Notes under the pieces: model-generated
Database searches by the model: none
The model's input: the letters and a program-made list of their open reading frames with translations, nothing else
What the model was told of the DNA's origin: nothing
In this document: piece by piece, positions 1 to 64,000 of the stretch
How the letters are laid out: each line of letters opens with the position of its first letter
Position numbering within the stretch: position 1 is the first letter of the stretch
Assembly: GCA_002162075.1 (NCBI GenBank)
Contig: CP021423.1
Location: forward strand, 2,542,001-2,606,000
Length of the DNA: 64,000 nt
Direction: 5' to 3'
From: Armatimonadetes bacterium Uphvl-Ar1
GTDB taxonomy: Bacteria; Armatimonadota; Fimbriimonadia; Fimbriimonadales; Fimbriimonadaceae
Position numbers and translations under genes: made by a program

Positions 1-1
1 C

Positions 2-1826
<1,825 letters not shown>

Positions 1827-1827
1827 A

Positions 1828-2442
1828 TCACTTCACAAAAACCGGCAAAACCTTATCCAAAACCCGGCCCACCATGCACCCCTCGATCACCTCAAAGTTG
1901 CTCACAAATCGGTAGTAAATCGGCCCCCAAACCAAATCAATCAAGAGCTCAAAATCCGCATCGCCCGCGATCTCGCCTCGCTCCACCGCCTCTGCGAAAA
2001 TCCCATCAAACGCCGCTCGTCGCTTTTCCGTCCACACCTCACGAAACCGCCCTGCCAGCTCACAGTCACTCTGGACCGCCGCAATCACTGCCCGAATCGC
2101 CGAACTCCGCTCCCCATTCAAAAACTGCACCAAAGCCCGCATTTGGTTCTCCAGGTCACCCCGCAAGGTTCCGGTCCGCACAAACCCAAGCATCCCACAA
2201 CTGGCCACCTGCATAGCATCGAGCATCAGTTCAGCTTTCGACCCCCATCTGCGATAAATCGTCGCCTTGCTCACCCCCGCACGATGCGCAATCGCCTCCA
2301 TCGTCATCGCCTCATAGCCATGCGTACCGACCTCCTCAAGTCCCGCCTCCAGGATCTTCACATGGGCCTTCGCGCAACGGGGGCGCCCCGCCTTTCGCTC
2401 ACATTCGGCTGTTACCAGCTCATCAATTTCGGTTATCGCCAC
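1828..2442 (-). CDS. TetR/AcrR family transcriptional regulator
   Basis: A 204-residue one-component repressor. The N-terminal helix-turn-helix is clear at about residues 26-75: ILEAGLEEVGTHGYEAMTMEAIAHRAGVSKATIYRRW, quoted here as two parts with the recognition helix VSKATIYRRW. The C-terminal half (residues 85-204) is the variable ligand-binding and dimerisation domain, which gives no hint of the ligand. It is divergent from the DUF1343 gene, and a perfect spaced palindrome sits in the 122-base gap between them, so it may control itself and that neighbour. It converges on the oxidoreductase, with only one base between the stops. Confidence 0.9.
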   Translation of the reverse strand: MAITEIDELVTAECERKAGRPRCAKAHVKILEAGLEEVGTHGYEAMTMEAIAHRAGVSKATIYRRWGSKAELMLDAMQVASCGMLGFVRTGTLRGDLENQMRALVQFLNGERSSAIRAVIAAVQSDCELAGRFREVWTEKRRAAFDGIFAEAVERGEIAGDADFELLIDLVWGPIYYRFVSNFEVIEGCMVGRVLDKVLPVFVK

Positions 2443-2529
2443 GGTTCGTATTTAACTTTAAGACGAAAACTTTCCCCGCTCCGTCTCCAAATCCCGAAAT
2501 CCCCGTATATCGCGAGGCAAACACTCCAC

Positions 2530-2552
2530 GTGTACTGAGCCGACCAGTACAC
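2530..2552. promoter_or_regulatory. Candidate TetR operator
   Basis: A perfect inverted repeat GTGTACTG-N7-CAGTACAC lies in the intergenic region between the divergent TetR gene and the DUF1343 gene, 13 bases before the DUF1343 GTG start. Eight-base half-sites around a short spacer are typical for TetR-family dimers. That this regulator binds here is inferred from position only. Confidence 0.5.
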
Positions 2553-2564
2553 TTAAGCCAACCC

Positions 2565-3763
2565 GTGATCCCCCTCCTCCTCGCCCTTATCCCCCAAACC
2601 CTCACCGGCGCCCAAGTCATGCACCAAACCAATTTTCAACCCCTCGAAAACAAACGCGTCGGCCTAGTCACCAATCACACCGCCATGGTCGGCGACACCC
2701 ATCTCATCGACATCCTCCACGCCAACCCCAAAATCAAACTAACCGCCCTTTTCGGCCCCGAACATGGACTTCGCGGTCTCGCCGATGCTGGCGCAAAAAT
2801 CACCGATGAAACCGATCCCAAAACTGGCGTCCCCATCTTCAGCCTGTATGGTCAAACCCAAAAACCCAAACAGGAACACCTCAAAAACCTCGACATCCTT
2901 GTCTATGACATTCAGGACATCGGGGCCCGGTTCTACACCTACATCAGCACGCTCGGCCTCTGCATGCAAGCCGCCGCTGAAGCCAAAATTCCCTTCCTCG
3001 TCCTCGACCGACCCAACCCCCTCGGCGGAACCAAAGTGTCAGGCTACGTCCTCGAACCTGCCCACGCATCCTTCGTCGGGCAATATCCAATCCCCATCCA
3101 ATACGGCCTCACGATCGGCGAGCTCGCCAAAATGATCAAAGGCGAAGCGTGGCTTCCTGGCCTCCAAAACCTTGATCTCCAAGTCGCCAAACTCGAAAAC
3201 TGGAACCGCAATCAAACCGCCGCCGGTCAACCCTGGATCAAACCCAGCCCCAACATTCCCGATTTCGAAACCGCCCTCCTCTACCCAGGAACCTGCCTCT
3301 TTGAAGCCATCCACGCCTCCGAAGGCCGGGGCACCACTGAACCGTTCCTCAAGCTCGGAGCCCCGTACATCAACGCCGAAAAGCTCGCCCAAACCCTCAA
3401 TTCCAAAAATATCCCCGGTATAGATTTCTCTTCTGTCTCCTTCACTCCCGATCAATCCCAGGCATGTCCGCCAGCCCTCGATTCAAAGATAAATTAGTTC
3501 ACGGCATCGAAATCACCGTCACTGACCCCAGCAAAGTCCAACCGGTCGAACTCGGTATCCACCTCGTCCATGCCTTCTACCACCAATCAAAGGGCATCGA
3601 CCGCCTGCGGTTCTTCAACAACAACTGGATCACCAAACTCGCCGGAACCAAACGCCTCCAAAACGACCTCGAATTCGGCAAAACCCCCGAAGAAATCATC
3701 GCCTCTTGGCAATTCGAACTCAATCAGTTCAAATTGCTAAAGGCAAAGTACCTCCTTTACTAG
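2565..3763 (+). CDS. DUF1343 protein, NamZ-like exo-beta-N-acetylmuramidase, frameshifted
   Basis: Members of this family (NamZ) remove N-acetylmuramic acid from peptidoglycan fragments. The GTG start leads into a short hydrophobic signal-like stretch (LLLALIPQTLTGAQ). Family hallmarks follow: RVGLVTNHTA, LFGPEHGLRG, LVYDIQDIGARFYTYI and LVLDRPNPLGG. The first frame stops at about 3497, but the C terminus (HGIEITVTDPSKVQPVELGIHL) continues in another frame to 3763. One extra base in CCC 3457-3459 or GG 3461-3462 restores a 399-residue protein, the usual size. A TetR operator candidate precedes it. Role in cell-wall recycling follows from the family; export is inferred from the N terminus. Confidence 0.85.
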
Positions 3764-4824
3764 TTACCGTCGTCTTCCGCCAAAAGCCGGGCTTGGTGCT
3801 CTTGTACCAAAGCATCTAGAACCCGCTGGATATCCCCATCCATAATCATCGGGAGAGAGTGCAAAGTCAACCCAATCCGGTGATCCGTTAAGCGATCTTG
3901 AGGAAAGTTGTATGTACGGATTTTCTCACTCCGATCTCCACTCCCAATCTGCCCGCGCCGCAGTTCGCCCCGTTCACTCGCAATTCGCTCCTGCTCCATC
4001 TCATACAATTTCGTTCGCAAAACGCTCATGGCCCGCAACTTGTTCTGCTGTTGACTCCGCTCATCCTGGCAAGTCACCACTACCCCACTTGGCTTATGCA
4101 CGATCCGAATCGCCGTCTCGTTTTTCTGCATGTGCTGCCCCCCCGCGCTCGAACTCCGAAACGTTGAAACTTCAATATCTTCAGCCTTGATTTCGATCTC
4201 AGCTTCTTCAGCTTCCGGCATCACCGCCACCGTTGCCGTACTCGTGTGAATTCGTCCCCCTGTCTCGGTCGCCGGCACTCGCTGAACTCGGTGAACTCCC
4301 GATTCATGTTTCAACTGAGAATAAGCCCCTTCTTTATCAATCGAAAAAACCACCCGGCTCGCTCCCCCAATCCCCGTCTCCTCAAACTCAATCACGTCAT
4401 ATTTCCAGCTCATCCGCTCCGCATACCGCGTGTACATTCGGAATAACTCAGCCGCAAACAATCCCGCCTCGTCACCCCCCGCCGCGGGACGAATCTCAAT
4501 AATCACACTCTTATCATCATTCACATCTTTCGGCAACAATAAAACCTTCAGCTGAGCCTCCAAACCTGGAACCAGCGGCCTCAATTTATCCAATTCTTCA
4601 TTGGCAAACTCCCTCATTTCAGAGTCGTTTAACAACTCCTCTGCCTCCGCAATCTGCTGAACAACCGACTTGTATTCGCGAATAACCACAACCACTGGCT
4701 CAAGTTCCGCTCGAGTCTTTCCCAACGATTTCATCTCGGCTGGGTTACTCGCCACCGCTGGATCCATCAAGCGCTCCTGCACGCCCTCAAACTTCCTCTC
4801 AATATCTGTCAGCTTATCAATCAT
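3760..4824 (-). CDS. prfA: Peptide chain release factor 1
   Basis: RF1 reads UAA and UAG stop codons and triggers peptidyl-tRNA hydrolysis on the ribosome. The stop-recognition loop has the RF1-type PAT tripeptide in HRVQRVPATETGGRIHTS, and the catalytic GGQ is present in SSSAGGQHMQKNETAIRI. RF2 would show SPF instead of PxT. The start at 4824 (MIDKLTDIERKF) matches the family N terminus; an in-frame extension to 4887 is less likely because those residues look untranslated. About 354 residues. It is divergent from ribH. The 3' end overlaps the stop of the DUF1343 gene by four bases, tail to tail. Confidence 0.96.
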   Translation of the reverse strand: MIDKLTDIERKFEGVQERLMDPAVASNPAEMKSLGKTRAELEPVVVVIREYKSVVQQIAEAEELLNDSEMREFANEELDKLRPLVPGLEAQLKVLLLPKDVNDDKSVIIEIRPAAGGDEAGLFAAELFRMYTRYAERMSWKYDVIEFEETGIGGASRVVFSIDKEGAYSQLKHESGVHRVQRVPATETGGRIHTSTATVAVMPEAEEAEIEIKAEDIEVSTFRSSSAGGQHMQKNETAIRIVHKPSGVVVTCQDERSQQQNKLRAMSVLRTKLYEMEQERIASERGELRRGQIGSGDRSEKIRTYNFPQDRLTDHRIGLTLHSLPMIMDGDIQRVLDALVQEHQARLLAEDDGN

Positions 4825-4921
4825 CCCGCACTCAAAACCGAAGACGAGTGTACTCCCGCAACTTCTATCGTAACCCGGCCCCCTCATGCATCACCAAAAA
4901 TCGCCCATACTTCAAAGCAAG

Positions 4922-5374
4922 ATGAACCGGATTCAAGGCAACTCCGATGCTAAAGGAAAACGCATCGGCATCGTCGTCAGCCAATGGAACGAACTGATCA
5001 CGAACGCTCTTCTCGAAGGGGCCCTTTCAACCCTAGAGTCCAGCGGAAACCCCGAAGTCACCGTTGTCCAAGTCCCCGGAACCTGGGAAATCCCCGTCAT
5101 CGCCCAACAACTCCTGGATAACCACGACGGAGTCATTGCCCTCGGTTGCATCCTCCAAGGAGCCACGACTCACGCTCAACTTCTCGCCGGAGATGTGGGG
5201 TCAGCCCTCATGCGACTCCAAATGGAAACCGGCAAGCCCATCACCTGGGGCATCCTTACCCCTGAAACCCAAGAACAAGCCCTTGAGAGAGCCGGACTCA
5301 AACTTGGCAACAAAGGCCGAGAAGCCGCCGGAGCCCTTGTCGCTACACTTTCTTGCCTGGATCAGCTTCGTTAA
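4922..5374 (+). CDS. ribH: 6,7-dimethyl-8-ribityllumazine synthase
   Basis: Penultimate step of riboflavin synthesis: condenses the ribityl-uracil amine with 3,4-dihydroxybutanone phosphate. Seen: RIGIVVSQWNELIT at the N terminus, VPGTWEIP, then ALGCILQGATTHAQLL, which contains the family histidine, and TWGILTPETQEQALER. I prefer the ATG at 4922 over the one at 4886 because IQGN-DAKGKRIGIVVS aligns with the usual beginning of the family and gives about 150 residues. No other rib genes are nearby, so this is a detached riboflavin gene. Its 3' end overlaps the convergent nucleotidyltransferase gene by 32 bases. Confidence 0.93.
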   Translation: MNRIQGNSDAKGKRIGIVVSQWNELITNALLEGALSTLESSGNPEVTVVQVPGTWEIPVIAQQLLDNHDGVIALGCILQGATTHAQLLAGDVGSALMRLQMETGKPITWGILTPETQEQALERAGLKLGNKGREAAGALVATLSCLDQLR

Positions 5375-6125
5375 CCAACCGCTGATACTCATCAACCGTG
5401 TCAATGTCCGCCATTGACCACGGATCACAGTCCGTCACCACAATCGCCGATCCCTCAAAAAACCGCCCCAAAACGGCTTCCCCTTCCGCCAGGCTCATTC
5501 GGTGAAACAAATACTTCACCATCGGCACAATCCCGATCTGCATCAACATGCGAAATTGAGACTTTCGATTGTGAGAGAACCCTTCAAATTTCTTCGCGCA
5601 ATTCAAAAATCCCTCGCGACTTGTCGCATAAAATGCCCCGCTCATGTAGTCACCATCCGTGAGCTTAATGTGAGGATGTTCAAAGCCAGGCAGCACTTCC
5701 AAAAAAGCTGAATAAGGGCACAAGCCCGCCGCAAACCAATTAGCCCCCGCGTCGCCTAACTTCGCCTCAACTGACTGAACGAAATGATTGATCGCCTCTG
5801 CATGCAAGAAAGGAGTATCAGCCGGCATAAACAATATCCACTCGCACTCCGCCAGTGCCTCAACACCTGCCGCCGCATTGGCAATCTGACCGCCGCGCTC
5901 TTCAATAAAGCAATCATCCCCAATCACTTCGCGCACATCCTCACCACTCACCACCGCAATTCGCTCAAATCCCGCCTCGCGAGCCGCATGAAGGGTTCTT
6001 TCAACGCAAGTCTTCCCCCCGATCATCGCCAGGGCCTTTCTTGGCGTCCCCAGAGCCGTTGCCAATGGATCTTTTACCAATCCCCCCGCCGGAATCACCA
6101 GCCCCCACTTTTCGGTCACGCCCAT
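5343..6125 (-). CDS. MobA-like NTP transferase domain protein
   Basis: A nucleotidyltransferase of the MobA/GlmU-like superfamily. The N-terminal nucleotide-binding loop is WGLVIPAGGLVKDPLATALGTPRKAL (an expanded form of the LAGGxSxRMGxxK motif), with WILFMPADTPFL as the metal-binding acidic loop at about residue 100. The C-terminal part contains DCDPWSMADIDTVDEY, resembling the end of molybdopterin-guanine transferases. Substrate is unknown; no molybdenum-cofactor genes are beside it. Start at 6125 chosen (MGVTEKWGLV). It overlaps the upstream TauE gene by about ten bases, suggesting one transcript. Confidence 0.75.
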   Translation of the reverse strand: MGVTEKWGLVIPAGGLVKDPLATALGTPRKALAMIGGKTCVERTLHAAREAGFERIAVVSGEDVREVIGDDCFIEERGGQIANAAAGVEALAECEWILFMPADTPFLHAEAINHFVQSVEAKLGDAGANWFAAGLCPYSAFLEVLPGFEHPHIKLTDGDYMSGAFYATSREGFLNCAKKFEGFSHNRKSQFRMLMQIGIVPMVKYLFHRMSLAEGEAVLGRFFEGSAIVVTDCDPWSMADIDTVDEYQRLVNEADPGKKV

Positions 6126-6907
6126 AACCTCCAAAACATATACCCAACCATGATCAACCCATAGACCACAACCGCAATGCGCAGTTTCTCAGAATCAACT
6201 TTTTGGGCTAACGATGCACTCGCATAGCCTCCAAACGCTGCCCCGAGCATCAGTGCACCCGCAAATCCCACATCAACCAATCCTTTTGAGAAGAGCACCG
6301 CACCTGCACCAAAGTTGATAACCACCGCAAGCCAATTCTTCAACGAATTCAACCGATGCATATCCAATCCTTCATAAAGAGACATCACCGCCAGCATCAT
6401 AATCCCAATCCCCGCCCCAAAAAATCCACCGTAGAAAGACACCAAAAATTGCAATACCGCAACTTGCCACGCTTTTAACCTAAACCCAGATACAGCCGAC
6501 CAGTTCTTGATGCGCTTCTGAAACGCCAAAAGCAACGTCGCCCCCAATATAAGAAATGGGATGATTGTCTTAAAGGCCGCATCACTTGTAATAACCAAAA
6601 AGAGCGAACCAAGAACCGAACCCGCAATCGTCGGCGGGAGCAAAGAAATCAACTGTGACTTTGTCTCGCCAAAGTATTTGTGAAAGCCCAGCGCGCCCGT
6701 CGCCGAGCCCGGCCACAATGCCACCGAATTTGTTGCATTTGCAATTCGATCTGGCAAGCCAACTGCCAGCAAGGTTGAAAATGAAATGAGGGTTCCACCC
6801 CCTGCCACCGCATTCACTGCCGCCGCACCAAACCCGGCAAGTGCCGTCAAAATGTAGGGCAAAGCCCCTTCCAAAACCACAACCGCGATTTTAGCTACTT
6901 TTATCAC
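6116..6907 (-). CDS. TauE/SafE (DUF81) family membrane transporter
   Basis: Integral membrane protein of 263 residues with about eight hydrophobic segments, of the sulfite/organosulfonate exporter family. Diagnostic features are the two repeat halves: AVNAVAGGGTLISFSTLLAVGLP near residue 30 and FYGGFFGAGIGIMMLAVMSLYEG near residue 165, with NATNSVALWPGS and LNSLKNWLAVVINFGAGAVLF as the paired following helices. It starts with GTG. Substrate cannot be inferred beyond an anion such as sulfite or sulfoacetate. It is divergent from the ABC transporter genes and is followed by the MobA-like gene with overlap. Confidence 0.88.
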   Translation of the reverse strand: MIKVAKIAVVVLEGALPYILTALAGFGAAAVNAVAGGGTLISFSTLLAVGLPDRIANATNSVALWPGSATGALGFHKYFGETKSQLISLLPPTIAGSVLGSLFLVITSDAAFKTIIPFLILGATLLLAFQKRIKNWSAVSGFRLKAWQVAVLQFLVSFYGGFFGAGIGIMMLAVMSLYEGLDMHRLNSLKNWLAVVINFGAGAVLFSKGLVDVGFAGALMLGAAFGGYASASLAQKVDSEKLRIAVVVYGLIMVGYMFWRLWA

Positions 6908-6960
6908 CCCTCAACCAGGGCAAAAATGTGCCACCCCGTGCTAATCTAACACTCTTCGGC

Positions 6961-8310
6961 ATGAATTTGACCCCAGTTCTCACTGTGATCGGCGTAGCCG
7001 CCATCGCCTGGGCCGCCGTCACAAGCGAAACCAGTATTCAAAAACCCGCCAGAGCGGATGGGCGGGTCGTGGTCACTTACTGGGAAAAATGGAGCGACTT
7101 CGAATTTGATGCCATGCGCGCCGTCGTTAATGAATTTAACAACAGCCAAGACAAAATCTTCGTCGAAGTCCTGAGCGTCCCCAACATCACCCAAAAAACT
7201 CTCCTCGCCACCAGCGGCGGAATCCCCCCCGATATCGCCGGACTGTTCGGTGGGAACGTAGCTCAATACGCATATAACAATGCAGTTATCCCCCTCGATG
7301 AATTCGCCGCCGAGGCTGGCATCAACCGAGATCAATACATTCCAGCTTATTACGATTTCTGCACTTACCGAGGTCAACTCTGGTGCCTTCCCGCTACTCC
7401 CGCAAGCACCGCCCTTCACTACAACGTGGACATGCTCAAAGCGGCAGGTTTCGATGAGCCACCCAAAACTCTCGAAGACCTCGACGCGATGGATAAAGTC
7501 ATCGGACGCAAGGACGGGGACAGCCTCAAATCCATGGGATTCCTCCCCACCGAACCCGGCTGGTGGCCTTTCGCCTGGCCCGGATTCTTCGGCGGCAAAC
7601 TCTGGGATGGTGAAACCAAAATCACCATGGCTACACCCGAAAACATCCGTGCCTACGAGTGGATGGGTTCCTACTCCCAAAGATACGGATCAGCCACCGT
7701 TTCAAGCTTCCAAGAAGGATTTGGAACCTTCAAATCCCCACAAAATGCTTTCATGGATAGCAAAGTCGCCGCTGTACTCCAAGGCGTTTGGATGCACAAC
7801 TTTATTACCACATTCAAACCAGAACTCAACTATTCTGCTGCCCCATTTCCGTACCCCGCCGACCGACCAGAACTCGCAAATTCAACTGTTCTCGATCTCG
7901 ATATCCTCGTCATTCCGCGCGGAGCCAAACACCCCAAAGAAGCCTTTGAGTTCATCAAGTTCGTCCAGAGCCAAAAAGGCATGGAGATGCTTTGCCTCGG
8001 GCAAAAGAAAAACTCCCCCCTCGCCAAAACCAGCCCCGGCTTCCTTGAAAATCACCCCAATCCCCACATCAAATTGTTCCAATCCCTAGCATTTTCTGAA
8101 AACGCAATCGCTCCCCCCAAAACTCCAATCTGGGCCCAGTGGGGTGACGAAATTCGAACCGCAACTCAAAGCATCAACAGTGGTTCAAAAACCGCCGAGC
8201 AAGCCATGAAAGACGTTGATGCGAAAATGCAACCCCTTCTTGACAAAGTCATCCGGCGAGAACGTGCTCTTGGGATTTACCCCGAGAAAACCAGTGAGGA
8301 CAACAACTAA
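6961..8310 (+). CDS. ABC transporter extracellular sugar-binding protein
   Basis: Family-1 solute-binding protein, about 449 residues. After an N-terminal hydrophobic segment (VLTVIGVAAIAWAAV) without an obvious lipobox cysteine, the mature part begins VVVTYWEKWSDFEFDAMRAVV, as in carbohydrate-binding proteins. The conserved PPDIAGLFGGNVAQYA and the hinge-region GVWMHNFI follow, and the end ALGIYPE is lysine/acid rich. Start 6961 fits the signal segment; an upstream in-frame ATG at 6928 is possible. The stop directly abuts the ATG of the first permease gene, so the three genes form an operon. The ligand, probably an oligosaccharide, is not determinable. Confidence 0.9.
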   Translation: MNLTPVLTVIGVAAIAWAAVTSETSIQKPARADGRVVVTYWEKWSDFEFDAMRAVVNEFNNSQDKIFVEVLSVPNITQKTLLATSGGIPPDIAGLFGGNVAQYAYNNAVIPLDEFAAEAGINRDQYIPAYYDFCTYRGQLWCLPATPASTALHYNVDMLKAAGFDEPPKTLEDLDAMDKVIGRKDGDSLKSMGFLPTEPGWWPFAWPGFFGGKLWDGETKITMATPENIRAYEWMGSYSQRYGSATVSSFQEGFGTFKSPQNAFMDSKVAAVLQGVWMHNFITTFKPELNYSAAPFPYPADRPELANSTVLDLDILVIPRGAKHPKEAFEFIKFVQSQKGMEMLCLGQKKNSPLAKTSPGFLENHPNPHIKLFQSLAFSENAIAPPKTPIWAQWGDEIRTATQSINSGSKTAEQAMKDVDAKMQPLLDKVIRRERALGIYPEKTSEDNN

Positions 8311-9201
8311 ATGAATAAGCCAGGACACCTCACCAACCAAACTAAGGCTGGCCTCCTGTTTGCCGCCCCTTGGCTCATTGGATTTGCGGTCTTCCTCCTC
8401 TTCCCACTCCTCAAAGCCTTCTACAACAGCTTCACCGAATACACCATCCTCACCCCGCCCGTCTGGATCGGATTTGAAAACTTCGCCGACATCTTCCGCG
8501 ACGAACTTTTCTGGAAGAGCCTCGGCAATACGTTCTACTATGCCTTCATCGCCGTCCCTGTGAGCACCGTCATCGCCATCTCCCTCGCGATGCTCCTCAA
8601 CACCAAAGTCAAAGGCCAAGCGTTCTACCGCACCTTCTTCTTCCTTCCCGCACTTGTTCCTGCCGTACCTCTCGCCATCCTCTGGCTCTGGCTCTTCAAC
8701 GGCGAAGCGGGCATCATCAACGCCATCATCGAACCCATCTTCGGCATCAGACCCAACTGGCTCGGCGATGTAAATCTCGCCAAAAACATTCTTATCGTCA
8801 TGTCCGCCTGGGGAGTCGGTCACGCGATGGTTATCTACCTCGCCGGACTACAACAAGTGCCCATCGCTCTATATGAAGCCGCTGATCTTGATGGCGCATC
8901 TCCCCTCCGCAAAACCTTCCAAATCACAATTCCTATGCTCAGCCCGGTGATCATGTTCAACGTGGTCATGGCGATCATCGGATCATTCCAAGTCTTCACC
9001 CAGCCGTACATCATGTTCCCTGGTGGAGCACCCGAACGCAGCACCTACTTCTACAGCGTGTACATTTACGATGCCGCCTTCCGCGATAACCGCATGGGCT
9101 ACGCCAGCGCAATGGGCTGGATCATGTTCCTGATCATCCTTGTGCTCACCCTCACCGCAATCAAATTCATGGATAAGAAAGTCCACTACGAATCGAACTG
9201 A
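8311..9201 (+). CDS. Sugar ABC transporter permease, MalF/UgpA type
   Basis: Inner-membrane permease of 296 residues with six predicted membrane spans. The EAA loop, where the ATPase docks, is visible as YEAADLDGASPLRKTFQITIPML near residue 190 (core EAADLDGAS...ITIPML). It directly follows the binding protein and is followed two bases later by the second permease. It should heterodimerise with that product. No ATPase gene lies in the cluster, so a shared MsmK/UgpC-like ATPase encoded elsewhere is expected. Confidence 0.93.
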   Translation: MNKPGHLTNQTKAGLLFAAPWLIGFAVFLLFPLLKAFYNSFTEYTILTPPVWIGFENFADIFRDELFWKSLGNTFYYAFIAVPVSTVIAISLAMLLNTKVKGQAFYRTFFFLPALVPAVPLAILWLWLFNGEAGIINAIIEPIFGIRPNWLGDVNLAKNILIVMSAWGVGHAMVIYLAGLQQVPIALYEAADLDGASPLRKTFQITIPMLSPVIMFNVVMAIIGSFQVFTQPYIMFPGGAPERSTYFYSVYIYDAAFRDNRMGYASAMGWIMFLIILVLTLTAIKFMDKKVHYESN

Positions 9202-9203
9202 CC

Positions 9204-10076
9204 ATGGCCAAACGCACCCTTTCTCAACAAAACCTGCTCAGCGTCGGCGCGATTCATCTCGTCCTCGGCCTCCTGTCCATCGTATTCTTGATTCCCCTTG
9301 TCTGGATGATCTCCACCAGTTTTAAAACCGTCGAACAAGCGTCCGTCTTTCCTCCGGTCTGGATCCCTGATCCCTTCATGGGCGGCAACTACAAAGAAGC
9401 GTGGGAATACGGCAAAGATCAGCTCGGCGGCGTCGCCCCAATGCTCATCTACGCCCGAAACAGCCTGATCGTCTGTATCCTGGCGGTGACCGGCACCGTC
9501 ATCAGCAACTCAATCGTCGCCTACTCCTTCGCTCGCCTCAAATGGCCCGGTCGAGACCTCGCCTTCGCCATCACCCTCGCCACTATGATGGTTCCCTTCC
9601 CGGTTCTCATGGTTCCCCTTTTCGGCCTCTTCAAAGATTTCGGCTGGGTCGGCACATTTCGTCCCCTTTGGATCCCCGCTTGGTTCGCTGGCGCATTCAA
9701 CATCTTCCTCCTCCGCCAGTTCTATCGCAGTATCCCAATGGAACTTTCCGAAGCTGCCAAGATCGACGGTTGCAGCGAGTGGGGCATCTACAGCAAGGTC
9801 ATCCTCCCCCTGACCAAGCCCGCTCTCGCCGTCGTAGCTTTGTTCAGCTTTATGGGTACGTGGAACGACTTCCTCGCCCCCCTCCTCTACCTCCAGCAAC
9901 AAGAGACTTGGACCCTTGCCATCGGACTTCAAGCCTTCCGCTCCCAAGCCGGCGGTGCCCCAATCCACCTCCAAATGGCTGCTTCCACCATGGTTGTCGC
10001 CCCCGTCATCATCCTGTTCTTCTTCACCCAAAAACAGTTCATCCAAGGCATCGCCACTAGCGGCCTGAAGGGATAG
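9204..10076 (+). CDS. Sugar ABC transporter permease, MalG/UgpE type
   Basis: Second permease, 290 residues, six membrane spans. The EAA motif is LSEAAKIDGCSEWGIYSKVILPL around residue 175 (core EAAKIDG, then ILPL). TFRPLWIPAWF and FNIFLLRQFYRSIP are characteristic of the MalG branch. It ends the operon; a palindromic repeat (10094-10115) follows within 20 bases and may stop or attenuate transcription. Confidence 0.93.
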   Translation: MAKRTLSQQNLLSVGAIHLVLGLLSIVFLIPLVWMISTSFKTVEQASVFPPVWIPDPFMGGNYKEAWEYGKDQLGGVAPMLIYARNSLIVCILAVTGTVISNSIVAYSFARLKWPGRDLAFAITLATMMVPFPVLMVPLFGLFKDFGWVGTFRPLWIPAWFAGAFNIFLLRQFYRSIPMELSEAAKIDGCSEWGIYSKVILPLTKPALAVVALFSFMGTWNDFLAPLLYLQQQETWTLAIGLQAFRSQAGGAPIHLQMAASTMVVAPVIILFFFTQKQFIQGIATSGLKG

Positions 10077-10093
10077 CAGAGGTCGGTTGGTTT

Positions 10094-10115
10094 CCCTCCC
10101 CAAGCTTGGGGAGGG
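10094..10115. repeat. REP-like palindrome, GGGGAGG family
   Basis: A perfect palindrome with arms CCCTCCCCAAG and CTTGGGGAGGG, followed by CAGGGAGGGGTTG. It lies between the convergent permease and outer-membrane-protein genes. The same kind of hairpin followed by a G-rich tail recurs at 19362, 27008, 46987, 47093 and 50213. It has no T tract, so it is not a standard intrinsic terminator. Confidence 0.7.
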
Positions 10116-10144
10116 CAGGGAGGGGTTGATTCCAACTTAGCCAA

Positions 10145-10885
10145 TCAAAACCGACCGCTCCACCCCAAAACCACCGACGACTGCAAAAAGAAGTTAAACA
10201 CCCGGTCATTATCGACGCCCCCCTCCAAAACCCGCAGCCCCAAATAAACCTCCGACCCCGGCGAAACCAAATACCCCAACCGCCCCGAGACATCAAAGGC
10301 TCGACCCTGAGGCGCCGCCAAACCATCAAAATCAAACGTAAACCGCCACCGATCCGAGAGCCGTTCTTCGCCATAAATATGCAACAGCGGCACCAAGCCA
10401 ACGTTCTTATCTGACTCCGACACACTGCCCTGCGAAACGCGAACCTCCGCATCCCGCACTTTCAGCGTAAACCCCACCCGCCAATCGGAATTCGGCCCCT
10501 GCTTCCACCGATTCCGCCACGTTGCCCGGTAACTGTTGAACTGATACCGCCCCTCCGTCGCCACCCCCGCCGCAAAATTTTGGCCATTGAAATTCACCGC
10601 TGAATCCAAGAACCCAGAACCCGATGCCACAAGCGGTGCATAAAGAAACCGATACCCCGGCCCCGTCTCCCGCTCCGATGTTATTTCAAACCGAAATGTA
10701 TTCAACGATGAACCCGTCAAATCCCGGAAATCAAACTTTGTCCCCGCATCCCCCCGAATCCGCACGTCATTCAACCCCACCCGCATCGAACCGAGTTCAA
10801 CATCCACTTTCCACGGGCTACTTTGCGATTCCGCCAAGCCCAAACTCCCTGCCATCAAAACCCCCGCCACCGCTGCGATCCTCAT
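10145..10885 (-). CDS. Putative outer-membrane beta-barrel protein
   Basis: Unrecognised 246-residue protein. It begins with a signal peptide (AAVAGVLMAGSLGLAES), then shows alternating hydrophobic/polar strands rich in aromatic residues and glycine throughout, and ends in phenylalanine (VVLGWSGRF), the C-terminal signature recognised by the Bam machinery. No cysteines or enzymatic motifs are visible. Small outer-membrane barrel is the inference; a BamA gene is present in this window. It is divergent from the PEP-CTERM gene. Confidence 0.6.
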   Translation of the reverse strand: MRIAAVAGVLMAGSLGLAESQSSPWKVDVELGSMRVGLNDVRIRGDAGTKFDFRDLTGSSLNTFRFEITSERETGPGYRFLYAPLVASGSGFLDSAVNFNGQNFAAGVATEGRYQFNSYRATWRNRWKQGPNSDWRVGFTLKVRDAEVRVSQGSVSESDKNVGLVPLLHIYGEERLSDRWRFTFDFDGLAAPQGRAFDVSGRLGYLVSPGSEVYLGLRVLEGGVDNDRVFNFFLQSSVVLGWSGRF

Positions 10886-11045
10886 TCCACCTCTTACGAA
10901 CTATCCGGCGCCTCGATCAGCAATGAAGAAGGCTATCCCGATAAAGTGCCTCATAAATGGTCGAAAATTTTCGGGCCATCTAGTAATTGTCCAGGCAATC
11001 CTCTATACTGGATGTATTGAGTTGATTTGACTCGAAGAGGAAAAA

Positions 11046-11675
11046 ATGAAGAAGATTGCATCACTGTGTGTGCTTGCCGCTGCCGTTTCTGCCCAAGCTG
11101 GAGTCATAAATGGCTCTTTCGAAAATCCTGCGATAAACTCCCCGGGAGTGTTCACTCAGAGTGTTCCAATTCCCGGCTGGACTGGACTCACGGGTGTCTG
11201 GCGACTTCCTTCAGGAGGTCAATTCAACATAGTTGCACCCGATGGGCTCAATATTGGCTATGGTAATGGACCCGGTGCCGCCCAGCAACTCTCTGATACT
11301 GTCCAAGTGGGCCAACAGACCGCTTCACTCATGGCCGGACGAAGAGGCGACGGCTTTGCAAGTTCCTTTACATTCAGGATGATTGCCGGCGGAACAATCC
11401 AGGCCAATGGACTTGTTACTGGCGGGACCGTTTTGGCCGAGCAGTTTTTCAATATCGCCTCCGTTTCTGCAAACTCCTTTACCCCAATAGCAATCAGCTA
11501 TACGGCTGCTCAAGGCGATCCTCTTCTCGGTCAGCAAATTACCCTTGCGATGGTGAAAGGGAACGGTTCTCAAATGAACTTCGATATGGTCGAGTTCAAC
11601 GCTGTCCCCGAGCCTGCAACCATGCTCATCGGACTCGGACTGATCCCGCTCCTCCGCCGACGCAGAAAAGCCTAA
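11046..11675 (+). CDS. PEP-CTERM sorting domain protein, DUF642-like
   Basis: Exported protein of 209 residues. It has a signal peptide (LCVLAAAVSAQAG) and then NGSFENPAINSPG with GWTGLTGVW, which resembles the carbohydrate-associated DUF642 / choice-of-anchor fold. The C terminus is a textbook PEP-CTERM tag: VPEPATM, a hydrophobic helix, and a basic RRRRK end, which exosortase is expected to process. A good ribosome site (GAGG) precedes ATG. A TATACT -10-like box lies near 11000. Exosortase is not in this window. PEP-CTERM proteins are typically surface or matrix components. Confidence 0.85.
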   Translation: MKKIASLCVLAAAVSAQAGVINGSFENPAINSPGVFTQSVPIPGWTGLTGVWRLPSGGQFNIVAPDGLNIGYGNGPGAAQQLSDTVQVGQQTASLMAGRRGDGFASSFTFRMIAGGTIQANGLVTGGTVLAEQFFNIASVSANSFTPIAISYTAAQGDPLLGQQITLAMVKGNGSQMNFDMVEFNAVPEPATMLIGLGLIPLLRRRRKA

Positions 11676-11762
11676 ACTCTCGATTGTCCATCCCCTTTCC
11701 GACAGCACTTTAATGATCAGAAGGGGGATTCGCCACACTCAATGCCACCATAATCTAACCCG

Positions 11763-12281
11763 ATGATTATCCTCATCGGCGGCGGTTCATGCTCCGGCAA
11801 AACCACGCTCGCCCAACTCCTCGCCACCGAACTCAATATCCCCCTCATCTCCCTCGACCAATTCTTTCGGCGAGACGACCCCACCGCCCCCCACATCACC
11901 CTCAACAACCAACAACTATTCGACTGCAATCACCCCGAAACAATTGACCTCCCGCTCGCCCTCGCCCACATCAACCAAAACCCCGCCCCCAAAATCATCG
12001 AAGGTCATTTCGCCCTCACCTATCCCGAACTCCGCACCCTCGCCAACATCAAAGTCTTCATAACCTGCCCTCCAAAAATCCGCGAGCAAAGACGCCTCAC
12101 CCGCGATTTAGCCAACAAGAAAGGCACCCCCGAGCAAATCCTTGCGTACTACCAAGCCTCCGCCATCCCCGGATTCGAAAAGCACATCGCCCCGAGCCAA
12201 ATCCACGCCGACCTCAATTTGTCGGGAGAGGAGGACCCAAAAGTCAACCTCAACCGTATCCTCGAACACCTCCAATCCTAG
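11763..12281 (+). CDS. P-loop kinase, uridine kinase-like
   Basis: Small AAA-type kinase of 172 residues. The Walker A loop GGGSCSGKTTLAQLL is at residues 6-20, followed by ISLDQFFRRDD, which matches the LSxDxFY segment of uridine kinase and related nucleoside kinases, and KIIEGHFAL as a Walker-B-like strand. A lid region with basic residues (REQRRLTRDL) is present. The natural substrate is not certain: nucleoside or phosphoribulokinase-type small molecule. Stands alone, converging on the large lipoprotein gene with a four-base overlap. Confidence 0.78.
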   Translation: MIILIGGGSCSGKTTLAQLLATELNIPLISLDQFFRRDDPTAPHITLNNQQLFDCNHPETIDLPLALAHINQNPAPKIIEGHFALTYPELRTLANIKVFITCPPKIREQRRLTRDLANKKGTPEQILAYYQASAIPGFEKHIAPSQIHADLNLSGEEDPKVNLNRILEHLQS

Positions 12282-14526
12282 TCGCCGAGTCGCCTCAAAT
12301 ATGCCGTATGCGGACCAAGCGATCCCGGATTCGTGATGAGATCATTCCAACTGCTTAAAATTGCCCCGTAATTCGGCGTCGTTCCGGCCGGAAGGTCAGC
12401 ATAGGCTCTCAAAATCAAGAACCGATCCCCAAGGTCATAGATTCCCACTCCCGCTGTGCCAAACGTGCCGTCATTGTCTTTTATCTGCTTTGCTGGATAA
12501 TTCCGAATCCACAAGTTTCGACTAAATGGTCGTCCAACATATTCTGGAATCGTGAAGTTTGTGCTTCCCCAGAACAAACCGTTTCGGAATGTCGCTAGCC
12601 GATATCGCCCCCCTTTCCAGCGGTTTCGACCTGTGGACTCCTTCAAAATCTCATCCTGAAATGAAAGATGCTTGAACCCATTCTCGCCATCCGTCTCCAG
12701 CATCCTAAACCGAATCTCTCCCGTCTGTCGGTAAACCCCTATGGCTACCCCCACCGAAACCAGCTGATTTTGCTCATTTCGTTTCAAAGCCTCGCCCCGA
12801 ATCACCACCTCATCCGAGGTACTCCCCGAAGTCCGAATTTGCAACCGATCACTGTTCGATTCAATCTCCGTTCCTGTCGAATTCGCAGAATTCAAGGTAA
12901 TCCCCATTCCTGCATCTACTTTGTAACGGTAAACAAACTGGTCTCCGGGCTGTGCTCCCGTGACCCGGAGAAAGGTCACAAGAGCATCTCCCGGAATGAA
13001 GGTATCAACCGCCGGATCAAAATCAACGTCCGCTCGAAACGCCCGAACATCATTAAAAGTGACCGGTGGCGTTCGGAACAAATCCGTAACTTTCACAGAA
13101 TAATCTCCCAATGTTTCAGAAATCCCAATCGTGTTGTAAAGAGCCAATACCGCTCGAATCGCCCTGAGCCGCCCCGCATTCAAACTCTCTGGAGTGAGAT
13201 AAATCGGCCCCGCCTCACCTGCAATCAACTTAACTCCCTGCATTGCCCGCAACGTCACATCGTCATTCGCCGCCATCGCCCCCAGCATGTCGTCCAAAAT
13301 CCCAAGAGCATCTCCTGGCTGAGTAGATGCTTCCACTCCCATACTGATCACCCCCCTGCAAGCTTCAATGACTCAATCATTGCTGCCAAGTTCTCACGGG
13401 TGTATTTGACTTCGGGCACACCCGCGGCATCCAGAACCATCTCCCCAAAAATTCTCATCAATGCCATCTGCCGCAACTTCGCTCGTTCTTGATCCAAGGT
13501 TGGCTGGAACACCTGATAAAGTGTTCCCTGGTCAATTTCAGATATTTGAGTCGCAAAAGAGCCACTGAGCGAAAAGGCTCGATAGGATTCTTCATCCTGA
13601 CCCTCCGGAACTTCCAAATAGACAACCTCGCTGAGCCTAAAGTCAGTTGAGCTGTCCTCCCCCAAAAAGTCTACGGTGCGCGGACCATCAAACACCTGAT
13701 AAGCACCGTTGATGAAGTTAACCGTGATCAAACTTGAAGGAGTTGTTGTATTGCTCAGCAACTTATAGCCGTTGGTCGCTTCATTATTAATCTGATGCTG
13801 AATCGGCAAAAGCGGGAGTCGAGTGGGAACGTTCTCCCCGATTGCCGCATAGATTCCCGCCTGCAAACCAACGTCTCTTCCTCTTCCCTCGGGAACTCGG
13901 TGTGTATCAATCTGCTTCGTCTCAGTTCTCGAACGCAAAACCCCGTTCCCAATTGTCGACAACGCCGTCTGCAAAGCCGACCTCAATCCCGGCGACGGCT
14001 GATCCAGCGCAAATCGGTTCGTCTGCCACTCTGTCGCAATCACCCCTGCCAACGTCGCTACCGCCGCCGACCCTCGGACTTGATCAAGCAATTCGCTGCG
14101 CCGACTGCCTGTTTCTTCAAACAATCCTAAGCCAAGATGCAACAAGCCAAGTGCCGCATCCGTGCTGTCCAAAACTTCACCCGTACCCCCAGATTTTACA
14201 AGTCCCAAGCTAATCAATCGACCTGAACTTGCCTCAATGATTGTGACCAATGTCTCTGTGTTACCAACTACCGCGAGCGACTGTTCCCCGCCAGTTACGA
14301 GCACCGATCCACCCGCCGTGACGACGAGTGCTTCTGCTGGTGCCATTCCGTTTGGTAAAACAACCTGAACTAAAGCCGAACCCGCTGCTCCACTCGTTCC
14401 TGTCGTCCCTGTTGTTCCTGTTGACCCGCCACCGCCTCCAGATCCGCCAAAGAGTCCCGCACAACCAACGAGCGCAAAGCTCACAAAAAATGCGACTGCC
14501 GTCGATAGAGATGCCCGATTTGCCAT
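12278..14526 (-). CDS. Large hypothetical lipoprotein, split by one-base frameshift
   Basis: Unrecognised lipoprotein. The first frame (14526 to 13348) has a lipoprotein signal with lipobox LVGC at about residue 22, then a low-complexity Gly/Ser/Thr linker, and a beta-rich body. The second frame (13351 to 12278) has no signal peptide and begins exactly at the first stop through GTGA. The junction is a six-base C run on the plus strand (13351-13356); a seventh base would fuse the two frames into one 749-residue protein. I favour one gene. The alternative is two overlapping genes, the second lacking export. No known domain is recognised; function unknown, surface localisation inferred. Confidence 0.65.
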
Positions 14527-14630
14527 AAAACCAGAATATCAACCCCCCATTACTGGGGCATTACTTGCGAAAATTTACGCCCAAAACTTCTCGAAACTGC
14601 CCCAAGGACCAAGTATATTAGTAGACACTT

Positions 14631-15815
14631 GTGCAGTATTTCCTGTACCTCCGCGCCATTGGCCTCCTCGCCAACTCGGTTCCCCAAAACCCCGAGCGGC
14701 CCCTCCCTTGCCTCATCCACCACCAAGATCGAGTCTGGGACATCAACCCCCTTGCCGCCGCAAAGCACGTTACCATCGGAATGACTCTCAAAGAAGCAAA
14801 ACTCATCCTCCGTGGTGAAGCCCAAATCCTCCCCCTCGATCCGGATCAATTCAGACCATGCATCGCGCAACTCCTCCACCCTTGCCTCAAATTCAGCGAT
14901 CACATCCAAGCCACCCTCCCCGGTGAAGGTTTCGTCGATCTCACCCCCCATCCTGAACCTCTCGATATCGCCGGCCAACTCCTCGGCGAACTCCACCGAT
15001 CCCTCCAACTCCCCCTCCTCGCTGGGATCGCGCCCGCTTGCTGGCTCGCCCGCGAATCCGCCCAACTTTGCGATCCAACTCTCCTTTCCGCCCACCTTCT
15101 GCCCATCACCGCCGTAACCAACCCAAAGGATTACCTCGCCCCAAAACCCATCACCGCCCTCACCATCCTCCCCCCCGAAGACCGCACCCGGCTACACCAG
15201 CTCGGACTCGATCGTATCCACCAAGTTCAATCCACCCCCCTCCCGCGCCTCGAATCACAATTCCCCAAACGCGGAATGCTCATCCATCAAGCCGCTCACG
15301 GCACCCTCCGTGATCCCATCAAGCCCAACTACCCCAGCCCCCTCATCAGTCGAACCAAACCCCTCGGACTGACCGAAAACGCTTACGAAATTGACCAAGC
15401 CCTCGCCGAACTCTGTCGCGATCTCGCCGCTCACCTCCACCGCCACGACCTCCAACCCCAAGCCACCGCCCTCACCCTGACCTTTGAATCTGGACAACGG
15501 AGCCAAGTCCACCGCCCCCTCATCAAAGCCGAATCCACCGCAACTCAACTCCTTATCTCGCTGCGTCAATCTCTCCAAACCATCTCCATCGCCGAACCCG
15601 TGGAATCCCTTCGTATCCAGCTCCTCAACCTAACCCCCGCCACCCGCCGCCAAACCCAACTCATTCAATCCCGCACCACCGCAAACCTGAATCCTGCCCT
15701 CAAGAGAATTGAAGCCACCCTCGGCTCAGGAAAAATCCAAATCGCGAGCCAGATCGAACTCGCCTATAACGCCCAAGTCCTCAAGGAGTGGAAACGTGTC
15801 ACCGGATGGCACTAA
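14631..15815 (+). CDS. imuB: ImuB-like Y-family polymerase homologue
   Basis: A 394-residue protein starting with GTG. It resembles ImuB, the catalytically inactive Y-family polymerase that acts as the hub of the DnaE2 mutasome. The N-terminal region INPLAAAKHVTIGMTLKEAKLIL corresponds to ImuB's AAxxxGVxxGMTLAxAxxL segment, and EGFVDLTPHPEPL to the LDVTGxxHLFG palm strand. Catalytic acidic residues of active Y-family enzymes are not seen. It is shorter than typical ImuB (about 500 residues). It overlaps the dnaE2 start by 20 bases, a strong functional link. No imuA/RecA-like gene adjoins it. Confidence 0.72.
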   Translation: MQYFLYLRAIGLLANSVPQNPERPLPCLIHHQDRVWDINPLAAAKHVTIGMTLKEAKLILRGEAQILPLDPDQFRPCIAQLLHPCLKFSDHIQATLPGEGFVDLTPHPEPLDIAGQLLGELHRSLQLPLLAGIAPACWLARESAQLCDPTLLSAHLLPITAVTNPKDYLAPKPITALTILPPEDRTRLHQLGLDRIHQVQSTPLPRLESQFPKRGMLIHQAAHGTLRDPIKPNYPSPLISRTKPLGLTENAYEIDQALAELCRDLAAHLHRHDLQPQATALTLTFESGQRSQVHRPLIKAESTATQLLISLRQSLQTISIAEPVESLRIQLLNLTPATRRQTQLIQSRTTANLNPALKRIEATLGSGKIQIASQIELAYNAQVLKEWKRVTGWH

Positions 15816-18800
15816 CAAAATCCTTGCCCGCTGGCGACAAACCGGCAAATGGTGGGAATGCGAACCCCCCATCGAAATCACTCGCTACCTCGACCACAAA
15901 AACATTCGTCGTGAATCCACCACCACCCTCCCCATCCTCGCCCGACCCACCCAACTCAAGCGGTACCAACCGCACGAAAATCATAAGGAAGACTATTCCA
16001 TCCGCCCCCGCAAACGCCGTGACGAAACCGTCGGCGTCGCCATGGGCCACATCAAAGAAACCGCCACTCTCCAACCCAAACTCATCGCCGACACCCCCTA
16101 CATCCCCCTCCATACCTTGAGCGGATACAGCTTCGGCAGAAGTGTTCTCCTCGCCAACGAAATCCCCCGCCTTGCCGCCATCGCCGGGCTCCCCGCCGTT
16201 GCCCTCGTTGACCGTTTCTCCCTCACCGGAGCCTACGAGCTCGCCAAAGAATGCGCCAAGCAAGGCATCAAACCCCTCATCGGCGCGAGCTTTGAACTCC
16301 CCGAAGGCGGTGACATCGTCCTGATTGCAAAAACCCCCCTCGGCTACAAAAACCTCTCCCGACTCATCACCGATTGCCACCTCGGCGAACCAAGACTCCA
16401 CCCCCTCGCCACCTGGCATCGCCTCCAAACCTACAACCAAGACCTCGTCTGCCTCACCGGGGCAGTATCGGCCCACTCGACCGCCTCCTCATCCGCCGCG
16501 ATTACTCATCTGCAAACGCCCTCATTCAAAAACTGAAATCCCTCTACGGCCCGCAAAACCTCTTTATCGAAATCGAGCGCACTTTCCTCCCCTGGGAGCG
16601 CGAAACCGAACCCCGCCTCCGCGAACTCGCCGCTCACCACAACCTCAAGTGCGTTGCCGCCTACCCCATCACCCATCGCCGTCCCCAACATTTCCCCGCG
16701 CAAGACATTCTTGCCTGTTCCGAAACCCTTTCCCTCGTCGACGAAATCATCGGCCGAAAACCCCGTCGCCACGAATCCCAGCCCCTGCCCATCCTCCCCC
16801 CCCTCCGTGCCCTCAATGCCGAACGCTATTTCCGCACCAGTCCAGAAATGCACACCCTCTATCAAGATGCGCCTGATCTCATCGCCAACACCCTCCTCAT
16901 CGCCGATCTATGCGAAGACAACGTCCTTCCCGGTCGCACCGAACTCCCCCCCGTCACCGATAACCCCAACCAGATGCTTCGCGAAGTCACCTACGCCGGC
17001 ATGCACGAATGGCACCGCAATGTCACCCCACCCCTCAAAGCCCGAATCAACCGTGAACTTGATCGCATCATCTCCCTCGGCTACGCCAACCATTTCCTCG
17101 TCGCCTGGGACATGTGCCAATGGGCCAGTGAAAAGAACATCCAATTCAGCGGACGAGGCTCTGTCGTGGATGCCGCCGTTGCCTTCTGCCTCGGATTCAG
17201 CCGCATCGATGCCTTCACTCATAACCTCCACTTCGAGCGGTTTCTCCCCCCGGATGGCACTAAACAACCCGATATCGACATCGATTTTGAAGCGAAACGC
17301 CGCGACGACGTCCGCAACTACCTCATCCACAAATACGGCAAAGATCACGTCGCTACGGTTGCCGCCATTGGCTCTTACCGCGTCCGAGGCATCATCCGCG
17401 AAGTTGGCAAAGCTCTCGCCCTCCCTGACCCCCTCATCGGATTCCTCGCCAAAAAAGTCCACGGCAGCGTCAATCCCGAAAGCCTCTACGAGGCCCTCCA
17501 AAAACGCCCCGAACTCCGCGATTCCAAAATCTCCCGTGAACGCTTCCAATGGGTGTTCAAACTCGCCGAAAATCTCCAAGATGTCCCCCGTAACATGCGC
17601 GCCCACTCCTCTGGAGTCGTCATCAGCCAATCCCCCATCGCCGATACCGTCCCTGTCATGTGGTCTGGGTCAGGGGACGATCAAGACTCCTACCTCCGCA
17701 TCATCCAATGGGACAAACGATCCGCCAAACACTGCTATGTCAAATTCGACATCCTCTGCCTGCGCGGTCAGGATGTCCTTTCTGGCACCGAGTCCCGCCT
17801 CCGCCAATCCGACCCAACCTTCCGGGTCAGCAAACTCGAAACCGATGATCCCACCATCTACGCGGCAATGCGCTCCCACCAAACCGTCGGCATCCCCCAA
17901 TCCGCTTCCCCCGCCATGACCCAAGCCCATGCCCGAATCCGCACCCAAAACCTCAAGGACGCCAGCCTCGTCCAAGCCGGTATACGCCCCGGAGTTGGAG
18001 GAGCCGTCAAACTCAACACCCTCATCGCCCGCCGCAACGGAGAAAAATATTCTCTCTCGGATCCCGGACTTGAACGAATCGTTGGCGACACCTACGGCAT
18101 CGTCGTCTTCCAAGAACAAATCGACCAACTCCTCGAACACTTTGTCGGATACTCCGGCGGCGAAGCCGAAGAAACCCGCGAAAAAATTCACGAAAAACGC
18201 CACCACAACTACGGCGAAACCATCGCCGATTCCCTCCGCCGACGAATCATCGAGCGAGGTCACACCCCCGAAATCGCCGAAGAAGTCCTCCAACTCATCA
18301 TCGGATTCAAAGGCTACGGATTCGCCCAAGGACACGCTCTCGCCTTCGCCGAAATTTCCGCCCGCTCCGTCTATTGCCAGCAAAACTTCCCCGCTGAATA
18401 CTTCGCCGCCCTCCTCGATGCCCAACCCGCCGGATACTACGGCCCCGCAACCCTTGTCAACGAAGCCCGCATCCGTGGTCTCCAAGTCCTCCCCGTTGAT
18501 GTCAACCTCAGTCACGACCATGTGCTGGTCGAAGACATCCGCGCCGATGACCCCACCCTCATCATCCCTCGCGGCGGAATCCGCCTCGACCTTGGCCTCG
18601 TCCATGGCCTCTCCCGCCAAACCCTCCACCGCATCATCGAATCCCCCCGACCCTTCACCTCTTTCTTCGATTTCGTCACCCGCATCCGCCCCCGCCGCGA
18701 CGAACTCGAACAACTCATCCTCTGCGGTGCCCTCGATTCCCTCCACCTCCACCGCCGCGCCATGCTCTGGTCAATCAACGCTGCCTTCCAACATGCCCGC

Positions 18801-19325
18801 ACCATCCTAGAATCCGCCCACACCCTTCCCTTTGCCCACCCCGAACCCCCCATCCCCACCGATATCCCCGACCTGAACCCGGCCGAACGGCTTCTGTCCG
18901 AACGCAACGTCCTTGGCCTTGATATCCACCAACACCTTCTTGCCTACGAACGCGCCCGCATTCAAACCAAAGGCGGGATCACCGCGTCCCAGGCCCGCCA
19001 ACTCCCTCACGGTGCCAAAGCGTTCATCGTTGGCAACCCGATCCGCCTCCGCATGCCTCCCACACCCTCAGGCAAACGCGTTGTGTTCTTTGACCTCGAA
19101 GACGAAACCGGACTCATGAATGTCACCTGCTTCGACGACACCTACCAAAAGTACGGACACAGCATCATCCTCTCCCGGTTCGCCACCGTCATCGGCGAAA
19201 TCCAACGCCGCGAGGACTACCCCGCCTTCATCGCCCACTCCGTCCACCCCTACCATCCCCTCCTCTTCACCGACAGCCAAACCAACCGCACTCCCGCCAA
19301 AACCGCCGACTTCCTTGTCGGTTAA
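15796..19325 (+). CDS. dnaE2: Error-prone DNA polymerase III alpha subunit, DnaE2 type, frameshifted
   Basis: C-family polymerase for translesion synthesis with ImuB. GTG start 15796 follows a good AAGGAG site. The first about 100 residues (ARWRQTGKWWECEPPIEITRY) precede the PHP domain and resemble the tail found near ImuB proteins (DUF6504-like); a separate small gene with DnaE2 starting at ATG 16042 is possible. PHP is degenerate: YIPLHTLSGYSFG keeps one of the usual histidines. The palm has SGRGSVVDAAVAF, the catalytic aspartates in PDIDIDFEAKRRDD and KFDILCLRGQDVL. An OB fold closes the protein. Frame is lost at the G4 run 16459-16462; one more G gives 1176 residues. Confidence 0.88.
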
Positions 19326-19361
19326 CTTGCCACCCATCCCATAAGTGTCCTTTCTCAAAAG

Positions 19362-19397
19362 CCTCCCCTTCCCTAAATTCCTTTAGGGAAGGGGAGG
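19362..19397. repeat. REP-like hairpin, GGGGAGG family
   Basis: Perfect 16-base-pair stem (arms CCTCCCCTTCCCTAAA and TTTAGGGAAGGGGAGG) around a TTCC loop, followed by TTGGAGGGGATGGG. Closely similar to the element at 27008. It follows the dnaE2 stop by 37 bases and could act as a transcription-stopping hairpin or mRNA stabiliser, though no T tract is present. Confidence 0.75.
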
Positions 19398-19432
19398 TTG
19401 GAGGGGATGGGTCAAACAAACCCCCCGTCGTC

Positions 19433-19453
19433 ATTCCGGGCTTGACCCGGAAT
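19433..19453. repeat. REP-like hairpin, ATTCCGGG family
   Basis: Perfect 8-bp arms ATTCCGGG and CCCGGAAT around CTTGA, preceded by CGTC. Related copies are at 46942-46961 and 47058-47078. This short palindrome type is widely seen as an intergenic repeat in many bacteria. Confidence 0.7.
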
Positions 19454-19655
19454 CTCACTCACCAAGGAAGAGGGCACCGATGAAACCAGTGTGCGATACT
19501 CCATCAGCCCAATTCGTCTATTTTGCTCAACACCTTCCCCAATAAAATGAGGAACGGTTGACCCAAAGCCCACTCTTCAAGAACCACTTTCTTAAATCAG
19601 AACCCCATACCAGTTGACGCAACAACTCCAAAAGTTTAACCCACATCTCTATCAC

Positions 19656-20534
19656 CTATTCACCTTCAGGCTCTGCAGTCTCTACTCTATGCTTAACAGG
19701 CGCTGTACGAAGATATTCAAGCCTGGCATAATAGAGTGCCACAAGAAAAATTATTGAGAAGATCAAGTTACCCGCTCCATCTCGAAAAAAGTAGTTTTGA
19801 AATGCTAAATTACCATCGTCTGGAAAATAAGCATCCAAAATCGCTTCTTCTGGATATGCCTTTAAAAATCTAACTTTAAATTGCTTTCCAATTATTTTAT
19901 CATCAAAATTCATCATGTCGGGAAAAACATGTGTTAGTTCATGCTCATCCCCCGCTACTTCATAGATAACAGTAATTGAGCCTCCTTCACCATCATCTCT
20001 ACTACGAAATCCGTTGTAAAAATCTGTCACAACACCACTTGTGAGGGAAGATAAATTTCCTCTAAACTGATTTAAGTATGCCTGGCTAGAAAAATATCCT
20101 GCAGCGATGGATAATGGAATCACCAATGCGCATGACACGATAACAACATGCCGAAAGTGGGATTTGCCGCTCTCTTCAAGTTTAAAAAGACAATAAAACG
20201 ACAATATTGCAAGCAGTGCGCGAGAAAAGGAATTTAAGCCAGAATACAAAAAGTGCTGAGAAAGTTCCGTGAATGCAAACACAGACAACGTTAAGTACAC
20301 CGCCATTACAAGTAAAATTTGTCTCCACATTTTCGCATAAGTGAAACTAAGATACAAAGCAAGAAAAAGAGCAATTAATCCTTGTAAAATAGGAGTATAC
20401 TTAAATGTAAGTTGATTTTCTCCCGTCAGAAAAGTTGTGATATTAAACGACGATACCACCCCAAGAAGTGCTATCAAGCAACCTCTACCAATTTGATTTC
20501 TCACACTTAAGTGCTCCCTGTATCTTTCTTCCAT
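19656..20534 (-). CDS. Hypothetical multi-pass membrane protein with DUF3592-like domain
   Basis: Unrecognised 292-residue protein. It has about seven hydrophobic segments, for example CLIALLGVVSSFNITTFL near residue 18 and HVVIVSCALVIPLSIAAGYF near residue 128. Between residues 165 and 245 is a soluble beta-rich loop (GSITVIYEVAGDEHEL, GKQFKVRFLKAYPEEAILD) resembling DUF3592-type extracytoplasmic domains. A last helix follows near residue 255. Base composition is clearly AT-richer than neighbours, and codon choice differs, so it may have been acquired. It overlaps the next upstream gene by 50 bases. Confidence 0.62.
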   Translation of the reverse strand: MEERYREHLSVRNQIGRGCLIALLGVVSSFNITTFLTGENQLTFKYTPILQGLIALFLALYLSFTYAKMWRQILLVMAVYLTLSVFAFTELSQHFLYSGLNSFSRALLAILSFYCLFKLEESGKSHFRHVVIVSCALVIPLSIAAGYFSSQAYLNQFRGNLSSLTSGVVTDFYNGFRSRDDGEGGSITVIYEVAGDEHELTHVFPDMMNFDDKIIGKQFKVRFLKAYPEEAILDAYFPDDGNLAFQNYFFRDGAGNLIFSIIFLVALYYARLEYLRTAPVKHRVETAEPEGE

Positions 20535-20895
20535 ACCAAATCCACCCTAACGCAAATGTCCAAAGTCCAAGCGCCAACCAATTCCAAACCAACCAGTCCT
20601 CCCTCGACTTAGCAGCAAAGCCATGCGTTGCGGCAACAACGAAGATCGGTAAAGAAATGATCTGAACCTTAGCGCGAGTATAAACTAGCCAAGCGATCAG
20701 AGAAAAGCCTGATACCACACAACCTAACTTCAGATTGGCGTAAAACACATAGGGCGGCTTCCCGAAAATTGCAACCAAAAGGGCCAAAATTGTCGAAATG
20801 ACAACTGCCGCAAAAACCCAAAACAAGTCAGCAGAGAGGCGCGGAGACGGAGGCTCTGAAGAATCCCGACTGGTCTCTGGCCTGAAATTACGCAT
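20485..20895 (-). CDS. Hypothetical small membrane protein
   Basis: 136 residues, not recognised. A polar, proline/serine-containing N terminus precedes four hydrophobic segments (LFWVFAAVVISTILALLVAI, VVSGFSLIAWLVY, IISLPIFVVAATHGF, LVWNWLALGLWTFALGWIW). It ends basic. It precedes and overlaps the AT-rich membrane protein on the same strand, suggesting a two-gene unit, and starts 14 bases from tRNA-Arg. Function unknown. Confidence 0.55.
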   Translation of the reverse strand: MRNFRPETSRDSSEPPSPRLSADLFWVFAAVVISTILALLVAIFGKPPYVFYANLKLGCVVSGFSLIAWLVYTRAKVQIISLPIFVVAATHGFAAKSREDWLVWNWLALGLWTFALGWIWYGRKIQGALKCEKSNW

Positions 20896-20908
20896 ATGTC
20901 AGAACTCT

Positions 20909-20984
20909 TGGCGACCCCGGGCAGATTCGAACTGCCGGCCAATAGCTTAGAAGGCTACTGCTCTATCCACTGAGCTACGGGGCC
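20909..20984 (-). tRNA. tRNA-Arg (anticodon UCU)
   Basis: A full cloverleaf of 76 bases, including an encoded CCA end, can be folded on the minus strand: acceptor GGCCCCG pairs with CGGGGTC (one G-U), D arm GCTC/GAGC, anticodon stem GTAGC with GCTAT and loop CTTCTAA giving anticodon UCU, and a T arm GGCAG TTCGAAT CTGCC. Reads AGA (and AGG by wobble) codons. The AT-rich membrane-protein pair lies immediately downstream of its 3' end. Confidence 0.95.
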
Positions 20985-21051
20985 ACAACCCAATTTTACC
21001 AACCCCCGAAAACCGGAACCAACCAACGACCATCCCGTGTATCCTAACCCC

Positions 21052-21555
21052 ATGCAAATCTCCCGACGCCAACTCCTCGGAACATCCCTCGGCGCACTCA
21101 CGACCAGTGCCTTGACCACAAACTCACTCGCCATCATGACAACTTCGACCGAATCCCAAGACCGCAAACCCGCCCTGCCCGCCAACCTTGTCCAAGAATT
21201 CGTCGCCGTCGCTCATGGTCAATTCGACAAAGTCAAAGAACTTCTCACCGAGCACCCCACCCTCCTCAATGCCGTCTGGGATTGGACAAACGGCGACTTT
21301 GAATCCGCAATCGGGGCCGCCGGACACATCGGACACCGAGAAATCGCCACCTATCTCATCGCGCAAGGTGCCCGCACTGATCTTTTCGTCCACACCATGC
21401 TCGGTCACACCGAAATCGTTAAACCGATCCTCACCCGCTATCCCGAAATGATCAACTGCAAAGGCCCCCATGGCATCACCCTGATCCGCCACGCCGAGAA
21501 AGGCGGCGAAGAAGCCAAAGAACTCCTCGACTTCCTTAACTCCATCAAAAAGTAA
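21052..21555 (+). CDS. Tat-exported ankyrin-repeat-like protein
   Basis: 167 residues from the ATG at 21052. A twin-arginine signal (ISRRQLLGTSLGALTTSAL) shows probable export in folded form. The mature part carries ankyrin-like helices: FVAVAHGQFDKVKELLTEHP, AIGAAGHIGHREIATYLI and MLGHTEIVKPILTRYP. Small proteins of this kind mediate protein interactions; no partner is evident. It precedes glcF by about 20 bases, so co-transcription is likely, but there is no functional reason visible. Confidence 0.8.
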   Translation: MQISRRQLLGTSLGALTTSALTTNSLAIMTTSTESQDRKPALPANLVQEFVAVAHGQFDKVKELLTEHPTLLNAVWDWTNGDFESAIGAAGHIGHREIATYLIAQGARTDLFVHTMLGHTEIVKPILTRYPEMINCKGPHGITLIRHAEKGGEEAKELLDFLNSIKK

Positions 21556-21575
21556 GCCCGAGTAAACTGCGGTCA

Positions 21576-22787
21576 ATGTCTAAGCTCAGCGACCTCACCT
21601 CCCAGTGCATTCGCTGCGGCTTCTGCCTCGAATCCTGCCCCACTTTCCTCATCACTGGCGATGAATCCCAATCCCCCCGGGGCAGAATCACCCTCGCCCG
21701 AGAAGCCGACCAAACCAAATCCTGGGATGAGTCCACCCACCAAGCCCTCGATACATGCCTCGGATGCCGCGCCTGTGAAACCGCCTGCCCCTCCGGAGTC
21801 CAATACGGCAAAATCCTCGAACTCGCTCGCTCCGAATCCCAATCCAAACACGGCAACCCTTACCAAAAAACTCTGATCAACACAATCAGCAACCACAAAC
21901 TTGCCCGGCTCCAGTTCGCCCTCGGCGGACTCCTCCCTGGCAAAAAACCCCCATCTTTCATTTCAAAACTCCTCAGTGGTCAACCCGCCGAAGCCAACGC
22001 GCCCACCCTCCCGGAACTCAATCCTTGGCCCCCGATTCCCGTCGAGGAACTCCCCCCGGTCATCGGCGAGGTCTACCTCCTCGAAGGTTGCGTCATGCGC
22101 GTCCTCTATCCCGGAGTTCACGAAGCCACCCGCCGACTTCTCCGCCGAGTTGGATTCACTGTTCGGGAATCCAATGCCGGATGCTGCGGTGCCCTCCAAG
22201 CCCACGCTGGGTACCTCCCCGAAGCCGAATCTCGCGCCCAAGCCCTCGCCGCTGCCATGTCAGATGACCTCCCTGTGATCATCAACTCCGCTGGATGCGG
22301 AAGCACGATCAAAGAGTACGGCTCACTCATCGGTGAGAACCTGGGGCACTTCGCCCACCGTGCTCACGACGCCACAACATTCCTCGCCGACAACGGCCTC
22401 ACATCACTTCTTGAAACCACTTCAAAGCTAAAAAACATCACTGTGACCTACCACGAAGCCTGCCACCTCGTTCATGGTCAAAAAATCTCACAAACCCCCA
22501 AAGACCTGCTCCAATCCATCCCTGGCATCACCCTTGCACCCCTTGCCGAAGCCGATCTATGCTGCGGATCTGCTGGCACCTACAACGTCTTCCAACCCGC
22601 CAAAGCCCGCGAGTTGCTCAACCGAAAATGGGCCAATATCGCCCAAACTCAGGCTCAAATTGTGGTCACCGGGAACCCCGGTTGCCAGTCCTGGATCGAG
22701 CAAGCCAACCAGGAATCAGACCGACCGATCCGAGTGCTCCACACCCTCGAACTCCTCGAATCCACCTTCTCCGGGCTAAGAATCTAA
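21576..22787 (+). CDS. glcF: Glycolate oxidase iron-sulfur subunit
   Basis: 403-residue subunit of the glycolate/lactate oxidase family. Two N-terminal 4Fe-4S motifs are clear: CIRCGFCLESCP near residue 12 and CLGCRACETACPSG near residue 62. Two CCG domains follow in the C-terminal half: EGCVMRVLYPG with AGCCGALQAH, and YHEACHLVHGQ with DLCCGSAGTYNVFQP. Electrons from glycolate would pass through these clusters to the quinone pool. The flavin subunits GlcD and GlcE are not in the window, so the partner must be encoded elsewhere. Confidence 0.9.
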   Translation: MSKLSDLTSQCIRCGFCLESCPTFLITGDESQSPRGRITLAREADQTKSWDESTHQALDTCLGCRACETACPSGVQYGKILELARSESQSKHGNPYQKTLINTISNHKLARLQFALGGLLPGKKPPSFISKLLSGQPAEANAPTLPELNPWPPIPVEELPPVIGEVYLLEGCVMRVLYPGVHEATRRLLRRVGFTVRESNAGCCGALQAHAGYLPEAESRAQALAAAMSDDLPVIINSAGCGSTIKEYGSLIGENLGHFAHRAHDATTFLADNGLTSLLETTSKLKNITVTYHEACHLVHGQKISQTPKDLLQSIPGITLAPLAEADLCCGSAGTYNVFQPAKARELLNRKWANIAQTQAQIVVTGNPGCQSWIEQANQESDRPIRVLHTLELLESTFSGLRI

Positions 22788-22821
22788 GGCTCGCAACGAC
22801 CCACTCAAATAGAGCGTTTAT

Positions 22822-22897
22822 TATAATGTTAATGAAATTTTGCGAACTCTCAAACCAATCCGTTCGTAAAGCATCATTGTGCGATGATATATCATCG
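22822..22897 (+). promoter_or_regulatory. folE2 promoter region with palindromic operator candidate
   Basis: A perfect TATAAT -10-like hexamer is at 22822-22827; no good -35 is visible. The perfect 16-base palindrome CGATGATATATCATCG (22882-22897) lies 15 bases before the folE2 start. It could be an operator or form an RNA hairpin just ahead of the ribosome site. In other bacteria folE2 is often controlled by the zinc repressor Zur; a Zur role here is inference only. Confidence 0.5.
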
Positions 22898-22912
22898 TAG
22901 GATTGATTCGCA

Positions 22913-23731
22913 ATGTTGGACACGAGAATGAACATGGAACTCCCCGGCGATAACGCCACCACCCTCCCCGATATACAAAAAACACCAGATCAGCGCAATA
23001 TCGCCATTGACAAAGTCGGTGTGCGCAAAGTCAAATTCCCCATCGTCGTTCTCGACCGAGCCAACGAACGGCAACACACCATCGGCGACTTCACCCTCAC
23101 CGTAGACCTCCCCAGTGAATTCAAAGGCACCCACATGAGCCGATTCCTGGAAGTCCTCAACGACACCGGCAAAGAAATCTCTGTCCAAGCTCTCCCGACC
23201 ATGCTCAATCGCATGCGCGAACGACTCAAAGCTGAAAAAGCCCACGTCGTCGTCGAATTCCCCTTCTTCATGGAGAAAAAAGCTCCCGTCACCGGCAAGT
23301 CGGGAATGATGCAGTTCGATTGCGGCTTTGATGCCCAAATCAACGGCTCATTCGACGTCACTCTCTTCATGAAAGTCCCCGTCGCCACCCTCTGCCCCTG
23401 CAGCAAAGAAATCAGCAAGTACGGAGCCCACAACCAACGCGGATGGGTTAGCGTTCGGGTCAAAACCAACGACCACGTCTGGCTAGAAGAAATCATCGAG
23501 ATGATTGAAGGCTCCGCCTCTTGTGCTCTCTATCCTGTCCTCAAACGACCAGACGAAAAATTCGTCACGGAAAAGGCGTACGAAAACCCGCGTTTTGTGG
23601 AAGACATGGTGCGCGAAGTCGCCCTCAAATTTGACTCCGACGACCGCATCACCCAGTACAGCATCGAAGTGGAAAACGAAGAGTCCATCCACGCCCACAA
23701 CGCTTACGCCTACCTCGCCCGGACAAAGTAA
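22913..23731 (+). CDS. folE2: GTP cyclohydrolase I type IB
   Basis: Zinc-independent-isozyme GTP cyclohydrolase FolE2, 272 residues, which makes 7,8-dihydroneopterin triphosphate for folate or queuosine-type pathways. The catalytic cysteine region VATLCPCSKEIS is followed by GAHNQRGWVSV, both diagnostic. The C terminus carries ENEESIHAHNAYAYL, with conserved Glu/His. The family uses various metals at one site and is typically made under zinc limitation. It stands alone with its own upstream region and is closed by a hairpin shared with the convergent YVTN gene. Confidence 0.95.
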   Translation: MLDTRMNMELPGDNATTLPDIQKTPDQRNIAIDKVGVRKVKFPIVVLDRANERQHTIGDFTLTVDLPSEFKGTHMSRFLEVLNDTGKEISVQALPTMLNRMRERLKAEKAHVVVEFPFFMEKKAPVTGKSGMMQFDCGFDAQINGSFDVTLFMKVPVATLCPCSKEISKYGAHNQRGWVSVRVKTNDHVWLEEIIEMIEGSASCALYPVLKRPDEKFVTEKAYENPRFVEDMVREVALKFDSDDRITQYSIEVENEESIHAHNAYAYLARTK

Positions 23732-23744
23732 AAAAGTTAGAAAG

Positions 23745-23767
23745 GAGAGGTAGAAAATCTACCTCTC
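23745..23767. terminator. Hairpin terminator between convergent folE2 and YVTN gene
   Basis: Perfect 10-bp stem GAGAGGTAGA / TCTACCTCTC with an AAA loop. On the minus strand it is followed shortly by a run of T residues (plus-strand AAAAAAG at 23730), so it best terminates the YVTN gene, whose stop codon lies inside the stem, but it may serve both directions. Confidence 0.65.
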
Positions 23768-24754
23768 TGCCGTCCAAACTGCGATCCCGTCCGGCAACTT
23801 ACCTGTCTTATATGTCTTCACGACTGCGAGACTTGCCAAGTCAATCTCTGCCACCAAGTCCGCCGAAACCACGACCACAAAAACTCGCTTTCCGTCTCGG
23901 CTCAGGGCATAGTTCATCGGCGGATGGCGGTCGTCACCCGCCATTCCCGGCAATTTCTCCATCACGATCCGCTTCTTCTCTTCCCAAGTTTCCGTATCAA
24001 AAACCACAACCTCCCCCGTCCCCGCCGAGGAAACCAAAAGACGCGACCCGCCATCAACAAAGAACGTTCGGATCGGCTGGGGCATCCCGCTCAAAGTCTT
24101 CGTCACCTTACGGCTCGCCACATCGATAATCGAAACCGTATCCGCCCCCATATTTCCCACTGCCAGAGTCTTTCCGTCCGGAGAAATCGAAATCCCCTCC
24201 GCCCGAAGTCCACAATCAACCGCCCAAGCCACTTCGCCTTTGACCAAATCAAACGCAACCGCCTTGTTCGCAAAGACGCAGCTGCCATAAGCCATTTTCT
24301 TATCCGGAGACAAAACCACCATATGCAGACCCTTAAACGGAGAAACTATCGACTTCTCGATCACCCCCTTCTCAACATCAACAATATGCAAAGCATCCAC
24401 TTCGTGGGTGGTCACCACCATCCGGGAATGATCCAAAAACGCCATCCCGTGCGGCCGCGCAAAACTGCCAAGATCAATTGTTCGCGCGACGTCACCCCCC
24501 GGCATCCGCAAAACCGTAATCGTCTTATCCGCCCGCTGATTCCCCATATTTGCGATCGTTGCCCATTGTCCACCTGGCGAAACCATCACCTCATTCGGGC
24601 CGTGACCCGTCGGCACTCGCTTAATCTCGACTTGCTTGACCGTGTCAACCAAAGAAACCGTATCCTCAGCTTTATTCAAAACCAGCATGATCTCCTGGAC
24701 ATCAACCGGAGCCAAAAGACAACTGAACGCAATCAACGAACTCACCATATCCAA
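23759..24754 (-). CDS. YVTN/beta-propeller repeat protein, exported
   Basis: 331 residues with an N-terminal signal (SLIAFSCLLAPVDVQ) and about seven repeats of a bladed propeller. Repeat hallmarks are VSLVDTVKQVEIKRVPTGHGP, GISISPDGKTLAVGNMG and VVFDTETWEEKKRIV. Such proteins are extracytoplasmic and often bind ligands or other proteins; no catalytic residues or haem motifs are seen. It is monocistronic, transcribed opposite to the flavoprotein gene. Confidence 0.82.
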   Translation of the reverse strand: MDMVSSLIAFSCLLAPVDVQEIMLVLNKAEDTVSLVDTVKQVEIKRVPTGHGPNEVMVSPGGQWATIANMGNQRADKTITVLRMPGGDVARTIDLGSFARPHGMAFLDHSRMVVTTHEVDALHIVDVEKGVIEKSIVSPFKGLHMVVLSPDKKMAYGSCVFANKAVAFDLVKGEVAWAVDCGLRAEGISISPDGKTLAVGNMGADTVSIIDVASRKVTKTLSGMPQPIRTFFVDGGSRLLVSSAGTGEVVVFDTETWEEKKRIVMEKLPGMAGDDRHPPMNYALSRDGKRVFVVVVSADLVAEIDLASLAVVKTYKTGKLPDGIAVWTAER

Positions 24755-25069
24755 GTATTACAATATGTAACATCAGCGAAGTTCCGAGAAATAAAGGGCT
24801 GCCCGAAACCAGTAAGGGGAGAGCAAAACTGATCCGGAACAGCCATCCCCATGATACGGCGGAAGTGCAAAAATTTTCCGCCATTCTTAACCAAAAACCC
24901 CATCACCTTCGCAAAACAACCAGATTCCATGCTCCATTCCCGCTTAAACGCGTCACCAGTAAGAATGAACGTCCGACCCCAAAAGGCCCAACAACCCCAG
25001 AATAGGTACACTCGCCTCACCTCGGAAACGAACCTATTCCAAGTCGCTTAGAACCGAGAAGAAGTCACT
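24755..25069. other. Intergenic region between divergent YVTN and flavoprotein genes
   Basis: About 315 bases with no convincing coding frame or RNA. It must hold both promoters. A purine-rich GAGAAGAAG stretch just before 25070 is the likely ribosome site of the flavoprotein gene. I see no palindrome worth listing. Confidence 0.5.
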
Positions 25070-26987
25070 ATGGCAGCCGAAAAACTGTAATCGTCGTTGG
25101 CGGAGGACTCGCCGGCCTCATGACCACCATGAAGCTCGCAGAAGCCGGACACAAAGTCAAACTCTTCTCGATCGTCCCGGTCAAACGCAGCCACAGTGTC
25201 TGCGCCCAAGGCGGAATCAATGGTGCCGTCAACCTCCGTGGCGAAGGCGATAGCCCCTACCTCCATTTTGAAGACACCATCACTGGTGGCGACTTCCTCA
25301 ATCACCAACCTCCAGTCATGCGGATGGCTGAACGTGCACCCGCCATCATCTATCTCCTCGACCGAATGGGCGTTCCCTTCAACCGCACCGCCGAAGGCCT
25401 TCTTAGCTTCCGCCGTTTCGGTGGCACCCTCAAGCACCGCACCGCTTATGCCGGAGCCACCACGGGACAACAACTCCTCTACGCCCTGGATGAACAAGTC
25501 CGCCGCTACGAATCCAACCGCCAAGTCGAAAAGTACGAAGGATGGGAATTCATCGGCCTCATCAAAGACGAAAAAGGTATCTGCCGGGGAGTTGTCGCCC
25601 AAGACCTGCGCACAATGAAGATCGAATCGTTCACCGCCGATGCAACCGTCCTCGCCACGGGCGGAAATGGCGTCGTCTTTGGACGCTCCACCAATTCCAT
25701 CATCAATACCGGATCACCTGTCAGCATTTGCTACGAACAAGGAGCCGTCTACGGCAACCCGGAAATGGTCCAAATCCACCCCACGGCTGTCCCCGGTGAA
25801 GACAAGTGCCGACTCATGTCCGAATCCGTTCGCGGGGAAGGCGGACGACTCTGGGTTCCCCGTGACGTCAACGACAGCCGCAAACCGTTCGACATCCCTG
25901 AATCCGACCGCTGGTATTTCTGCGAAGAACTCGATCCCGTATATGGCAATCTCCTCAGCCGCGACCTCGTCAGCTTCATCATCTACTGCGTCTGCCGCAA
26001 AGGCATGGGCTTCAAAGGTCGCCAGCAAGTCTTCCTCGACATCACCCACTTGCACCACAAAAAAGGCATGTCCAAGGATCTCATCCGCGACAAGCTGGGC
26101 GGCGTTCTCGAAATTTACGAAAAGTTCATGCGCGAGGACCCCATCGACAATCCGATGCGCATCTATCCCGCTGTCCACTACACAATGGGCGGTCTCTGGG
26201 TGGATTACGAAACCACCGGGAACGACATCGGCCTCGATATCGACTCCCCGCGCAACCAACAAACCAACATCCCCGGACTCTACGCTGCTGGAGAGTGCGA
26301 ATACCAATACCACGGTGCCAACCGCCTGGGTGCCAACGCTCTCCTCACCTGTCTCACCGGTGGCGAACTAGCCGCCCAAGGTGTCCTCGCTTACCTCCGG
26401 AATCTCGACGTCGGTCACGAAGACCTCTCCAGCACCCTCGCCGAAGATGCCCGCAAGTTCCGCCAAGCCGAATACGATGGCCTCAAGGTCAGCAAAGGTT
26501 CCGAAAACCCCTACCAACTCGGGGCCGAACTCAGCGAAACAATGTGGAACTATTGCGGTATTTGGCGTCTGCAAAGTGAACTCGAGGGCGCGCGCGCCAA
26601 ACTCGACGAGCTCACCGTTCGAGCCGATCAGTGCAACCTCCTGGATGCTGGAAACTGGGCGAACCAAGCGGTCCCCTACACCCGCACTCTCAAGCATATG
26701 ATCGAAATGAGCAAAGCCATCGTCGGCGGAGCCATCGCCCGAGACGAATCACGCGGTGCCCACTTCAAACTTGACACCCCGAGCGAGATGATGACAAGTG
26801 GCTCTGCACCACCAAAGCCACTTGGAACGAGTCCGGCCCCACGTTCGATTTCAGCGAGAAAGTGGACGTCCGCGCTCTGTCACCTCGTCCGCGCAAGTAC
26901 AAAATCAATCAGAACACCGTCGCCCGATTCATCCTCGGCGACGACGTCCTTCCCAAGAAAAAAGAAGCCTCTACTCCCGGCGATTAA
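25070..26987 (+). CDS. sdhA: Succinate dehydrogenase/fumarate reductase flavoprotein subunit, two frameshifts
   Basis: FAD subunit of complex II, interconverting succinate and fumarate. The ATG at 25070 (MAAE) is out of frame with the FAD-binding VIVVGGGLAGL; one extra A in the A5 run 25080-25084 joins them. RSHSVCAQGGINGAV holds the FAD-linked histidine. HRTAYAGATTGQ, QIHPTAVPG, VHYTMGG and GANRLGANALL form the active site and FAD pocket. The end is again shifted at the C4 run 26777-26780; repaired, it reads through DKWLCTTKATWNESGPTFDF to a stop at 26987, 639 residues in all. No sdhB or sdhC lies nearby, which is odd for this enzyme. Confidence 0.9.
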
Positions 26988-27007
26988 CCATTGACCAGCA
27001 AAAGCCT

Positions 27008-27037
27008 CCCCCTCCCTAAATTCGTTTAGGGAGGGGG
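27008..27037. repeat. REP-like hairpin with TTCG loop, GGGGAGG family
   Basis: Perfect 13-bp stem CCCCCTCCCTAAA / TTTAGGGAGGGGG around a stable TTCG tetraloop, followed by TGGGTT. Nearly the same as the copy at 19362. Located 20 bases after the flavoprotein stop; could shield the 3' end of that mRNA or reduce read-through to the ferredoxin gene. Confidence 0.75.
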
Positions 27038-27097
27038 TGGGTTATGAACATCGCAGACGTCCAAACTAACCCAGAGATATTGTCGTAAACTAGGCCC

Positions 27098-27325
27098 ATG
27101 TCGAAAGAAACCCACACCTATTCCAACGACGAAATCACCATCGTCTGGCAACCAAAACTCTGCACCCACTCCGCCGTGTGCGCTCTCGGCCTTCCTCAAG
27201 TCTTCCAACCCCGCGACCGACCATGGATCAAAATTGACCAAGCCACCACCGAACAAATCAAAGCTCAAGTCGAGAAATGCCCCTCCGGTGCCCTGAGCTG
27301 GATACCCAACCACCCCGAAGAATAA
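27098..27325 (+). CDS. Small mono-cluster 4Fe-4S ferredoxin-like protein
   Basis: 75 residues of the divergent single-cluster (YjdI/Fer4_19) type. Cysteines are in WQPKLCTHSAVCALGLPQVF and VEKCPSGALSW, giving the incomplete C-x5-C...C-P pattern of this group. It might donate or accept single electrons. It follows the succinate dehydrogenase flavoprotein after a hairpin, but is too small to replace SdhB, which binds three clusters. The next gene starts four bases after its stop, so those two are probably co-transcribed. Confidence 0.78.
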   Translation: MSKETHTYSNDEITIVWQPKLCTHSAVCALGLPQVFQPRDRPWIKIDQATTEQIKAQVEKCPSGALSWIPNHPEE

Positions 27326-27328
27326 CCC

Positions 27329-27964
27329 GTGTCGCTCACCGACATCGTTACCGTCCTTTTCACTGCCTACATCACCGTAGACATGGCCCGCTACCTTCGC
27401 GAAGGCCAACTCAAAAAGGACTTCTCCGCCTTCCGCACCCTCAAAAAATACCGCTGGGTCGCCGCTATTCTTGGCTCATTTGTCCTCATCGCCATCACGT
27501 TCACGATCGGCTTACTCATCTATCAACTCGGCCCGGTCGCCCGCTGGACTTGGCTCTACCTTCTCCAAAACCCCGCCCAACCCGATGCCCAAGCCACCAA
27601 CCTTATGACCGCCGGAATCAAAATCCCAATATTCGCCCTGATTTTCTTCCCCCTGCTCGCACTGAACATCCCGCGGCTCGCAAAACGGGAAGAAGAAGTC
27701 TTCCGCCACCGCATCCGCTCTGTCCCCCAAGCCATTGTCAAAAGCATCAAATTCGGATTCATCCACGCCATCGTTGGAGTCCCAATTGCCTTTTGCCTTG
27801 CCCTCATTGTCCCCGGGCTTTGGTTGAGCTACGTTTACACGAAAGGCGGCACCCGCCTCTCCACAGCGTGGCACGCCATCTACAACTACATCATCCTCAC
27901 CGCCGCTTTTATGCTGCTGTATGGACTACCGCTCTTGTCTCAGATCACATCCCCGCAAAACTAA
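27329..27964 (+). CDS. CPBP-type intramembrane protease-like membrane protein
   Basis: 211 residues, about five membrane spans. Three motifs typical of CPBP (Rce1/Abi-type) glutamic intramembrane proteases occur in order: EEEVFR near residue 112 (EExxxR), FGFIHA near residue 130 (FxxxH) and HAIYN near residue 178 (HxxxN). This is a motif-level match only. Such proteins process prenylated or bacteriocin-like substrates or aid secretion. GTG start. It overlaps the convergent M55 peptidase gene by 20 bases at its end. Confidence 0.65.
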   Translation: MSLTDIVTVLFTAYITVDMARYLREGQLKKDFSAFRTLKKYRWVAAILGSFVLIAITFTIGLLIYQLGPVARWTWLYLLQNPAQPDAQATNLMTAGIKIPIFALIFFPLLALNIPRLAKREEEVFRHRIRSVPQAIVKSIKFGFIHAIVGVPIAFCLALIVPGLWLSYVYTKGGTRLSTAWHAIYNYIILTAAFMLLYGLPLLSQITSPQN

Positions 27965-28763
27965 TCGCTCGGCGAATCCCCACATGCGCCAACGCCCAAT
28001 CCCTGAACTCCTGCTCAATCACATAGTTCCCAACCCGACTCCAACCCGCTAGTTCGGAAGCTTGATCAACCTCCTCACCCCGATTGAACTCAATCCGAAC
28101 CGCCGCAACCCCAGCACAAACCACGGGGGCCAAGTCCAACCCCATCGCGCGCTGAGCTCCCGCCTCAATCTCAGAGCCCACCACCGAAGGATGGCGCAAC
28201 CGAGCCATGAATCGACCCATCCCAAACTTAGTCACCGCCGTCTCGATTCCCGGAACCAGTCCCGCCGCCTCCGCACAGCCCTTATCATCGCTCGATGCAA
28301 ACACCAGCGGCACTCCATATTGCCCCGCCGCAAATGCTGACAACCCCATCTCCCCCGTCTCGACCCCGTTCACCCACAATCGGTGTACCCGACCACTAAT
28401 CGTGTGCTCCATCACTCCATCCTGGGTTCCCGCCATCCCATGATAACCAACGAGAAAGCATCGGTCAAACGAATCGTCAATCCCTTCCATCATTCCATCA
28501 GGACCAGGCCGACTGCCCGAAATCAACTCAACCCCAGGCTCCAGCTCATCGATGAGCAAATTCAAGGAAACATTGTGAGAATCCTTGACTACGATCTCGG
28601 TGGCTCCCCCTGCCCTCGCCCCTCGGATCGCCGCATTCACGTCGTGCGTCATCATCCGACGCGCAAAGGCCCAATCCGGATGCGTGCCATCCGGCGCCCC
28701 ACACTGCTTCCAAGTCACAACCCCCGTACATCCCTCTATGTCAGCAGAAATATAGACTTTCAC
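27945..28763 (-). CDS. M55 family D-aminopeptidase (DppA-like)
   Basis: 272-residue zinc peptidase. The N terminus KVYISADIEGCTGV carries the SxDxEG metal motif of DppA, followed by VVKDSHN, VGYHGMAGTQDGVMEHT and ASSDDKGCAEA. The family forms ring-shaped assemblies that cleave D-Ala-containing dipeptides from peptidoglycan turnover. Together with the NamZ-like protein at 2565 this indicates cell-wall recycling, although the genes are far apart. Upstream, the small membrane-anchored protein overlaps its start by four bases, indicating one operon. Confidence 0.9.
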   Translation of the reverse strand: MKVYISADIEGCTGVVTWKQCGAPDGTHPDWAFARRMMTHDVNAAIRGARAGGATEIVVKDSHNVSLNLLIDELEPGVELISGSRPGPDGMMEGIDDSFDRCFLVGYHGMAGTQDGVMEHTISGRVHRLWVNGVETGEMGLSAFAAGQYGVPLVFASSDDKGCAEAAGLVPGIETAVTKFGMGRFMARLRHPSVVGSEIEAGAQRAMGLDLAPVVCAGVAAVRIEFNRGEEVDQASELAGWSRVGNYVIEQEFRDWALAHVGIRRAISFAGM

Positions 28764-29256
28764 TTATGGACCACCGCCGCCTTCGGTTTGATTTCCAACG
28801 ACTCAACCATCCAATCCTGATTCAAACTCAACCGGGTCACCGTCATATGGACTCGCCCATTACCTTTCTCAAATTTCCCATCAAAATCAATCTCCGCATA
28901 GATCACACCCTGATCGTCTTCCTCTCGCGCCCGCGTTTTGTCTGCATCCACATCCGTTGCCGAAGTCAAGTCCCCAAACGCCGCAATGTCGTCATCCAAA
29001 CCCCCTCCCCGCACTAAGTCCGCAAACTCCGGCGTCCCTAATCCCATCAGTTCTGTAGTGTCCCAATCTTTCATCAGCGGAATGACCGTCGCAACAGCGA
29101 ATTCTTTCGACTCCCGCTCCAACTTCGCATGACCATCGAACCAAAAATCATGATCCCCGATATCGGGAACAACAGAAAAAACGCTAAGAAAAACGCCTTC
29201 GTCAACTTCGTATCCGTATTCGGAATCCTCTCAACAATCTCGTCCGTTTCACTCAT
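28760..29256 (-). CDS. Hypothetical membrane-anchored protein, frameshifted
   Basis: Unrecognised. The first frame gives a short cytoplasmic N terminus and a membrane helix (FFLAFFLLFPISGIMIF); the second gives a soluble extracytoplasmic domain (KEFAVATVIPLMKDWDTTEL, then a beta-rich end). The A5 run on the plus strand at 29143-29147 is the probable break: one more base makes MIFWFDGHAKLERESKEF continuous and the protein 165 residues. The N-terminal helix plus small periplasmic domain resembles DUF4019/DUF4864-type proteins in layout only. It overlaps both neighbours by four bases, so all three genes are likely one transcript. Confidence 0.62.
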
Positions 29257-29882
29257 ACCTGTTTCACCATTTGTTCAAAAAGCATCCATTGCACTCCAAA
29301 TATCCCCACCCACAGCACTAACCGGAGCAACACTCTCGCCACCCCGTCAATTGTTCCGAGCGGCATCTTCATCGCAAAGAACCCGGCAAAAACACTCGCC
29401 CCCAAAATCCCCTTGTTGTTGATCACTCCAAACGGCAGACCTTCCAATATGTAAACCCGCGTCGGGTCGGGAGCAACCGCTCTTAACAACTCCGCCCAGC
29501 TCACCACAAAACCAGATAAGCAGAGAGCCATCAAAACCACCATCCAAATCTCCGCCTTCTTCCAAGCAAAGATCCAAGTCGCAACAACCAAAACAACCAA
29601 CAAGTCAATTGTCAAACCCGCAACATGGAAATTCCTCACCCACGGTTCCTGATAGTAGTAACTCAGTGCTGTCTGAGGATCAGGCGTTGTCAAGATTGAT
29701 CGAAGTTGAGTAGCCGCCAAAACCGTACACAAAAAACCCAGCGACCACTCGGCCCAACCCGGACCGCGGTAATTCCCCTGAGCCGGATTTCCCGGCATCA
29801 CAATGCTGATCGGTTTCACGACGTAAACAGGGTCAACCCCTGAACCTATTGTGCCCCAGAATCTCACCAGACTCCCAGGCAC
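29253..29882 (-). CDS. Hypothetical multi-pass membrane protein
   Basis: 209 residues from a GTG start, not recognised. After a polar N terminus there are about five hydrophobic segments: WSLGFLCTVLAATQL, VAGLTIDLLVVLVVATWIFAW, IWMVVLMALCLSGFVVSW, GILGASVFAGFFAM and VLLRLVLWVGIFGVQWMLF. No charged catalytic motif is seen. It leads an operon with the small anchored protein and the M55 aminopeptidase, so a role in peptide uptake or envelope maintenance is possible but not shown. Confidence 0.55.
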   Translation of the reverse strand: MPGSLVRFWGTIGSGVDPVYVVKPISIVMPGNPAQGNYRGPGWAEWSLGFLCTVLAATQLRSILTTPDPQTALSYYYQEPWVRNFHVAGLTIDLLVVLVVATWIFAWKKAEIWMVVLMALCLSGFVVSWAELLRAVAPDPTRVYILEGLPFGVINNKGILGASVFAGFFAMKMPLGTIDGVARVLLRLVLWVGIFGVQWMLFEQMVKQV

Positions 29883-29915
29883 ACCCTAACCCAAACTTCA
29901 TAATAAGGACTCCCC

Positions 29916-31072
29916 TTGCCCACTCTCTACGAGACTCTCGGAATATCCCAACACGCAAACGCCAAGCAAGTACGCGAAGCCTATCACAAGCTCGCCCGGG
30001 AATATCACCCCGACGTCAATACTTCCCAAGACGCCCATGACCGGATGGCCGAAATCAACGTCGCCTTTGAAGTTCTCAGCGATCCGCTCCGCCGCAATCA
30101 ATACGACTCTAGCCTCGGTTACACGACTGCCGAACGAGAATCCCGTCAGCGAGAATCATCCCGCCCCACTGCCGTCGAAGCCGAAATCTACCGGCGACTT
30201 CGCCAACACAACACCCCAGTTTACGGAATCGGATTCGAACCTACAACCGGAAGAATGGTCTCGTCATCCTTCGATAACGAAGTCATCTGGTGGGACAAAA
30301 GGATCGAGAAACCAATGCGACGCCATAGATTTGAAGGCGGAGTTGTCAACGCCATCAGCATCCCTGGCGAACAACGTATCGTAGCCGCCGGTTCAACTGA
30401 ACAAATACTAAGCTGTTGGACACTCGGCCCCGAACGCCCTAATTCCTGGAGACAAACACCAAAAAGCTGGGTTTGCAGCGTCACCCCATCTCCCGATGGA
30501 AAATCACTCGCCTACGGCACCGTCAACCGATCCGTCCACATCGCCCGAACATCCGACGGATTTAACCAAGTCTCGACGTTCAGCCACGAAGAAGCTGTCA
30601 CCGCTCTCGCCTGGAGGTCTGATTCCGGAATGCTCGCTACCGGAAGTGCTGACAGCACCGTCCGGCTGTGGGATCCCCGGTCTGGACGTGAAATCAGTGT
30701 CATCAATCGGGTCATCAGCACCGTCACATCCATCGCCTTCAGCCCCAATAACAAATACCTCGCCGTCGCCGCCGTTGACCTCAGTATCCGAATATTCAAA
30801 CTGAGCGACCTCAGCCTCATCAAAACATTCTATGGGCACACCCGCCCAATCGAAGCAATGGCATTTCATCCCCGATCGTGGCTCCTCGGAACTGCTAGCC
30901 GGGATGGTGGAGTTGGCCTCTGGGATGTCCGCCGAGGGATCGGTCACGGCCAAATCGAAGCAAGCCACCAACCAATTTCTTGTATCGCCTTCTCCCCCAT
31001 GGCAAATATCTAGCCGCTGGTGGGCTGGACAAAATTCTTCGCGTCTGGCGTCTCAGTGCTTCTTACGAATAA
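29916..31072 (+). CDS. J-domain protein fused to WD40 beta-propeller, frameshifted near the end
   Basis: Residues 1-70 are a J domain with the essential HPD loop (KLAREYHPDVN) and FEVLSDPLRRNQYD, which stimulates DnaK-type Hsp70 ATPase. From about residue 95 to the end come WD40 blades (MLATGSADSTVRLWDPRSG, YLAVAAVDLSIRIFKLSD, LLGTASRDGGVGLWDVRRG). The listed frame stops at 31013, but one extra C in the C5 run 30994-30998 continues the last blade (HGKYLAAGGLDKILRVWRL) to 31072, closing the propeller at 385 residues. J domains fused to WD40 are rare; the propeller probably selects clients. It heads a likely operon with the two genes downstream. Confidence 0.85.
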
Positions 31073-31156
31073 GCCCTCAAGTCGCCAGAATCTTTGCCGA
31101 CAATCCCAGTAGGAGCTTTCTGACCTCAGGTTCAAAGCTCACAAACAGGATTAAAA

Positions 31157-32178
31157 ATGGCGGTTCAAAATATCGAGTGCCAGATCGCAACCGTGCTCAT
31201 GAAGCGGTATCTGGATGGGGACAACCTCCCGCAGAATCTGCTCGACGATCTCGAGCGGCATCTCAAGGCATGCCCCTCATGCCAAGCTATTCTCAATAAC
31301 GAACACGCAAACATCGAAGAAGTCCTCGACGGACCCGCCCCCGTCAAAGGTCTCGCCGGATGGATGGGCAAACTCGCAACCCAGCCCGCAACCGCCAGCG
31401 GATTCGTGACTGCCGGAGCGGGCGAAGCTCTTATGCAAGCCAGTTACCGCACCCAATACGCTCCACCGACCGGGCCCGGCATGGCCGTTCTCAAAAGCCC
31501 TAAAGTTCTTTTCCTTTCTCTCGCTCTTGCCGCGACCCTGATCGCAATGAGCACCATTCTTCGTAATCCTTCCGCTTTGCTCGGCCCTAAAGCCGCCGCC
31601 GGAGCCGCTGCCTCCTACACCGAACCCGCCGAAAAGACGGATGAAAAGGAGACCAAAGAGTCTCACGGAGAAGAAGAGCACAGTTCAGAGGAAAGTAGCT
31701 CCGAAGACCATAGCTCCGAGGAACACCATGCAGCGGAATCAACAGATCCACATGCAACTGCGGATGAAGTTCAACCCGATCACGGCGGGGAAGAGACCCA
31801 TACCAAAACCGATGAACACAAGACCGAATCTCACACCGATGCAAATCCCAAGACGCCCAAGTTTGAAGAAGTCAACGACCCTCGCGTCCCCGGCAAACCA
31901 ACAATCGATGACTCAGAACTGATCATTGCTGGTGGCAAATCCCCCAAAAACCACCCACAAAAACCGAAACCAAAACAGATTCCCACTCAGCCCCAAAAAC
32001 AGCTCCGAATCCAGCCGCCAAACCCCCGGCAAAGCCCGCAACGAAGTCAACGACAAAGCCACGAACAGCTTCAAGACCTCGAACGACCACATCAAAACCA
32101 AAATCAACTCCCGCCAAAAAACCCTCGGGAGGCGGAATCACAGTTTACGACGAGAATGGAAAGCCCATCAAAAATTAA
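31157..32178 (+). CDS. Anti-sigma-like zinc-finger membrane protein with His/Glu-rich region, frameshifted
   Basis: The N terminus is a zf-HC2 type zinc finger: C8, then YLDGDNLPQ and HLKACPSC, as in anti-sigma factors. A membrane helix follows (VLFLSLALAATLIAMST, near residue 118). After it is a long acidic, histidine-rich segment (HGEEEHSSEESSSEDHSSEE, residues 160-205) and then a Pro/Lys/Thr-rich tail. In the listed frame the tail runs to 32197, but one extra base in C5A5 at 31941-31950 gives a coherent tail ending GGGITVYDENGKPIKN at 32178 (340 residues). No sigma factor gene is adjacent. Metal binding by the His-rich part is inferred. Confidence 0.75.
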
Positions 32179-32193
32179 GAGAGAACAAAACCC

Positions 32194-32877
32194 ATGAAAA
32201 TCATCACCCCAATCGCCGCGCTCCTCATTGCCGCTACGGCATGGGGAAACCCCATCGTCGATGAATCAGCCAGCACGTCGGTCAAAACCGAAGGCACAAT
32301 AGTCAGCATCACAAGTAAAGGCGACGATGTTCGCAGCGTCCTCTACGACCTTTTTCGCCAAACCGGACACAATTTTGTCCTCGATGCGGGCGTCAGATGG
32401 GTGCTCTACCTTCACCTTGAAAAAGTGAGTTTTGAGCAAGCTCTCAGCATCGTCACGCAAAACGCGGAGATCGGTTACGAATTCAAAAACGGCGTCTACT
32501 ACATCGGTAAGAATCGCAAAACGACCAAACCCGTTGAAGCAAAGCCCAACCCTGCACCCCAAAACAAGCCGGAAGTAAAACCCACGGAACCAAAACCAAC
32601 GGACTCCAAACCGGCTGAGTCCAAGATGCTCACGGAAACTGATCTGCAAAAACGGCTCACCACTCGTTACAGCGTGACCCCAATCCGGAAAGTCTTCGAA
32701 GAATTCACTCGGCAAACCGGAATCAAAATTGAAGTAGATGAAAGCGTCCCCAACTACAAACTGGACGCATTCCTCATCGATACCAGCCTCAAATATGCAC
32801 TGGACGTCATCTGTGATGCCGCCAAGCTCCGATGGATCAAAACCGACAAAGGCACGATCCGCATCGAAAAAGCATAA
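32194..32877 (+). CDS. Exported protein with two secretin/STN-type N-terminal domains
   Basis: 227 residues with a signal peptide (AALLIAATAWG). Two copies of a small alpha/beta fold like the secretin and TonB short N-terminal (STN) domain are visible: VRSVLYDLFRQTGHNFVLD... (residues 48-105) and IRKVFEEFTRQTGIKIEVDE (residues 155-225), each followed by an ALxxV helix. They are joined by a Pro/Lys-rich linker (residues 108-145). No secretin pore follows, so it may be an adaptor in the periplasm. It begins 15 bases after the zinc-finger gene and is closed by a strong terminator. Confidence 0.75.
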   Translation: MKIITPIAALLIAATAWGNPIVDESASTSVKTEGTIVSITSKGDDVRSVLYDLFRQTGHNFVLDAGVRWVLYLHLEKVSFEQALSIVTQNAEIGYEFKNGVYYIGKNRKTTKPVEAKPNPAPQNKPEVKPTEPKPTDSKPAESKMLTETDLQKRLTTRYSVTPIRKVFEEFTRQTGIKIEVDESVPNYKLDAFLIDTSLKYALDVICDAAKLRWIKTDKGTIRIEKA

Positions 32878-32890
32878 ACTAGCAGAGTCA

Positions 32891-32932
32891 ATAGCGTCCT
32901 CGCTCAAACGAACGAGGACGCTATATTTTTAA
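32891..32932 (+). terminator. Rho-independent terminator of the DnaJ-WD40 operon
   Basis: 12-bp perfect stem ATAGCGTCCTCG / CGAGGACGCTAT (32891-32902 and 32913-32924) with a 10-base loop, followed by ATTTTTAAA. Lies 14 bases past the STN gene stop. The convergent HAD gene ends inside the loop. Confidence 0.85.
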
Positions 32933-33568
32933 AGAACTCTAAATTCGCCTCCGCCAAGGATGTCAATTGATAATCCGCTAACGATAAATCGAATTGCTGC
33001 GTGACCGAATTGGGAACCGCGACCGCCGTCATTCCCGCACGCTTTGCCGCCAAAACGCCGTTCGGCGAATCTTCAAACGCCACCGAGACCGATGGGTCAA
33101 CCCCGAGTGCCTCGCAAGCGGAAAGGTAGAGAAGTGGATCGGGTTTTTTGCGCCCCACCATGTCCCAAGTGCGAATCATCGGGAACCGATCGCGCGCCCC
33201 AAAATTTTGCAAAATCCGTCAACCCACAAACTCCGCGAACTCGATGCAATTCCGTACTTGATTCCTTCTCTGTCCAGAAAGTCGAATAACTCAACTGCCC
33301 CCGGCTGCCAGCCAATATTGATCAGAACGGCATCCCGCAACTCATGCGCCCGCCTTCGCGCCCAATCGAGATCAACACCGTGGACTAACTCTGCCAAGTG
33401 CTCGTCAACTCGCCAAGGGGGATTCCCCCCGCCGACGCATTTTGCCCACTCATTCATATTCAAAATGGAGCCAGCTTCCTGAAAAACCTGGCTCCACGCA
33501 TCAAACTCCGGCGTCTCAGTGTCAACCAAGAGCCCGTCAAAATCAAAAACTACTGCGGCAACAGGCAC
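32904..33568 (-). CDS. HAD-superfamily phosphatase, beta-phosphoglucomutase-like, frameshifted
   Basis: Haloacid-dehalogenase hydrolase of the CbbY/phosphoglucomutase subfamily. Motif I is VVFDFDGLLVDTE (nucleophile Asp and acid/base Asp), motif II is IASSSRS, motif III the Lys in GRKKPDP, and motif IV is VAFEDSPNGVLAAKRAGM. Motifs III and IV are in another frame: one extra base in the C4 run 33197-33200 makes a continuous 221-residue protein, normal for the family. Substrate, probably a sugar phosphate, is unknown. It follows the histidine kinase gene on the same strand, sharing one base with its stop codon. Confidence 0.87.
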
Positions 33569-35301
33569 TAGCCGTTGGCTGCCTTAGCCTCTTCAATGTC
33601 AAGCCGTTTCGGCATCTTGAACAAGAACGTCGATCCTTTGCCGACTTCCGACTCCGCCCAAATTTCACCCATGTGAACCTGTTCAACCAAGTGCTTGACC
33701 AAGAACAGGCCCAGACCCGTTCCATAGATCTTCCGGTTGTCGTCGTTGTTCACGCGATGAAACCGCTCAAAAACTTTGCCCAAATGTTCTTTCGGGATCC
33801 CGATGCCTTGGTCTTCCACTCCGAATTTGACCATGTCATCCCCTTCCAAATAAGCGTGGACAACCACATCGCCCCCTTCCGGCGAATACTTGATTGCGTT
33901 GTTCAGCAAGTTCGTCAATATCTGATCAAACTTATCATCATCGCCGACAATCGTGGCCGGCATCTCATCATGCAAAACCAGCTTGACGTCATGCCGTGTT
34001 GATGCCTGATTCTGAACTCGAACGACCTTCTCCAATAGCGGAACCAATTCAAATTCAGTGTAATTAGGCGTGAGGCTCTCGCCAGATTCAATCCGGGCCG
34101 TATTCAACAAGTCATCAATCAAGCGGCGCAAACGGTCACATTCACCGACGATAATCCCCAAAAATTCCTTCTGATCTTCCGGCCCATAAAGCTCATGATC
34201 AACTCCATCAAGCAATGTGCTGGAAAAGCCTTTGATTGCCGTGAGTGGTGTCCGCAATTCGTGTGAAGCCATCGCGACGAAAGAACTCTTCATCTTGTCC
34301 AGGTTTTTCTGATCCGTGATGTCATTGATGATCATCACATATCCGAGTTGCTTGCCATCTTCGTTGCGAACCTGCGCTCCCTGAACTTGATAGTCCCGCA
34401 GAGTGTGTTTGATTTCAATTTCAATGTCAATCGGAGTCGGCTCTTCACCCTCCATCCCCGACTTCATAAACGCGCGGAGTTGTTCGTTGAGAGCAACTTC
34501 TTCGTAATGCTTACCGACAACCTCGCCTTCTTGAGAGAAAATCGCGCGCGCCGAGGCATTCATCTGAGTGATCTTGCCTTCCGGTGTGACGAGAACCAAA
34601 CCGCTCGTCAAGGATTCAAAGGTCTGGAGAAGCTCCTCGTTCTCGCGCATGACCGCTTTGTAAAGCTGAAGGTTCGCAATAATCGAACCCACGTTCTTGG
34701 CCATCCGCTCCAACAGTCGGACATCTTCATCGTTAAAATCTTCGCCGTGTCGCTTATTGAAAGCGTGCAAAACCCCGATTGTTTTCCGGTCGACAACGCG
34801 GTTCTCCTCATCTCGCTTCTCGATGACCAGCGGAACCGTTACCCCGTTTGAAACATGCAGAAAAGCGACCAAGTCTTTGCTCGTCCGGTCGTCGCTGGTT
34901 GCATCGTGAAATACCGCCGGAACCCCTTCGCGGAACACTTCGCCCGAAATCCCTTGTGTAGCCCGAACTCGGAAGTGAGACAATTTATCGTCGTCCAGGC
35001 CATACGCTGGCGGAATCGCTACCAATTCTCCTGCTTCCGATTCATAAAACATAATAACAATTTTCTCAGCTTGCAAAATCATCGCAATTCGCTGCACGAG
35101 TCGCCGGAGGGTGACGTCACCCTCTTGAATGCTTGCAACTTCAACCCCACTTTCAACCGGCGTAGCCTTAATGTCTTGCGGCTTCGCCTCTGATTTCTCC
35201 CCTGACCCCTTCAGTTCGTCGTTCTCTTTGCGTAGCTGCTCAAGCTGGTATGTCAACTCCTGCAGCTTCTTCTGCAAATCTTCCGATTCAAACGTTCCCA
35301 T
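33568..35301 (-). CDS. Sensor histidine kinase, GAF-PAS-HisKA-HATPase
   Basis: Start at 35301 (MGTFESEDLQKK) preferred over 35385. Order of parts: coiled coil (QELTYQLEQLRKENDEL, residues 10-30), GAF domain (about 65-210), PAS domain (SGLVLVTPEGKITQMNASA, about 225-330), HisKA with phospho-acceptor His in SFVAMASHELRTPLTAIKGF, and HATPase with N box NLLNNAIKYSPEGG, G1 DQGIGIP and G2 YGTGLGLFLV. No membrane segment is seen, so it senses a cytoplasmic signal through GAF/PAS. No response regulator is nearby, making it an orphan kinase. Confidence 0.93.
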   Translation of the reverse strand: MGTFESEDLQKKLQELTYQLEQLRKENDELKGSGEKSEAKPQDIKATPVESGVEVASIQEGDVTLRRLVQRIAMILQAEKIVIMFYESEAGELVAIPPAYGLDDDKLSHFRVRATQGISGEVFREGVPAVFHDATSDDRTSKDLVAFLHVSNGVTVPLVIEKRDEENRVVDRKTIGVLHAFNKRHGEDFNDEDVRLLERMAKNVGSIIANLQLYKAVMRENEELLQTFESLTSGLVLVTPEGKITQMNASARAIFSQEGEVVGKHYEEVALNEQLRAFMKSGMEGEEPTPIDIEIEIKHTLRDYQVQGAQVRNEDGKQLGYVMIINDITDQKNLDKMKSSFVAMASHELRTPLTAIKGFSSTLLDGVDHELYGPEDQKEFLGIIVGECDRLRRLIDDLLNTARIESGESLTPNYTEFELVPLLEKVVRVQNQASTRHDVKLVLHDEMPATIVGDDDKFDQILTNLLNNAIKYSPEGGDVVVHAYLEGDDMVKFGVEDQGIGIPKEHLGKVFERFHRVNNDDNRKIYGTGLGLFLVKHLVEQVHMGEIWAESEVGKGSTFLFKMPKRLDIEEAKAANG

Positions 35302-35498
35302 GGTGTTACTGCTCACAACGATTAAAGCTCCCTGATCAGAGCCCAAACGCGAAACCTCAGAATACCCTTCCCGCGCCAAGCTCAATTTGATCGTTTCTGT
35401 TCGACCCTACCTACGTGGACTTTGTGCCCGGTCAGTGTTAAAAATCCCTCCGAAGTCCCACTAGGTTTTTCCCACTTCTTGCTTGCTATACTAAAACC

Positions 35499-36173
35499 AT
35501 GTTGGATCAGCTGGAAGAACTCCCACTCTTTCCGCTCAACGCCGTGCTCCTTCCTCATGCCCGGATGCCGATCCATATCTTCGAGCCGCGCTATATCGAA
35601 CTCATTCGGAACTGCCTGCGCAGCGAAACCGGCTTCGGAGTTTGCCTCATCAAAACAGGGTCAGAAGTCGGCGGCTCTGCCGAACCCCACCTCATCGGCA
35701 CCGCATGCCGCATCCTCAGCGTCCAAACCCACGCTGATCAAACAATGGACATTGTCATTGAAGGTCGCCGCCGATTCCGCACCCGAAGAATCATAGAAGA
35801 CACACTCCCCTACCTCGTCGGAATGGTCGAAGACCTCACCGAAGATGAGCCCGAAGAACAAAACCGCCTTCACGCCCTTGCCCACAAAACCCGCGAACTC
35901 ATGCAAAGCTTGATCGAGCAAGCTCTCGAACATGCAAACATGCAAGTGACCACCGTCAAACTCCCTGAAGAACCAATCGCTTTATCGTTTGTCGTGGCGG
36001 AATTTCTTCAAATTCCGCCCTATCAACTTCAGTACCTTCTGGAGACCACCGATACCGCCGACCGACTCGCCGAGTTAATCCCTATCATCGAAGAGCACTT
36101 GTCCGCTCAAGAAAAGCCGACGTTCACCAAAATTTCGCCCGAGGAAATGGCTGAATGGATCACGCCGAACTAG
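35499..36173 (+). CDS. LON substrate-binding domain protein
   Basis: 224 residues equal to the N-terminal domain of Lon protease alone: LPLFPLNAVLLPHARMPIHIFEPRY at the start, then FGVCLIK, TACRILSV and GRRRFRTRRI. The C-terminal half is helical (LSFVVAEFLQIPPYQLQYLLE, as in Lon). No ATPase or protease domain follows; such stand-alone proteins (PUA-like LON domains) are common and may bind substrates or peptides. Transcribed divergently from the kinase gene. Confidence 0.9.
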   Translation: MLDQLEELPLFPLNAVLLPHARMPIHIFEPRYIELIRNCLRSETGFGVCLIKTGSEVGGSAEPHLIGTACRILSVQTHADQTMDIVIEGRRRFRTRRIIEDTLPYLVGMVEDLTEDEPEEQNRLHALAHKTRELMQSLIEQALEHANMQVTTVKLPEEPIALSFVVAEFLQIPPYQLQYLLETTDTADRLAELIPIIEEHLSAQEKPTFTKISPEEMAEWITPN

Positions 36174-36177
36174 GTTC

Positions 36178-37551
36178 TCAATCCAGATAATCTAATTCCA
36201 GCAAGACGTCCTTCATATCGTCTGATATTGTCCATTCCGCATTTGGCCTCACACAACCCGCCTCTACCATCAACCTCACACATTGTGCGTAATCCCCACG
36301 CGGGGCATGATTGTGAACCTCTCCATGTAAAGCCCACCCCAGTGGAGTAGATTGATAGCGATGATCAACGGGATTTAGCGGGGCTCCCAACTTGATGAAG
36401 TGATCCACGATCACCTCGTCCCCAATGAAGCAAGCACTGTGCAAAGGTGTGGAACCATCATGCAGAGCATCAACTGGCCAACCCGCAGCAAGCATCCGGA
36501 ACGCTAGCTCCCTTTGCCCATTAAAAACCGCCAGTCCCAAAAGGGAGAGTGCCTTCAATGAAAGCTGGCCCGGAGAACCTGTAGCAACGGGCCGACCACC
36601 CCGAACTTGTGCAACGTAAGTGGCCTCGTCGGATCCTGAAAGTCCAGTTTGACTCATAAGAAACTCAAACGACTCCCAATCGCCGCGATAAGCTGCATGG
36701 TCAACCACGTTAAGGCGATCCGAACTCAAGCTTGTCAGATCAGCCCCCATTTCCACTAACAACTGAATGAACTCAATTCCTCGGCCTCTCCGAATCGCAT
36801 GATGAATCATCGTCTCCGGACCAAGATTCAAATTCGGATCAGCCCCCGCGTTCAAGAGCATTTCAACTTGAACAATCCGGTCAAAATCCAATGCCCGAGC
36901 GAGGCCGTTAAATCGGTTGACATCAACCCCGTGATCAATCAGTAGTTGCAAAATTTCTGGCTCATCGTGCTCCACACAATGATACAAACTCTCATTGTCG
37001 TTAGGATCAGCCCCCGCCTCCAGCAAGACCCGCGTTAACTCGGCATCATGCTTAATCCCAACCGCTCCCCACAAAGCAGGCAAAGGATCATTGGGATAAT
37101 CCGGATGAACATAAGTCGCATTAGGATCGGCACCATGCTCGATCAAAATCCGTGCACAGCCCGCCGCATCTTGTGAATCCACCCACAAACAGCTGACATA
37201 GTGCAAAGGATATCGCTCAAGAGGGCCGCCTGATATCTGAGCAAGGTTGGGATCAGATGATAGGAGCCGCAATACTACATCTGCGTCACCATTTGCCAAA
37301 GCAACCCACCAGTTGTGATCCCGGCTAGGATGCCGTGCAATAAACTTAAAAGAGTCTGCCTTCTTGAGCCATGCTTCCGGAGCCAAGCGTGACGTATTGA
37401 TTTCCTCAACCCGAGCTTTGAGCTTGGGCCAACTGGCAAAACCGTAGGAAAGGGCAACAGAATGAAGTGCCTCAGAATGTGGAAGAGCGAGTGCCTTAGC
37501 TTCTCGCTTCAAGTGGTCAAGATCAGGACGAGTCGGGAGTTGTTTTTGCAT
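36178..37551 (-). CDS. Ankyrin-repeat protein
   Basis: 457 residues. The N-terminal 60 residues (DLDHLKREAKALA, YGFASWPKLKARVEE) resemble those of other bacterial ankyrin proteins. Ankyrin repeats start near residue 80 and include ARILIEHGADPNAT, LTRVLLEAGADPNDN, LLNAGADPNLN and STPLHSACFIGDEVIVDHFI; there are about eight to ten. No signal peptide or enzymatic domain, so a cytoplasmic protein-binding scaffold. Downstream neighbour converges within four bases. Confidence 0.88.
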   Translation of the reverse strand: MQKQLPTRPDLDHLKREAKALALPHSEALHSVALSYGFASWPKLKARVEEINTSRLAPEAWLKKADSFKFIARHPSRDHNWWVALANGDADVVLRLLSSDPNLAQISGGPLERYPLHYVSCLWVDSQDAAGCARILIEHGADPNATYVHPDYPNDPLPALWGAVGIKHDAELTRVLLEAGADPNDNESLYHCVEHDEPEILQLLIDHGVDVNRFNGLARALDFDRIVQVEMLLNAGADPNLNLGPETMIHHAIRRGRGIEFIQLLVEMGADLTSLSSDRLNVVDHAAYRGDWESFEFLMSQTGLSGSDEATYVAQVRGGRPVATGSPGQLSLKALSLLGLAVFNGQRELAFRMLAAGWPVDALHDGSTPLHSACFIGDEVIVDHFIKLGAPLNPVDHRYQSTPLGWALHGEVHNHAPRGDYAQCVRLMVEAGCVRPNAEWTISDDMKDVLLELDYLD

Positions 37552-37649
37552 GGTCTTTCCTTCAGTTTCCGTCGTCTGCTATCGGAATGGCGAAAGGCCA
37601 TGTTGTGTTATGGAGTTGTGAATCCGGGGGCTGAGCCCTTTCCGCAGAC

Positions 37650-37676
37650 GGGGAGGCGTTCCGACGTTGCCTCCCC
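37650..37676. terminator. Hairpin between cheW-like gene and ankyrin gene
   Basis: Arms GGGGAGGC and GCCTCCCC (8 bp) with an 11-base loop. On the minus strand it lies 14 bases after the CheW-like stop at 37690. No T tract; it could be an atypical terminator or a degenerate member of the GGGGAGG repeat family. Confidence 0.45.
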
Positions 37677-37689
37677 AGATTATACAAAA

Positions 37690-38148
37690 CTACGCCGCGA
37701 CTTTGCTAACTTTCTGAACTGATTTCGCCACTGCCTCGGGAAGCAAGTAGTCCGCATCCAAAAGAACCGTCAAGCGGTCATTCTTGCGCCCAATCGCATT
37801 GAAAAAGGCATCATCAGAAGATTTAAGCATCGCAGGACTTTCATCTATCTCAGCGTCCGCAAACGACTCGATCCCATCAACACCGTCTACCCTCAAAGCC
37901 GCCCGACCAAATGAGCCGTTGATGACGATATAGTTCCCCGGAGCAGAATCAGGCTCAAAATCTAACCTGGCCCGTAAATCAACCGCCGCGAGCGTTTCAC
38001 CCCGCAATTCAAAAACTCCCATCACCAACTTCGGCGTCCGCGGAATGCGAGTCGGATTTTGATTCTCCAAGATACGCTCGACTCGGTTGATCGGCAAACC
38101 GTACCGCTCCGAATCAATCTTGAAAATGACGAATTTTGTCTCAGCCAT
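37690..38148 (-). CDS. CheW-like protein
   Basis: 152 residues from the ATG at 38148 (MAETKFVIFKIDSERYGLPI). It is a single CheW domain: YGLPINRVERILE, then VMGVFELRGETLAAVDLRARL, with the core GVFELRG motif. CheW couples chemoreceptors to CheA. No cheA, receptor or flagellar gene is in the window, so it could serve a distant Che cluster, such as a type IV pilus or surface-sensing system. Translation from 38247 is unlikely because those residues lie in the intergenic region. Confidence 0.87.
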   Translation of the reverse strand: MAETKFVIFKIDSERYGLPINRVERILENQNPTRIPRTPKLVMGVFELRGETLAAVDLRARLDFEPDSAPGNYIVINGSFGRAALRVDGVDGIESFADAEIDESPAMLKSSDDAFFNAIGRKNDRLTVLLDADYLLPEAVAKSVQKVSKVAA

Positions 38149-38234
38149 AGAAATTCCCTCACCAAAGGAATGCCATGTTAAGCGATCCGGGAACCTGATA
38201 ATTGTATGAGAGATTGTGGCAATATGAAGAAGTG

Positions 38235-39269
38235 ATGTTCGCGGCAATTCTGGCGGTTGTTTCCGCGAATCAGGCTGATCCCGTTAATCGACTTGCCTCA
38301 TTCTTGGACTCTTCACAATCACGCGGCATTGAATACACCGCAAATTTCCGAGGCACATCAGTCAAATCCCGATGGAGCTACACCCTTCCAAATACTCAGT
38401 TACTCGAAGTTTCATCACCAAGCCGAACCCGATTTTTCCAAAAAGGAGACCGCATATTTGTCGCCCAAGACGCCGCTAAAGAATATTACGAATACGCAGG
38501 ATTTGATTTCATGGTCAGCCCACCGGAGGAAGCCGACCTCGGCTTTGCAACTTATCCTCAAGCCCTTCTTTCTTGGTTGAGCCCCGAAGGACGAAAAGGG
38601 ATCGCCTTCCAAAAAACCGAAACCGTCAATGGCGTTAAGCTAGACTGGCTCAAGCAAACAGTAGAGACAATGAACGGCCCCCTCGATATCTTTGGCGCGA
38701 TTGATCAAACCGGTCAGCCCCGAGAGATGAGGATTGGAACCATGCAAAACCCCGAACTGAGCTACGTATTCGAAAAATTCGGTTGGCCCCACTTCGATCT
38801 CAGCAACTGGAAATATCAGCCACCCATAGGCTATGTCCCCGGAAACTCACCAAAAATTTTCCGCCCCCCAACCGCCGGTGCTGAAATAGAACTTGGAAAA
38901 TGGGGAGCCGTCAACACCAAGTCGCTGAATTCAAAAGGTCTTGCCATCGTGGTGACAACCGCCGAAGGAAGGCCCGATGCCGAACTCATATCCGCTTGGC
39001 CCAAAGTTGAATCGGCCCTTAAGAAATTTGGTGTGAAAACCCTTGAAATCCACCTCGATGCGAAGGATTTGCCCAAAAGAACCTGGAAAATCGTTGGCGA
39101 CGGCTCATACCTCCGACAACTCGATCCCCCTGTCACCCCTTACGTTTACTTCGTCAACAAAGAAAATATCTACATCGGCGGCTGGGCTGGCTACGCCCCC
39201 GATCAAGAGAAGAAACTCATCGGCCGAGCCGTTGAAGCCTTTACAAGCGACTCCGAAAACTCCGACTAA
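38235..39269 (+). CDS. Hypothetical exported protein, LolA-like N-terminal part
   Basis: 344 residues from ATG 38235. The signal peptide is MFAAILAVVSANQADP. The first 200 residues show the beta pattern of LolA/DUF2092-like lipid-binding proteins (SRWSYTLPNTQLLEVSSPSR, FQKGDRIFVAQDA), so an envelope carrier role is possible. The C-terminal 110 residues (GLAIVVTTAEGRPDAELI, PYVYFVNKENIYIGGWAGY) resemble a thioredoxin-like redoxin fold without its cysteines. No confident assignment. Confidence 0.6.
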   Translation: MFAAILAVVSANQADPVNRLASFLDSSQSRGIEYTANFRGTSVKSRWSYTLPNTQLLEVSSPSRTRFFQKGDRIFVAQDAAKEYYEYAGFDFMVSPPEEADLGFATYPQALLSWLSPEGRKGIAFQKTETVNGVKLDWLKQTVETMNGPLDIFGAIDQTGQPREMRIGTMQNPELSYVFEKFGWPHFDLSNWKYQPPIGYVPGNSPKIFRPPTAGAEIELGKWGAVNTKSLNSKGLAIVVTTAEGRPDAELISAWPKVESALKKFGVKTLEIHLDAKDLPKRTWKIVGDGSYLRQLDPPVTPYVYFVNKENIYIGGWAGYAPDQEKKLIGRAVEAFTSDSENSD

Positions 39270-40807
39270 AGCGGTCGCAAGCGGGCCCAATCCGTCAGAA
39301 TTCCTCGCCGCCAAACCCAGTTCTGAAAAGAGGCAAACCGCTCCTCAGACCCCGCAACTTCGTGTGGTTCTGAATCATTAGCCAAGCAAAATGCCGCCAA
39401 CAAGCCCGCCGCTTCTCCAATATTCCACTCAATCGGGTGCAAACGGTAACACCCGTTCGTGATGTGGGTCACGCCTAAATTTTTACAAGCCGGCAACAAA
39501 TTCCTAACACGAAGCGGAATCAACGAGCCAAGTGGAATCTGGAACGGCAAAGTACTAGTGTCAATTGTCGGACGCCCATTCGCGCTCGGGTGCAGGTCAA
39601 TTCGGTATGCACCAATACCCACCGACATCGGCATCTCAGGAGCAACAACTTCACCAGAGTTTGTATAAGCCGCAATGTCCTGCTCCCGAATCGTGTGCAT
39701 CGCCCGGATCCTACGCGACTCGCGGATATAAGCTGACTTTGCCAAACCATCCTCGGTTCCCGTATGTTCAGGCGCAAATCTCAAACCCGTGTAGCCATGC
39801 TCCGTTTGCATCCAATACATCATTGATTTCGTTAAGTTCTTCGCCGATTCATACCGCTTAGCCGCTGTCGCAGGGTCAACATCAATCACTGTCCCTTGGT
39901 CAAAGTCATTCATGGGCCAATTCATAATCGTTGCCGCGGCACGTTGATCGGTGTGCAGAGCGGGATCAACAATCTGGCGATAAGTAAACAAGCTGAACCA
40001 GTGATCACTAAACAATGGAAAATCTACAGCCTCGCCACGTTGGACGTGAAGCATCCTAAAACTCAAGAGCTTATCCGGCCAGTTGGGCGGCTGATATTGA
40101 CTCCAAAAGTCGTATTCCGCTGGCTTTTCAATCGTATGATCCGCCCCAGGCTCCCAAGCTACCGCCGCACACCATGTGAAAGATTGAACGTTCTCCGCTT
40201 CGCCGTCACCTTCCATTGCGTTCGGCTCGCCTGTTTCCGCCCGAGACTCTGCTCCCAAGGCGTATTCCGTCCCGGTTAACCGCAACAAATCGCCCAACTC
40301 TGTCGCATCCAGGAAGTATCTTGCCCGGATAACTGTCCGCTCTCCCGTGAACCGATTGAGAACATGAACAGAATCAACTCGATCGCCTGTCACTTCCGCT
40401 TGTACAACGGCTGAATCAAGAAGCAGGGTCAAATTCGGATTGTGCCCAACACCCAACATATCCAACAACACCCGGTGCCCCACCGCCGGCGAGAAACAGA
40501 GGTGACTCACCCACCCATTCCCTGGATTCAAACGGGGATTATCTTGGGCCTCTAATGTGAGATTTTCGTGGAGCCGATAGTGATCTCGAACTCGATTCCG
40601 AAAATCCCGGTACGACGCCGTGCAACCTGTTGATTCAATCCAAGGGTTCTCGTCCGGAGGAACGGCTTGGGCCGTCAATTGCCCACCAATCCAATCCGTT
40701 TCTTCCGTCAAAACGACTTTGAGATTGTGCTCCGCTAAGGCCAGGGCGGCGGCCGTACCCCCGGTTCCGCCACCAACGATTACCACATCGCACGTCAACT
40801 CATTCAC
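39266..40807 (-). CDS. FAD-dependent oxidoreductase (FAD_oxidored family)
   Basis: 513 residues. The Rossmann motif VVIVGGGTGGTAAALALAE is at the N terminus with VVLTEETDWIGGQLT following. Other features are RYFLDATELGDLLRLTG and a C-terminal flavin segment (ACKNLGVTHITNGCYRLHP, GEAAGLLAAF). This family (PF12831) is typical of bacteria that degrade carbohydrates or modified amino acids; substrate unknown. No signal peptide. It ends overlapping the preceding convergent gene by four bases. Confidence 0.88.
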   Translation of the reverse strand: MNELTCDVVIVGGGTGGTAAALALAEHNLKVVLTEETDWIGGQLTAQAVPPDENPWIESTGCTASYRDFRNRVRDHYRLHENLTLEAQDNPRLNPGNGWVSHLCFSPAVGHRVLLDMLGVGHNPNLTLLLDSAVVQAEVTGDRVDSVHVLNRFTGERTVIRARYFLDATELGDLLRLTGTEYALGAESRAETGEPNAMEGDGEAENVQSFTWCAAVAWEPGADHTIEKPAEYDFWSQYQPPNWPDKLLSFRMLHVQRGEAVDFPLFSDHWFSLFTYRQIVDPALHTDQRAAATIMNWPMNDFDQGTVIDVDPATAAKRYESAKNLTKSMMYWMQTEHGYTGLRFAPEHTGTEDGLAKSAYIRESRRIRAMHTIREQDIAAYTNSGEVVAPEMPMSVGIGAYRIDLHPSANGRPTIDTSTLPFQIPLGSLIPLRVRNLLPACKNLGVTHITNGCYRLHPIEWNIGEAAGLLAAFCLANDSEPHEVAGSEERFASFQNWVWRRGILTDWARLRPL

Positions 40808-40854
40808 GCCCGCGAGCGTACCTATTGACGACTGGCCTCAGCCGAATTCACGGT

Positions 40855-41241
40855 TCAAAGTGGGGCAAACAGGTCAACGATGTTGCCATCCGGGTCAACG
40901 ACCTGCGCATACCGTTGACCCCAAAAAGCATCCCAAGGCTCCTTCGAACTCTGGTATCCGGCCGAAACGATCTGATCGTGAATTGCATCAACATCAATGG
41001 GAGAATCACAGAGAAACGCCATACCCATTCGGTGACCAGTCGGCACTTGATAATGGGGCATGATCGATTTCACGAGGTCAACCGTGTCCCACATCAAGCG
41101 CAGACCATTCGGCAATGTGGCCTCCAAATGATCTTCATTCAAGTCCAGAGCCGGAACTGGTACCCCCAGAAGTGAGTAAAACTTCAAGGACTTCGCCATG
41201 TCGGCGGTTACAATGCCAAGTGCGTCAAATCGAGCAGCCAT
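40855..41241 (-). CDS. VOC (glyoxalase/bleomycin-resistance) superfamily protein
   Basis: 128 residues with the paired beta-alpha-beta-beta-beta fold. The N half has RFDALGIVTADMAKSLKFYSLLG and the C half VDAIHDQIVSAGYQSSKEPW, ending in YAQVVDPDGNIVDLFAPL. The metal-binding positions are not all clear; the terminal DPDGN is conserved. The exact reaction is unknown. It lies upstream of the FAD oxidoreductase on the same strand, with a gap of about 50 bases, so co-expression is possible. Confidence 0.87.
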   Translation of the reverse strand: MAARFDALGIVTADMAKSLKFYSLLGVPVPALDLNEDHLEATLPNGLRLMWDTVDLVKSIMPHYQVPTGHRMGMAFLCDSPIDVDAIHDQIVSAGYQSSKEPWDAFWGQRYAQVVDPDGNIVDLFAPL

Positions 41242-41295
41242 GCAAACAGTTTACATGAAAAAAGTAGAATTATGTCTACACAATAGAGGAAATTC

Positions 41296-42561
41296 ATGAA
41301 ACGCATTTGGATTTTTGGCGGCATCACCCTCGCTCTCATCCTCGCGGTTTGCGGAATCGGGGGCTTTTTCCTCTACCGTGGACTAGTGGATTCTGCTGGA
41401 ACGCTAGAACCAGAATTTCGGCGTTCCAAAGAAAACCAAATCCCCCTCGTCTGGGCAGATCTCGAACCACCGCGTGCACTCGAACCCAACCGGAACGCCG
41501 CCCTAGATTACAAGAGTATGTTCGATTTATGGCAAGCTGAGCGCCCAAAATTCACCGATGAGCGCTGGGACAGCTTTATCAGAGGCCAAGGCGTACCCGA
41601 TGACCGGAAACAGATTCAAAGCGCGCTGAACGGACTGATTCCCCTTTTTGAATCCGCCAGTACGAAATCCGAAGTCCAGTGGCAGATTGACTACAGTCAA
41701 CGAGCCTTCACCTCATATCCTGTCTTCGCTTCCGTAGTCGACGCCAACGAAATAAATCTGCAAAAAAATCAAAAGCGATTTGACGCTCGAAGCGTCGAAC
41801 TCGATCAAATTAAAGATGCATTCCGAGTCAGCGACCATATCCTCGCCTCAAACGATCCAGGCAGCCTCCGCGCCGCCGCTCGCATCCGTATGTCGGCATT
41901 AGAAGCCGCCGGAAGATCGCTTACCGAAACCCTTCGTGGCGAACAAGACACAAACTCATACTATAAGGCTCTCCTCGCAATACTTGACCAAATCAAACCG
42001 ATCGACCCCTTACCCGTCTGGCGTAAAACCGCGTTCTTGCAATTCATCACATGGGATGAGTACGAAAAATTAACCGCTGACCAGCGCGAACTCTTCGCCG
42101 CATCTCGCCGCGATCATGATCTTATCATCGACTCGGCAACCAGCGAAATCCTCAAGTTCTGGAACGACGCTCTGGTTCAAGCCAAGGGAGAAACCCAGCT
42201 CGGCCAACAGCTTCTCCTCGGCGAAAGAGTCCTGCGCCTGCGCGACCGTGCTGACGTCGCCGCACTCCCTCTCAAAAAGCTCTGGACACTTGACTCCGCA
42301 ACCAAAGGTGCCGCTTCTATCGACTGGCTCATCGCGGAGGAACAGTTACAGTTACTTCGACAAGTCCTCGACATATTAATCACAACCTCCACTGATTCTC
42401 CGAGCAAATTCACTTGTCAACGCAAGAGCGTCATCGGCGAGAAACTCTACGCTTACGAGAAGACCGCCTCCGGCTTTAGGATCACTGCCACACCCAGCGA
42501 CCGACTCGTTCCCGAATCTGCCCTCGCCCAAAGAAAGCTCACCTACGAATTTGCCAGGTAA
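41296..42561 (+). CDS. Hypothetical membrane-anchored protein
   Basis: 421 residues, unrecognised. A single N-terminal membrane anchor (IWIFGGITLALILAVCGIGGFFLYRG) is followed by a mostly helical extracytoplasmic region with many tryptophans and charged residues. SRQRAFTSYPVF-like stretches and RIRMSALEAAGRSL suggest helical repeats. No catalytic motif is seen. It converges on the HAD-IIA gene with a short overlap. Function unknown. Confidence 0.6.
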   Translation: MKRIWIFGGITLALILAVCGIGGFFLYRGLVDSAGTLEPEFRRSKENQIPLVWADLEPPRALEPNRNAALDYKSMFDLWQAERPKFTDERWDSFIRGQGVPDDRKQIQSALNGLIPLFESASTKSEVQWQIDYSQRAFTSYPVFASVVDANEINLQKNQKRFDARSVELDQIKDAFRVSDHILASNDPGSLRAAARIRMSALEAAGRSLTETLRGEQDTNSYYKALLAILDQIKPIDPLPVWRKTAFLQFITWDEYEKLTADQRELFAASRRDHDLIIDSATSEILKFWNDALVQAKGETQLGQQLLLGERVLRLRDRADVAALPLKKLWTLDSATKGAASIDWLIAEEQLQLLRQVLDILITTSTDSPSKFTCQRKSVIGEKLYAYEKTASGFRITATPSDRLVPESALAQRKLTYEFAR

Positions 42562-43297
42562 CCCAAAACTCCGGCTAAAGTTGCGCTCCCCAAAACACCG
42601 TCCGGAATCTCGCTACTCACCCCCGTAAGAACAAGCCAAGGCACGCATCCCGCCGCCCGAGCACAATCAAGATCAGACTCAATTCGGTCCCCCACAAAGA
42701 GGACTTCTCGGGGTTCAACCCCCAAATCTTCACAAACTTGCCAAGCCATTAAAGGCTGCGGTTTCCCCACAACTATAGGCTCGACCCCACTCGCGGCAAC
42801 AACGGCCGCAACCAGCGAACCCGCCCTGGAGCGAATCGTCCACCGTCATACGGATAGGTTTTATCAAGATTTGTTGCATAAAAAGCTGCTCCATTCCGAA
42901 TCGCATCGCTCGCATCCTGCAACATACCGTAATCAAACTCAAAGCAAAGCCCAACCACTACCGCCTCCGCATCACCGAAGGGAACGACAGTTAATCCCGC
43001 TTCAATCATCGACTCCGTCAGCCCCGGATTCCCGATCACTCCAATTTGCCGAAATGACTGAGCGATTTCCTTCGCTGCCGCCATTCCCGATGTCATCACC
43101 CAACCTGGCTCCGAAGGAATCCCCAACCGTGCCAACTTTTCATGCACCGCTTCTGGTCGTGCCCCAGAATTGTTCGTGATGTAACGAACCGCAAGCCCCT
43201 GACTTATGAGTTGGGCGATTGAATTCGCCGCATCGGGGCAAGCCTCACTCCCTCGATAAACCGTTCCATCCAAATCGAGGAAAACCGCCCGAATCAT
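42543..43297 (-). CDS. HAD-IIA family sugar phosphatase (NagD/PGP-like), frameshifted
   Basis: HAD hydrolase with a class IIA cap. Motif I is AVFLDLDGTVYRG, followed by VRYITNNSGARP (motif II T/S region). The second frame carries VGKPQPLMAWQ (motif III Lys) and VLFVGDRIESDLDCARAAG (motif IV). The two frames meet near 42820-42826: one extra base gives YDGGRFAPGAGSLVAAV, matching the PGxG segment of the family, and a full length of 251 residues. Such enzymes dephosphorylate phosphoglycolate, pyridoxal phosphate or nucleotides. It sits directly downstream of the polyprenyl synthase gene. Confidence 0.87.
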
Positions 43298-43301
43298 CAG
43301 G

Positions 43302-44330
43302 CTAATTCTGACGCCGAGTCACACCAAAAGTAACGCCCGCAAGAAGTCGGCGCTCATCGGACTCCGGCAATCCTTCCAAACTTTCCCGAGCCGTCGAAGC
43401 ATGCTCCCGTGCATCCTGATCAGCTCTGGCCAAAGCTTTCCGATCATTCATCCACCCAACAATCATCTTCAAATCCTCCTCCGAAGCCCCATTTCCAAAT
43501 TTACTTCCGACAAAAGTTCGCTCCTCGGCAGAAAGCTCGGTCAGCAAGTAGATCAATGGCAATGTGGACTGGCCATCAATGAAGTCCGTCGCAATCGGCT
43601 TGCCCGTTTTGCTCGAATCCCCCCGGAAGTCCAAGATATCGTCGACAATCTGAAACGCCATCCCTAAGTGGTGTCCATATTGACCAAGTGAATCCGTTGC
43701 CGTTTCCGAAGATGCCGTCAGCATGCCCCCAATGCGGCAACAACACTCGATAAAACTTGCCGTTTTCATCCGCAAAACCGACAAATGGTCGTCAAGAGAC
43801 AAGTCCAATTGACCCCGAACTGCAATTTCCTGAACTTCACCCTCTGCGAGTTCCACAACCGCTCGGCTCACCATCCGAATGATCCGCAAATCGCCGTCTT
43901 CCGCCAGTATCTGCATCGCTTTCGCAAGCAAAACATCTCCCCCCAAAATACTTGGTGTGATGCCGTGGACAGAAAACGCCGTCGGTCTTCCGCGCCGAGT
44001 CGCTGCATCATCAATCACGTCGTCATGGATCAGCGTGGCCATATGGATGAGCTCCATTGCCGTGCCTAACTGGACTGCGCGCGATCCCTCAAACGGGAGT
44101 CCCGTTGCCCGCGCCGCCAAAAATACCAAAGCGGGACGCAAACGCTTTCCCCCGCCATCCAGCGTAATCCGGCCGACTTCCTCCACGAGAGGAATGACCG
44201 AATTCACTTGCGACTGCAATTCCCGCTCAACATCCTGGATATATGCCGTCGTCTCTTCCAATAGTTTTGGGCTGATTTTGAGAGCCTCAAATCCCTCACT
44301 GAGCGAGGACAAGAATCCGCTGATTTTCAT
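43302..44330 (-). CDS. Polyprenyl diphosphate synthase (HepT/IspB-like)
   Basis: 342 residues from ATG 44330 (MKISGFLSSLSEG). Trans-prenyltransferase motifs: GGGKRLRPALV, the first aspartate-rich motif HMATLIHDDVIDDAATRRG, and the second MAFQIVDDILDFRG. It makes the long isoprenoid tail of menaquinone. The small residues before the first aspartate motif allow a long chain, but length cannot be read. It is overlapped by four bases by menG, matching a menaquinone pathway operon. Confidence 0.93.
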   Translation of the reverse strand: MKISGFLSSLSEGFEALKISPKLLEETTAYIQDVERELQSQVNSVIPLVEEVGRITLDGGGKRLRPALVFLAARATGLPFEGSRAVQLGTAMELIHMATLIHDDVIDDAATRRGRPTAFSVHGITPSILGGDVLLAKAMQILAEDGDLRIIRMVSRAVVELAEGEVQEIAVRGQLDLSLDDHLSVLRMKTASFIECCCRIGGMLTASSETATDSLGQYGHHLGMAFQIVDDILDFRGDSSKTGKPIATDFIDGQSTLPLIYLLTELSAEERTFVGSKFGNGASEEDLKMIVGWMNDRKALARADQDAREHASTARESLEGLPESDERRLLAGVTFGVTRRQN

Positions 44331-45055
44331 AACTTCACTCCCCAATGGATCGCAATATTTCCAAAAAATCGAGTCTTGTACTGAACTTCGGACAAACCCG
44401 CCAATTCAAAGGCCCGCTTCAATTCATCGCGACTCAAAAACTGCTCTGTACTTTTCGGCAGATAAGCATATGCCTCTGGCTGACGCAAAATCCGACCCAG
44501 CAACGGCACCATCACATGATATGCCCACCGGCTCACTGGCCCAAGCGGCCCCGCCGGCTGCGACATATCAATGCAAACAAACTTCCCGCCAGGCTTCAGA
44601 ACTCGCATTACTTCCGACAGCGTTTGATTCAAATCCGGAACATTTCTGAGTCCCCAACCTACGGTCACTGCATCAAATCTCTGCGGTTCAAATGGCAAAA
44701 AAGTCGCATCACCCAAAATCAACTGAGTACCGGGTCGAACCTTTCCCGCTGCAACGTCGAGCATCGGCGCACAGTAATCCAGCCCAATAAGTTGACCCGA
44801 ATTACCAACATACTTTTCCGCTGATACCAAGAAATCACCCGTCCCGCAACATAAATCCAAAACCGTATCTCCACTCTTCAACCCGATGAGCGCACAGGCC
44901 TCGTTTCGCCAGCGGTGATGACCCTTCGCCGACATTATTGAATTCGCCAGATCATATGTCGGCGCAATATCCGCAAACATATCGCGAACCGCTTCTCGCT
45001 TTTCATCGCCTTGAGCCTTCCAAGGCGGAGTCTTCGTGGAGGGTGTCATGCCCAA
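44327..45055 (-). CDS. menG: Demethylmenaquinone methyltransferase
   Basis: SAM-dependent methyltransferase UbiE/MenG for the last step of menaquinone formation. The N-terminal signature is FADIAPTYDLANSIMSAKGH HRWR (the YDxxNxxxSxGxHxxW family pattern); VLDLCCGTGDFL is the SAM-binding loop, and GWGLRNVPDLNQTLSEVMRVLKPGG the second signature. 242 residues. It leads the operon with the polyprenyl synthase and is divergent from the Ycf45-like gene. Ubiquinone versus menaquinone cannot be told from the protein alone; menaquinone is inferred from the HepT-like neighbour. Confidence 0.93.
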   Translation of the reverse strand: MGMTPSTKTPPWKAQGDEKREAVRDMFADIAPTYDLANSIMSAKGHHRWRNEACALIGLKSGDTVLDLCCGTGDFLVSAEKYVGNSGQLIGLDYCAPMLDVAAGKVRPGTQLILGDATFLPFEPQRFDAVTVGWGLRNVPDLNQTLSEVMRVLKPGGKFVCIDMSQPAGPLGPVSRWAYHVMVPLLGRILRQPEAYAYLPKSTEQFLSRDELKRAFELAGLSEVQYKTRFFGNIAIHWGVKL

Positions 45056-45240
45056 CTGTCTCTACGCACCATCTTACCAAAACCAATCTTTGTTTTCAAT
45101 AATTTTTGAAAATTCAGGAAAAATGGCGATGAGCACCCCGTAATCATGCGAGGTTCTTAACCTTTCCCCAACTCCCCCTGTTAATAAATCCCAGGATTCT
45201 GACGTCAACTACGGCTTTTCATCGTCAAAAGAGATGACGC

Positions 45241-46860
45241 ATGGCAAAGCTCCCTGAGGGACTCCAGCAATTTTTGGAAATTTTGCCTCCCGTAATTCGG
45301 GAAAAGCTTGATTTCCATCCTGACTTAAACCGCCTGGTCGAAGTCGTTATGGACTACGGCCGACCCGCCGAAGCAAGATTTCTCCGCTCCGTCGAACGCT
45401 GGCCCGGCACAATCATCACCGAACAAGATATCGACTTCACCGAAAAAGCAATTGGCGAATTCGGTGGGGATAATCGCGCCGGAATTGAACGCACGTTGCA
45501 CCGCATTTCCGCCATCCGCAATCGCCACGGTCGCATCATCGGCCTCACCTGCCGCGTCGGCCGCGCCCTCGAAGGCACCATTGACATCATTGATGACATC
45601 GTCCGCAGTGGCCAATCCATCCTCATCCTCGGTCGACCAGGTGTCGGGAAAACCACCAAGCTCCGCGAAGTCGCCCGCGTCCTCGCCGACGAAGTCACAA
45701 AGCGGGTCGTCATCGTTGATACCAGTAACGAAATTGGCGGCGACGGCGACGTCCCCCACCCCGCAATCGGGAGCTCGCGTCGCATGCAGGTTCCCAACCC
45801 CGCTGATCAACACGGCGTAATGATCGAAGCCGTCGAAAACCATATGCCCGAAGTCATCGTGATCGATGAAATCGGTAACGAAAGTGAGGCCCAAGCCGCA
45901 AGAACCATCGCCGAGCGCGGGGTTCAGCTCATCGCAACTGCGCACGGTCAATCACTTGAAAATCTCATGCTCAACCCGGCCCTGTGTGACCTCATCGGAG
46001 GAATTCAGGCTGTCACCTTGAGCGACGACGAAGCTCGCCGCCGAGGATCGCAAAAGACCGTTCTCGAGCGCAAAGCTCCACCCACATTCGATGTTGTCCT
46101 CGAACTCCTTGATTTCGACCGACTCGCTGTCCACCACACGGTCCAAAAAACTGTTGACCTCATGCTCCGAGGCATCGCCCCTCGACCCGAACTCAGAGTT
46201 CGCACGGAGCAAGGCGAAGTCGAAGTCGTGCAAAAGGAATTTTCGCCAGAAATCGACGAACCAGGGTTCAACGAACGCTTCCCCAGCCTCAGCAAAAAGC
46301 AAGATACCGAGGTTCCTGCAGCTCAAATCACTCGCACCAAGCATCGCGAGGAGAAACCAAAGCACGAAGCTGTCGAAAAAGCGCCTGCCGCCAACAAAAC
46401 TGTGCGGATTTATCCGTACGGAATAGCTCGAACACGACTAGAACGCGCGATCCGCGAGCGGCGTGTCCCTGCCTTGATTACCAACGACGTATTCAACGCT
46501 GACGCCGTCATCGCCATCAAATCCGTTCAGGCTCAAAAGCCCGGCAAGCTCGCGCAACTCAAGAAAAACGTGCAGATTGTGTCCGTCAAATCGAACACAT
46601 TCAGCCAAATCTCCGGGGCACTAGATGAAGTCATGCGCCACCACACCGGTCAGGATTCAGGGCTCGACACGGCTCTCGAAGAAGCTGCCGATGCCGTGAA
46701 GCAAGTCCTCGTGTCGAACAAACCTGTCGAGCTTCCCCCTCGAGACGCCCGCCTCCGCAAACACCAACATCAGTTTGTCGAAGGCCAACGCCTCGCCAGC
46801 GAAGCCGTCGGACAAGAACCAGAACGCCGCATCCGTGTCCTCCCGATCCAGCTCAAATAA
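45241..46860 (+). CDS. Ycf45/SpoIIIAA-like AAA ATPase with C-terminal R3H-type region
   Basis: 539 residues. The N-terminal domain LPEGLQQFLEILPPVIREKL is as in Ycf45/SpoIIIAA relatives, followed by a P-loop ATPase: Walker A ILILGRPGVGKTTKLREVAR near residue 130, Walker B EVIVIDEIGNESEAQ near 195, and LIATAHGQSLENLM. The C-terminal third (KTVRIYPYGIARTRLERAIR, then a segment ending HQFVEGQRLASEAVGQEPERRIRVLP) matches the single-stranded nucleic-acid-binding R3H part of this group. Role unresolved in non-spore-formers. A broad intergenic region with no clear promoter motif precedes it; repeats follow. Confidence 0.9.
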   Translation: MAKLPEGLQQFLEILPPVIREKLDFHPDLNRLVEVVMDYGRPAEARFLRSVERWPGTIITEQDIDFTEKAIGEFGGDNRAGIERTLHRISAIRNRHGRIIGLTCRVGRALEGTIDIIDDIVRSGQSILILGRPGVGKTTKLREVARVLADEVTKRVVIVDTSNEIGGDGDVPHPAIGSSRRMQVPNPADQHGVMIEAVENHMPEVIVIDEIGNESEAQAARTIAERGVQLIATAHGQSLENLMLNPALCDLIGGIQAVTLSDDEARRRGSQKTVLERKAPPTFDVVLELLDFDRLAVHHTVQKTVDLMLRGIAPRPELRVRTEQGEVEVVQKEFSPEIDEPGFNERFPSLSKKQDTEVPAAQITRTKHREEKPKHEAVEKAPAANKTVRIYPYGIARTRLERAIRERRVPALITNDVFNADAVIAIKSVQAQKPGKLAQLKKNVQIVSVKSNTFSQISGALDEVMRHHTGQDSGLDTALEEAADAVKQVLVSNKPVELPPRDARLRKHQHQFVEGQRLASEAVGQEPERRIRVLPIQLK

Positions 46861-46941
46861 GCCTATCTTCCCTCCACTGATGGGGAGAGCTTTGGTGGGG
46901 GCTATCCATCGCTCAAGCTCAAGAAACGCTCCTACAACGAC

Positions 46942-46961
46942 ATTCCGGGCTTGACCGGAAT
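46942..46961. repeat. REP-like hairpin, ATTCCGGG family
   Basis: Arms ATTCCGG and CCGGAAT around GCTTGA; same family as 19433. A weaker copy with two mismatches in the left arm lies at 47058-47078 in the second unit of the array. Confidence 0.65.
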
Positions 46962-46986
46962 TATTTAGAGAGATGTTTGCGTTCCC

Positions 46987-47005
46987 CCTCCCCCTTTGGG
47001 GGAGG
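46987..47005. repeat. REP-like hairpin, GGGGAGG family
   Basis: Perfect arms CCTCCCCC and GGGGGAGG around TTT, followed by ACTGAGGAGGGGC. Member of the family also at 10094, 19362, 27008, 47093 and 50213. Confidence 0.65.
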
Positions 47006-47092
47006 ACTGAGGAGGGGCTATCCATGGCTCAAGCTCAAGAATTGCTCCTCCAACGTCATTCCAAGCGTGACCCGGAATTTAGCTGAGGGTCT

Positions 47093-47112
47093 CCCTCCCC
47101 CGCGGGGGAGGG
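47093..47112. repeat. REP-like palindrome, GGGGAGG family
   Basis: Perfect 20-base palindrome with arms CCCTCCCCC and GGGGGAGGG around GC, followed by AAAATGGGTGGGG. It lies 35 bases beyond the repaired alaS stop and could affect the 3' end of that transcript. Confidence 0.65.
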
Positions 47113-47146
47113 AAAATGGGTGGGGCAGAACCCGCTTCACCAAAAA

Positions 47147-50100
47147 TCACTCCGCCAAGAACTCCGCCGCCCGCGCAAGAGCCGCATCCGTCGCCGAAGC
47201 ATCCCGCCCCCCGCCGTCGCAAAATCCGGACGCCCGCCTCCGCCGCCCCCCGCAACTTTCGCCACTTCGCGGACGATATCCCCCGCTTTCGCCCCTGCCT
47301 TCAATGCGGCATCTCCGACCTTACAAACGAACGTGACTTTGCCGTCGGCCAAGTTCGCAACCAAAGCCACCGCATCCGGAGCCCCATCAACCAGCCGATC
47401 CGCTGCTAACTTCGCATCCGCCGCGTCCGCATCCGTCATCTTCTGAACCCGCAATCGGATCGAACCAATGACCGTCTCCTCGACCGCACTTCCCCCCGCT
47501 CCCTGTTGCGCCAACTTCTCCCGCTTCTTGCGCTCTTCGCGCAAAGTTTCCAGCATTTTCTCGACCGCCATCGCCAAATCCCGCGGCTGAGCTTTGAGCT
47601 TCGCCGCCGCTTCCCCGATCAACTCCTGTTGGCTGTGCATCCAATCAAACGCATTGAATCCCGTAACCGCCGTGATCCGCCGCACCCCGCTCGCCGCCGA
47701 TGCCTCGTGCTGAATTTTGAACAGCCCAATCTCGCCCGTCGACCCACGTGGACCCCACCGCAAAGTTCCCGGCTAAATGAAGGTTCACTCGAACTCATCC
47801 CTCCGATCTGCACGACCCTCACCCGATCCGCGTACTTCTCACCAAACAACGCCATCGCCCCCATCGCCCGCGCTTCCTCAATCGGCACATCCGGGTAAGT
47901 CACCACCGGCTGAGCCATCAATATCTGCTCGTAAACCCGTTGCTCAACCCGAGCGAGTTCGTCCGCCGACATCGCCGCCCATGCGTAAAGTCAAACCGTA
48001 AAACCTCATCGTTCACGAGCGACCCCGCCTGAGTGACGTGCGTTCCCAGCGTCTCCCGCAATGCCGCATGCATCAAGTGCGTCGCCGTATGGTTTCGGGT
48101 AATCGCCCGCCGTCGGTCACTGTCTACAACCGCCTTGACTGGTTGGTTGAAGTAACGCTCATTGAGCCGACGTACCGCCGCATCTTGGTCAAGTCCCTTC
48201 GCTCCCTCGCCCGCTTCAAGCCGCACCATATGCACAAAAATTCCGTCCTGCTTGGTCACATCCAGCACCCGCATCCGGAATCCATCCCCCTCAATCACCC
48301 CAGTATCCGCGACCTGTCCGCCACTTTCCGCATAGAACGGCGTCGCCCGCAAAGCCACCACGAACTCATCCCCCGCACCATCCTCGTCCATCACCGGATG
48401 CGCCCCGGAAATCTCTGTCTCCGCCTCTGTCATCCCGTATCCCAAAAATTCCGTCGCCTCCGGCCTAGATTCGGTGGCGAACAAGATCACCCCGACACCT
48501 CCGTAAACCGTGTCCATCCCTGCACCCGCTCGCGACCGCTCCTGCGCGGCCGCCATCGCCTCCCGATACCCCTCGACATCCACCGTCACCCCCGCTTCTT
48601 CACAAATCTCCTGCGTCACTTCAAGCGGGAAGCCAAACGTGTCGTAAAGTTGAAACGCGAATTTGCCCGAAATCCGGGAGCTTGCGATGTGTTGAATCCA
48701 CTGCATCTCTTCCCGATCTGCTTCATCATAACGATCGCTTGTCATTAAGTCATCGAAAGTTGCTTTAATTGAGTTAAGCATCTCGAGGGGATTATCTGAA
48801 GAGAGCAAATTCGATGAACCTACAGAAAATTCTGCGATCAACTCTCCATTGCGAGCCCTGTAAAGTAAATCCTGAACACTAATGTCAAATTGGGAGATGT
48901 CGATTATGCCTTCATTGTGCATCGATAAAATTGGTGAGATTACTTGTTTCAATGGATCGATAAAGTTTTCCAAGAGTTTCTCATACCCCGCCTCCAACGT
49001 CCTTCGGAACAACGCCTCCTCGTTCCGAAGCGTCTCCAAAATCATCGCCCGACGATCCGCCAACTCCGAATAATGCCCCCCCATCTGGTCAACCAAAACC
49101 TCCGCCAAATCATAAAAGAACAGCTCCCCAAAACCGAGCGTCCGCGCACCCTTCAAAACCGCCCGCCGAATCAACCGCCGCAGCACATATCCCCGGCCAT
49201 TATTCGCCGGCAAAACCCCATCCGCAATGCAGAAACACGCCCCCCGCAAGTGGTCAGCAACAATCCGCATCGCCCGCTGAACTTCCGGCGACTCATCATA
49301 GGCGCGCCCCGAAATCTCGACCAACCGCCGCAACACCGGCTGAAACGCCTCCGTATCATAAACCGACTTCAACCCCGACAGAACCATCGAAGTCCGCTCT
49401 AAGCCCATCCCCGTATCAATACTCTGGAACGGCAAATCCGGCATCCCCGACTTCTCGTATCCCTTCTCCGGACGGCTCGCATCCCGCAGCGACCCCTGCC
49501 ACTCGTACTGGATGAACACGTCGTTCCAAATCTCCACCCACTTCTTGGCGTCGTCATCGCGCAACCAATCTTCGCGCGAATAAGCCCCCGTCGGCACTGG
49601 CTCATCGCTTGTCCAAAAGAACATCTCACTGTTCGGCCCGCACGGCCCCGGAGGCCCCTTACTAAACGCCCCCGCTGGCCAATAATTCGTCTCTTCGCCC
49701 AGCCGGAAAACCCGCGTTTCCGGGTCAATCCCCACCCCGCGCAAGTGGAACGCCCATCGCTCCCACGCTTCATCATCGGTCTCAAAAACCGTGAACGACA
49801 ACCGCGTCGGATCAAGCCCCAGCCACTCTTTTGAAGTCAAGAACTCCCACGAATAATCAACCGCCTGCGTCTTAAAGTAGTCGCCAAAACTAAAATTCCC
49901 GAGCATCTCAAAAAACGTGAGGTGGCTATCGTCCCCTACTTCTTCGATGTCCCCCGTCCGAAAACACTTCTGGGCCGTCGTCAATCGCTTATTGCTTGGC
50001 TCCGCCACCCCCCGGAAATAAGGCTTAAACTGAACCATCCCCGCCCCATTGAACAAGAGCGACTCATCCAACCGCCCCGTCACATCGTTCGGAATCAGCG

Positions 50101-50176
50101 ATCCACTCGGGTGCTCACTGTGCCCCTTGGAAATGAAAAAATCCAAGTACTTCCGGCGCAATTCATGGGGACTCAT
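47147..50176 (-). CDS. alaS: Alanyl-tRNA synthetase, three frameshifts and an AT-rich insertion
   Basis: Charges tRNA-Ala and edits mischarged Ser/Gly. The ATG at 50176 (MSPHELRRKYLDFF) is preferred over a TTG at 50188. Aminoacylation core: TFFEMLGNFSFGDYFK, GRGYVLRRLIRRAV. Editing site: HTATHLMHAAL and, in another frame, ELCGGVHV (zinc ligands). Frame is lost at 47978-47980, 47743-47745 and 47207-47212, each repaired by one base to give GEIGLFKI and the end ATDAALARAAEFLAE. Total about 1010 residues, against about 870 usually; much of the excess is a roughly 80-90-residue AT-rich insertion at residues 404-496, before ISGKFAFQLYDTFGFP. Sequencing error is my reading of the breaks. Confidence 0.9.
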
Positions 50177-50212
50177 AACCAACCCCAAATGGTACCTCCC
50201 AGTTCAAAAAAG

Positions 50213-50240
50213 CCCCCTCTCCGTTTTAATGGAGAGGGGG
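50213..50240. repeat. REP-like hairpin, GGGGAGG family
   Basis: Arms CCCCCTCTCC and GGAGAGGGGG (10 bp) around GTTTTAAT, followed by TTGGGGGAGAGG. It lies upstream of alaS and between divergent genes, so it is not a terminator for either. Confidence 0.65.
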
Positions 50241-50349
50241 TTGGGGGAGAGGTCACGGTAAACATTCTCGACCCGAATTCCCTCCCGATTGATGTATTTA
50301 GTGCCCCCCGGAGATCTGAGAGAGGTTGATTCTAAACTACAATAATGCC

Positions 50350-50685
50350 ATGAACCTCTACGAAATCTGGGTTGACCTCGCCCCGGGTGCAAAAGACCGA
50401 GAGCTCATTTCCGCCATCCAAAACTGGCTCGACCACCACGTCCAAAACCAAACCATCGAAACCTACCGAATCTCTCGTCGCAAGTTCGGCTTCGGATTCG
50501 CTCCCCTCGGAGAATTCCACATCACCATCGAAACGAGTGACCTCGCCCAACTCGACGCGGCGTTCTCTCTCACTGCCACCCGCACCGGCGATGTCGAACA
50601 TCTCCACCGCGAGGTCTACTCCCGCGTCACCAACTACCACGCCGCCCTCTACCGGGACTTCCCCGACCCTCAAGACATGAGGTGA
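50350..50685 (+). CDS. Small protein, DUF6614-like
   Basis: 111 residues from ATG 50350 (MNLYEIWVDLAPGAKDRELI). It resembles a family of about 110-residue uncharacterised proteins with the pattern TYRISRRKFGFGFAPLGEFH and IETSDLAQLDAAF. The fold looks like a ferredoxin-type alpha/beta domain. No catalytic residues are obvious. Neighbours do not suggest a role. The family assignment is from memory of the pattern and so moderate. Confidence 0.65.
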   Translation: MNLYEIWVDLAPGAKDRELISAIQNWLDHHVQNQTIETYRISRRKFGFGFAPLGEFHITIETSDLAQLDAAFSLTATRTGDVEHLHREVYSRVTNYHAALYRDFPDPQDMR

Positions 50686-50726
50686 AAGAGCTAAGCTTAT
50701 AGTCGTAAAAATGGCGGGATGATCTC

Positions 50727-51551
50727 ATGCGTCTAAAACTCCCTGGTCTCACTTGTGTCGCCACAATCTTTCTCACTCCTTCTGCTTTCGCGTGCACGAT
50801 TTTTACCCACGTTTCAAATGAAAGTGTTTGGGTTGGAGCAAATGAGGATGTCGAAAATATAGACACTTTTGCCGACCAGTGGATCTGGCCACGAGCCCCA
50901 AAACAAAACAAAAACGGCTATTTCACTCTTGGATTCAAGGCCTACCCACTTGCACCTCAAGCTGGCATCAACAATAAGGGTCTCTTCTTTGATTACAACT
51001 CAGTCGCTCCGATCTCTCCGGAGCCTAACGGAAAGCCAGTCGCGCAATTCATGATGGCAGACAAGCTCATGGCTGAATGCTCAACCGTTGCAGAAGCAAT
51101 CGCAATCTTAGACACTTACGATCTCAAAGGGCTTGCCGGCGGCCAAATGTTCCTCGTTGACGCGCAAGGAAACTCTGCGATCATCGAGCAGCGTGCCGTC
51201 ACTTATCGTAAACATCGTGACTTTCAGATTGGCACCAACTTCCGCACGAGCACAACTCCCGAAAACTCAATTACATGTCAAAGGTACAAAACGAGTTACA
51301 GTGCCCTTTCCGAAGCAAAAATTGTGACGGAGGAGACTATTCTAAACATCTTGAAGGCAACCGCTCTAAATGAAAAGTTCGTCACCAAATACAGCATCGC
51401 CACCGACTTAAAATCAGGCCGAATCAAACTGTTCCTAAATGGCGATCCGAGTACCTTTCCTTGGACAGGAACCATAAGCGACATTTTGAGCAAAGGCAAT
51501 ACAAGGATCAATCTCAAAGAATTCATCCACAGCAAAAATGTTCATGAATAG
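50727..51551 (+). CDS. Linear amide C-N hydrolase (choloylglycine hydrolase/penicillin acylase-like)
   Basis: 274 residues. Signal peptide (LTCVATIFLTPSAFA) ends at ACTIF, putting the catalytic Cys at the mature N terminus, as required for Ntn hydrolases of the bile-salt hydrolase/penicillin V acylase family. GANEDVENIDTF and FFDYNSVAP near residues 38 and 92 fit the family oxyanion and Asp regions; SAIIEQRAV and NFRTS follow. Predicted to cut amides such as N-acyl homoserine lactones or penicillin-like compounds outside the cytoplasm. It is AT-richer than flanking genes and stands alone. Confidence 0.82.
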   Translation: MRLKLPGLTCVATIFLTPSAFACTIFTHVSNESVWVGANEDVENIDTFADQWIWPRAPKQNKNGYFTLGFKAYPLAPQAGINNKGLFFDYNSVAPISPEPNGKPVAQFMMADKLMAECSTVAEAIAILDTYDLKGLAGGQMFLVDAQGNSAIIEQRAVTYRKHRDFQIGTNFRTSTTPENSITCQRYKTSYSALSEAKIVTEETILNILKATALNEKFVTKYSIATDLKSGRIKLFLNGDPSTFPWTGTISDILSKGNTRINLKEFIHSKNVHE

Positions 51552-51629
51552 TTCGAGTCGAAATTTTCGACTTCCGCAATGATCCAGCCAACCCAAGTCA
51601 AAGCCACCCCACCCCGGTAAACTACCCGT

Positions 51630-52703
51630 GTGGGAAACCGCGAACCGCTCATTGGCAAAACAACCCCCGAACTTGAACAAATCGCCGTTCAACTCGGAGA
51701 AAAAGCCTTTCGTGGGCGCCAACTCGCCAAGTGGATTTACGAAAAAGCCGCCCGCGAATTCGACGACCTCAAAGACCTCCCCAAAGCCTTCCGCGACAAG
51801 CTCGCCGAAAGCCACGTCATCTCCCCACTCACCGTCACCACCCACCGCACCAGCACCGACGGAGTGGACAAGCTCCTCGTTCACAATGGCGACAACCAAG
51901 TCTATGAATGTGTTCTGCTCCCCTATTCCAAGCGAGTGAGCTGTTGCATCTCTTCGCAAGTCGGTTGCCCGATGGGGTGCACGTTCTGCGCCACCGGAAT
52001 GGGAGGGTTCGACCGCAACCTCACCGCCAGCGAAATCATCGCCCAATACCTCCTCCTCCAATCACTCACCGAACGCCGCATCAGTCATGTGGTTTTCATG
52101 GGAATGGGCGAACCGCTTCTCAACGTTGAAAACGTGATCAAAGCCCTCAACATTTTCCACGACGAAATCGGCCTCAGCTACCGCCACCTCACCGTCAGTA
52201 CCGTTGGCCTCGTCCCCCAAATCAGAGAACTCGCAACTCACAAGCTCCCGATTCACCTCGCCCTCTCGCTTCACAGTCCCATCGACGAAATTCGCTCCCG
52301 TCTCATGCCCGTCAATAACAAGTGGGATGTCGCCGAAACCTGGGCCGCCATGCGCGATTACCACGCCGCTACCGGACGGAAAGTCACCATCGAATACCTC
52401 CTCATTTCTGAAGTCAACGACACCCCCGAACAAGCCGAGGCCCTCGCCAAGCTCGTCAAAGGCACTCCCTGTGTCGTCAACCTCATTCCCTTCAATTGGG
52501 TGGATACCGGCAACGGCTTCCAACGCCCCGCCCGCACCCGCATCAACGCATTCCGGTCAACCCTCGAATACCACCAAATCAACGTGACGGAACGCGTTGA
52601 GAGAGGCCACGACATCGCTGCCGCCTGCGGACAACTCGCCGGTCAGCACAAAGGACAATTCGCACGGAGGACACCATCAAACCCACTACCGCTTGCGCCC
52701 TGA
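51630..52703 (+). CDS. rlmN: 23S rRNA (adenine-2503) / tRNA (adenine-37) C2 methyltransferase
   Basis: Radical-SAM enzyme, 357 residues, GTG start. The cluster motif is CPMGCTFCATG; the SSQVGC before it and the methylated Cys in RGHDIAAACGQL near the end are both present. GMGEPLLNVENVIKAL and TVSTVGLVPQIREL are typical. It leads the lpt gene run; its last 28 bases overlap the start region of lptC, so the whole run may be one transcript. The last about 15 residues after GQL are an unusual tail. Confidence 0.95.
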   Translation: MGNREPLIGKTTPELEQIAVQLGEKAFRGRQLAKWIYEKAAREFDDLKDLPKAFRDKLAESHVISPLTVTTHRTSTDGVDKLLVHNGDNQVYECVLLPYSKRVSCCISSQVGCPMGCTFCATGMGGFDRNLTASEIIAQYLLLQSLTERRISHVVFMGMGEPLLNVENVIKALNIFHDEIGLSYRHLTVSTVGLVPQIRELATHKLPIHLALSLHSPIDEIRSRLMPVNNKWDVAETWAAMRDYHAATGRKVTIEYLLISEVNDTPEQAEALAKLVKGTPCVVNLIPFNWVDTGNGFQRPARTRINAFRSTLEYHQINVTERVERGHDIAAACGQLAGQHKGQFARRTPSNPLPLAP

Positions 52704-53236
52704 TCGTCCTTTCACTGAGCCTCTTCGCTTGCTCCGGCCCCACTCCAAAGAACGCTGATGGCACCTCTCCCGCCAACGCACCCGAATCAGAAAAATCTGA
52801 AGGCCCTCGCCGGATCATCGAATCTGGACCCCTCGCCCTCGAAGCTAACAACGAACAAGGCGATCCCACCTGGAAAATCAAAGGCGAAGCCGCCCGGGCT
52901 GGACTCCAAGAAGACGGTGAAAATGAATTCTTCATCACCGGAGTCACCGGTGAAATTTATTCAGATGGCAAAACTGCCAGCACATTTACTGCCGACTCCG
53001 CCAAAGCCGTGACTGAGTCCAAAAAACTTGTCCTCGATAAAAACGTCAAAGTAACGTCTCTCAGCCAGAAAATGACCCTCCAAGCCGACAAAATCACTTG
53101 GATGGATGACAAACAGCTCTTTGCCGCCGTCGGAAACGTCCTGATAGACAGCCCCGATTGGCAACTCGGCAAAATGCCCGAAGTCTGGGCAACTCCCGAC
53201 CTCAGCAAAATTGGATCACCAAACAAATTCAAATGA
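52676..53236 (+). CDS. lptC: LptC-like lipoprotein, ATC start
   Basis: 186 residues. The frame has no ATG, GTG or TTG before a lipoprotein signal (LIVLSLSLFACSG), so the likely start is ATC at 52676, five bases after a strong GGAGG (52666-52670). The lipobox is LFAC. The mature region is a beta-jellyroll type: ALEANNEQGDPTWKIKGEAA, GVTGEIYSDG and LTLQADKITWMDDKQLFAAVG, as in LptC/OstA-like proteins that shuttle LPS from the inner-membrane LptBFG complex to LptA. Overlaps rlmN upstream and lptA downstream (ATGA). A later GTG at 53009 would remove the signal and half the domain. Confidence 0.78.
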   Translation: MKPTTACALIVLSLSLFACSGPTPKNADGTSPANAPESEKSEGPRRIIESGPLALEANNEQGDPTWKIKGEAARAGLQEDGENEFFITGVTGEIYSDGKTASTFTADSAKAVTESKKLVLDKNVKVTSLSQKMTLQADKITWMDDKQLFAAVGNVLIDSPDWQLGKMPEVWATPDLSKIGSPNKFK

Positions 53237-54279
53237 CCACCCGAACTCTTGCGCTTTCTCTAACTCTCGTGGCCACTGCCTCCCTCCTTGTTGCCCAAAA
53301 CACTACGGGGATCAGCTTCAAATCAAAGTCGGGTGACTTTGAAATCAACAATATCACCGACCAACTCTTTGAAGCTAACCCCCAGACAAACGCCATTGAT
53401 TTTGAATTCTCGGGCAAGCCTCTCCGGGGTCGGTCAAGCTCCCAAAAAATAGCCTTCACCGCCACCCGCGCAACCGGTCAAATCCGCTCCGGCAAAGATG
53501 GCACCATGTACCTACTGAAAGCCAACCTCACTGGATCGGTTGACATCACTCAGAATCCCGGCACTTCCGACGAAGTCCAGATCAGTAGCCCCAGCATCTC
53601 CATTTCAGAAGCCGCAAATCGATCCTCCGCCACGGTGAACTTCCCCGGTGCTGTCACGATCGTCTCAAAAAATCCAGCTTCCACAATCACTGCGGCTGGA
53701 GGCTCCGCCACCCTCATCGGCTCGGTAAACACAAACCGCGAGCTCCGCAACGTCAAACTCAGCGGAACCGTCAACGCCACCATCACACAAGAAGGCACCT
53801 CCACCCTCACAACAACTGGCCTCGACCTCGATCAAGCCGCCAATTCATCCACGTTCAACCTGACCCGCCCCTTCACTCTCACCAACAACTCCAAAAACCC
53901 TTCTGGACAACCTCAAAAGGTTATTCTCAAGGCAACCGCCGGAACGATCACCACCCCAAACATTACAAGAGCCAGCTCGGGCCGCCCCATCACCACCGCT
54001 AACCTCCGGGGACGGGTGACGATAGACTTCACTGGTACCGACAAAGACGGCTCTCCCGTTGAACTTTCCGCATCCGGAGACCGAATGACCATGGACGCCA
54101 ACGGGGAAATCCTCCTCATTGGCAACGTTAAAATCACCGGCAACGGCCTCGACTACCAAAGTGACGGCGAAAGTCAAACGGTCTATGTCCAAGTCAACGA
54201 GCGGATGGAACCCACTCGGTACGGTGCCCGAGGCAACCCCACCAAAGTCAATATCAAGCCCGACGGAGGCAAATCATGA
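53233..54279 (+). CDS. lptA: LptA/OstA-like periplasmic protein
   Basis: 348 residues from ATG 53233, right on the lptC stop (ATGA). Signal peptide LALSLTLVATASLLVAQ. It is a repetitive beta protein (FKSKSGDFEINNITDQLFEA, VNFPGAVTIVSKNPAST, DRMTMDANGEILLIGNVKIT) of the OstA fold, about twice as long as E. coli LptA, so it probably has more jellyroll turns to span the periplasm. It carries LPS from LptC toward the outer membrane LptD. lptB begins four bases before its stop. Confidence 0.78.
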   Translation: MTTRTLALSLTLVATASLLVAQNTTGISFKSKSGDFEINNITDQLFEANPQTNAIDFEFSGKPLRGRSSSQKIAFTATRATGQIRSGKDGTMYLLKANLTGSVDITQNPGTSDEVQISSPSISISEAANRSSATVNFPGAVTIVSKNPASTITAAGGSATLIGSVNTNRELRNVKLSGTVNATITQEGTSTLTTTGLDLDQAANSSTFNLTRPFTLTNNSKNPSGQPQKVILKATAGTITTPNITRASSGRPITTANLRGRVTIDFTGTDKDGSPVELSASGDRMTMDANGEILLIGNVKITGNGLDYQSDGESQTVYVQVNERMEPTRYGARGNPTKVNIKPDGGKS

Positions 54280-55061
54280 TTGTAAAGGCGACCAACCTCG
54301 TCAAAGTCTACAAAAAACGCCGGGTTGTCAACGAAGTCAGCGTCGAATTTAGCACCGGCGAAATCGTCGGACTCCTCGGCCCCAACGGTGCCGGAAAAAC
54401 GACAACGTTTTATATGATCACCGGCCTGATTCGGCCCACCGCTGGTCAGATCGAACTTGACGGCAAGCCCATCACCCGCTGGCCCATGCACAAACGAGCC
54501 CGCTCCGGCATCGGCTACCTCGCCCAGGAATCCAGTGTCTTCCGTCGCCTCACCGTCGAAGATAACCTCCGGCTCGTGCTCGAGGCCCGCGGCTTTTCAC
54601 GCAAAATCCAAGACGAACGCATTGACCGACTCGCCGAAGAACTCAGCATCAAAAGGATCCTTTCTAGCCTCGGCGGAGTCCTCTCTGGAGGCGAGCGGCG
54701 GCGGGTCGAAATCGCCCGCGCCATGGCGACCGAGCCCCACTTCATCCTCCTCGACGAACCGTTCACGGGAATAGACCCCGTCACAATCGAAGAGCTCCAA
54801 CACATCATCGACCGACTCGCCAAACAAGGCATCGGAATTCTGATCACGGATCACAACGTAGACGCGACTCTCAACATCACCGACCGTAACTACATCCTTG
54901 TAGACGGGCAGATCATCGCTACGGGCAACCAATCCACCATCCGCGCCAACGATGCCGTGCGCAAAAACTACCTCGGTCAAGGCTACGACCAAATTAACAA
55001 AGACCGACACGCTCCCCCAACCGAACATCAATCAGAACCAGAAACCAATGAAGAAGATTGA
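54276..55061 (+). CDS. lptB: LPS export ABC transporter ATPase
   Basis: 261 residues. Walker A LLGPNGAGKTTTFYMITGLI, Q loop LAQESSVFRRL, signature LSGGERRRVEIARAM, Walker B FILLDEPFTGIDP and the LptB-type H loop ITDHNVDATLNITDRNYIL. The C-terminal about 20 residues are acid-rich and variable. It energises extraction of LPS from the inner membrane with LptF/G. Overlaps both neighbours, placing it in the same operon as lptC, lptA and the permease. Confidence 0.95.
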   Translation: MIVKATNLVKVYKKRRVVNEVSVEFSTGEIVGLLGPNGAGKTTTFYMITGLIRPTAGQIELDGKPITRWPMHKRARSGIGYLAQESSVFRRLTVEDNLRLVLEARGFSRKIQDERIDRLAEELSIKRILSSLGGVLSGGERRRVEIARAMATEPHFILLDEPFTGIDPVTIEELQHIIDRLAKQGIGILITDHNVDATLNITDRNYILVDGQIIATGNQSTIRANDAVRKNYLGQGYDQINKDRHAPPTEHQSEPETNEED

Positions 55062-56190
55062 CCGCCTAATCCTCGGAGAAATCATCGGCCCCTGGATGTT
55101 CGGGGTCGCAATCTTTACCGTCCTCATCATGGCTGGTTCGTTCCTCTTCACCTTCACCCGCTTTCTCACCCTCGGCATCCCCATCGGGATGGTCATTCAA
55201 CTGACCCTCCTTCTTCTCCCCGGAATCCTTGCTAAAACCTTCAGCATGGCGATGCTCCTCGGCACCCTGCTCAGCTTTGGCCGATTAAGCGGAGACAGCG
55301 AAATTGTCGCCCTTCGCGCTGGCGGAGTCAGCATCATTCGAATCATGGCTCCGGTAGCAGCATTCGGACTCTTCGTCTCTATCCTCACCTACTTTTTCAC
55401 CGATTACGTTGTCCCCGCCGCCAGTTTCCAAGCCTCCGCAATGCGCCAAAAAGTCGAATCGACCATCGACAGTTCCCAACTCAAAGAAACCAGTCAACCG
55501 ATCCACCAAGACGGCAAACTCAAAGGCTATCTCATCGCCGAAAATTTTAGCCTTGCTGATCGAACCCTCTCGGGTGTAAAAATCTACTCGTACGACAACA
55601 CCGGCGCAACCAATTCCATCTTCGAAGTCGAACGCTTAGAATTCGATGACCTCGAAAAATGGCGCGCCATCGGTCAAGGTCAAATGATCTTCATCAATCC
55701 GAGTGAAACTGATCCAGCAATCCGCCGCGTCTCCGGAAAGCTCACCCTATTTGAAGGTGCATGGCCAGAAGGCGTCCCTCGCCCAACCGAATCTCCCGAG
55801 GACATGTCCGCTCCTGACCAAGATGACCTCGATGTCTTCTCAAGCCGGGACATTAAACGCATCCTCCGCGAAAAGTCCGATGACGGCACCCTCACCAAAG
55901 CCCAACAAATCAACCTAGAATTCGGCTACTGGAACAAATTCGCCCTCCCTCTTGCCGCTCTCATTTTTGGCCTTGTCGGTGCCCCTCTCGGGATCCGCAG
56001 TCACCGAGCAGGAAATGCCACTGGATTCTGGCTCAGCGTCATCATCATCTTTGGCTATATGCTCGTTACTAACACCATGAGCATCGCCGCTCAGAATGGA
56101 GCGATTCCTGCCTGGCTCGCCAGCTTCGGCCCGGTCGCCGTTGGGGGTATCGTCGCCATAGAACTCATCAGGAGGAAAAACCGCCAGTAA
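55048..56190 (+). CDS. LPS export permease, LptF/LptG family
   Basis: 380 residues from ATG 55048, inside the end of lptB. Three N-terminal membrane spans (MFGVAIFTVLIMAGSFLFTF, then VIQLTLLLLPGILAKTFSMAMLLGTLL and a third), a periplasmic beta-jellyroll domain (residues 140-240) and three C-terminal spans. LPLAALIFGLVGAPLGIRS is the conserved YjgP/YjgQ motif. E. coli needs both LptF and LptG; only one family member is seen here, so the partner is elsewhere or this acts as a homodimer. F versus G cannot be assigned. Confidence 0.9.
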   Translation: MKKIDRLILGEIIGPWMFGVAIFTVLIMAGSFLFTFTRFLTLGIPIGMVIQLTLLLLPGILAKTFSMAMLLGTLLSFGRLSGDSEIVALRAGGVSIIRIMAPVAAFGLFVSILTYFFTDYVVPAASFQASAMRQKVESTIDSSQLKETSQPIHQDGKLKGYLIAENFSLADRTLSGVKIYSYDNTGATNSIFEVERLEFDDLEKWRAIGQGQMIFINPSETDPAIRRVSGKLTLFEGAWPEGVPRPTESPEDMSAPDQDDLDVFSSRDIKRILREKSDDGTLTKAQQINLEFGYWNKFALPLAALIFGLVGAPLGIRSHRAGNATGFWLSVIIIFGYMLVTNTMSIAAQNGAIPAWLASFGPVAVGGIVAIELIRRKNRQ

Positions 56191-56192
56191 TC

Positions 56193-57725
56193 ATGGATCC
56201 CACTAGCCTTTGGTTCCTTCTCTTCATGGTTCTCGCTGGCGGCACTGTCGCCTGGTATGGCGACACCCTTGGCAGCAAACTCGGCAAAAAGCGGCTGACC
56301 CTCTTCAAACTCCGCCCCCGAAAGTTCGCCGCAATGATGACCTTTATTTTCGGGGCGCTCGGCACCTTGCTCACAATCCTGATTCTTTTTTCATTCTCAG
56401 AACCCATCCGCACATGGATCCTGGAAGGCAACGCCGCTCGCGATCGCCTCGCTCAAACCCGGGGCCAGCTTGACGCCGCTGAAATCAAACTCACAGAAGC
56501 CAACTCCCGCCTTGCTACCGTCGAGCCAAAACTCACGGAACTCGGTCAAGAAGTCACCGCCAAGACCAACGAACTGATCACTGTCAAAACCCAACAACAA
56601 CTCCTAGCCGACAAGAACGCCAACCTCGGCAACCGAGCCCGGGAGCTATCCGGACGGATCGGCAACCTCACCAGCCAATTCAAATCTGTTAATCTTCAAC
56701 TCAACAAAGTCCAAACCGAACGCAAACAACTCGACCAGCAAATCAAGGTCGCCCAAGGAGAAAAAGGGCGCCTCACCGGCGACAACGCAGATATTCAAAA
56801 TGAGAATTTCCGTCTCACCCAAGAAGCCCTCAAACTAGAACGAGGACTCCGAGATATTCAAAAGGAACTCGAATCTGTCGGCAATGAATACGATCAACTC
56901 AAAGCCGCCAGCCGCCAAGCCGAAGCAAGTTTTAATGAGCGACTGACCAAATTCCAAGCCGACCTCGCTAACGCCGACCGCGAACTCCGTCAAGTCCGCA
57001 ACTCCCTCGCCAGCGAACAAGCTGCACTTGAAAGATTCCGACTCGACACTCCCAATTTGCTTCTCAAGAGTGCCATTAGCCGCAAAAATGCGATGATCTA
57101 TGCGGTGGGTGACGAAGTAAGCCGTTCCGTAGCCCCCTCCGGAATGAGCCTCCCTGAATCCCGAGATTTTGTTGCGAAGTTCATGCGAGATACTCGCAAT
57201 CAGGCAGACCTCCGAGGTGCCGGAAAGACGGAAGAAGGAGAATACGCGGGCCTCGTAATTTCTGCTCTCCAAGGCAAACCCGTCTCCCCCGAAGATCAAC
57301 AACTCGCCCTGATCCAAAACCTTGCCGGACTCACTCGCCCCAAAGTCGTCCGCGCCATCGCCAGCCTCAATACGTTCCAAGACGAATTCGTCCCTATCGC
57401 GATCGAGGCGTATGACAACATTCTTGCCTTCGAAGCCAACGAAGTGATCTTCACCATCCAAGTTGACGGGCGCAAATCGTACGGCGAAATCGCCGAAACA
57501 ATCAACAAGGCACTCGAAAACGATCTCCCCGAAGTTCTCGTCAAGAACAACGTCATCCCCGCAACTGGATCTGCTCGACCATTCGGTGAGCTGGACACCG
57601 ACCGAATCTTCGAGATCATTCTGGAAGTCAAAGAGTACGGCCGCCCCGCCCGAATCCAATTTCTTGCCTCCAAAGACATCTACTCGGTCGATAAAGTCAG
57701 CGTCACTTTCCGACTCCGCCCGTAA
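56193..57725 (+). CDS. DUF3084 coiled-coil membrane protein
   Basis: 510 residues. Two N-terminal membrane helices (LWFLLFMVLAGGTVAWYG and MMTFIFGALGTLLTILILFSF, flanking LTLFKLRPRKFAA) precede a long coiled coil at residues 75-290 (rich in Gln, Glu, Lys, Leu; AQTRGQLDAAEIKLTEANSR). The C-terminal about 220 residues are globular (LLKSAISRKNAMIYAVGDEV, EYGRPARIQFLASKDIYSV), the DUF3084 part. The family is common in cyanobacteria and Deinococcus-like bacteria; role unknown. It starts two bases after the Lpt permease stop, so a link to envelope export is suggested by position. Confidence 0.85.
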   Translation: MDPTSLWFLLFMVLAGGTVAWYGDTLGSKLGKKRLTLFKLRPRKFAAMMTFIFGALGTLLTILILFSFSEPIRTWILEGNAARDRLAQTRGQLDAAEIKLTEANSRLATVEPKLTELGQEVTAKTNELITVKTQQQLLADKNANLGNRARELSGRIGNLTSQFKSVNLQLNKVQTERKQLDQQIKVAQGEKGRLTGDNADIQNENFRLTQEALKLERGLRDIQKELESVGNEYDQLKAASRQAEASFNERLTKFQADLANADRELRQVRNSLASEQAALERFRLDTPNLLLKSAISRKNAMIYAVGDEVSRSVAPSGMSLPESRDFVAKFMRDTRNQADLRGAGKTEEGEYAGLVISALQGKPVSPEDQQLALIQNLAGLTRPKVVRAIASLNTFQDEFVPIAIEAYDNILAFEANEVIFTIQVDGRKSYGEIAETINKALENDLPEVLVKNNVIPATGSARPFGELDTDRIFEIILEVKEYGRPARIQFLASKDIYSVDKVSVTFRLRP

Positions 57726-57783
57726 CCGGAATCGTTACCCTAGCAAATCATCCGCAAAATCCGGCAAAATCGTTATCGCAACC

Positions 57784-58200
57784 ATGTTAGGTGAGAAAAC
57801 TCTCTTAGCCATCGATCCCGGAAGTGCAAAATGCGGATTGGCCCTCGTCCACCGCGATGAGCACGACGATATCCATATGATTTGGCACGCCATTCTAGCC
57901 CCCGATAAAGTTCCGGCGCGCGCGATGGAGCTCCACCAACAGCACAATTTCTCTTTGATTGTCGTCGGCAATGGCACTCGGTCGCGAACGCTCGTCGAAT
58001 CGCTTAGGGAAGAAATGCCAAGCATCGGCATTCTTGTGATTGATGAAAAGGACACCACGATGGAAGCTCGCGAACGCTACTGGGAGCACAATCCACGCAA
58101 GGGACTCCGCAAACTCCTTCCCGCCACCCTTCAAGTCCCCCCCGATGCAATCGACGACTACGCTGCGCTTGTGCTTGCCGAACGGGTTCTCGCCACTTAA
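57784..58200 (+). CDS. RNase H-fold RuvX/YqgF-like protein
   Basis: 138 residues. The N-terminal LLAIDPGSAKCGLALVHRDE is the first strand pair of the RuvC/YqgF resolvase fold with the catalytic Asp. SLIVVGNGTRSRTLVESL and ILVIDEKDTTMEARERYW supply the second acidic position; DAIDDYAALVLAERVL gives the third Asp. YqgF processes 16S rRNA 5' ends; this protein is divergent, so nuclease function rather than the exact substrate is inferred. It ends the lpt-side run and converges on lpxC with a four-base overlap. Confidence 0.78.
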   Translation: MLGEKTLLAIDPGSAKCGLALVHRDEHDDIHMIWHAILAPDKVPARAMELHQQHNFSLIVVGNGTRSRTLVESLREEMPSIGILVIDEKDTTMEARERYWEHNPRKGLRKLLPATLQVPPDAIDDYAALVLAERVLAT

Positions 58201-59012
58201 CTGCGAGAAACTTTGACTGAATCCCGCAGTTTCTTCGCGACCGCAACATTGAGGGTATGGCCCGTGAATTCCGCAACAACATCCAAATGCGCGACCGGAA
58301 CCCCGGCCAACGCCAAATCACCGATTAGATCGAGCAGCTTATGTCGCGAAGGTTCATCGTCAAACCGAGCCGTATTCCCGTAACCTGCTGATCCAACAAC
58401 CAAACACGAATCCCCATCTAACCCTCGGCCCAATCCCGCTGCTTGTGCGAACGCAAGTTCACTTTCCAAAACAAATGTCCGTGCCGGAGCAACTTCTAAG
58501 GAATACCGCTCCGCTGACCACTGAAACTCGTACTCCTGCCTACCAACAAATTCCCCCTCCCGAACATAGGCTGCGCGCCACCAACCTTCCCCCGTTCCAA
58601 CCGCGTACTTTGAGGGCAGCTCCTGCGAAAAAACTCGGGCGAAGGGTCCTTCCACTTCGATCTGCCCGACATCCTGGAATCGCGCCCCCAAAATCGCCCG
58701 AACAAACGGCTCGGCGCAACCATCCGCAGCCGGAAGTTCGCCCCCCGAAACCTCAATGTCGGCATCCGTAACCCCCATTCCCGCCAGCGCGCTCAAAACA
58801 TGTTCGACGGTAGAAACGTCTCCTAACCGGGTGCAACGGGAAGTATCTGTCACGTTCTCTGGGATCGCATCAATCCAAGCTGAATCAGTCAAAAAGCGAA
58901 ACCCTTGCCGCCCCGGATGAATCCGCACGCGACAAGCCATTCCAGAGTGCAATCCTGGCCCCTCCAATTCGGCAACATTCTCAACCGTCAACCTTGGATA
59001 ACTACGAACCAT
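58197..59012 (-). CDS. lpxC: UDP-3-O-acyl-N-acetylglucosamine deacetylase
   Basis: Zinc deacetylase, first committed step of lipid A synthesis. 271 residues, shorter than E. coli (305). Zinc and catalytic residues are in STVEHVLSALAGMGVTDADI (His), DEPSRHKLLDLIGDLALAG (His and Asp) and the end GHTLNVAVAKKLR (His). GGELPAADGCAEPFV fits the active site. It overlaps lpxD by 11 bases at the end of the operon. This and lpxD show that the organism makes lipid A. Confidence 0.95.
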   Translation of the reverse strand: MVRSYPRLTVENVAELEGPGLHSGMACRVRIHPGRQGFRFLTDSAWIDAIPENVTDTSRCTRLGDVSTVEHVLSALAGMGVTDADIEVSGGELPAADGCAEPFVRAILGARFQDVGQIEVEGPFARVFSQELPSKYAVGTGEGWWRAAYVREGEFVGRQEYEFQWSAERYSLEVAPARTFVLESELAFAQAAGLGRGLDGDSCLVVGSAGYGNTARFDDEPSRHKLLDLIGDLALAGVPVAHLDVVAEFTGHTLNVAVAKKLRDSVKVSRS

Positions 59013-60039
59013 TTTTTAGCTCCTCAATTTGCCGCTCCATTTCACGCATTCGTTTATAAAGTTCGGGCAAACGAGCCTGCAAAGCCATCACCCGCATCGC
59101 CGTCGAAAGCGGAACGGGTGGCAATCCAAAATACTCCCCTGGCTGATCCATATCCCCAATAACCCCCGAGCGACCACCGAAGATCATGTTGTCTCCAGTT
59201 TTAACATGATCACTCAAAGCCGCTTGCCCACCAAAGACATTTTTCTCCCCGATCACCACACTTCCCGAGGTTCCAACCTGTGCCGCCATCACCGTGTGCG
59301 ACCCCACGACCGTGTTATGACCAATCTGAACCAAGTTGTCAAGCTTCACTCCATCTTGAATAATCGTATCGCCACATGTCGCCCGATCAATACAAGTATG
59401 CGCACCTATTTCTACATTTTTCCCAATAATTACCCCTCCAACTTGCGGCACCTTTTGCTGTTTTGATCCATCCCAATAAAAACCAAAACCATCCGCCCCC
59501 AAAACCGCGCCCGCATGAATCCGGCACCCATCTCCAACTTGGACGTCTTGCACCAAAGTGACATGAGAAAAGATCATGCAGTTCGCGCCAACATGGCAAT
59601 CAGGGCCGATATACGCATGGGCCAAGATGTTCGTTCCTCCTCCAATCGTTGCCCCATCTTCGACTACCGCGTATGCCCCGATGCTCGCAGTCGGATCAAC
59701 ATTTGCGGAATCTGAAACAACTGCCGTCGGGTGGATCCCCCGGGCCGGCATAGGCTTCGCAAACGCGTGAAGAACCATCCCAAATGCTAACCGTGGACTT
59801 GCCACCCGAATCATGGGCTTATGAGATGACCCCGTCTCCGCTGGAACAATCACGGCTCCCACTGAACCCGCCAAGGCCTTGCCTAAATACTTGTCACTTT
59901 CTGCAAATGTAATCCCCGCTGGGTCATCGGAATGCGCCGGCACGGGTCGAGTAATCAACAAATCTTCGGGACCCTCTAGTTCGCCCCCCACCATTTCTGC
60001 CAACTGTTTCAGCGTGTAGCCAAGGTTCGATTTAGCCAT
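59002..60039 (-). CDS. lpxD: UDP-3-O-acylglucosamine N-acyltransferase
   Basis: 345 residues, left-handed beta-helix of hexapeptide repeats from about residue 100 to 290 (PTAVVSDSANVDPTASIGAY, VGANCMIFSHVTLVQDVQVG). The N-terminal uridine-binding domain (YTLKQLAEMVGGELEGPED, DPAGITFAESDKYLGKAL) and catalytic His in LVQIGHNTVV are present; a C-terminal helix ends KRMREMERQIEEL. It adds the N-linked acyl chain in the third step of lipid A synthesis. Starts within the end of the upstream lipoprotein gene (31-base overlap). Confidence 0.96.
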   Translation of the reverse strand: MAKSNLGYTLKQLAEMVGGELEGPEDLLITRPVPAHSDDPAGITFAESDKYLGKALAGSVGAVIVPAETGSSHKPMIRVASPRLAFGMVLHAFAKPMPARGIHPTAVVSDSANVDPTASIGAYAVVEDGATIGGGTNILAHAYIGPDCHVGANCMIFSHVTLVQDVQVGDGCRIHAGAVLGADGFGFYWDGSKQQKVPQVGGVIIGKNVEIGAHTCIDRATCGDTIIQDGVKLDNLVQIGHNTVVGSHTVMAAQVGTSGSVVIGEKNVFGGQAALSDHVKTGDNMIFGGRSGVIGDMDQPGEYFGLPPVPLSTAMRVMALQARLPELYKRMREMERQIEELKNGS

Positions 60040-60998
60040 TCTCCAAACTCCTCCGTAACGTCAACCGCATCGGCTCTTTCCGACCGCTCATAGCCTCGCG
60101 ACTTCAAAAAGACCATGGCATATTTTTCCAAATCCTCCCGGCTCAGTCCCTCTTCCCACTCAACTTGTTCGCGCACCACACTGACCTCTTCTGGTCGCTT
60201 CCCGGCGATGGATTCCGCGGGCAACGCGTCCAGCCGTTTCAAAAGCTGGGGGATCGTCGCATCCACTTGCCCGATAACTGATCGTATCGCCGCATTAGCT
60301 TCCGCTTCTGCCCGGCCAATCGCCGCCAAATCACCCGCCAAGTCAAGATCCGCCAGTTCAGCCGCTCGACTAACAACCCTCGAACGATACTCGGCTAGAA
60401 CAACTCCGACTTCTTTCTGAAACTCAGCGTCAATCTCTGACAAACGCTTTCGCAAATCCGCGACTTTCTTCTCGCGCAACTCAAAATACACATCCGCCCC
60501 CGAACGCTTCTGAACCTTCTGTCCCCGATCCGGAAAACCAATGATCCCCGCCAAATCTGCTGACAACTCCGTCTTTTCCCCCGCGAATTGCTCCATCAAC
60601 AAACGGACTCGCTCTAAAGTTGTCGCCCAATCCTCATCATTGCGAATCCTTGCCTCACGCTCCTTGGCAATTGCCTCCGCACGAGATTCCCCCAAGTATT
60701 TTCTTTCCAAATCCGCCCGTAACCGCTCCAGACTCTTCGCCCGATTTTCCGCCAGAGTCAACTTAGCTTTTTCCCACAGGGCAAGCCCTTCACGCTCTTC
60801 CAACAATCGAGAAGCCCGACCTGGCAAGGTAGCCCGCAAATCTTGGCGAACCGAAACTCTGTTCGCCGAAAGTTGAGCTGACCGGGCAACAACTCCAATA
60901 TCAAACAGTTCCAAATCTAACCGAACGGGTTTGGGAGCTGGCGCACAGCCCCCAAACCCGAAAATGATCAGCAAGCCAAGTGGGTTACGGAGTTTCAT
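60009..60998 (-). CDS. Coiled-coil lipoprotein in the bam-lpx operon
   Basis: 329 residues from ATG 60998. Lipoprotein signal LLIIFGFGGCAPAPK with lipobox FGGC. The body is strongly helical and charged (EREGLALWEKAKLTLAENRA, FQKEVGVVLAEYRSR, AEAEANAAIRSVIGQVD), predicted coiled coil, with a small C-terminal globular part (EKYAMVFLKSRGYERSER). Not a recognised family; it is placed between the Skp-like gene and lpxD with overlaps on both sides, so it is probably an envelope assembly factor. Alternative start at 61019 would extend the signal. Confidence 0.72.
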   Translation of the reverse strand: MKLRNPLGLLIIFGFGGCAPAPKPVRLDLELFDIGVVARSAQLSANRVSVRQDLRATLPGRASRLLEEREGLALWEKAKLTLAENRAKSLERLRADLERKYLGESRAEAIAKEREARIRNDEDWATTLERVRLLMEQFAGEKTELSADLAGIIGFPDRGQKVQKRSGADVYFELREKKVADLRKRLSEIDAEFQKEVGVVLAEYRSRVVSRAAELADLDLAGDLAAIGRAEAEANAAIRSVIGQVDATIPQLLKRLDALPAESIAGKRPEEVSVVREQVEWEEGLSREDLEKYAMVFLKSRGYERSERADAVDVTEEFGEWLNRTLATR

Positions 60999-61620
60999 CA
61001 ACGGCCTTGATTGCCGCATCCGTGATGTCGTTCGCCGCGTAAACCGCCACCGTTGTCGGGAAGATGATCGTATAGCCTTCCTTCTTACCGACCGCCGTCA
61101 CCGCCGCCCGTGACTTCTGCAAAACCGAAGCCAACTTGTCTTCGCGCATATTCGTGATGTCTTGCGAAAACTCGTTGCTCCACTGTTGCAGCAAGTTGTC
61201 CGTATTCTGGCGCCGGCTGTTCATTTCATTAAATGAAGCCCGTTCTGCATCCGTCAAAGTCGCTTTGACCATCAGATCATTAAACTTCTTGTTCTCTGCC
61301 CGAATATCCGATTTCAATTTCTCTGCCGCATCCTTGTCTGCCTGAGTTGCCGCAGGCTTCAGAGTCAAAGTGCGCAGTTGATTTGCTTGATCAGCCGTAA
61401 CAATCTTGTTGGTATTCAGAAATTCCAACAAGCCCTGGCGCAAATTGACTTCATTCGTCAAGTCATCAAAGACCTTTTTGCCCGCGCGAGATTCATCGAG
61501 AATGCGCTGCATGTCAACCGTCGCCATCTTGCTTCCATTTGCCTGAAAGCCACTAAACATCATGGTCACCGCAAGCGCACCCGCCGCAACCCAACCCAAT
61601 TTGTTCAACTTGTTGTTCAT
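60985..61620 (-). CDS. Skp/OmpH-like periplasmic chaperone
   Basis: 211 residues. Signal peptide KLGWVAAGALAVTMMFSGFQANG, then MATVDMQRILDESRAGKKVF, matching the OmpH start (xVDxxxxxxxSxxGK). The centre is a long alpha-helical arm with many Asn, Lys and Glu. The end YTIIFPTTVAVYAANDITDAAI is the C-terminal beta strand of the family. Skp holds unfolded outer-membrane proteins in the periplasm before BamA. Here it is 20 bases downstream of bamA, the same order as in Proteobacteria. Confidence 0.85.
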   Translation of the reverse strand: MNNKLNKLGWVAAGALAVTMMFSGFQANGSKMATVDMQRILDESRAGKKVFDDLTNEVNLRQGLLEFLNTNKIVTADQANQLRTLTLKPAATQADKDAAEKLKSDIRAENKKFNDLMVKATLTDAERASFNEMNSRRQNTDNLLQQWSNEFSQDITNMREDKLASVLQKSRAAVTAVGKKEGYTIIFPTTVAVYAANDITDAAIKAVDETP

Positions 61621-61639
61621 TTTCTTACTCTCAACTCAC

Positions 61640-63448
61640 TTAGAAACTCGTCCCCACTGTAAAGTGAGTGCGTCCCTTGCCTTTATCATCAAAGGCGAAT
61701 TCAATCCGGATCGGACCAAGCGGTGTTCGGAAACCAAGTCCAACCCCATAACCCAATCGCAAATCTGCGTTCTGCGTCTGTTCAAAATCTCGAAGCTGAC
61801 CGTAGCCACCCCAAGCTCCACCGTAGTCCACAAATCCAACGAGGTTGAATGACTTCTGGATTGGATAGCGATATTCCAAGGTCGTGACAAACGAGTTACT
61901 TCCCCAGAACCTCTGATTTGGGTAACCCCGCAGGGAATTGGTACCACCAACGAACAACTGCTCGAAGAACGGAACCGTCCCCGTGATGTAGCCATACTCC
62001 GCTTTGAAAGCCAAGACCGGTCGCGGCTTTGACAATCCAATTTCAACTGTCTCATCTGGCGCCAATTCCGGCTGATCCGACCAGTACTTGCGGAAGGAAA
62101 CTGTACTCCGAAGGAATGTGGAACTCCCCAACGTATCAGAGAACTTCGCTACATTGCCACCAATCTTGGTAATGTTGCTGTAACCGGGTTCCAAAGTCAG
62201 CCTCAATGACTGTCCTTGCACCGGCTCAACTGACGGGGCTGCTGTTGTAATTTCGCCGCTCAAATTCAGCATGATGAGGTCACCATCCTGCTGAACAAAG
62301 TCTTCAGTTGTCGTCGTGCGCAATGTAATCGTTTTGGTTGACTTCGCGGTCAAACCAACTGATGCCCGCGTTGTTTCTGTTAATTCACGACCGAAACGAA
62401 GCTCAAAGCCCGTTTGTCGCTCGTCAAAAGAATCTTCCGTGTCGCCACTCGATCCCAAGAACCCGTTGCCCGTAAAGTTGTACACAACTCGACTGTAAAT
62501 GCTCGCCGACATCGAGGTGCCAATTGCATCCATAAACCGATTGGAGAACGCAACCCGAGCGCTCGGACCGCCTCCAACCGTCGCCATTTCAAGTTCCAGA
62601 CCAAGCGTCTGACCCATGCCCCGGAAGTTGTTTTCCGTGAAGCTCGCCGTTCCCACCAAACGACTCTGCGGGTCAAGCGCAACCCCCGCATTCAAAATTG
62701 CGGTTCGTGCTTCCTTAAAGTTCAGTGTCAGATCAACCACTTCGGGGCGAGCACCAACGTCTTGGCGCCCTCCGACATCTTCAAACCAATACGTGTAGTA
62801 AAGCTCCTCCATATCTCGAGTGATTTTCTGAATGTTAAACGGCTCGCCTGGTCTTGTTTTCATCACCCGTCGAATTGTCTCCGGCTTAGTTCGGCTCAAT
62901 CCGTTCAAGGTGATATCGCCAACCACCGATTCCAAAATCTTTACGTTCAGCGTGCCTTCCGATTCCGCCAGCGGCCCGAATTGTTCGAAGTTGATGATGT
63001 ACCCCTTATCTGAGTACTTCTTTCGAATGGCTGTCGTGATGACCTGCGCCTTGTTGTTATTCCAAATCTGACCCAACTCTTGCTGTTCTTCAATCAAAGG
63101 CAACAAATCTTCATCTTTGAAGATCGTATTCCCCTCGATCCGGATTTCCTTGATGAGCGGATACTCCTTAATCTGGACAACCAAGTCTGCTTCTGTATCC
63201 CCAACATCCCGTCGCAATATCTGGACGGAACTAAAAAATCCGAGATTGAAAATTTCTTCCTCATCTCGGACAATTGCCGCCTGGTCAACGGGTTGGCCTG
63301 TCTTCAGCCGCATCACTCCCTGAATGCCAATATCGTTTACGTTCTTTAAACCCTCAATCGTAACGGTACGCACCGTTCTCGTGGTCTGCGCCATAGCTGC
63401 CCCGGCCAGCGCAACCAATGCTATTAATGAAATGAATCTTTGCGTCAA
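61640..63448 (-). CDS. bamA: Outer-membrane protein assembly factor
   Basis: 602 residues, TTG start. Signal peptide SLIALVALAGAAMAQ. POTRA domains follow: VRTVTIEGLKNVND (1), IKEIRIEGNTIFKDEDLL (2) and VGDITLNGLSRTKPETIRRV (3), so three visible, fewer than the five in E. coli. The barrel occupies about residues 270-602, with LFVGGTNSLRGYPNQRFWG as the conserved RGY/RGF motif in loop 6 and a terminal F (HFTVGTSF). Shorter than E. coli BamA mainly through fewer POTRAs. The operon partners (TamB-like, Skp) fit this role. Confidence 0.93.
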   Translation of the reverse strand: MTQRFISLIALVALAGAAMAQTTRTVRTVTIEGLKNVNDIGIQGVMRLKTGQPVDQAAIVRDEEEIFNLGFFSSVQILRRDVGDTEADLVVQIKEYPLIKEIRIEGNTIFKDEDLLPLIEEQQELGQIWNNNKAQVITTAIRKKYSDKGYIINFEQFGPLAESEGTLNVKILESVVGDITLNGLSRTKPETIRRVMKTRPGEPFNIQKITRDMEELYYTYWFEDVGGRQDVGARPEVVDLTLNFKEARTAILNAGVALDPQSRLVGTASFTENNFRGMGQTLGLELEMATVGGGPSARVAFSNRFMDAIGTSMSASIYSRVVYNFTGNGFLGSSGDTEDSFDERQTGFELRFGRELTETTRASVGLTAKSTKTITLRTTTTEDFVQQDGDLIMLNLSGEITTAAPSVEPVQGQSLRLTLEPGYSNITKIGGNVAKFSDTLGSSTFLRSTVSFRKYWSDQPELAPDETVEIGLSKPRPVLAFKAEYGYITGTVPFFEQLFVGGTNSLRGYPNQRFWGSNSFVTTLEYRYPIQKSFNLVGFVDYGGAWGGYGQLRDFEQTQNADLRLGYGVGLGFRTPLGPIRIEFAFDDKGKGRTHFTVGTSF

Positions 63449-63538
63449 GTGTGCCCTCTACCTGTTCTGATTGCTAGTTTAGACGGATGTGTCTCCGTCG
63501 CGTTATATCGCAGTAGGGACTTATCAACAAACCTTCCC

Positions 63539-64000
63539 CTAAAAACGGGTTGTCCAGGTCACGCCCACCTTCCAAGGCAACGTTTCCGTAGTTGAAATAT
63601 TGAACCGAGCACGAGATAGGAAGGGATCACGCGAAGGAGGACGGTAGCTGAGTCTCAGCTCAAATTTCAGCGGGTCATTCCCCTGTTGCGTGATCTGTCG
63701 CGATGCTTCCAAATACAATCCACGCGACATTTCTCGCCCCCCCCGTGCAATCGCACCATCGAACGGATTGTAATCCAATGCCAAATAGTCCAAATCCAAA
63801 GCCCGCGCCAGGCTTGTCGTCCACCCTTGCGTCAGGGTCGGAATCGCCAACGAGAAAATACTGCCCGTAAGTTGACTGCGATCAGTCCCCAAGGCTGAAC
63901 CAATCAACGACTCAATGAAATCGCGCTGACCAACAATCGCTCGAATCTCTTCAATTGACAAATCTGGCGGATCAGAAGTGCCATTGATTCGTACACCCTC
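63539..64000 (-). CDS. TamB/DUF490-like translocation protein, C-terminal part (5' end outside window)
   Basis: The frame continues to the right edge; only the last about 153 residues are visible. GTSDPPDLSIEEIRAIVG and LGTDRSQLTGSIFS, then LDLDYLALDYNPFDG, GREMSRGLYLEASRQ and the end LPWKVGVTWTTRF fit the C-terminal TamB domain, with its terminal aromatic residue. TamB is a bridge-like lipid carrier or outer-membrane protein assembly factor and works with a BamA-family protein; bamA follows 90 bases later. Confidence 0.75.
   Translation of the reverse strand, partial: EGVRINGTSDPPDLSIEEIRAIVGQRDFIESLIGSALGTDRSQLTGSIFSLAIPTLTQGWTTSLARALDLDYLALDYNPFDGAIARGGREMSRGLYLEASRQITQQGNDPLKFELRLSYRPPSRDPFLSRARFNISTTETLPWKVGVTWTTRF

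What the first reader, a model, noticed from the sequence alone, without database searches (positions are those of the whole stretch)
29916..32935. J-domain/WD40 fusion, zinc-finger His-rich membrane protein and double STN-domain protein in one cassette
Three genes are close together and end at a strong terminator. One couples Hsp70 stimulation (HPD motif) to a propeller; the next has an anti-sigma-type zinc finger inside and an acidic, histidine-rich region outside the membrane; the third has two secretin-type N-terminal domains with no pore. No sigma factor or secretin is adjacent. The combination looks like an envelope-stress or protein-quality device that spans cytoplasm, membrane and periplasm. 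The function is not inferred from any known system.
Basis: inference. Interest (0 to 1): 0.6.

Follow-up and report, generated by a model that had tools for sequence, protein, structure and literature searches.

The report
Flagellar-promoter zinc-finger and STN pair
The supposed three-gene cassette is really a chance neighbour plus a conserved pair of cell-envelope genes that a flagella-bearing order of Armatimonadota keeps together and appears to switch on with the flagellar sigma factor, so the pair probably serves the flagellum rather than a stress response.

Summary
All three genes are real, but the cassette is not. J-WD40 is a single-copy gene found in all 25 sampled genomes of the family. 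It lies next to the other two genes in only 6 of 8 genomes of this genus, and beside unrelated genes elsewhere.

The zinc-finger membrane protein (ZF) and the double-STN protein are the unit, adjacent in all five Fimbriimonadales families sampled. ZF starts from its own conserved leader, which carries a promoter of the sigma28 (FliA/WhiG) type. A matrix built only from flagellin promoters scores 21 of 24 ZF leaders, including the window's sister copy, above all 320 control upstream regions. All 39 flagellin-bearing genomes have the pair; the two without flagellin lack it, as does the probable genome of non-motile Fimbriimonas ginsengisoli.

Best reading: a late-flagellar envelope pair, with a cytoplasmic anti-sigma-like zinc finger, one membrane helix, a disordered tail ending in a conserved hairpin, and an exported STN adaptor. 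Relay versus motor accessory is undecided. Docking of the tail on STN was tested and not supported. The histidine-rich stretch is not conserved. J-WD40 and ZF carry one-base deletions here, probably assembly errors. One family lacks the promoter and the STN signal peptide, which is unexplained.

The parts
29916..31072 (+). J-WD40: J domain (HPD) fused to a WD40 propeller; neighbour, not part of the unit. Printed ORF stops at 31013 because one base is missing near 31001; stop in the sister's frame is 31070-31072.
   Evidence: Pfam, sister alignment, orthologs
31075..31104 (+). sigma28 (FliA/WhiG)-type promoter CCTCAAG-N14-TGCCGACAAT, 2 bases after the J-WD40 stop
   Evidence: 16.3 bits with a matrix from flagellin promoters; controls at most 14.1
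31105..31156 (+). rest of the conserved leader of ZF: variable hairpin and conserved block before the start codon
   Evidence: covariance model finds one strong copy per genome
31157..32178 (+). ZF: anti-sigma-type zinc finger, one membrane helix, low-complexity tail. One base missing near 31941; printed ORF runs to 32197.
   Evidence: Pfam zf-HC2 above cut-off; sister alignment
31178..31282 (+). zinc-finger segment C8...H35-x3-C39-x2-C42
   Evidence: the four ligands are invariant in the alignment of ten orthologs
31499..31564 (+). predicted membrane helix of ZF (residues 115-136)
   Evidence: AlphaFold helix 115-136 of the sister protein; hydrophobic sequence
32137..32175 (+). conserved C-terminal hairpin motif ITVYDENGKPIKN of ZF, out of frame in the printed ORF
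   Evidence: third frame; present in orthologs of all five families
32194..32877 (+). STN protein: signal peptide and two STN/N0 domains
32287..32520 (+). first STN domain (PilQ-N0-like)
   Evidence: VIA-align and PDB sequence profile
32629..32874 (+). second STN domain (FecR_C-like)
   Evidence: Pfam FecR_C; fold
32891..32930 (+). intrinsic terminator
   Evidence: 12-bp G+C-rich stem then T run, z -6.3

Best explanation
ZF-STN is a two-gene operon of the late flagellar (sigma28) regulon of Fimbriimonadales; J-WD40 is an unrelated neighbour. When the hook-basal body is finished and FlgM no longer holds sigma28, the operon is transcribed together with late flagellar genes. ZF sits in the inner membrane with a zinc-bound helical domain in the cytoplasm and a disordered tail outside that ends in a conserved hairpin; STN is exported and offers two N0/STN docking surfaces. 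The most likely job is to couple an envelope or motor component on the periplasmic side to a cytoplasmic partner of the zinc finger, as part of flagellar function. Shown by sequence: the pair, its gene order, the promoter type, the domains, and co-occurrence with flagellin. Inferred: use of the promoter by the FliA/WhiG sigma, membrane topology, ZF-STN contact, and the coupling role.
For: Adjacent pair in families f1-f5 with changing neighbours. Leader found as one strong copy per genome, at ZF. A matrix trained only on six flagellin promoters puts 21 of 24 ZF leaders above all 320 control regions; of 17 sites of at least 18 bits in 1.1 Mb of scanned strand, 16 are ZF leaders. The genome has a FliA/WhiG sigma (2.6e-70) and FlgM. 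Pair in 39 of 39 flagellin-positive and 0 of 2 flagellin-negative relatives (Fisher p 0.0012). The probable F. ginsengisoli genome lacks an STN ortholog, and that species is non-motile. STN fold like secretin N0 and like sigma-regulator STN domains.
Against: Family f2 is flagellated and has the pair but lacks the sigma28-type promoter and the STN signal peptide. The two flagellin-negative genomes are incomplete, and one has FlgM. Most sampled f1 flagellin genes lack a strong site themselves, so the regulon in the window's own family is thinly sampled. In most genomes the pair is not beside flagellar genes. No evidence that ZF and STN touch.
Confidence: 0.55

Rival explanations
1. ZF is a true anti-sigma factor made under sigma28. 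It holds an unlinked ECF sigma (or sigma28 itself), and STN is the split-off periplasmic sensor that releases it, like PupR/FecR cut into two proteins.
For: zf-HC2 of the ZAS type above cut-off, ligands invariant; STN fold matches PupR and BDI_1681; 25 Sigma70_r2 proteins in the genome.
Against: No sigma factor adjacent in any locus examined, while the two other zf-HC2 hits of this genome lie with ECF genes; FlgM is present for sigma28; ZF gave no significant PDB fold match; docking on STN not seen.
Confidence: 0.2
2. ZF and STN are a structural accessory of the flagellar motor or its passage through the envelope, comparable in role to late-expressed motor-ring proteins; the zinc finger is only an anchor or assembly handle.
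For: Late flagellar promoter type, exported STN, N0-type domains that build ring assemblies in secretins.
Against: The zinc ligands are kept in all families, which suggests more than an anchor; f2 STN has no signal peptide; no similarity to a known ring protein was found.
Confidence: 0.2
3. One reading: J-WD40, ZF and STN form one envelope-stress or protein-quality unit.
For: Same strand and close in 6 of 8 genomes of the genus.
Against: J-WD40 lies beside unrelated genes in other genera; ZF has its own promoter.
Confidence: 0.03
4. The pair serves type IV pili or another secretin system, sharing sigma28-type control.
For: First STN domain is closest to PilQ N0; a prepilin-like gene follows a similar promoter in L047 and in L141.
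Against: F. ginsengisoli is rich in pilus genes yet lacks the STN ortholog; pair tracks flagellin; the secretins lie elsewhere in the genome.
Confidence: 0.1

Closest known systems
PupR/FecR-type cell-surface-signalling sigma regulators (PDB 6ovk; PMC7186176)
   Same: Membrane anti-sigma-type protein working with periplasmic STN domains; the STN fold matches (Z 9.9).
   Different: Here the STN domains are a separate exported protein; no sigma factor or TonB-dependent transducer is adjacent; the promoter is sigma28 type.
ZAS (zf-HC2) anti-sigma factors
   Same: Cytoplasmic Cys...His-x3-Cys-x2-Cys zinc finger before one membrane helix.
   Different: Orphan gene without a cognate sigma next to it; long tail with a conserved terminal hairpin; partner is an STN protein.
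PilQ/GspD secretin N0 domains
   Same: First STN domain resembles PilQ N0 in sequence and fold (4ar0, 4.6e-8; Z about 10).
   Different: No secretin pore domain; the protein is two STN domains only.
sigma28 (FliA) late flagellar genes
   Same: Promoter TAAA-N15/16-GCCGAYAA as on flagellin genes of the same order.
   Different: I know of no described late flagellar gene with this domain pair (own knowledge; paper searches showed none among the titles listed).

Membership tests
sigma28 (FliA/WhiG) regulon | promoter of the TAAA-N15-GCCGATAA type | tested here: met
   Matrix from flagellin promoters; 21 of 24 leaders above all controls. Not met in family f2.
sigma28 (FliA/WhiG) regulon | a FliA/WhiG sigma factor in the genome | tested here: met
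   TIGR02479 2.6e-70, 236.6 bits against a cut-off of 189.6
sigma28 (FliA/WhiG) regulon | transcription depends on sigma28 | not testable with these tools
   needs an experiment
ZAS anti-sigma factor | zf-HC2 zinc finger with all ligands | tested here: met
   24.3 bits against a cut-off of 22.2; ligands invariant
ZAS anti-sigma factor | encoded next to its sigma factor (usual, not strictly required) | tested here: not met
   none adjacent in the loci examined
ZAS anti-sigma factor | anti-sigma domain fold | tested here: inconclusive
   no significant Foldseek match for the ZF model
ZAS anti-sigma factor | binds a sigma factor | not testable with these tools
   needs a binding assay
PupR/FecR sigma regulator | STN domain at the C-terminus of the membrane regulator itself | tested here: not met
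   the STN domains are a separate ORF
secretin (PilQ/GspD) | secretin pore domain | tested here: not met
   only STN and FecR_C matches, one N0 match in one ortholog
STN domain superfamily | STN/N0 fold | tested here: met
   VIA Z 9-11 to secretin N0 and PupR STN
J-domain proteins | HPD motif in a J domain | tested here: met
   7.4e-20; HPD in 28 of 28 orthologs
classical DnaJ (full-length chaperone) | full-length DnaJ match including the C-terminal domains | tested here: not met
   76.4 bits against a cut-off of 377.2, residues 5-76 only

The most novel reading that the evidence does not exclude
A second, membrane-bound checkpoint in the flagellar hierarchy: a FecR/PupR-like regulator split into two proteins, expressed late from a sigma28 promoter, that reads the periplasmic state of the flagellum through STN domains and controls a cytoplasmic partner, perhaps an ECF sigma, through a zinc-finger anti-sigma domain.
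Probability: 0.15. Interest if true: 0.8.

Novelty: new variant of a known kind. Interest (0 to 1): 0.5.

Why it matters
It would add an undescribed envelope pair to the late flagellar regulon of a poorly studied bacterial phylum, and suggest that anti-sigma and STN parts known from iron signalling were recruited to flagella. Genus g35, where about half of the sampled genomes lack the STN ortholog, offers a direct test by gene loss.

Tried and rejected
Three-gene cassette: rejected by gene order.

Leader as an RNA switch: a GACAATCC/GGATTGTC pairing looked attractive, but covariation is not above shuffles, RNAalifold predicts no pairs, own-versus-other complementarity hardly differs (12.4 against 11.3), Rfam finds nothing, and the 5' arm is the promoter -10. 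A local hairpin of variable sequence remains.

ZF tail docking on STN: AlphaFold on the natural in-phase read-through ZF-stop-STN of the sister genome gave the terminal motif a pLDDT of about 75, but ZF alone gave 78-79. No evidence for docking.

ZF as the missing anti-sigma28: FlgM is present in 38 of 41 relatives. Fold of the ZF domain: Foldseek found nothing significant. Strict sigma28 patterns for a wider regulon: few non-ZF hits; such exact patterns are too strict to count a regulon. STN protein on plasmids: none.

First matrix run used wrong spacers and is superseded.

Frameshifts as programmed: thought unlikely, since each is a base missing in or beside a C run, the sister is intact, and the assembly appears to be an early SMRT draft.

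Full report
WHERE IT IS. The window lies in a 2,985,450-base single-contig genome. Relatives found by name are mostly Fimbriimonadaceae, Armatimonadota. Size, single contig and family fit Uphvl-Ar1 (CP021423), a PacBio draft reported with complete flagellar pathways (PMC5629041); window GC is 53.8% against a published 52.5% for the genome. This identity is inferred, not proven.

THE GENES. J-WD40 has a J domain with HPD and WD40 repeats; ZF has a zf-HC2 zinc finger; STN has two weak STN-type matches. The close sister genome G006 shows that the window copies of J-WD40 and ZF each lack one base in or beside a C run (near 31001 and 31941). As a result the printed ORFs lose the last WD blade and replace the real ZF C-terminus by an out-of-frame tail. 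The real end, GGGITVYDENGKPIKN, matters: a motif of the form I/V-x-V/I-Y/F-D-x-x-G closes most ZF orthologs in all five families examined. The zinc ligands are.

NOT A CASSETTE. J-WD40 is a single-copy gene in 25 of 25 sampled family genomes and in most f5 genomes, with HPD in 28 of 28 orthologs. It adjoins ZF only in G000 and G003-G007 (in G007 seen on a contig end), and in other genera it is flanked by unrelated genes. In G001 and G011 it lies beside the Lon-N-like and histidine-kinase genes that in the window lie beyond ZF-STN and a HAD gene, so ZF-STN seems to have been inserted next to it.

THE PAIR. ZF and STN are adjacent in families f1 to f5 with varying neighbours. The leader in front of ZF is conserved at nearly fixed length. 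A covariance model finds one strong copy per genome at ZF and only marginal hits elsewhere (G036 has a second copy, close to a contig end).

PROMOTER. The leader contains CCTMAAG-N15/16-RCCGACAAT. Flagellin genes of the order carry CCTAAAGA-N-GCCGATAAT at a similar distance from the start. A matrix made from six of these, without any ZF leader, puts 21 of 24 ZF leaders above all 320 control upstream regions (maximum 14.1 bits; the sister copy and the window 16.3; Mann-Whitney p 2e-16). In 1.1 Mb of scanned strand, 17 sites reach 18 bits; 16 are ZF leaders and the other precedes a prepilin-like gene. The rows are related, so the p-value overstates independence. The genome has a FliA/WhiG sigma (2.6e-70, above cut-off) and FlgM, whose upstream region has a 14.7-bit site. 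Flagellin genes of the sampled f1 genomes mostly lack a strong site.

CO-OCCURRENCE. Flagellins occur in 39 of 41 relatives. All 39 have the pair. G020 and G040, the two without flagellin, show no pair (Fisher p 0.0012). Both are incomplete genomes and G020 has FlgM. G053, a 5,231,762-base single contig, is probably F. ginsengisoli (5.23 Mb, non-motile, the word flagellum absent from its genome paper, one fliA; PMC4072686). Its best STN match is a different, single-STN protein. In its genus about 9 of 20 genomes lack a strong STN match; their flagellin status could not be searched.

STRUCTURE. Both STN domains are predicted well (pLDDT mostly 77-92) and match secretin N0 domains and the STN domains of sigma regulators (EscC Z 11.0, BDI_1681 10.9, PilQ 10.3, PupR 9.9). 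ZF is a short helical domain, one long membrane helix, disorder, and a terminal hairpin. Docking of the hairpin on STN was tested with a natural in-phase read-through of the two genes and its control, and is not supported.

MECHANISM. Shown: gene order, promoter type, domain content, link to flagellin presence. Inferred: transcription by sigma28 after hook completion; ZF with its zinc finger inside and tail outside; STN in the periplasm; coupling between a periplasmic flagellar or envelope component and a cytoplasmic ligand of the zinc finger. Anti-sigma relay and motor accessory remain rivals.

UNEXPLAINED. Family f2 is flagellated and has both genes, with overlapping stop and start, but lacks the sigma28-type promoter and the STN signal peptide. 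STN of families f2 to f5 carries an extra C-terminal zinc ribbon. The conserved block between hairpin and start codon has no assigned role.

Noticed in passing
window 26900-26994, 31001, 31941, 33176-33212: Several genes look frameshifted (end of the succinate dehydrogenase flavoprotein, J-WD40, ZF, a HAD hydrolase split in two), fitting an unpolished long-read assembly.
   Followed up: partly
L238, L240, L285, L287, L288, L047 (family f2): STN orthologs of one family start without a signal peptide, overlap the ZF stop codon, and have no sigma28-type promoter.
   Followed up: partly
L036, L037, L039, L043-L045, L291: Outside the window's family the STN protein carries a C-terminal zinc ribbon (CxxC...CxxC) although it has a signal peptide.
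   Followed up: no
L042, L046, L060, L061, L066, L292: Some STN proteins of the window's family end in a short N-R/H-V/I-x-V tail that looks like the terminal motif of ZF.
   Followed up: no
J-WD40 orthologs, L068-L097: J domain fused to a WD40 propeller, one copy per genome, HPD in 28 of 28; the paper search listed no described counterpart by title.
   Followed up: partly
   Followed up: no
window 31105-31156 and L139, L144, L145: Conserved block AAAACCTMAAGTGGATT between leader hairpin and ZF start, partly a reverse complement of the promoter -10; no structure or function established.
   Followed up: partly
L057 (G014): A flagellin gene lies about 2.2 kb downstream of the STN start in this relative.
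   Followed up: no
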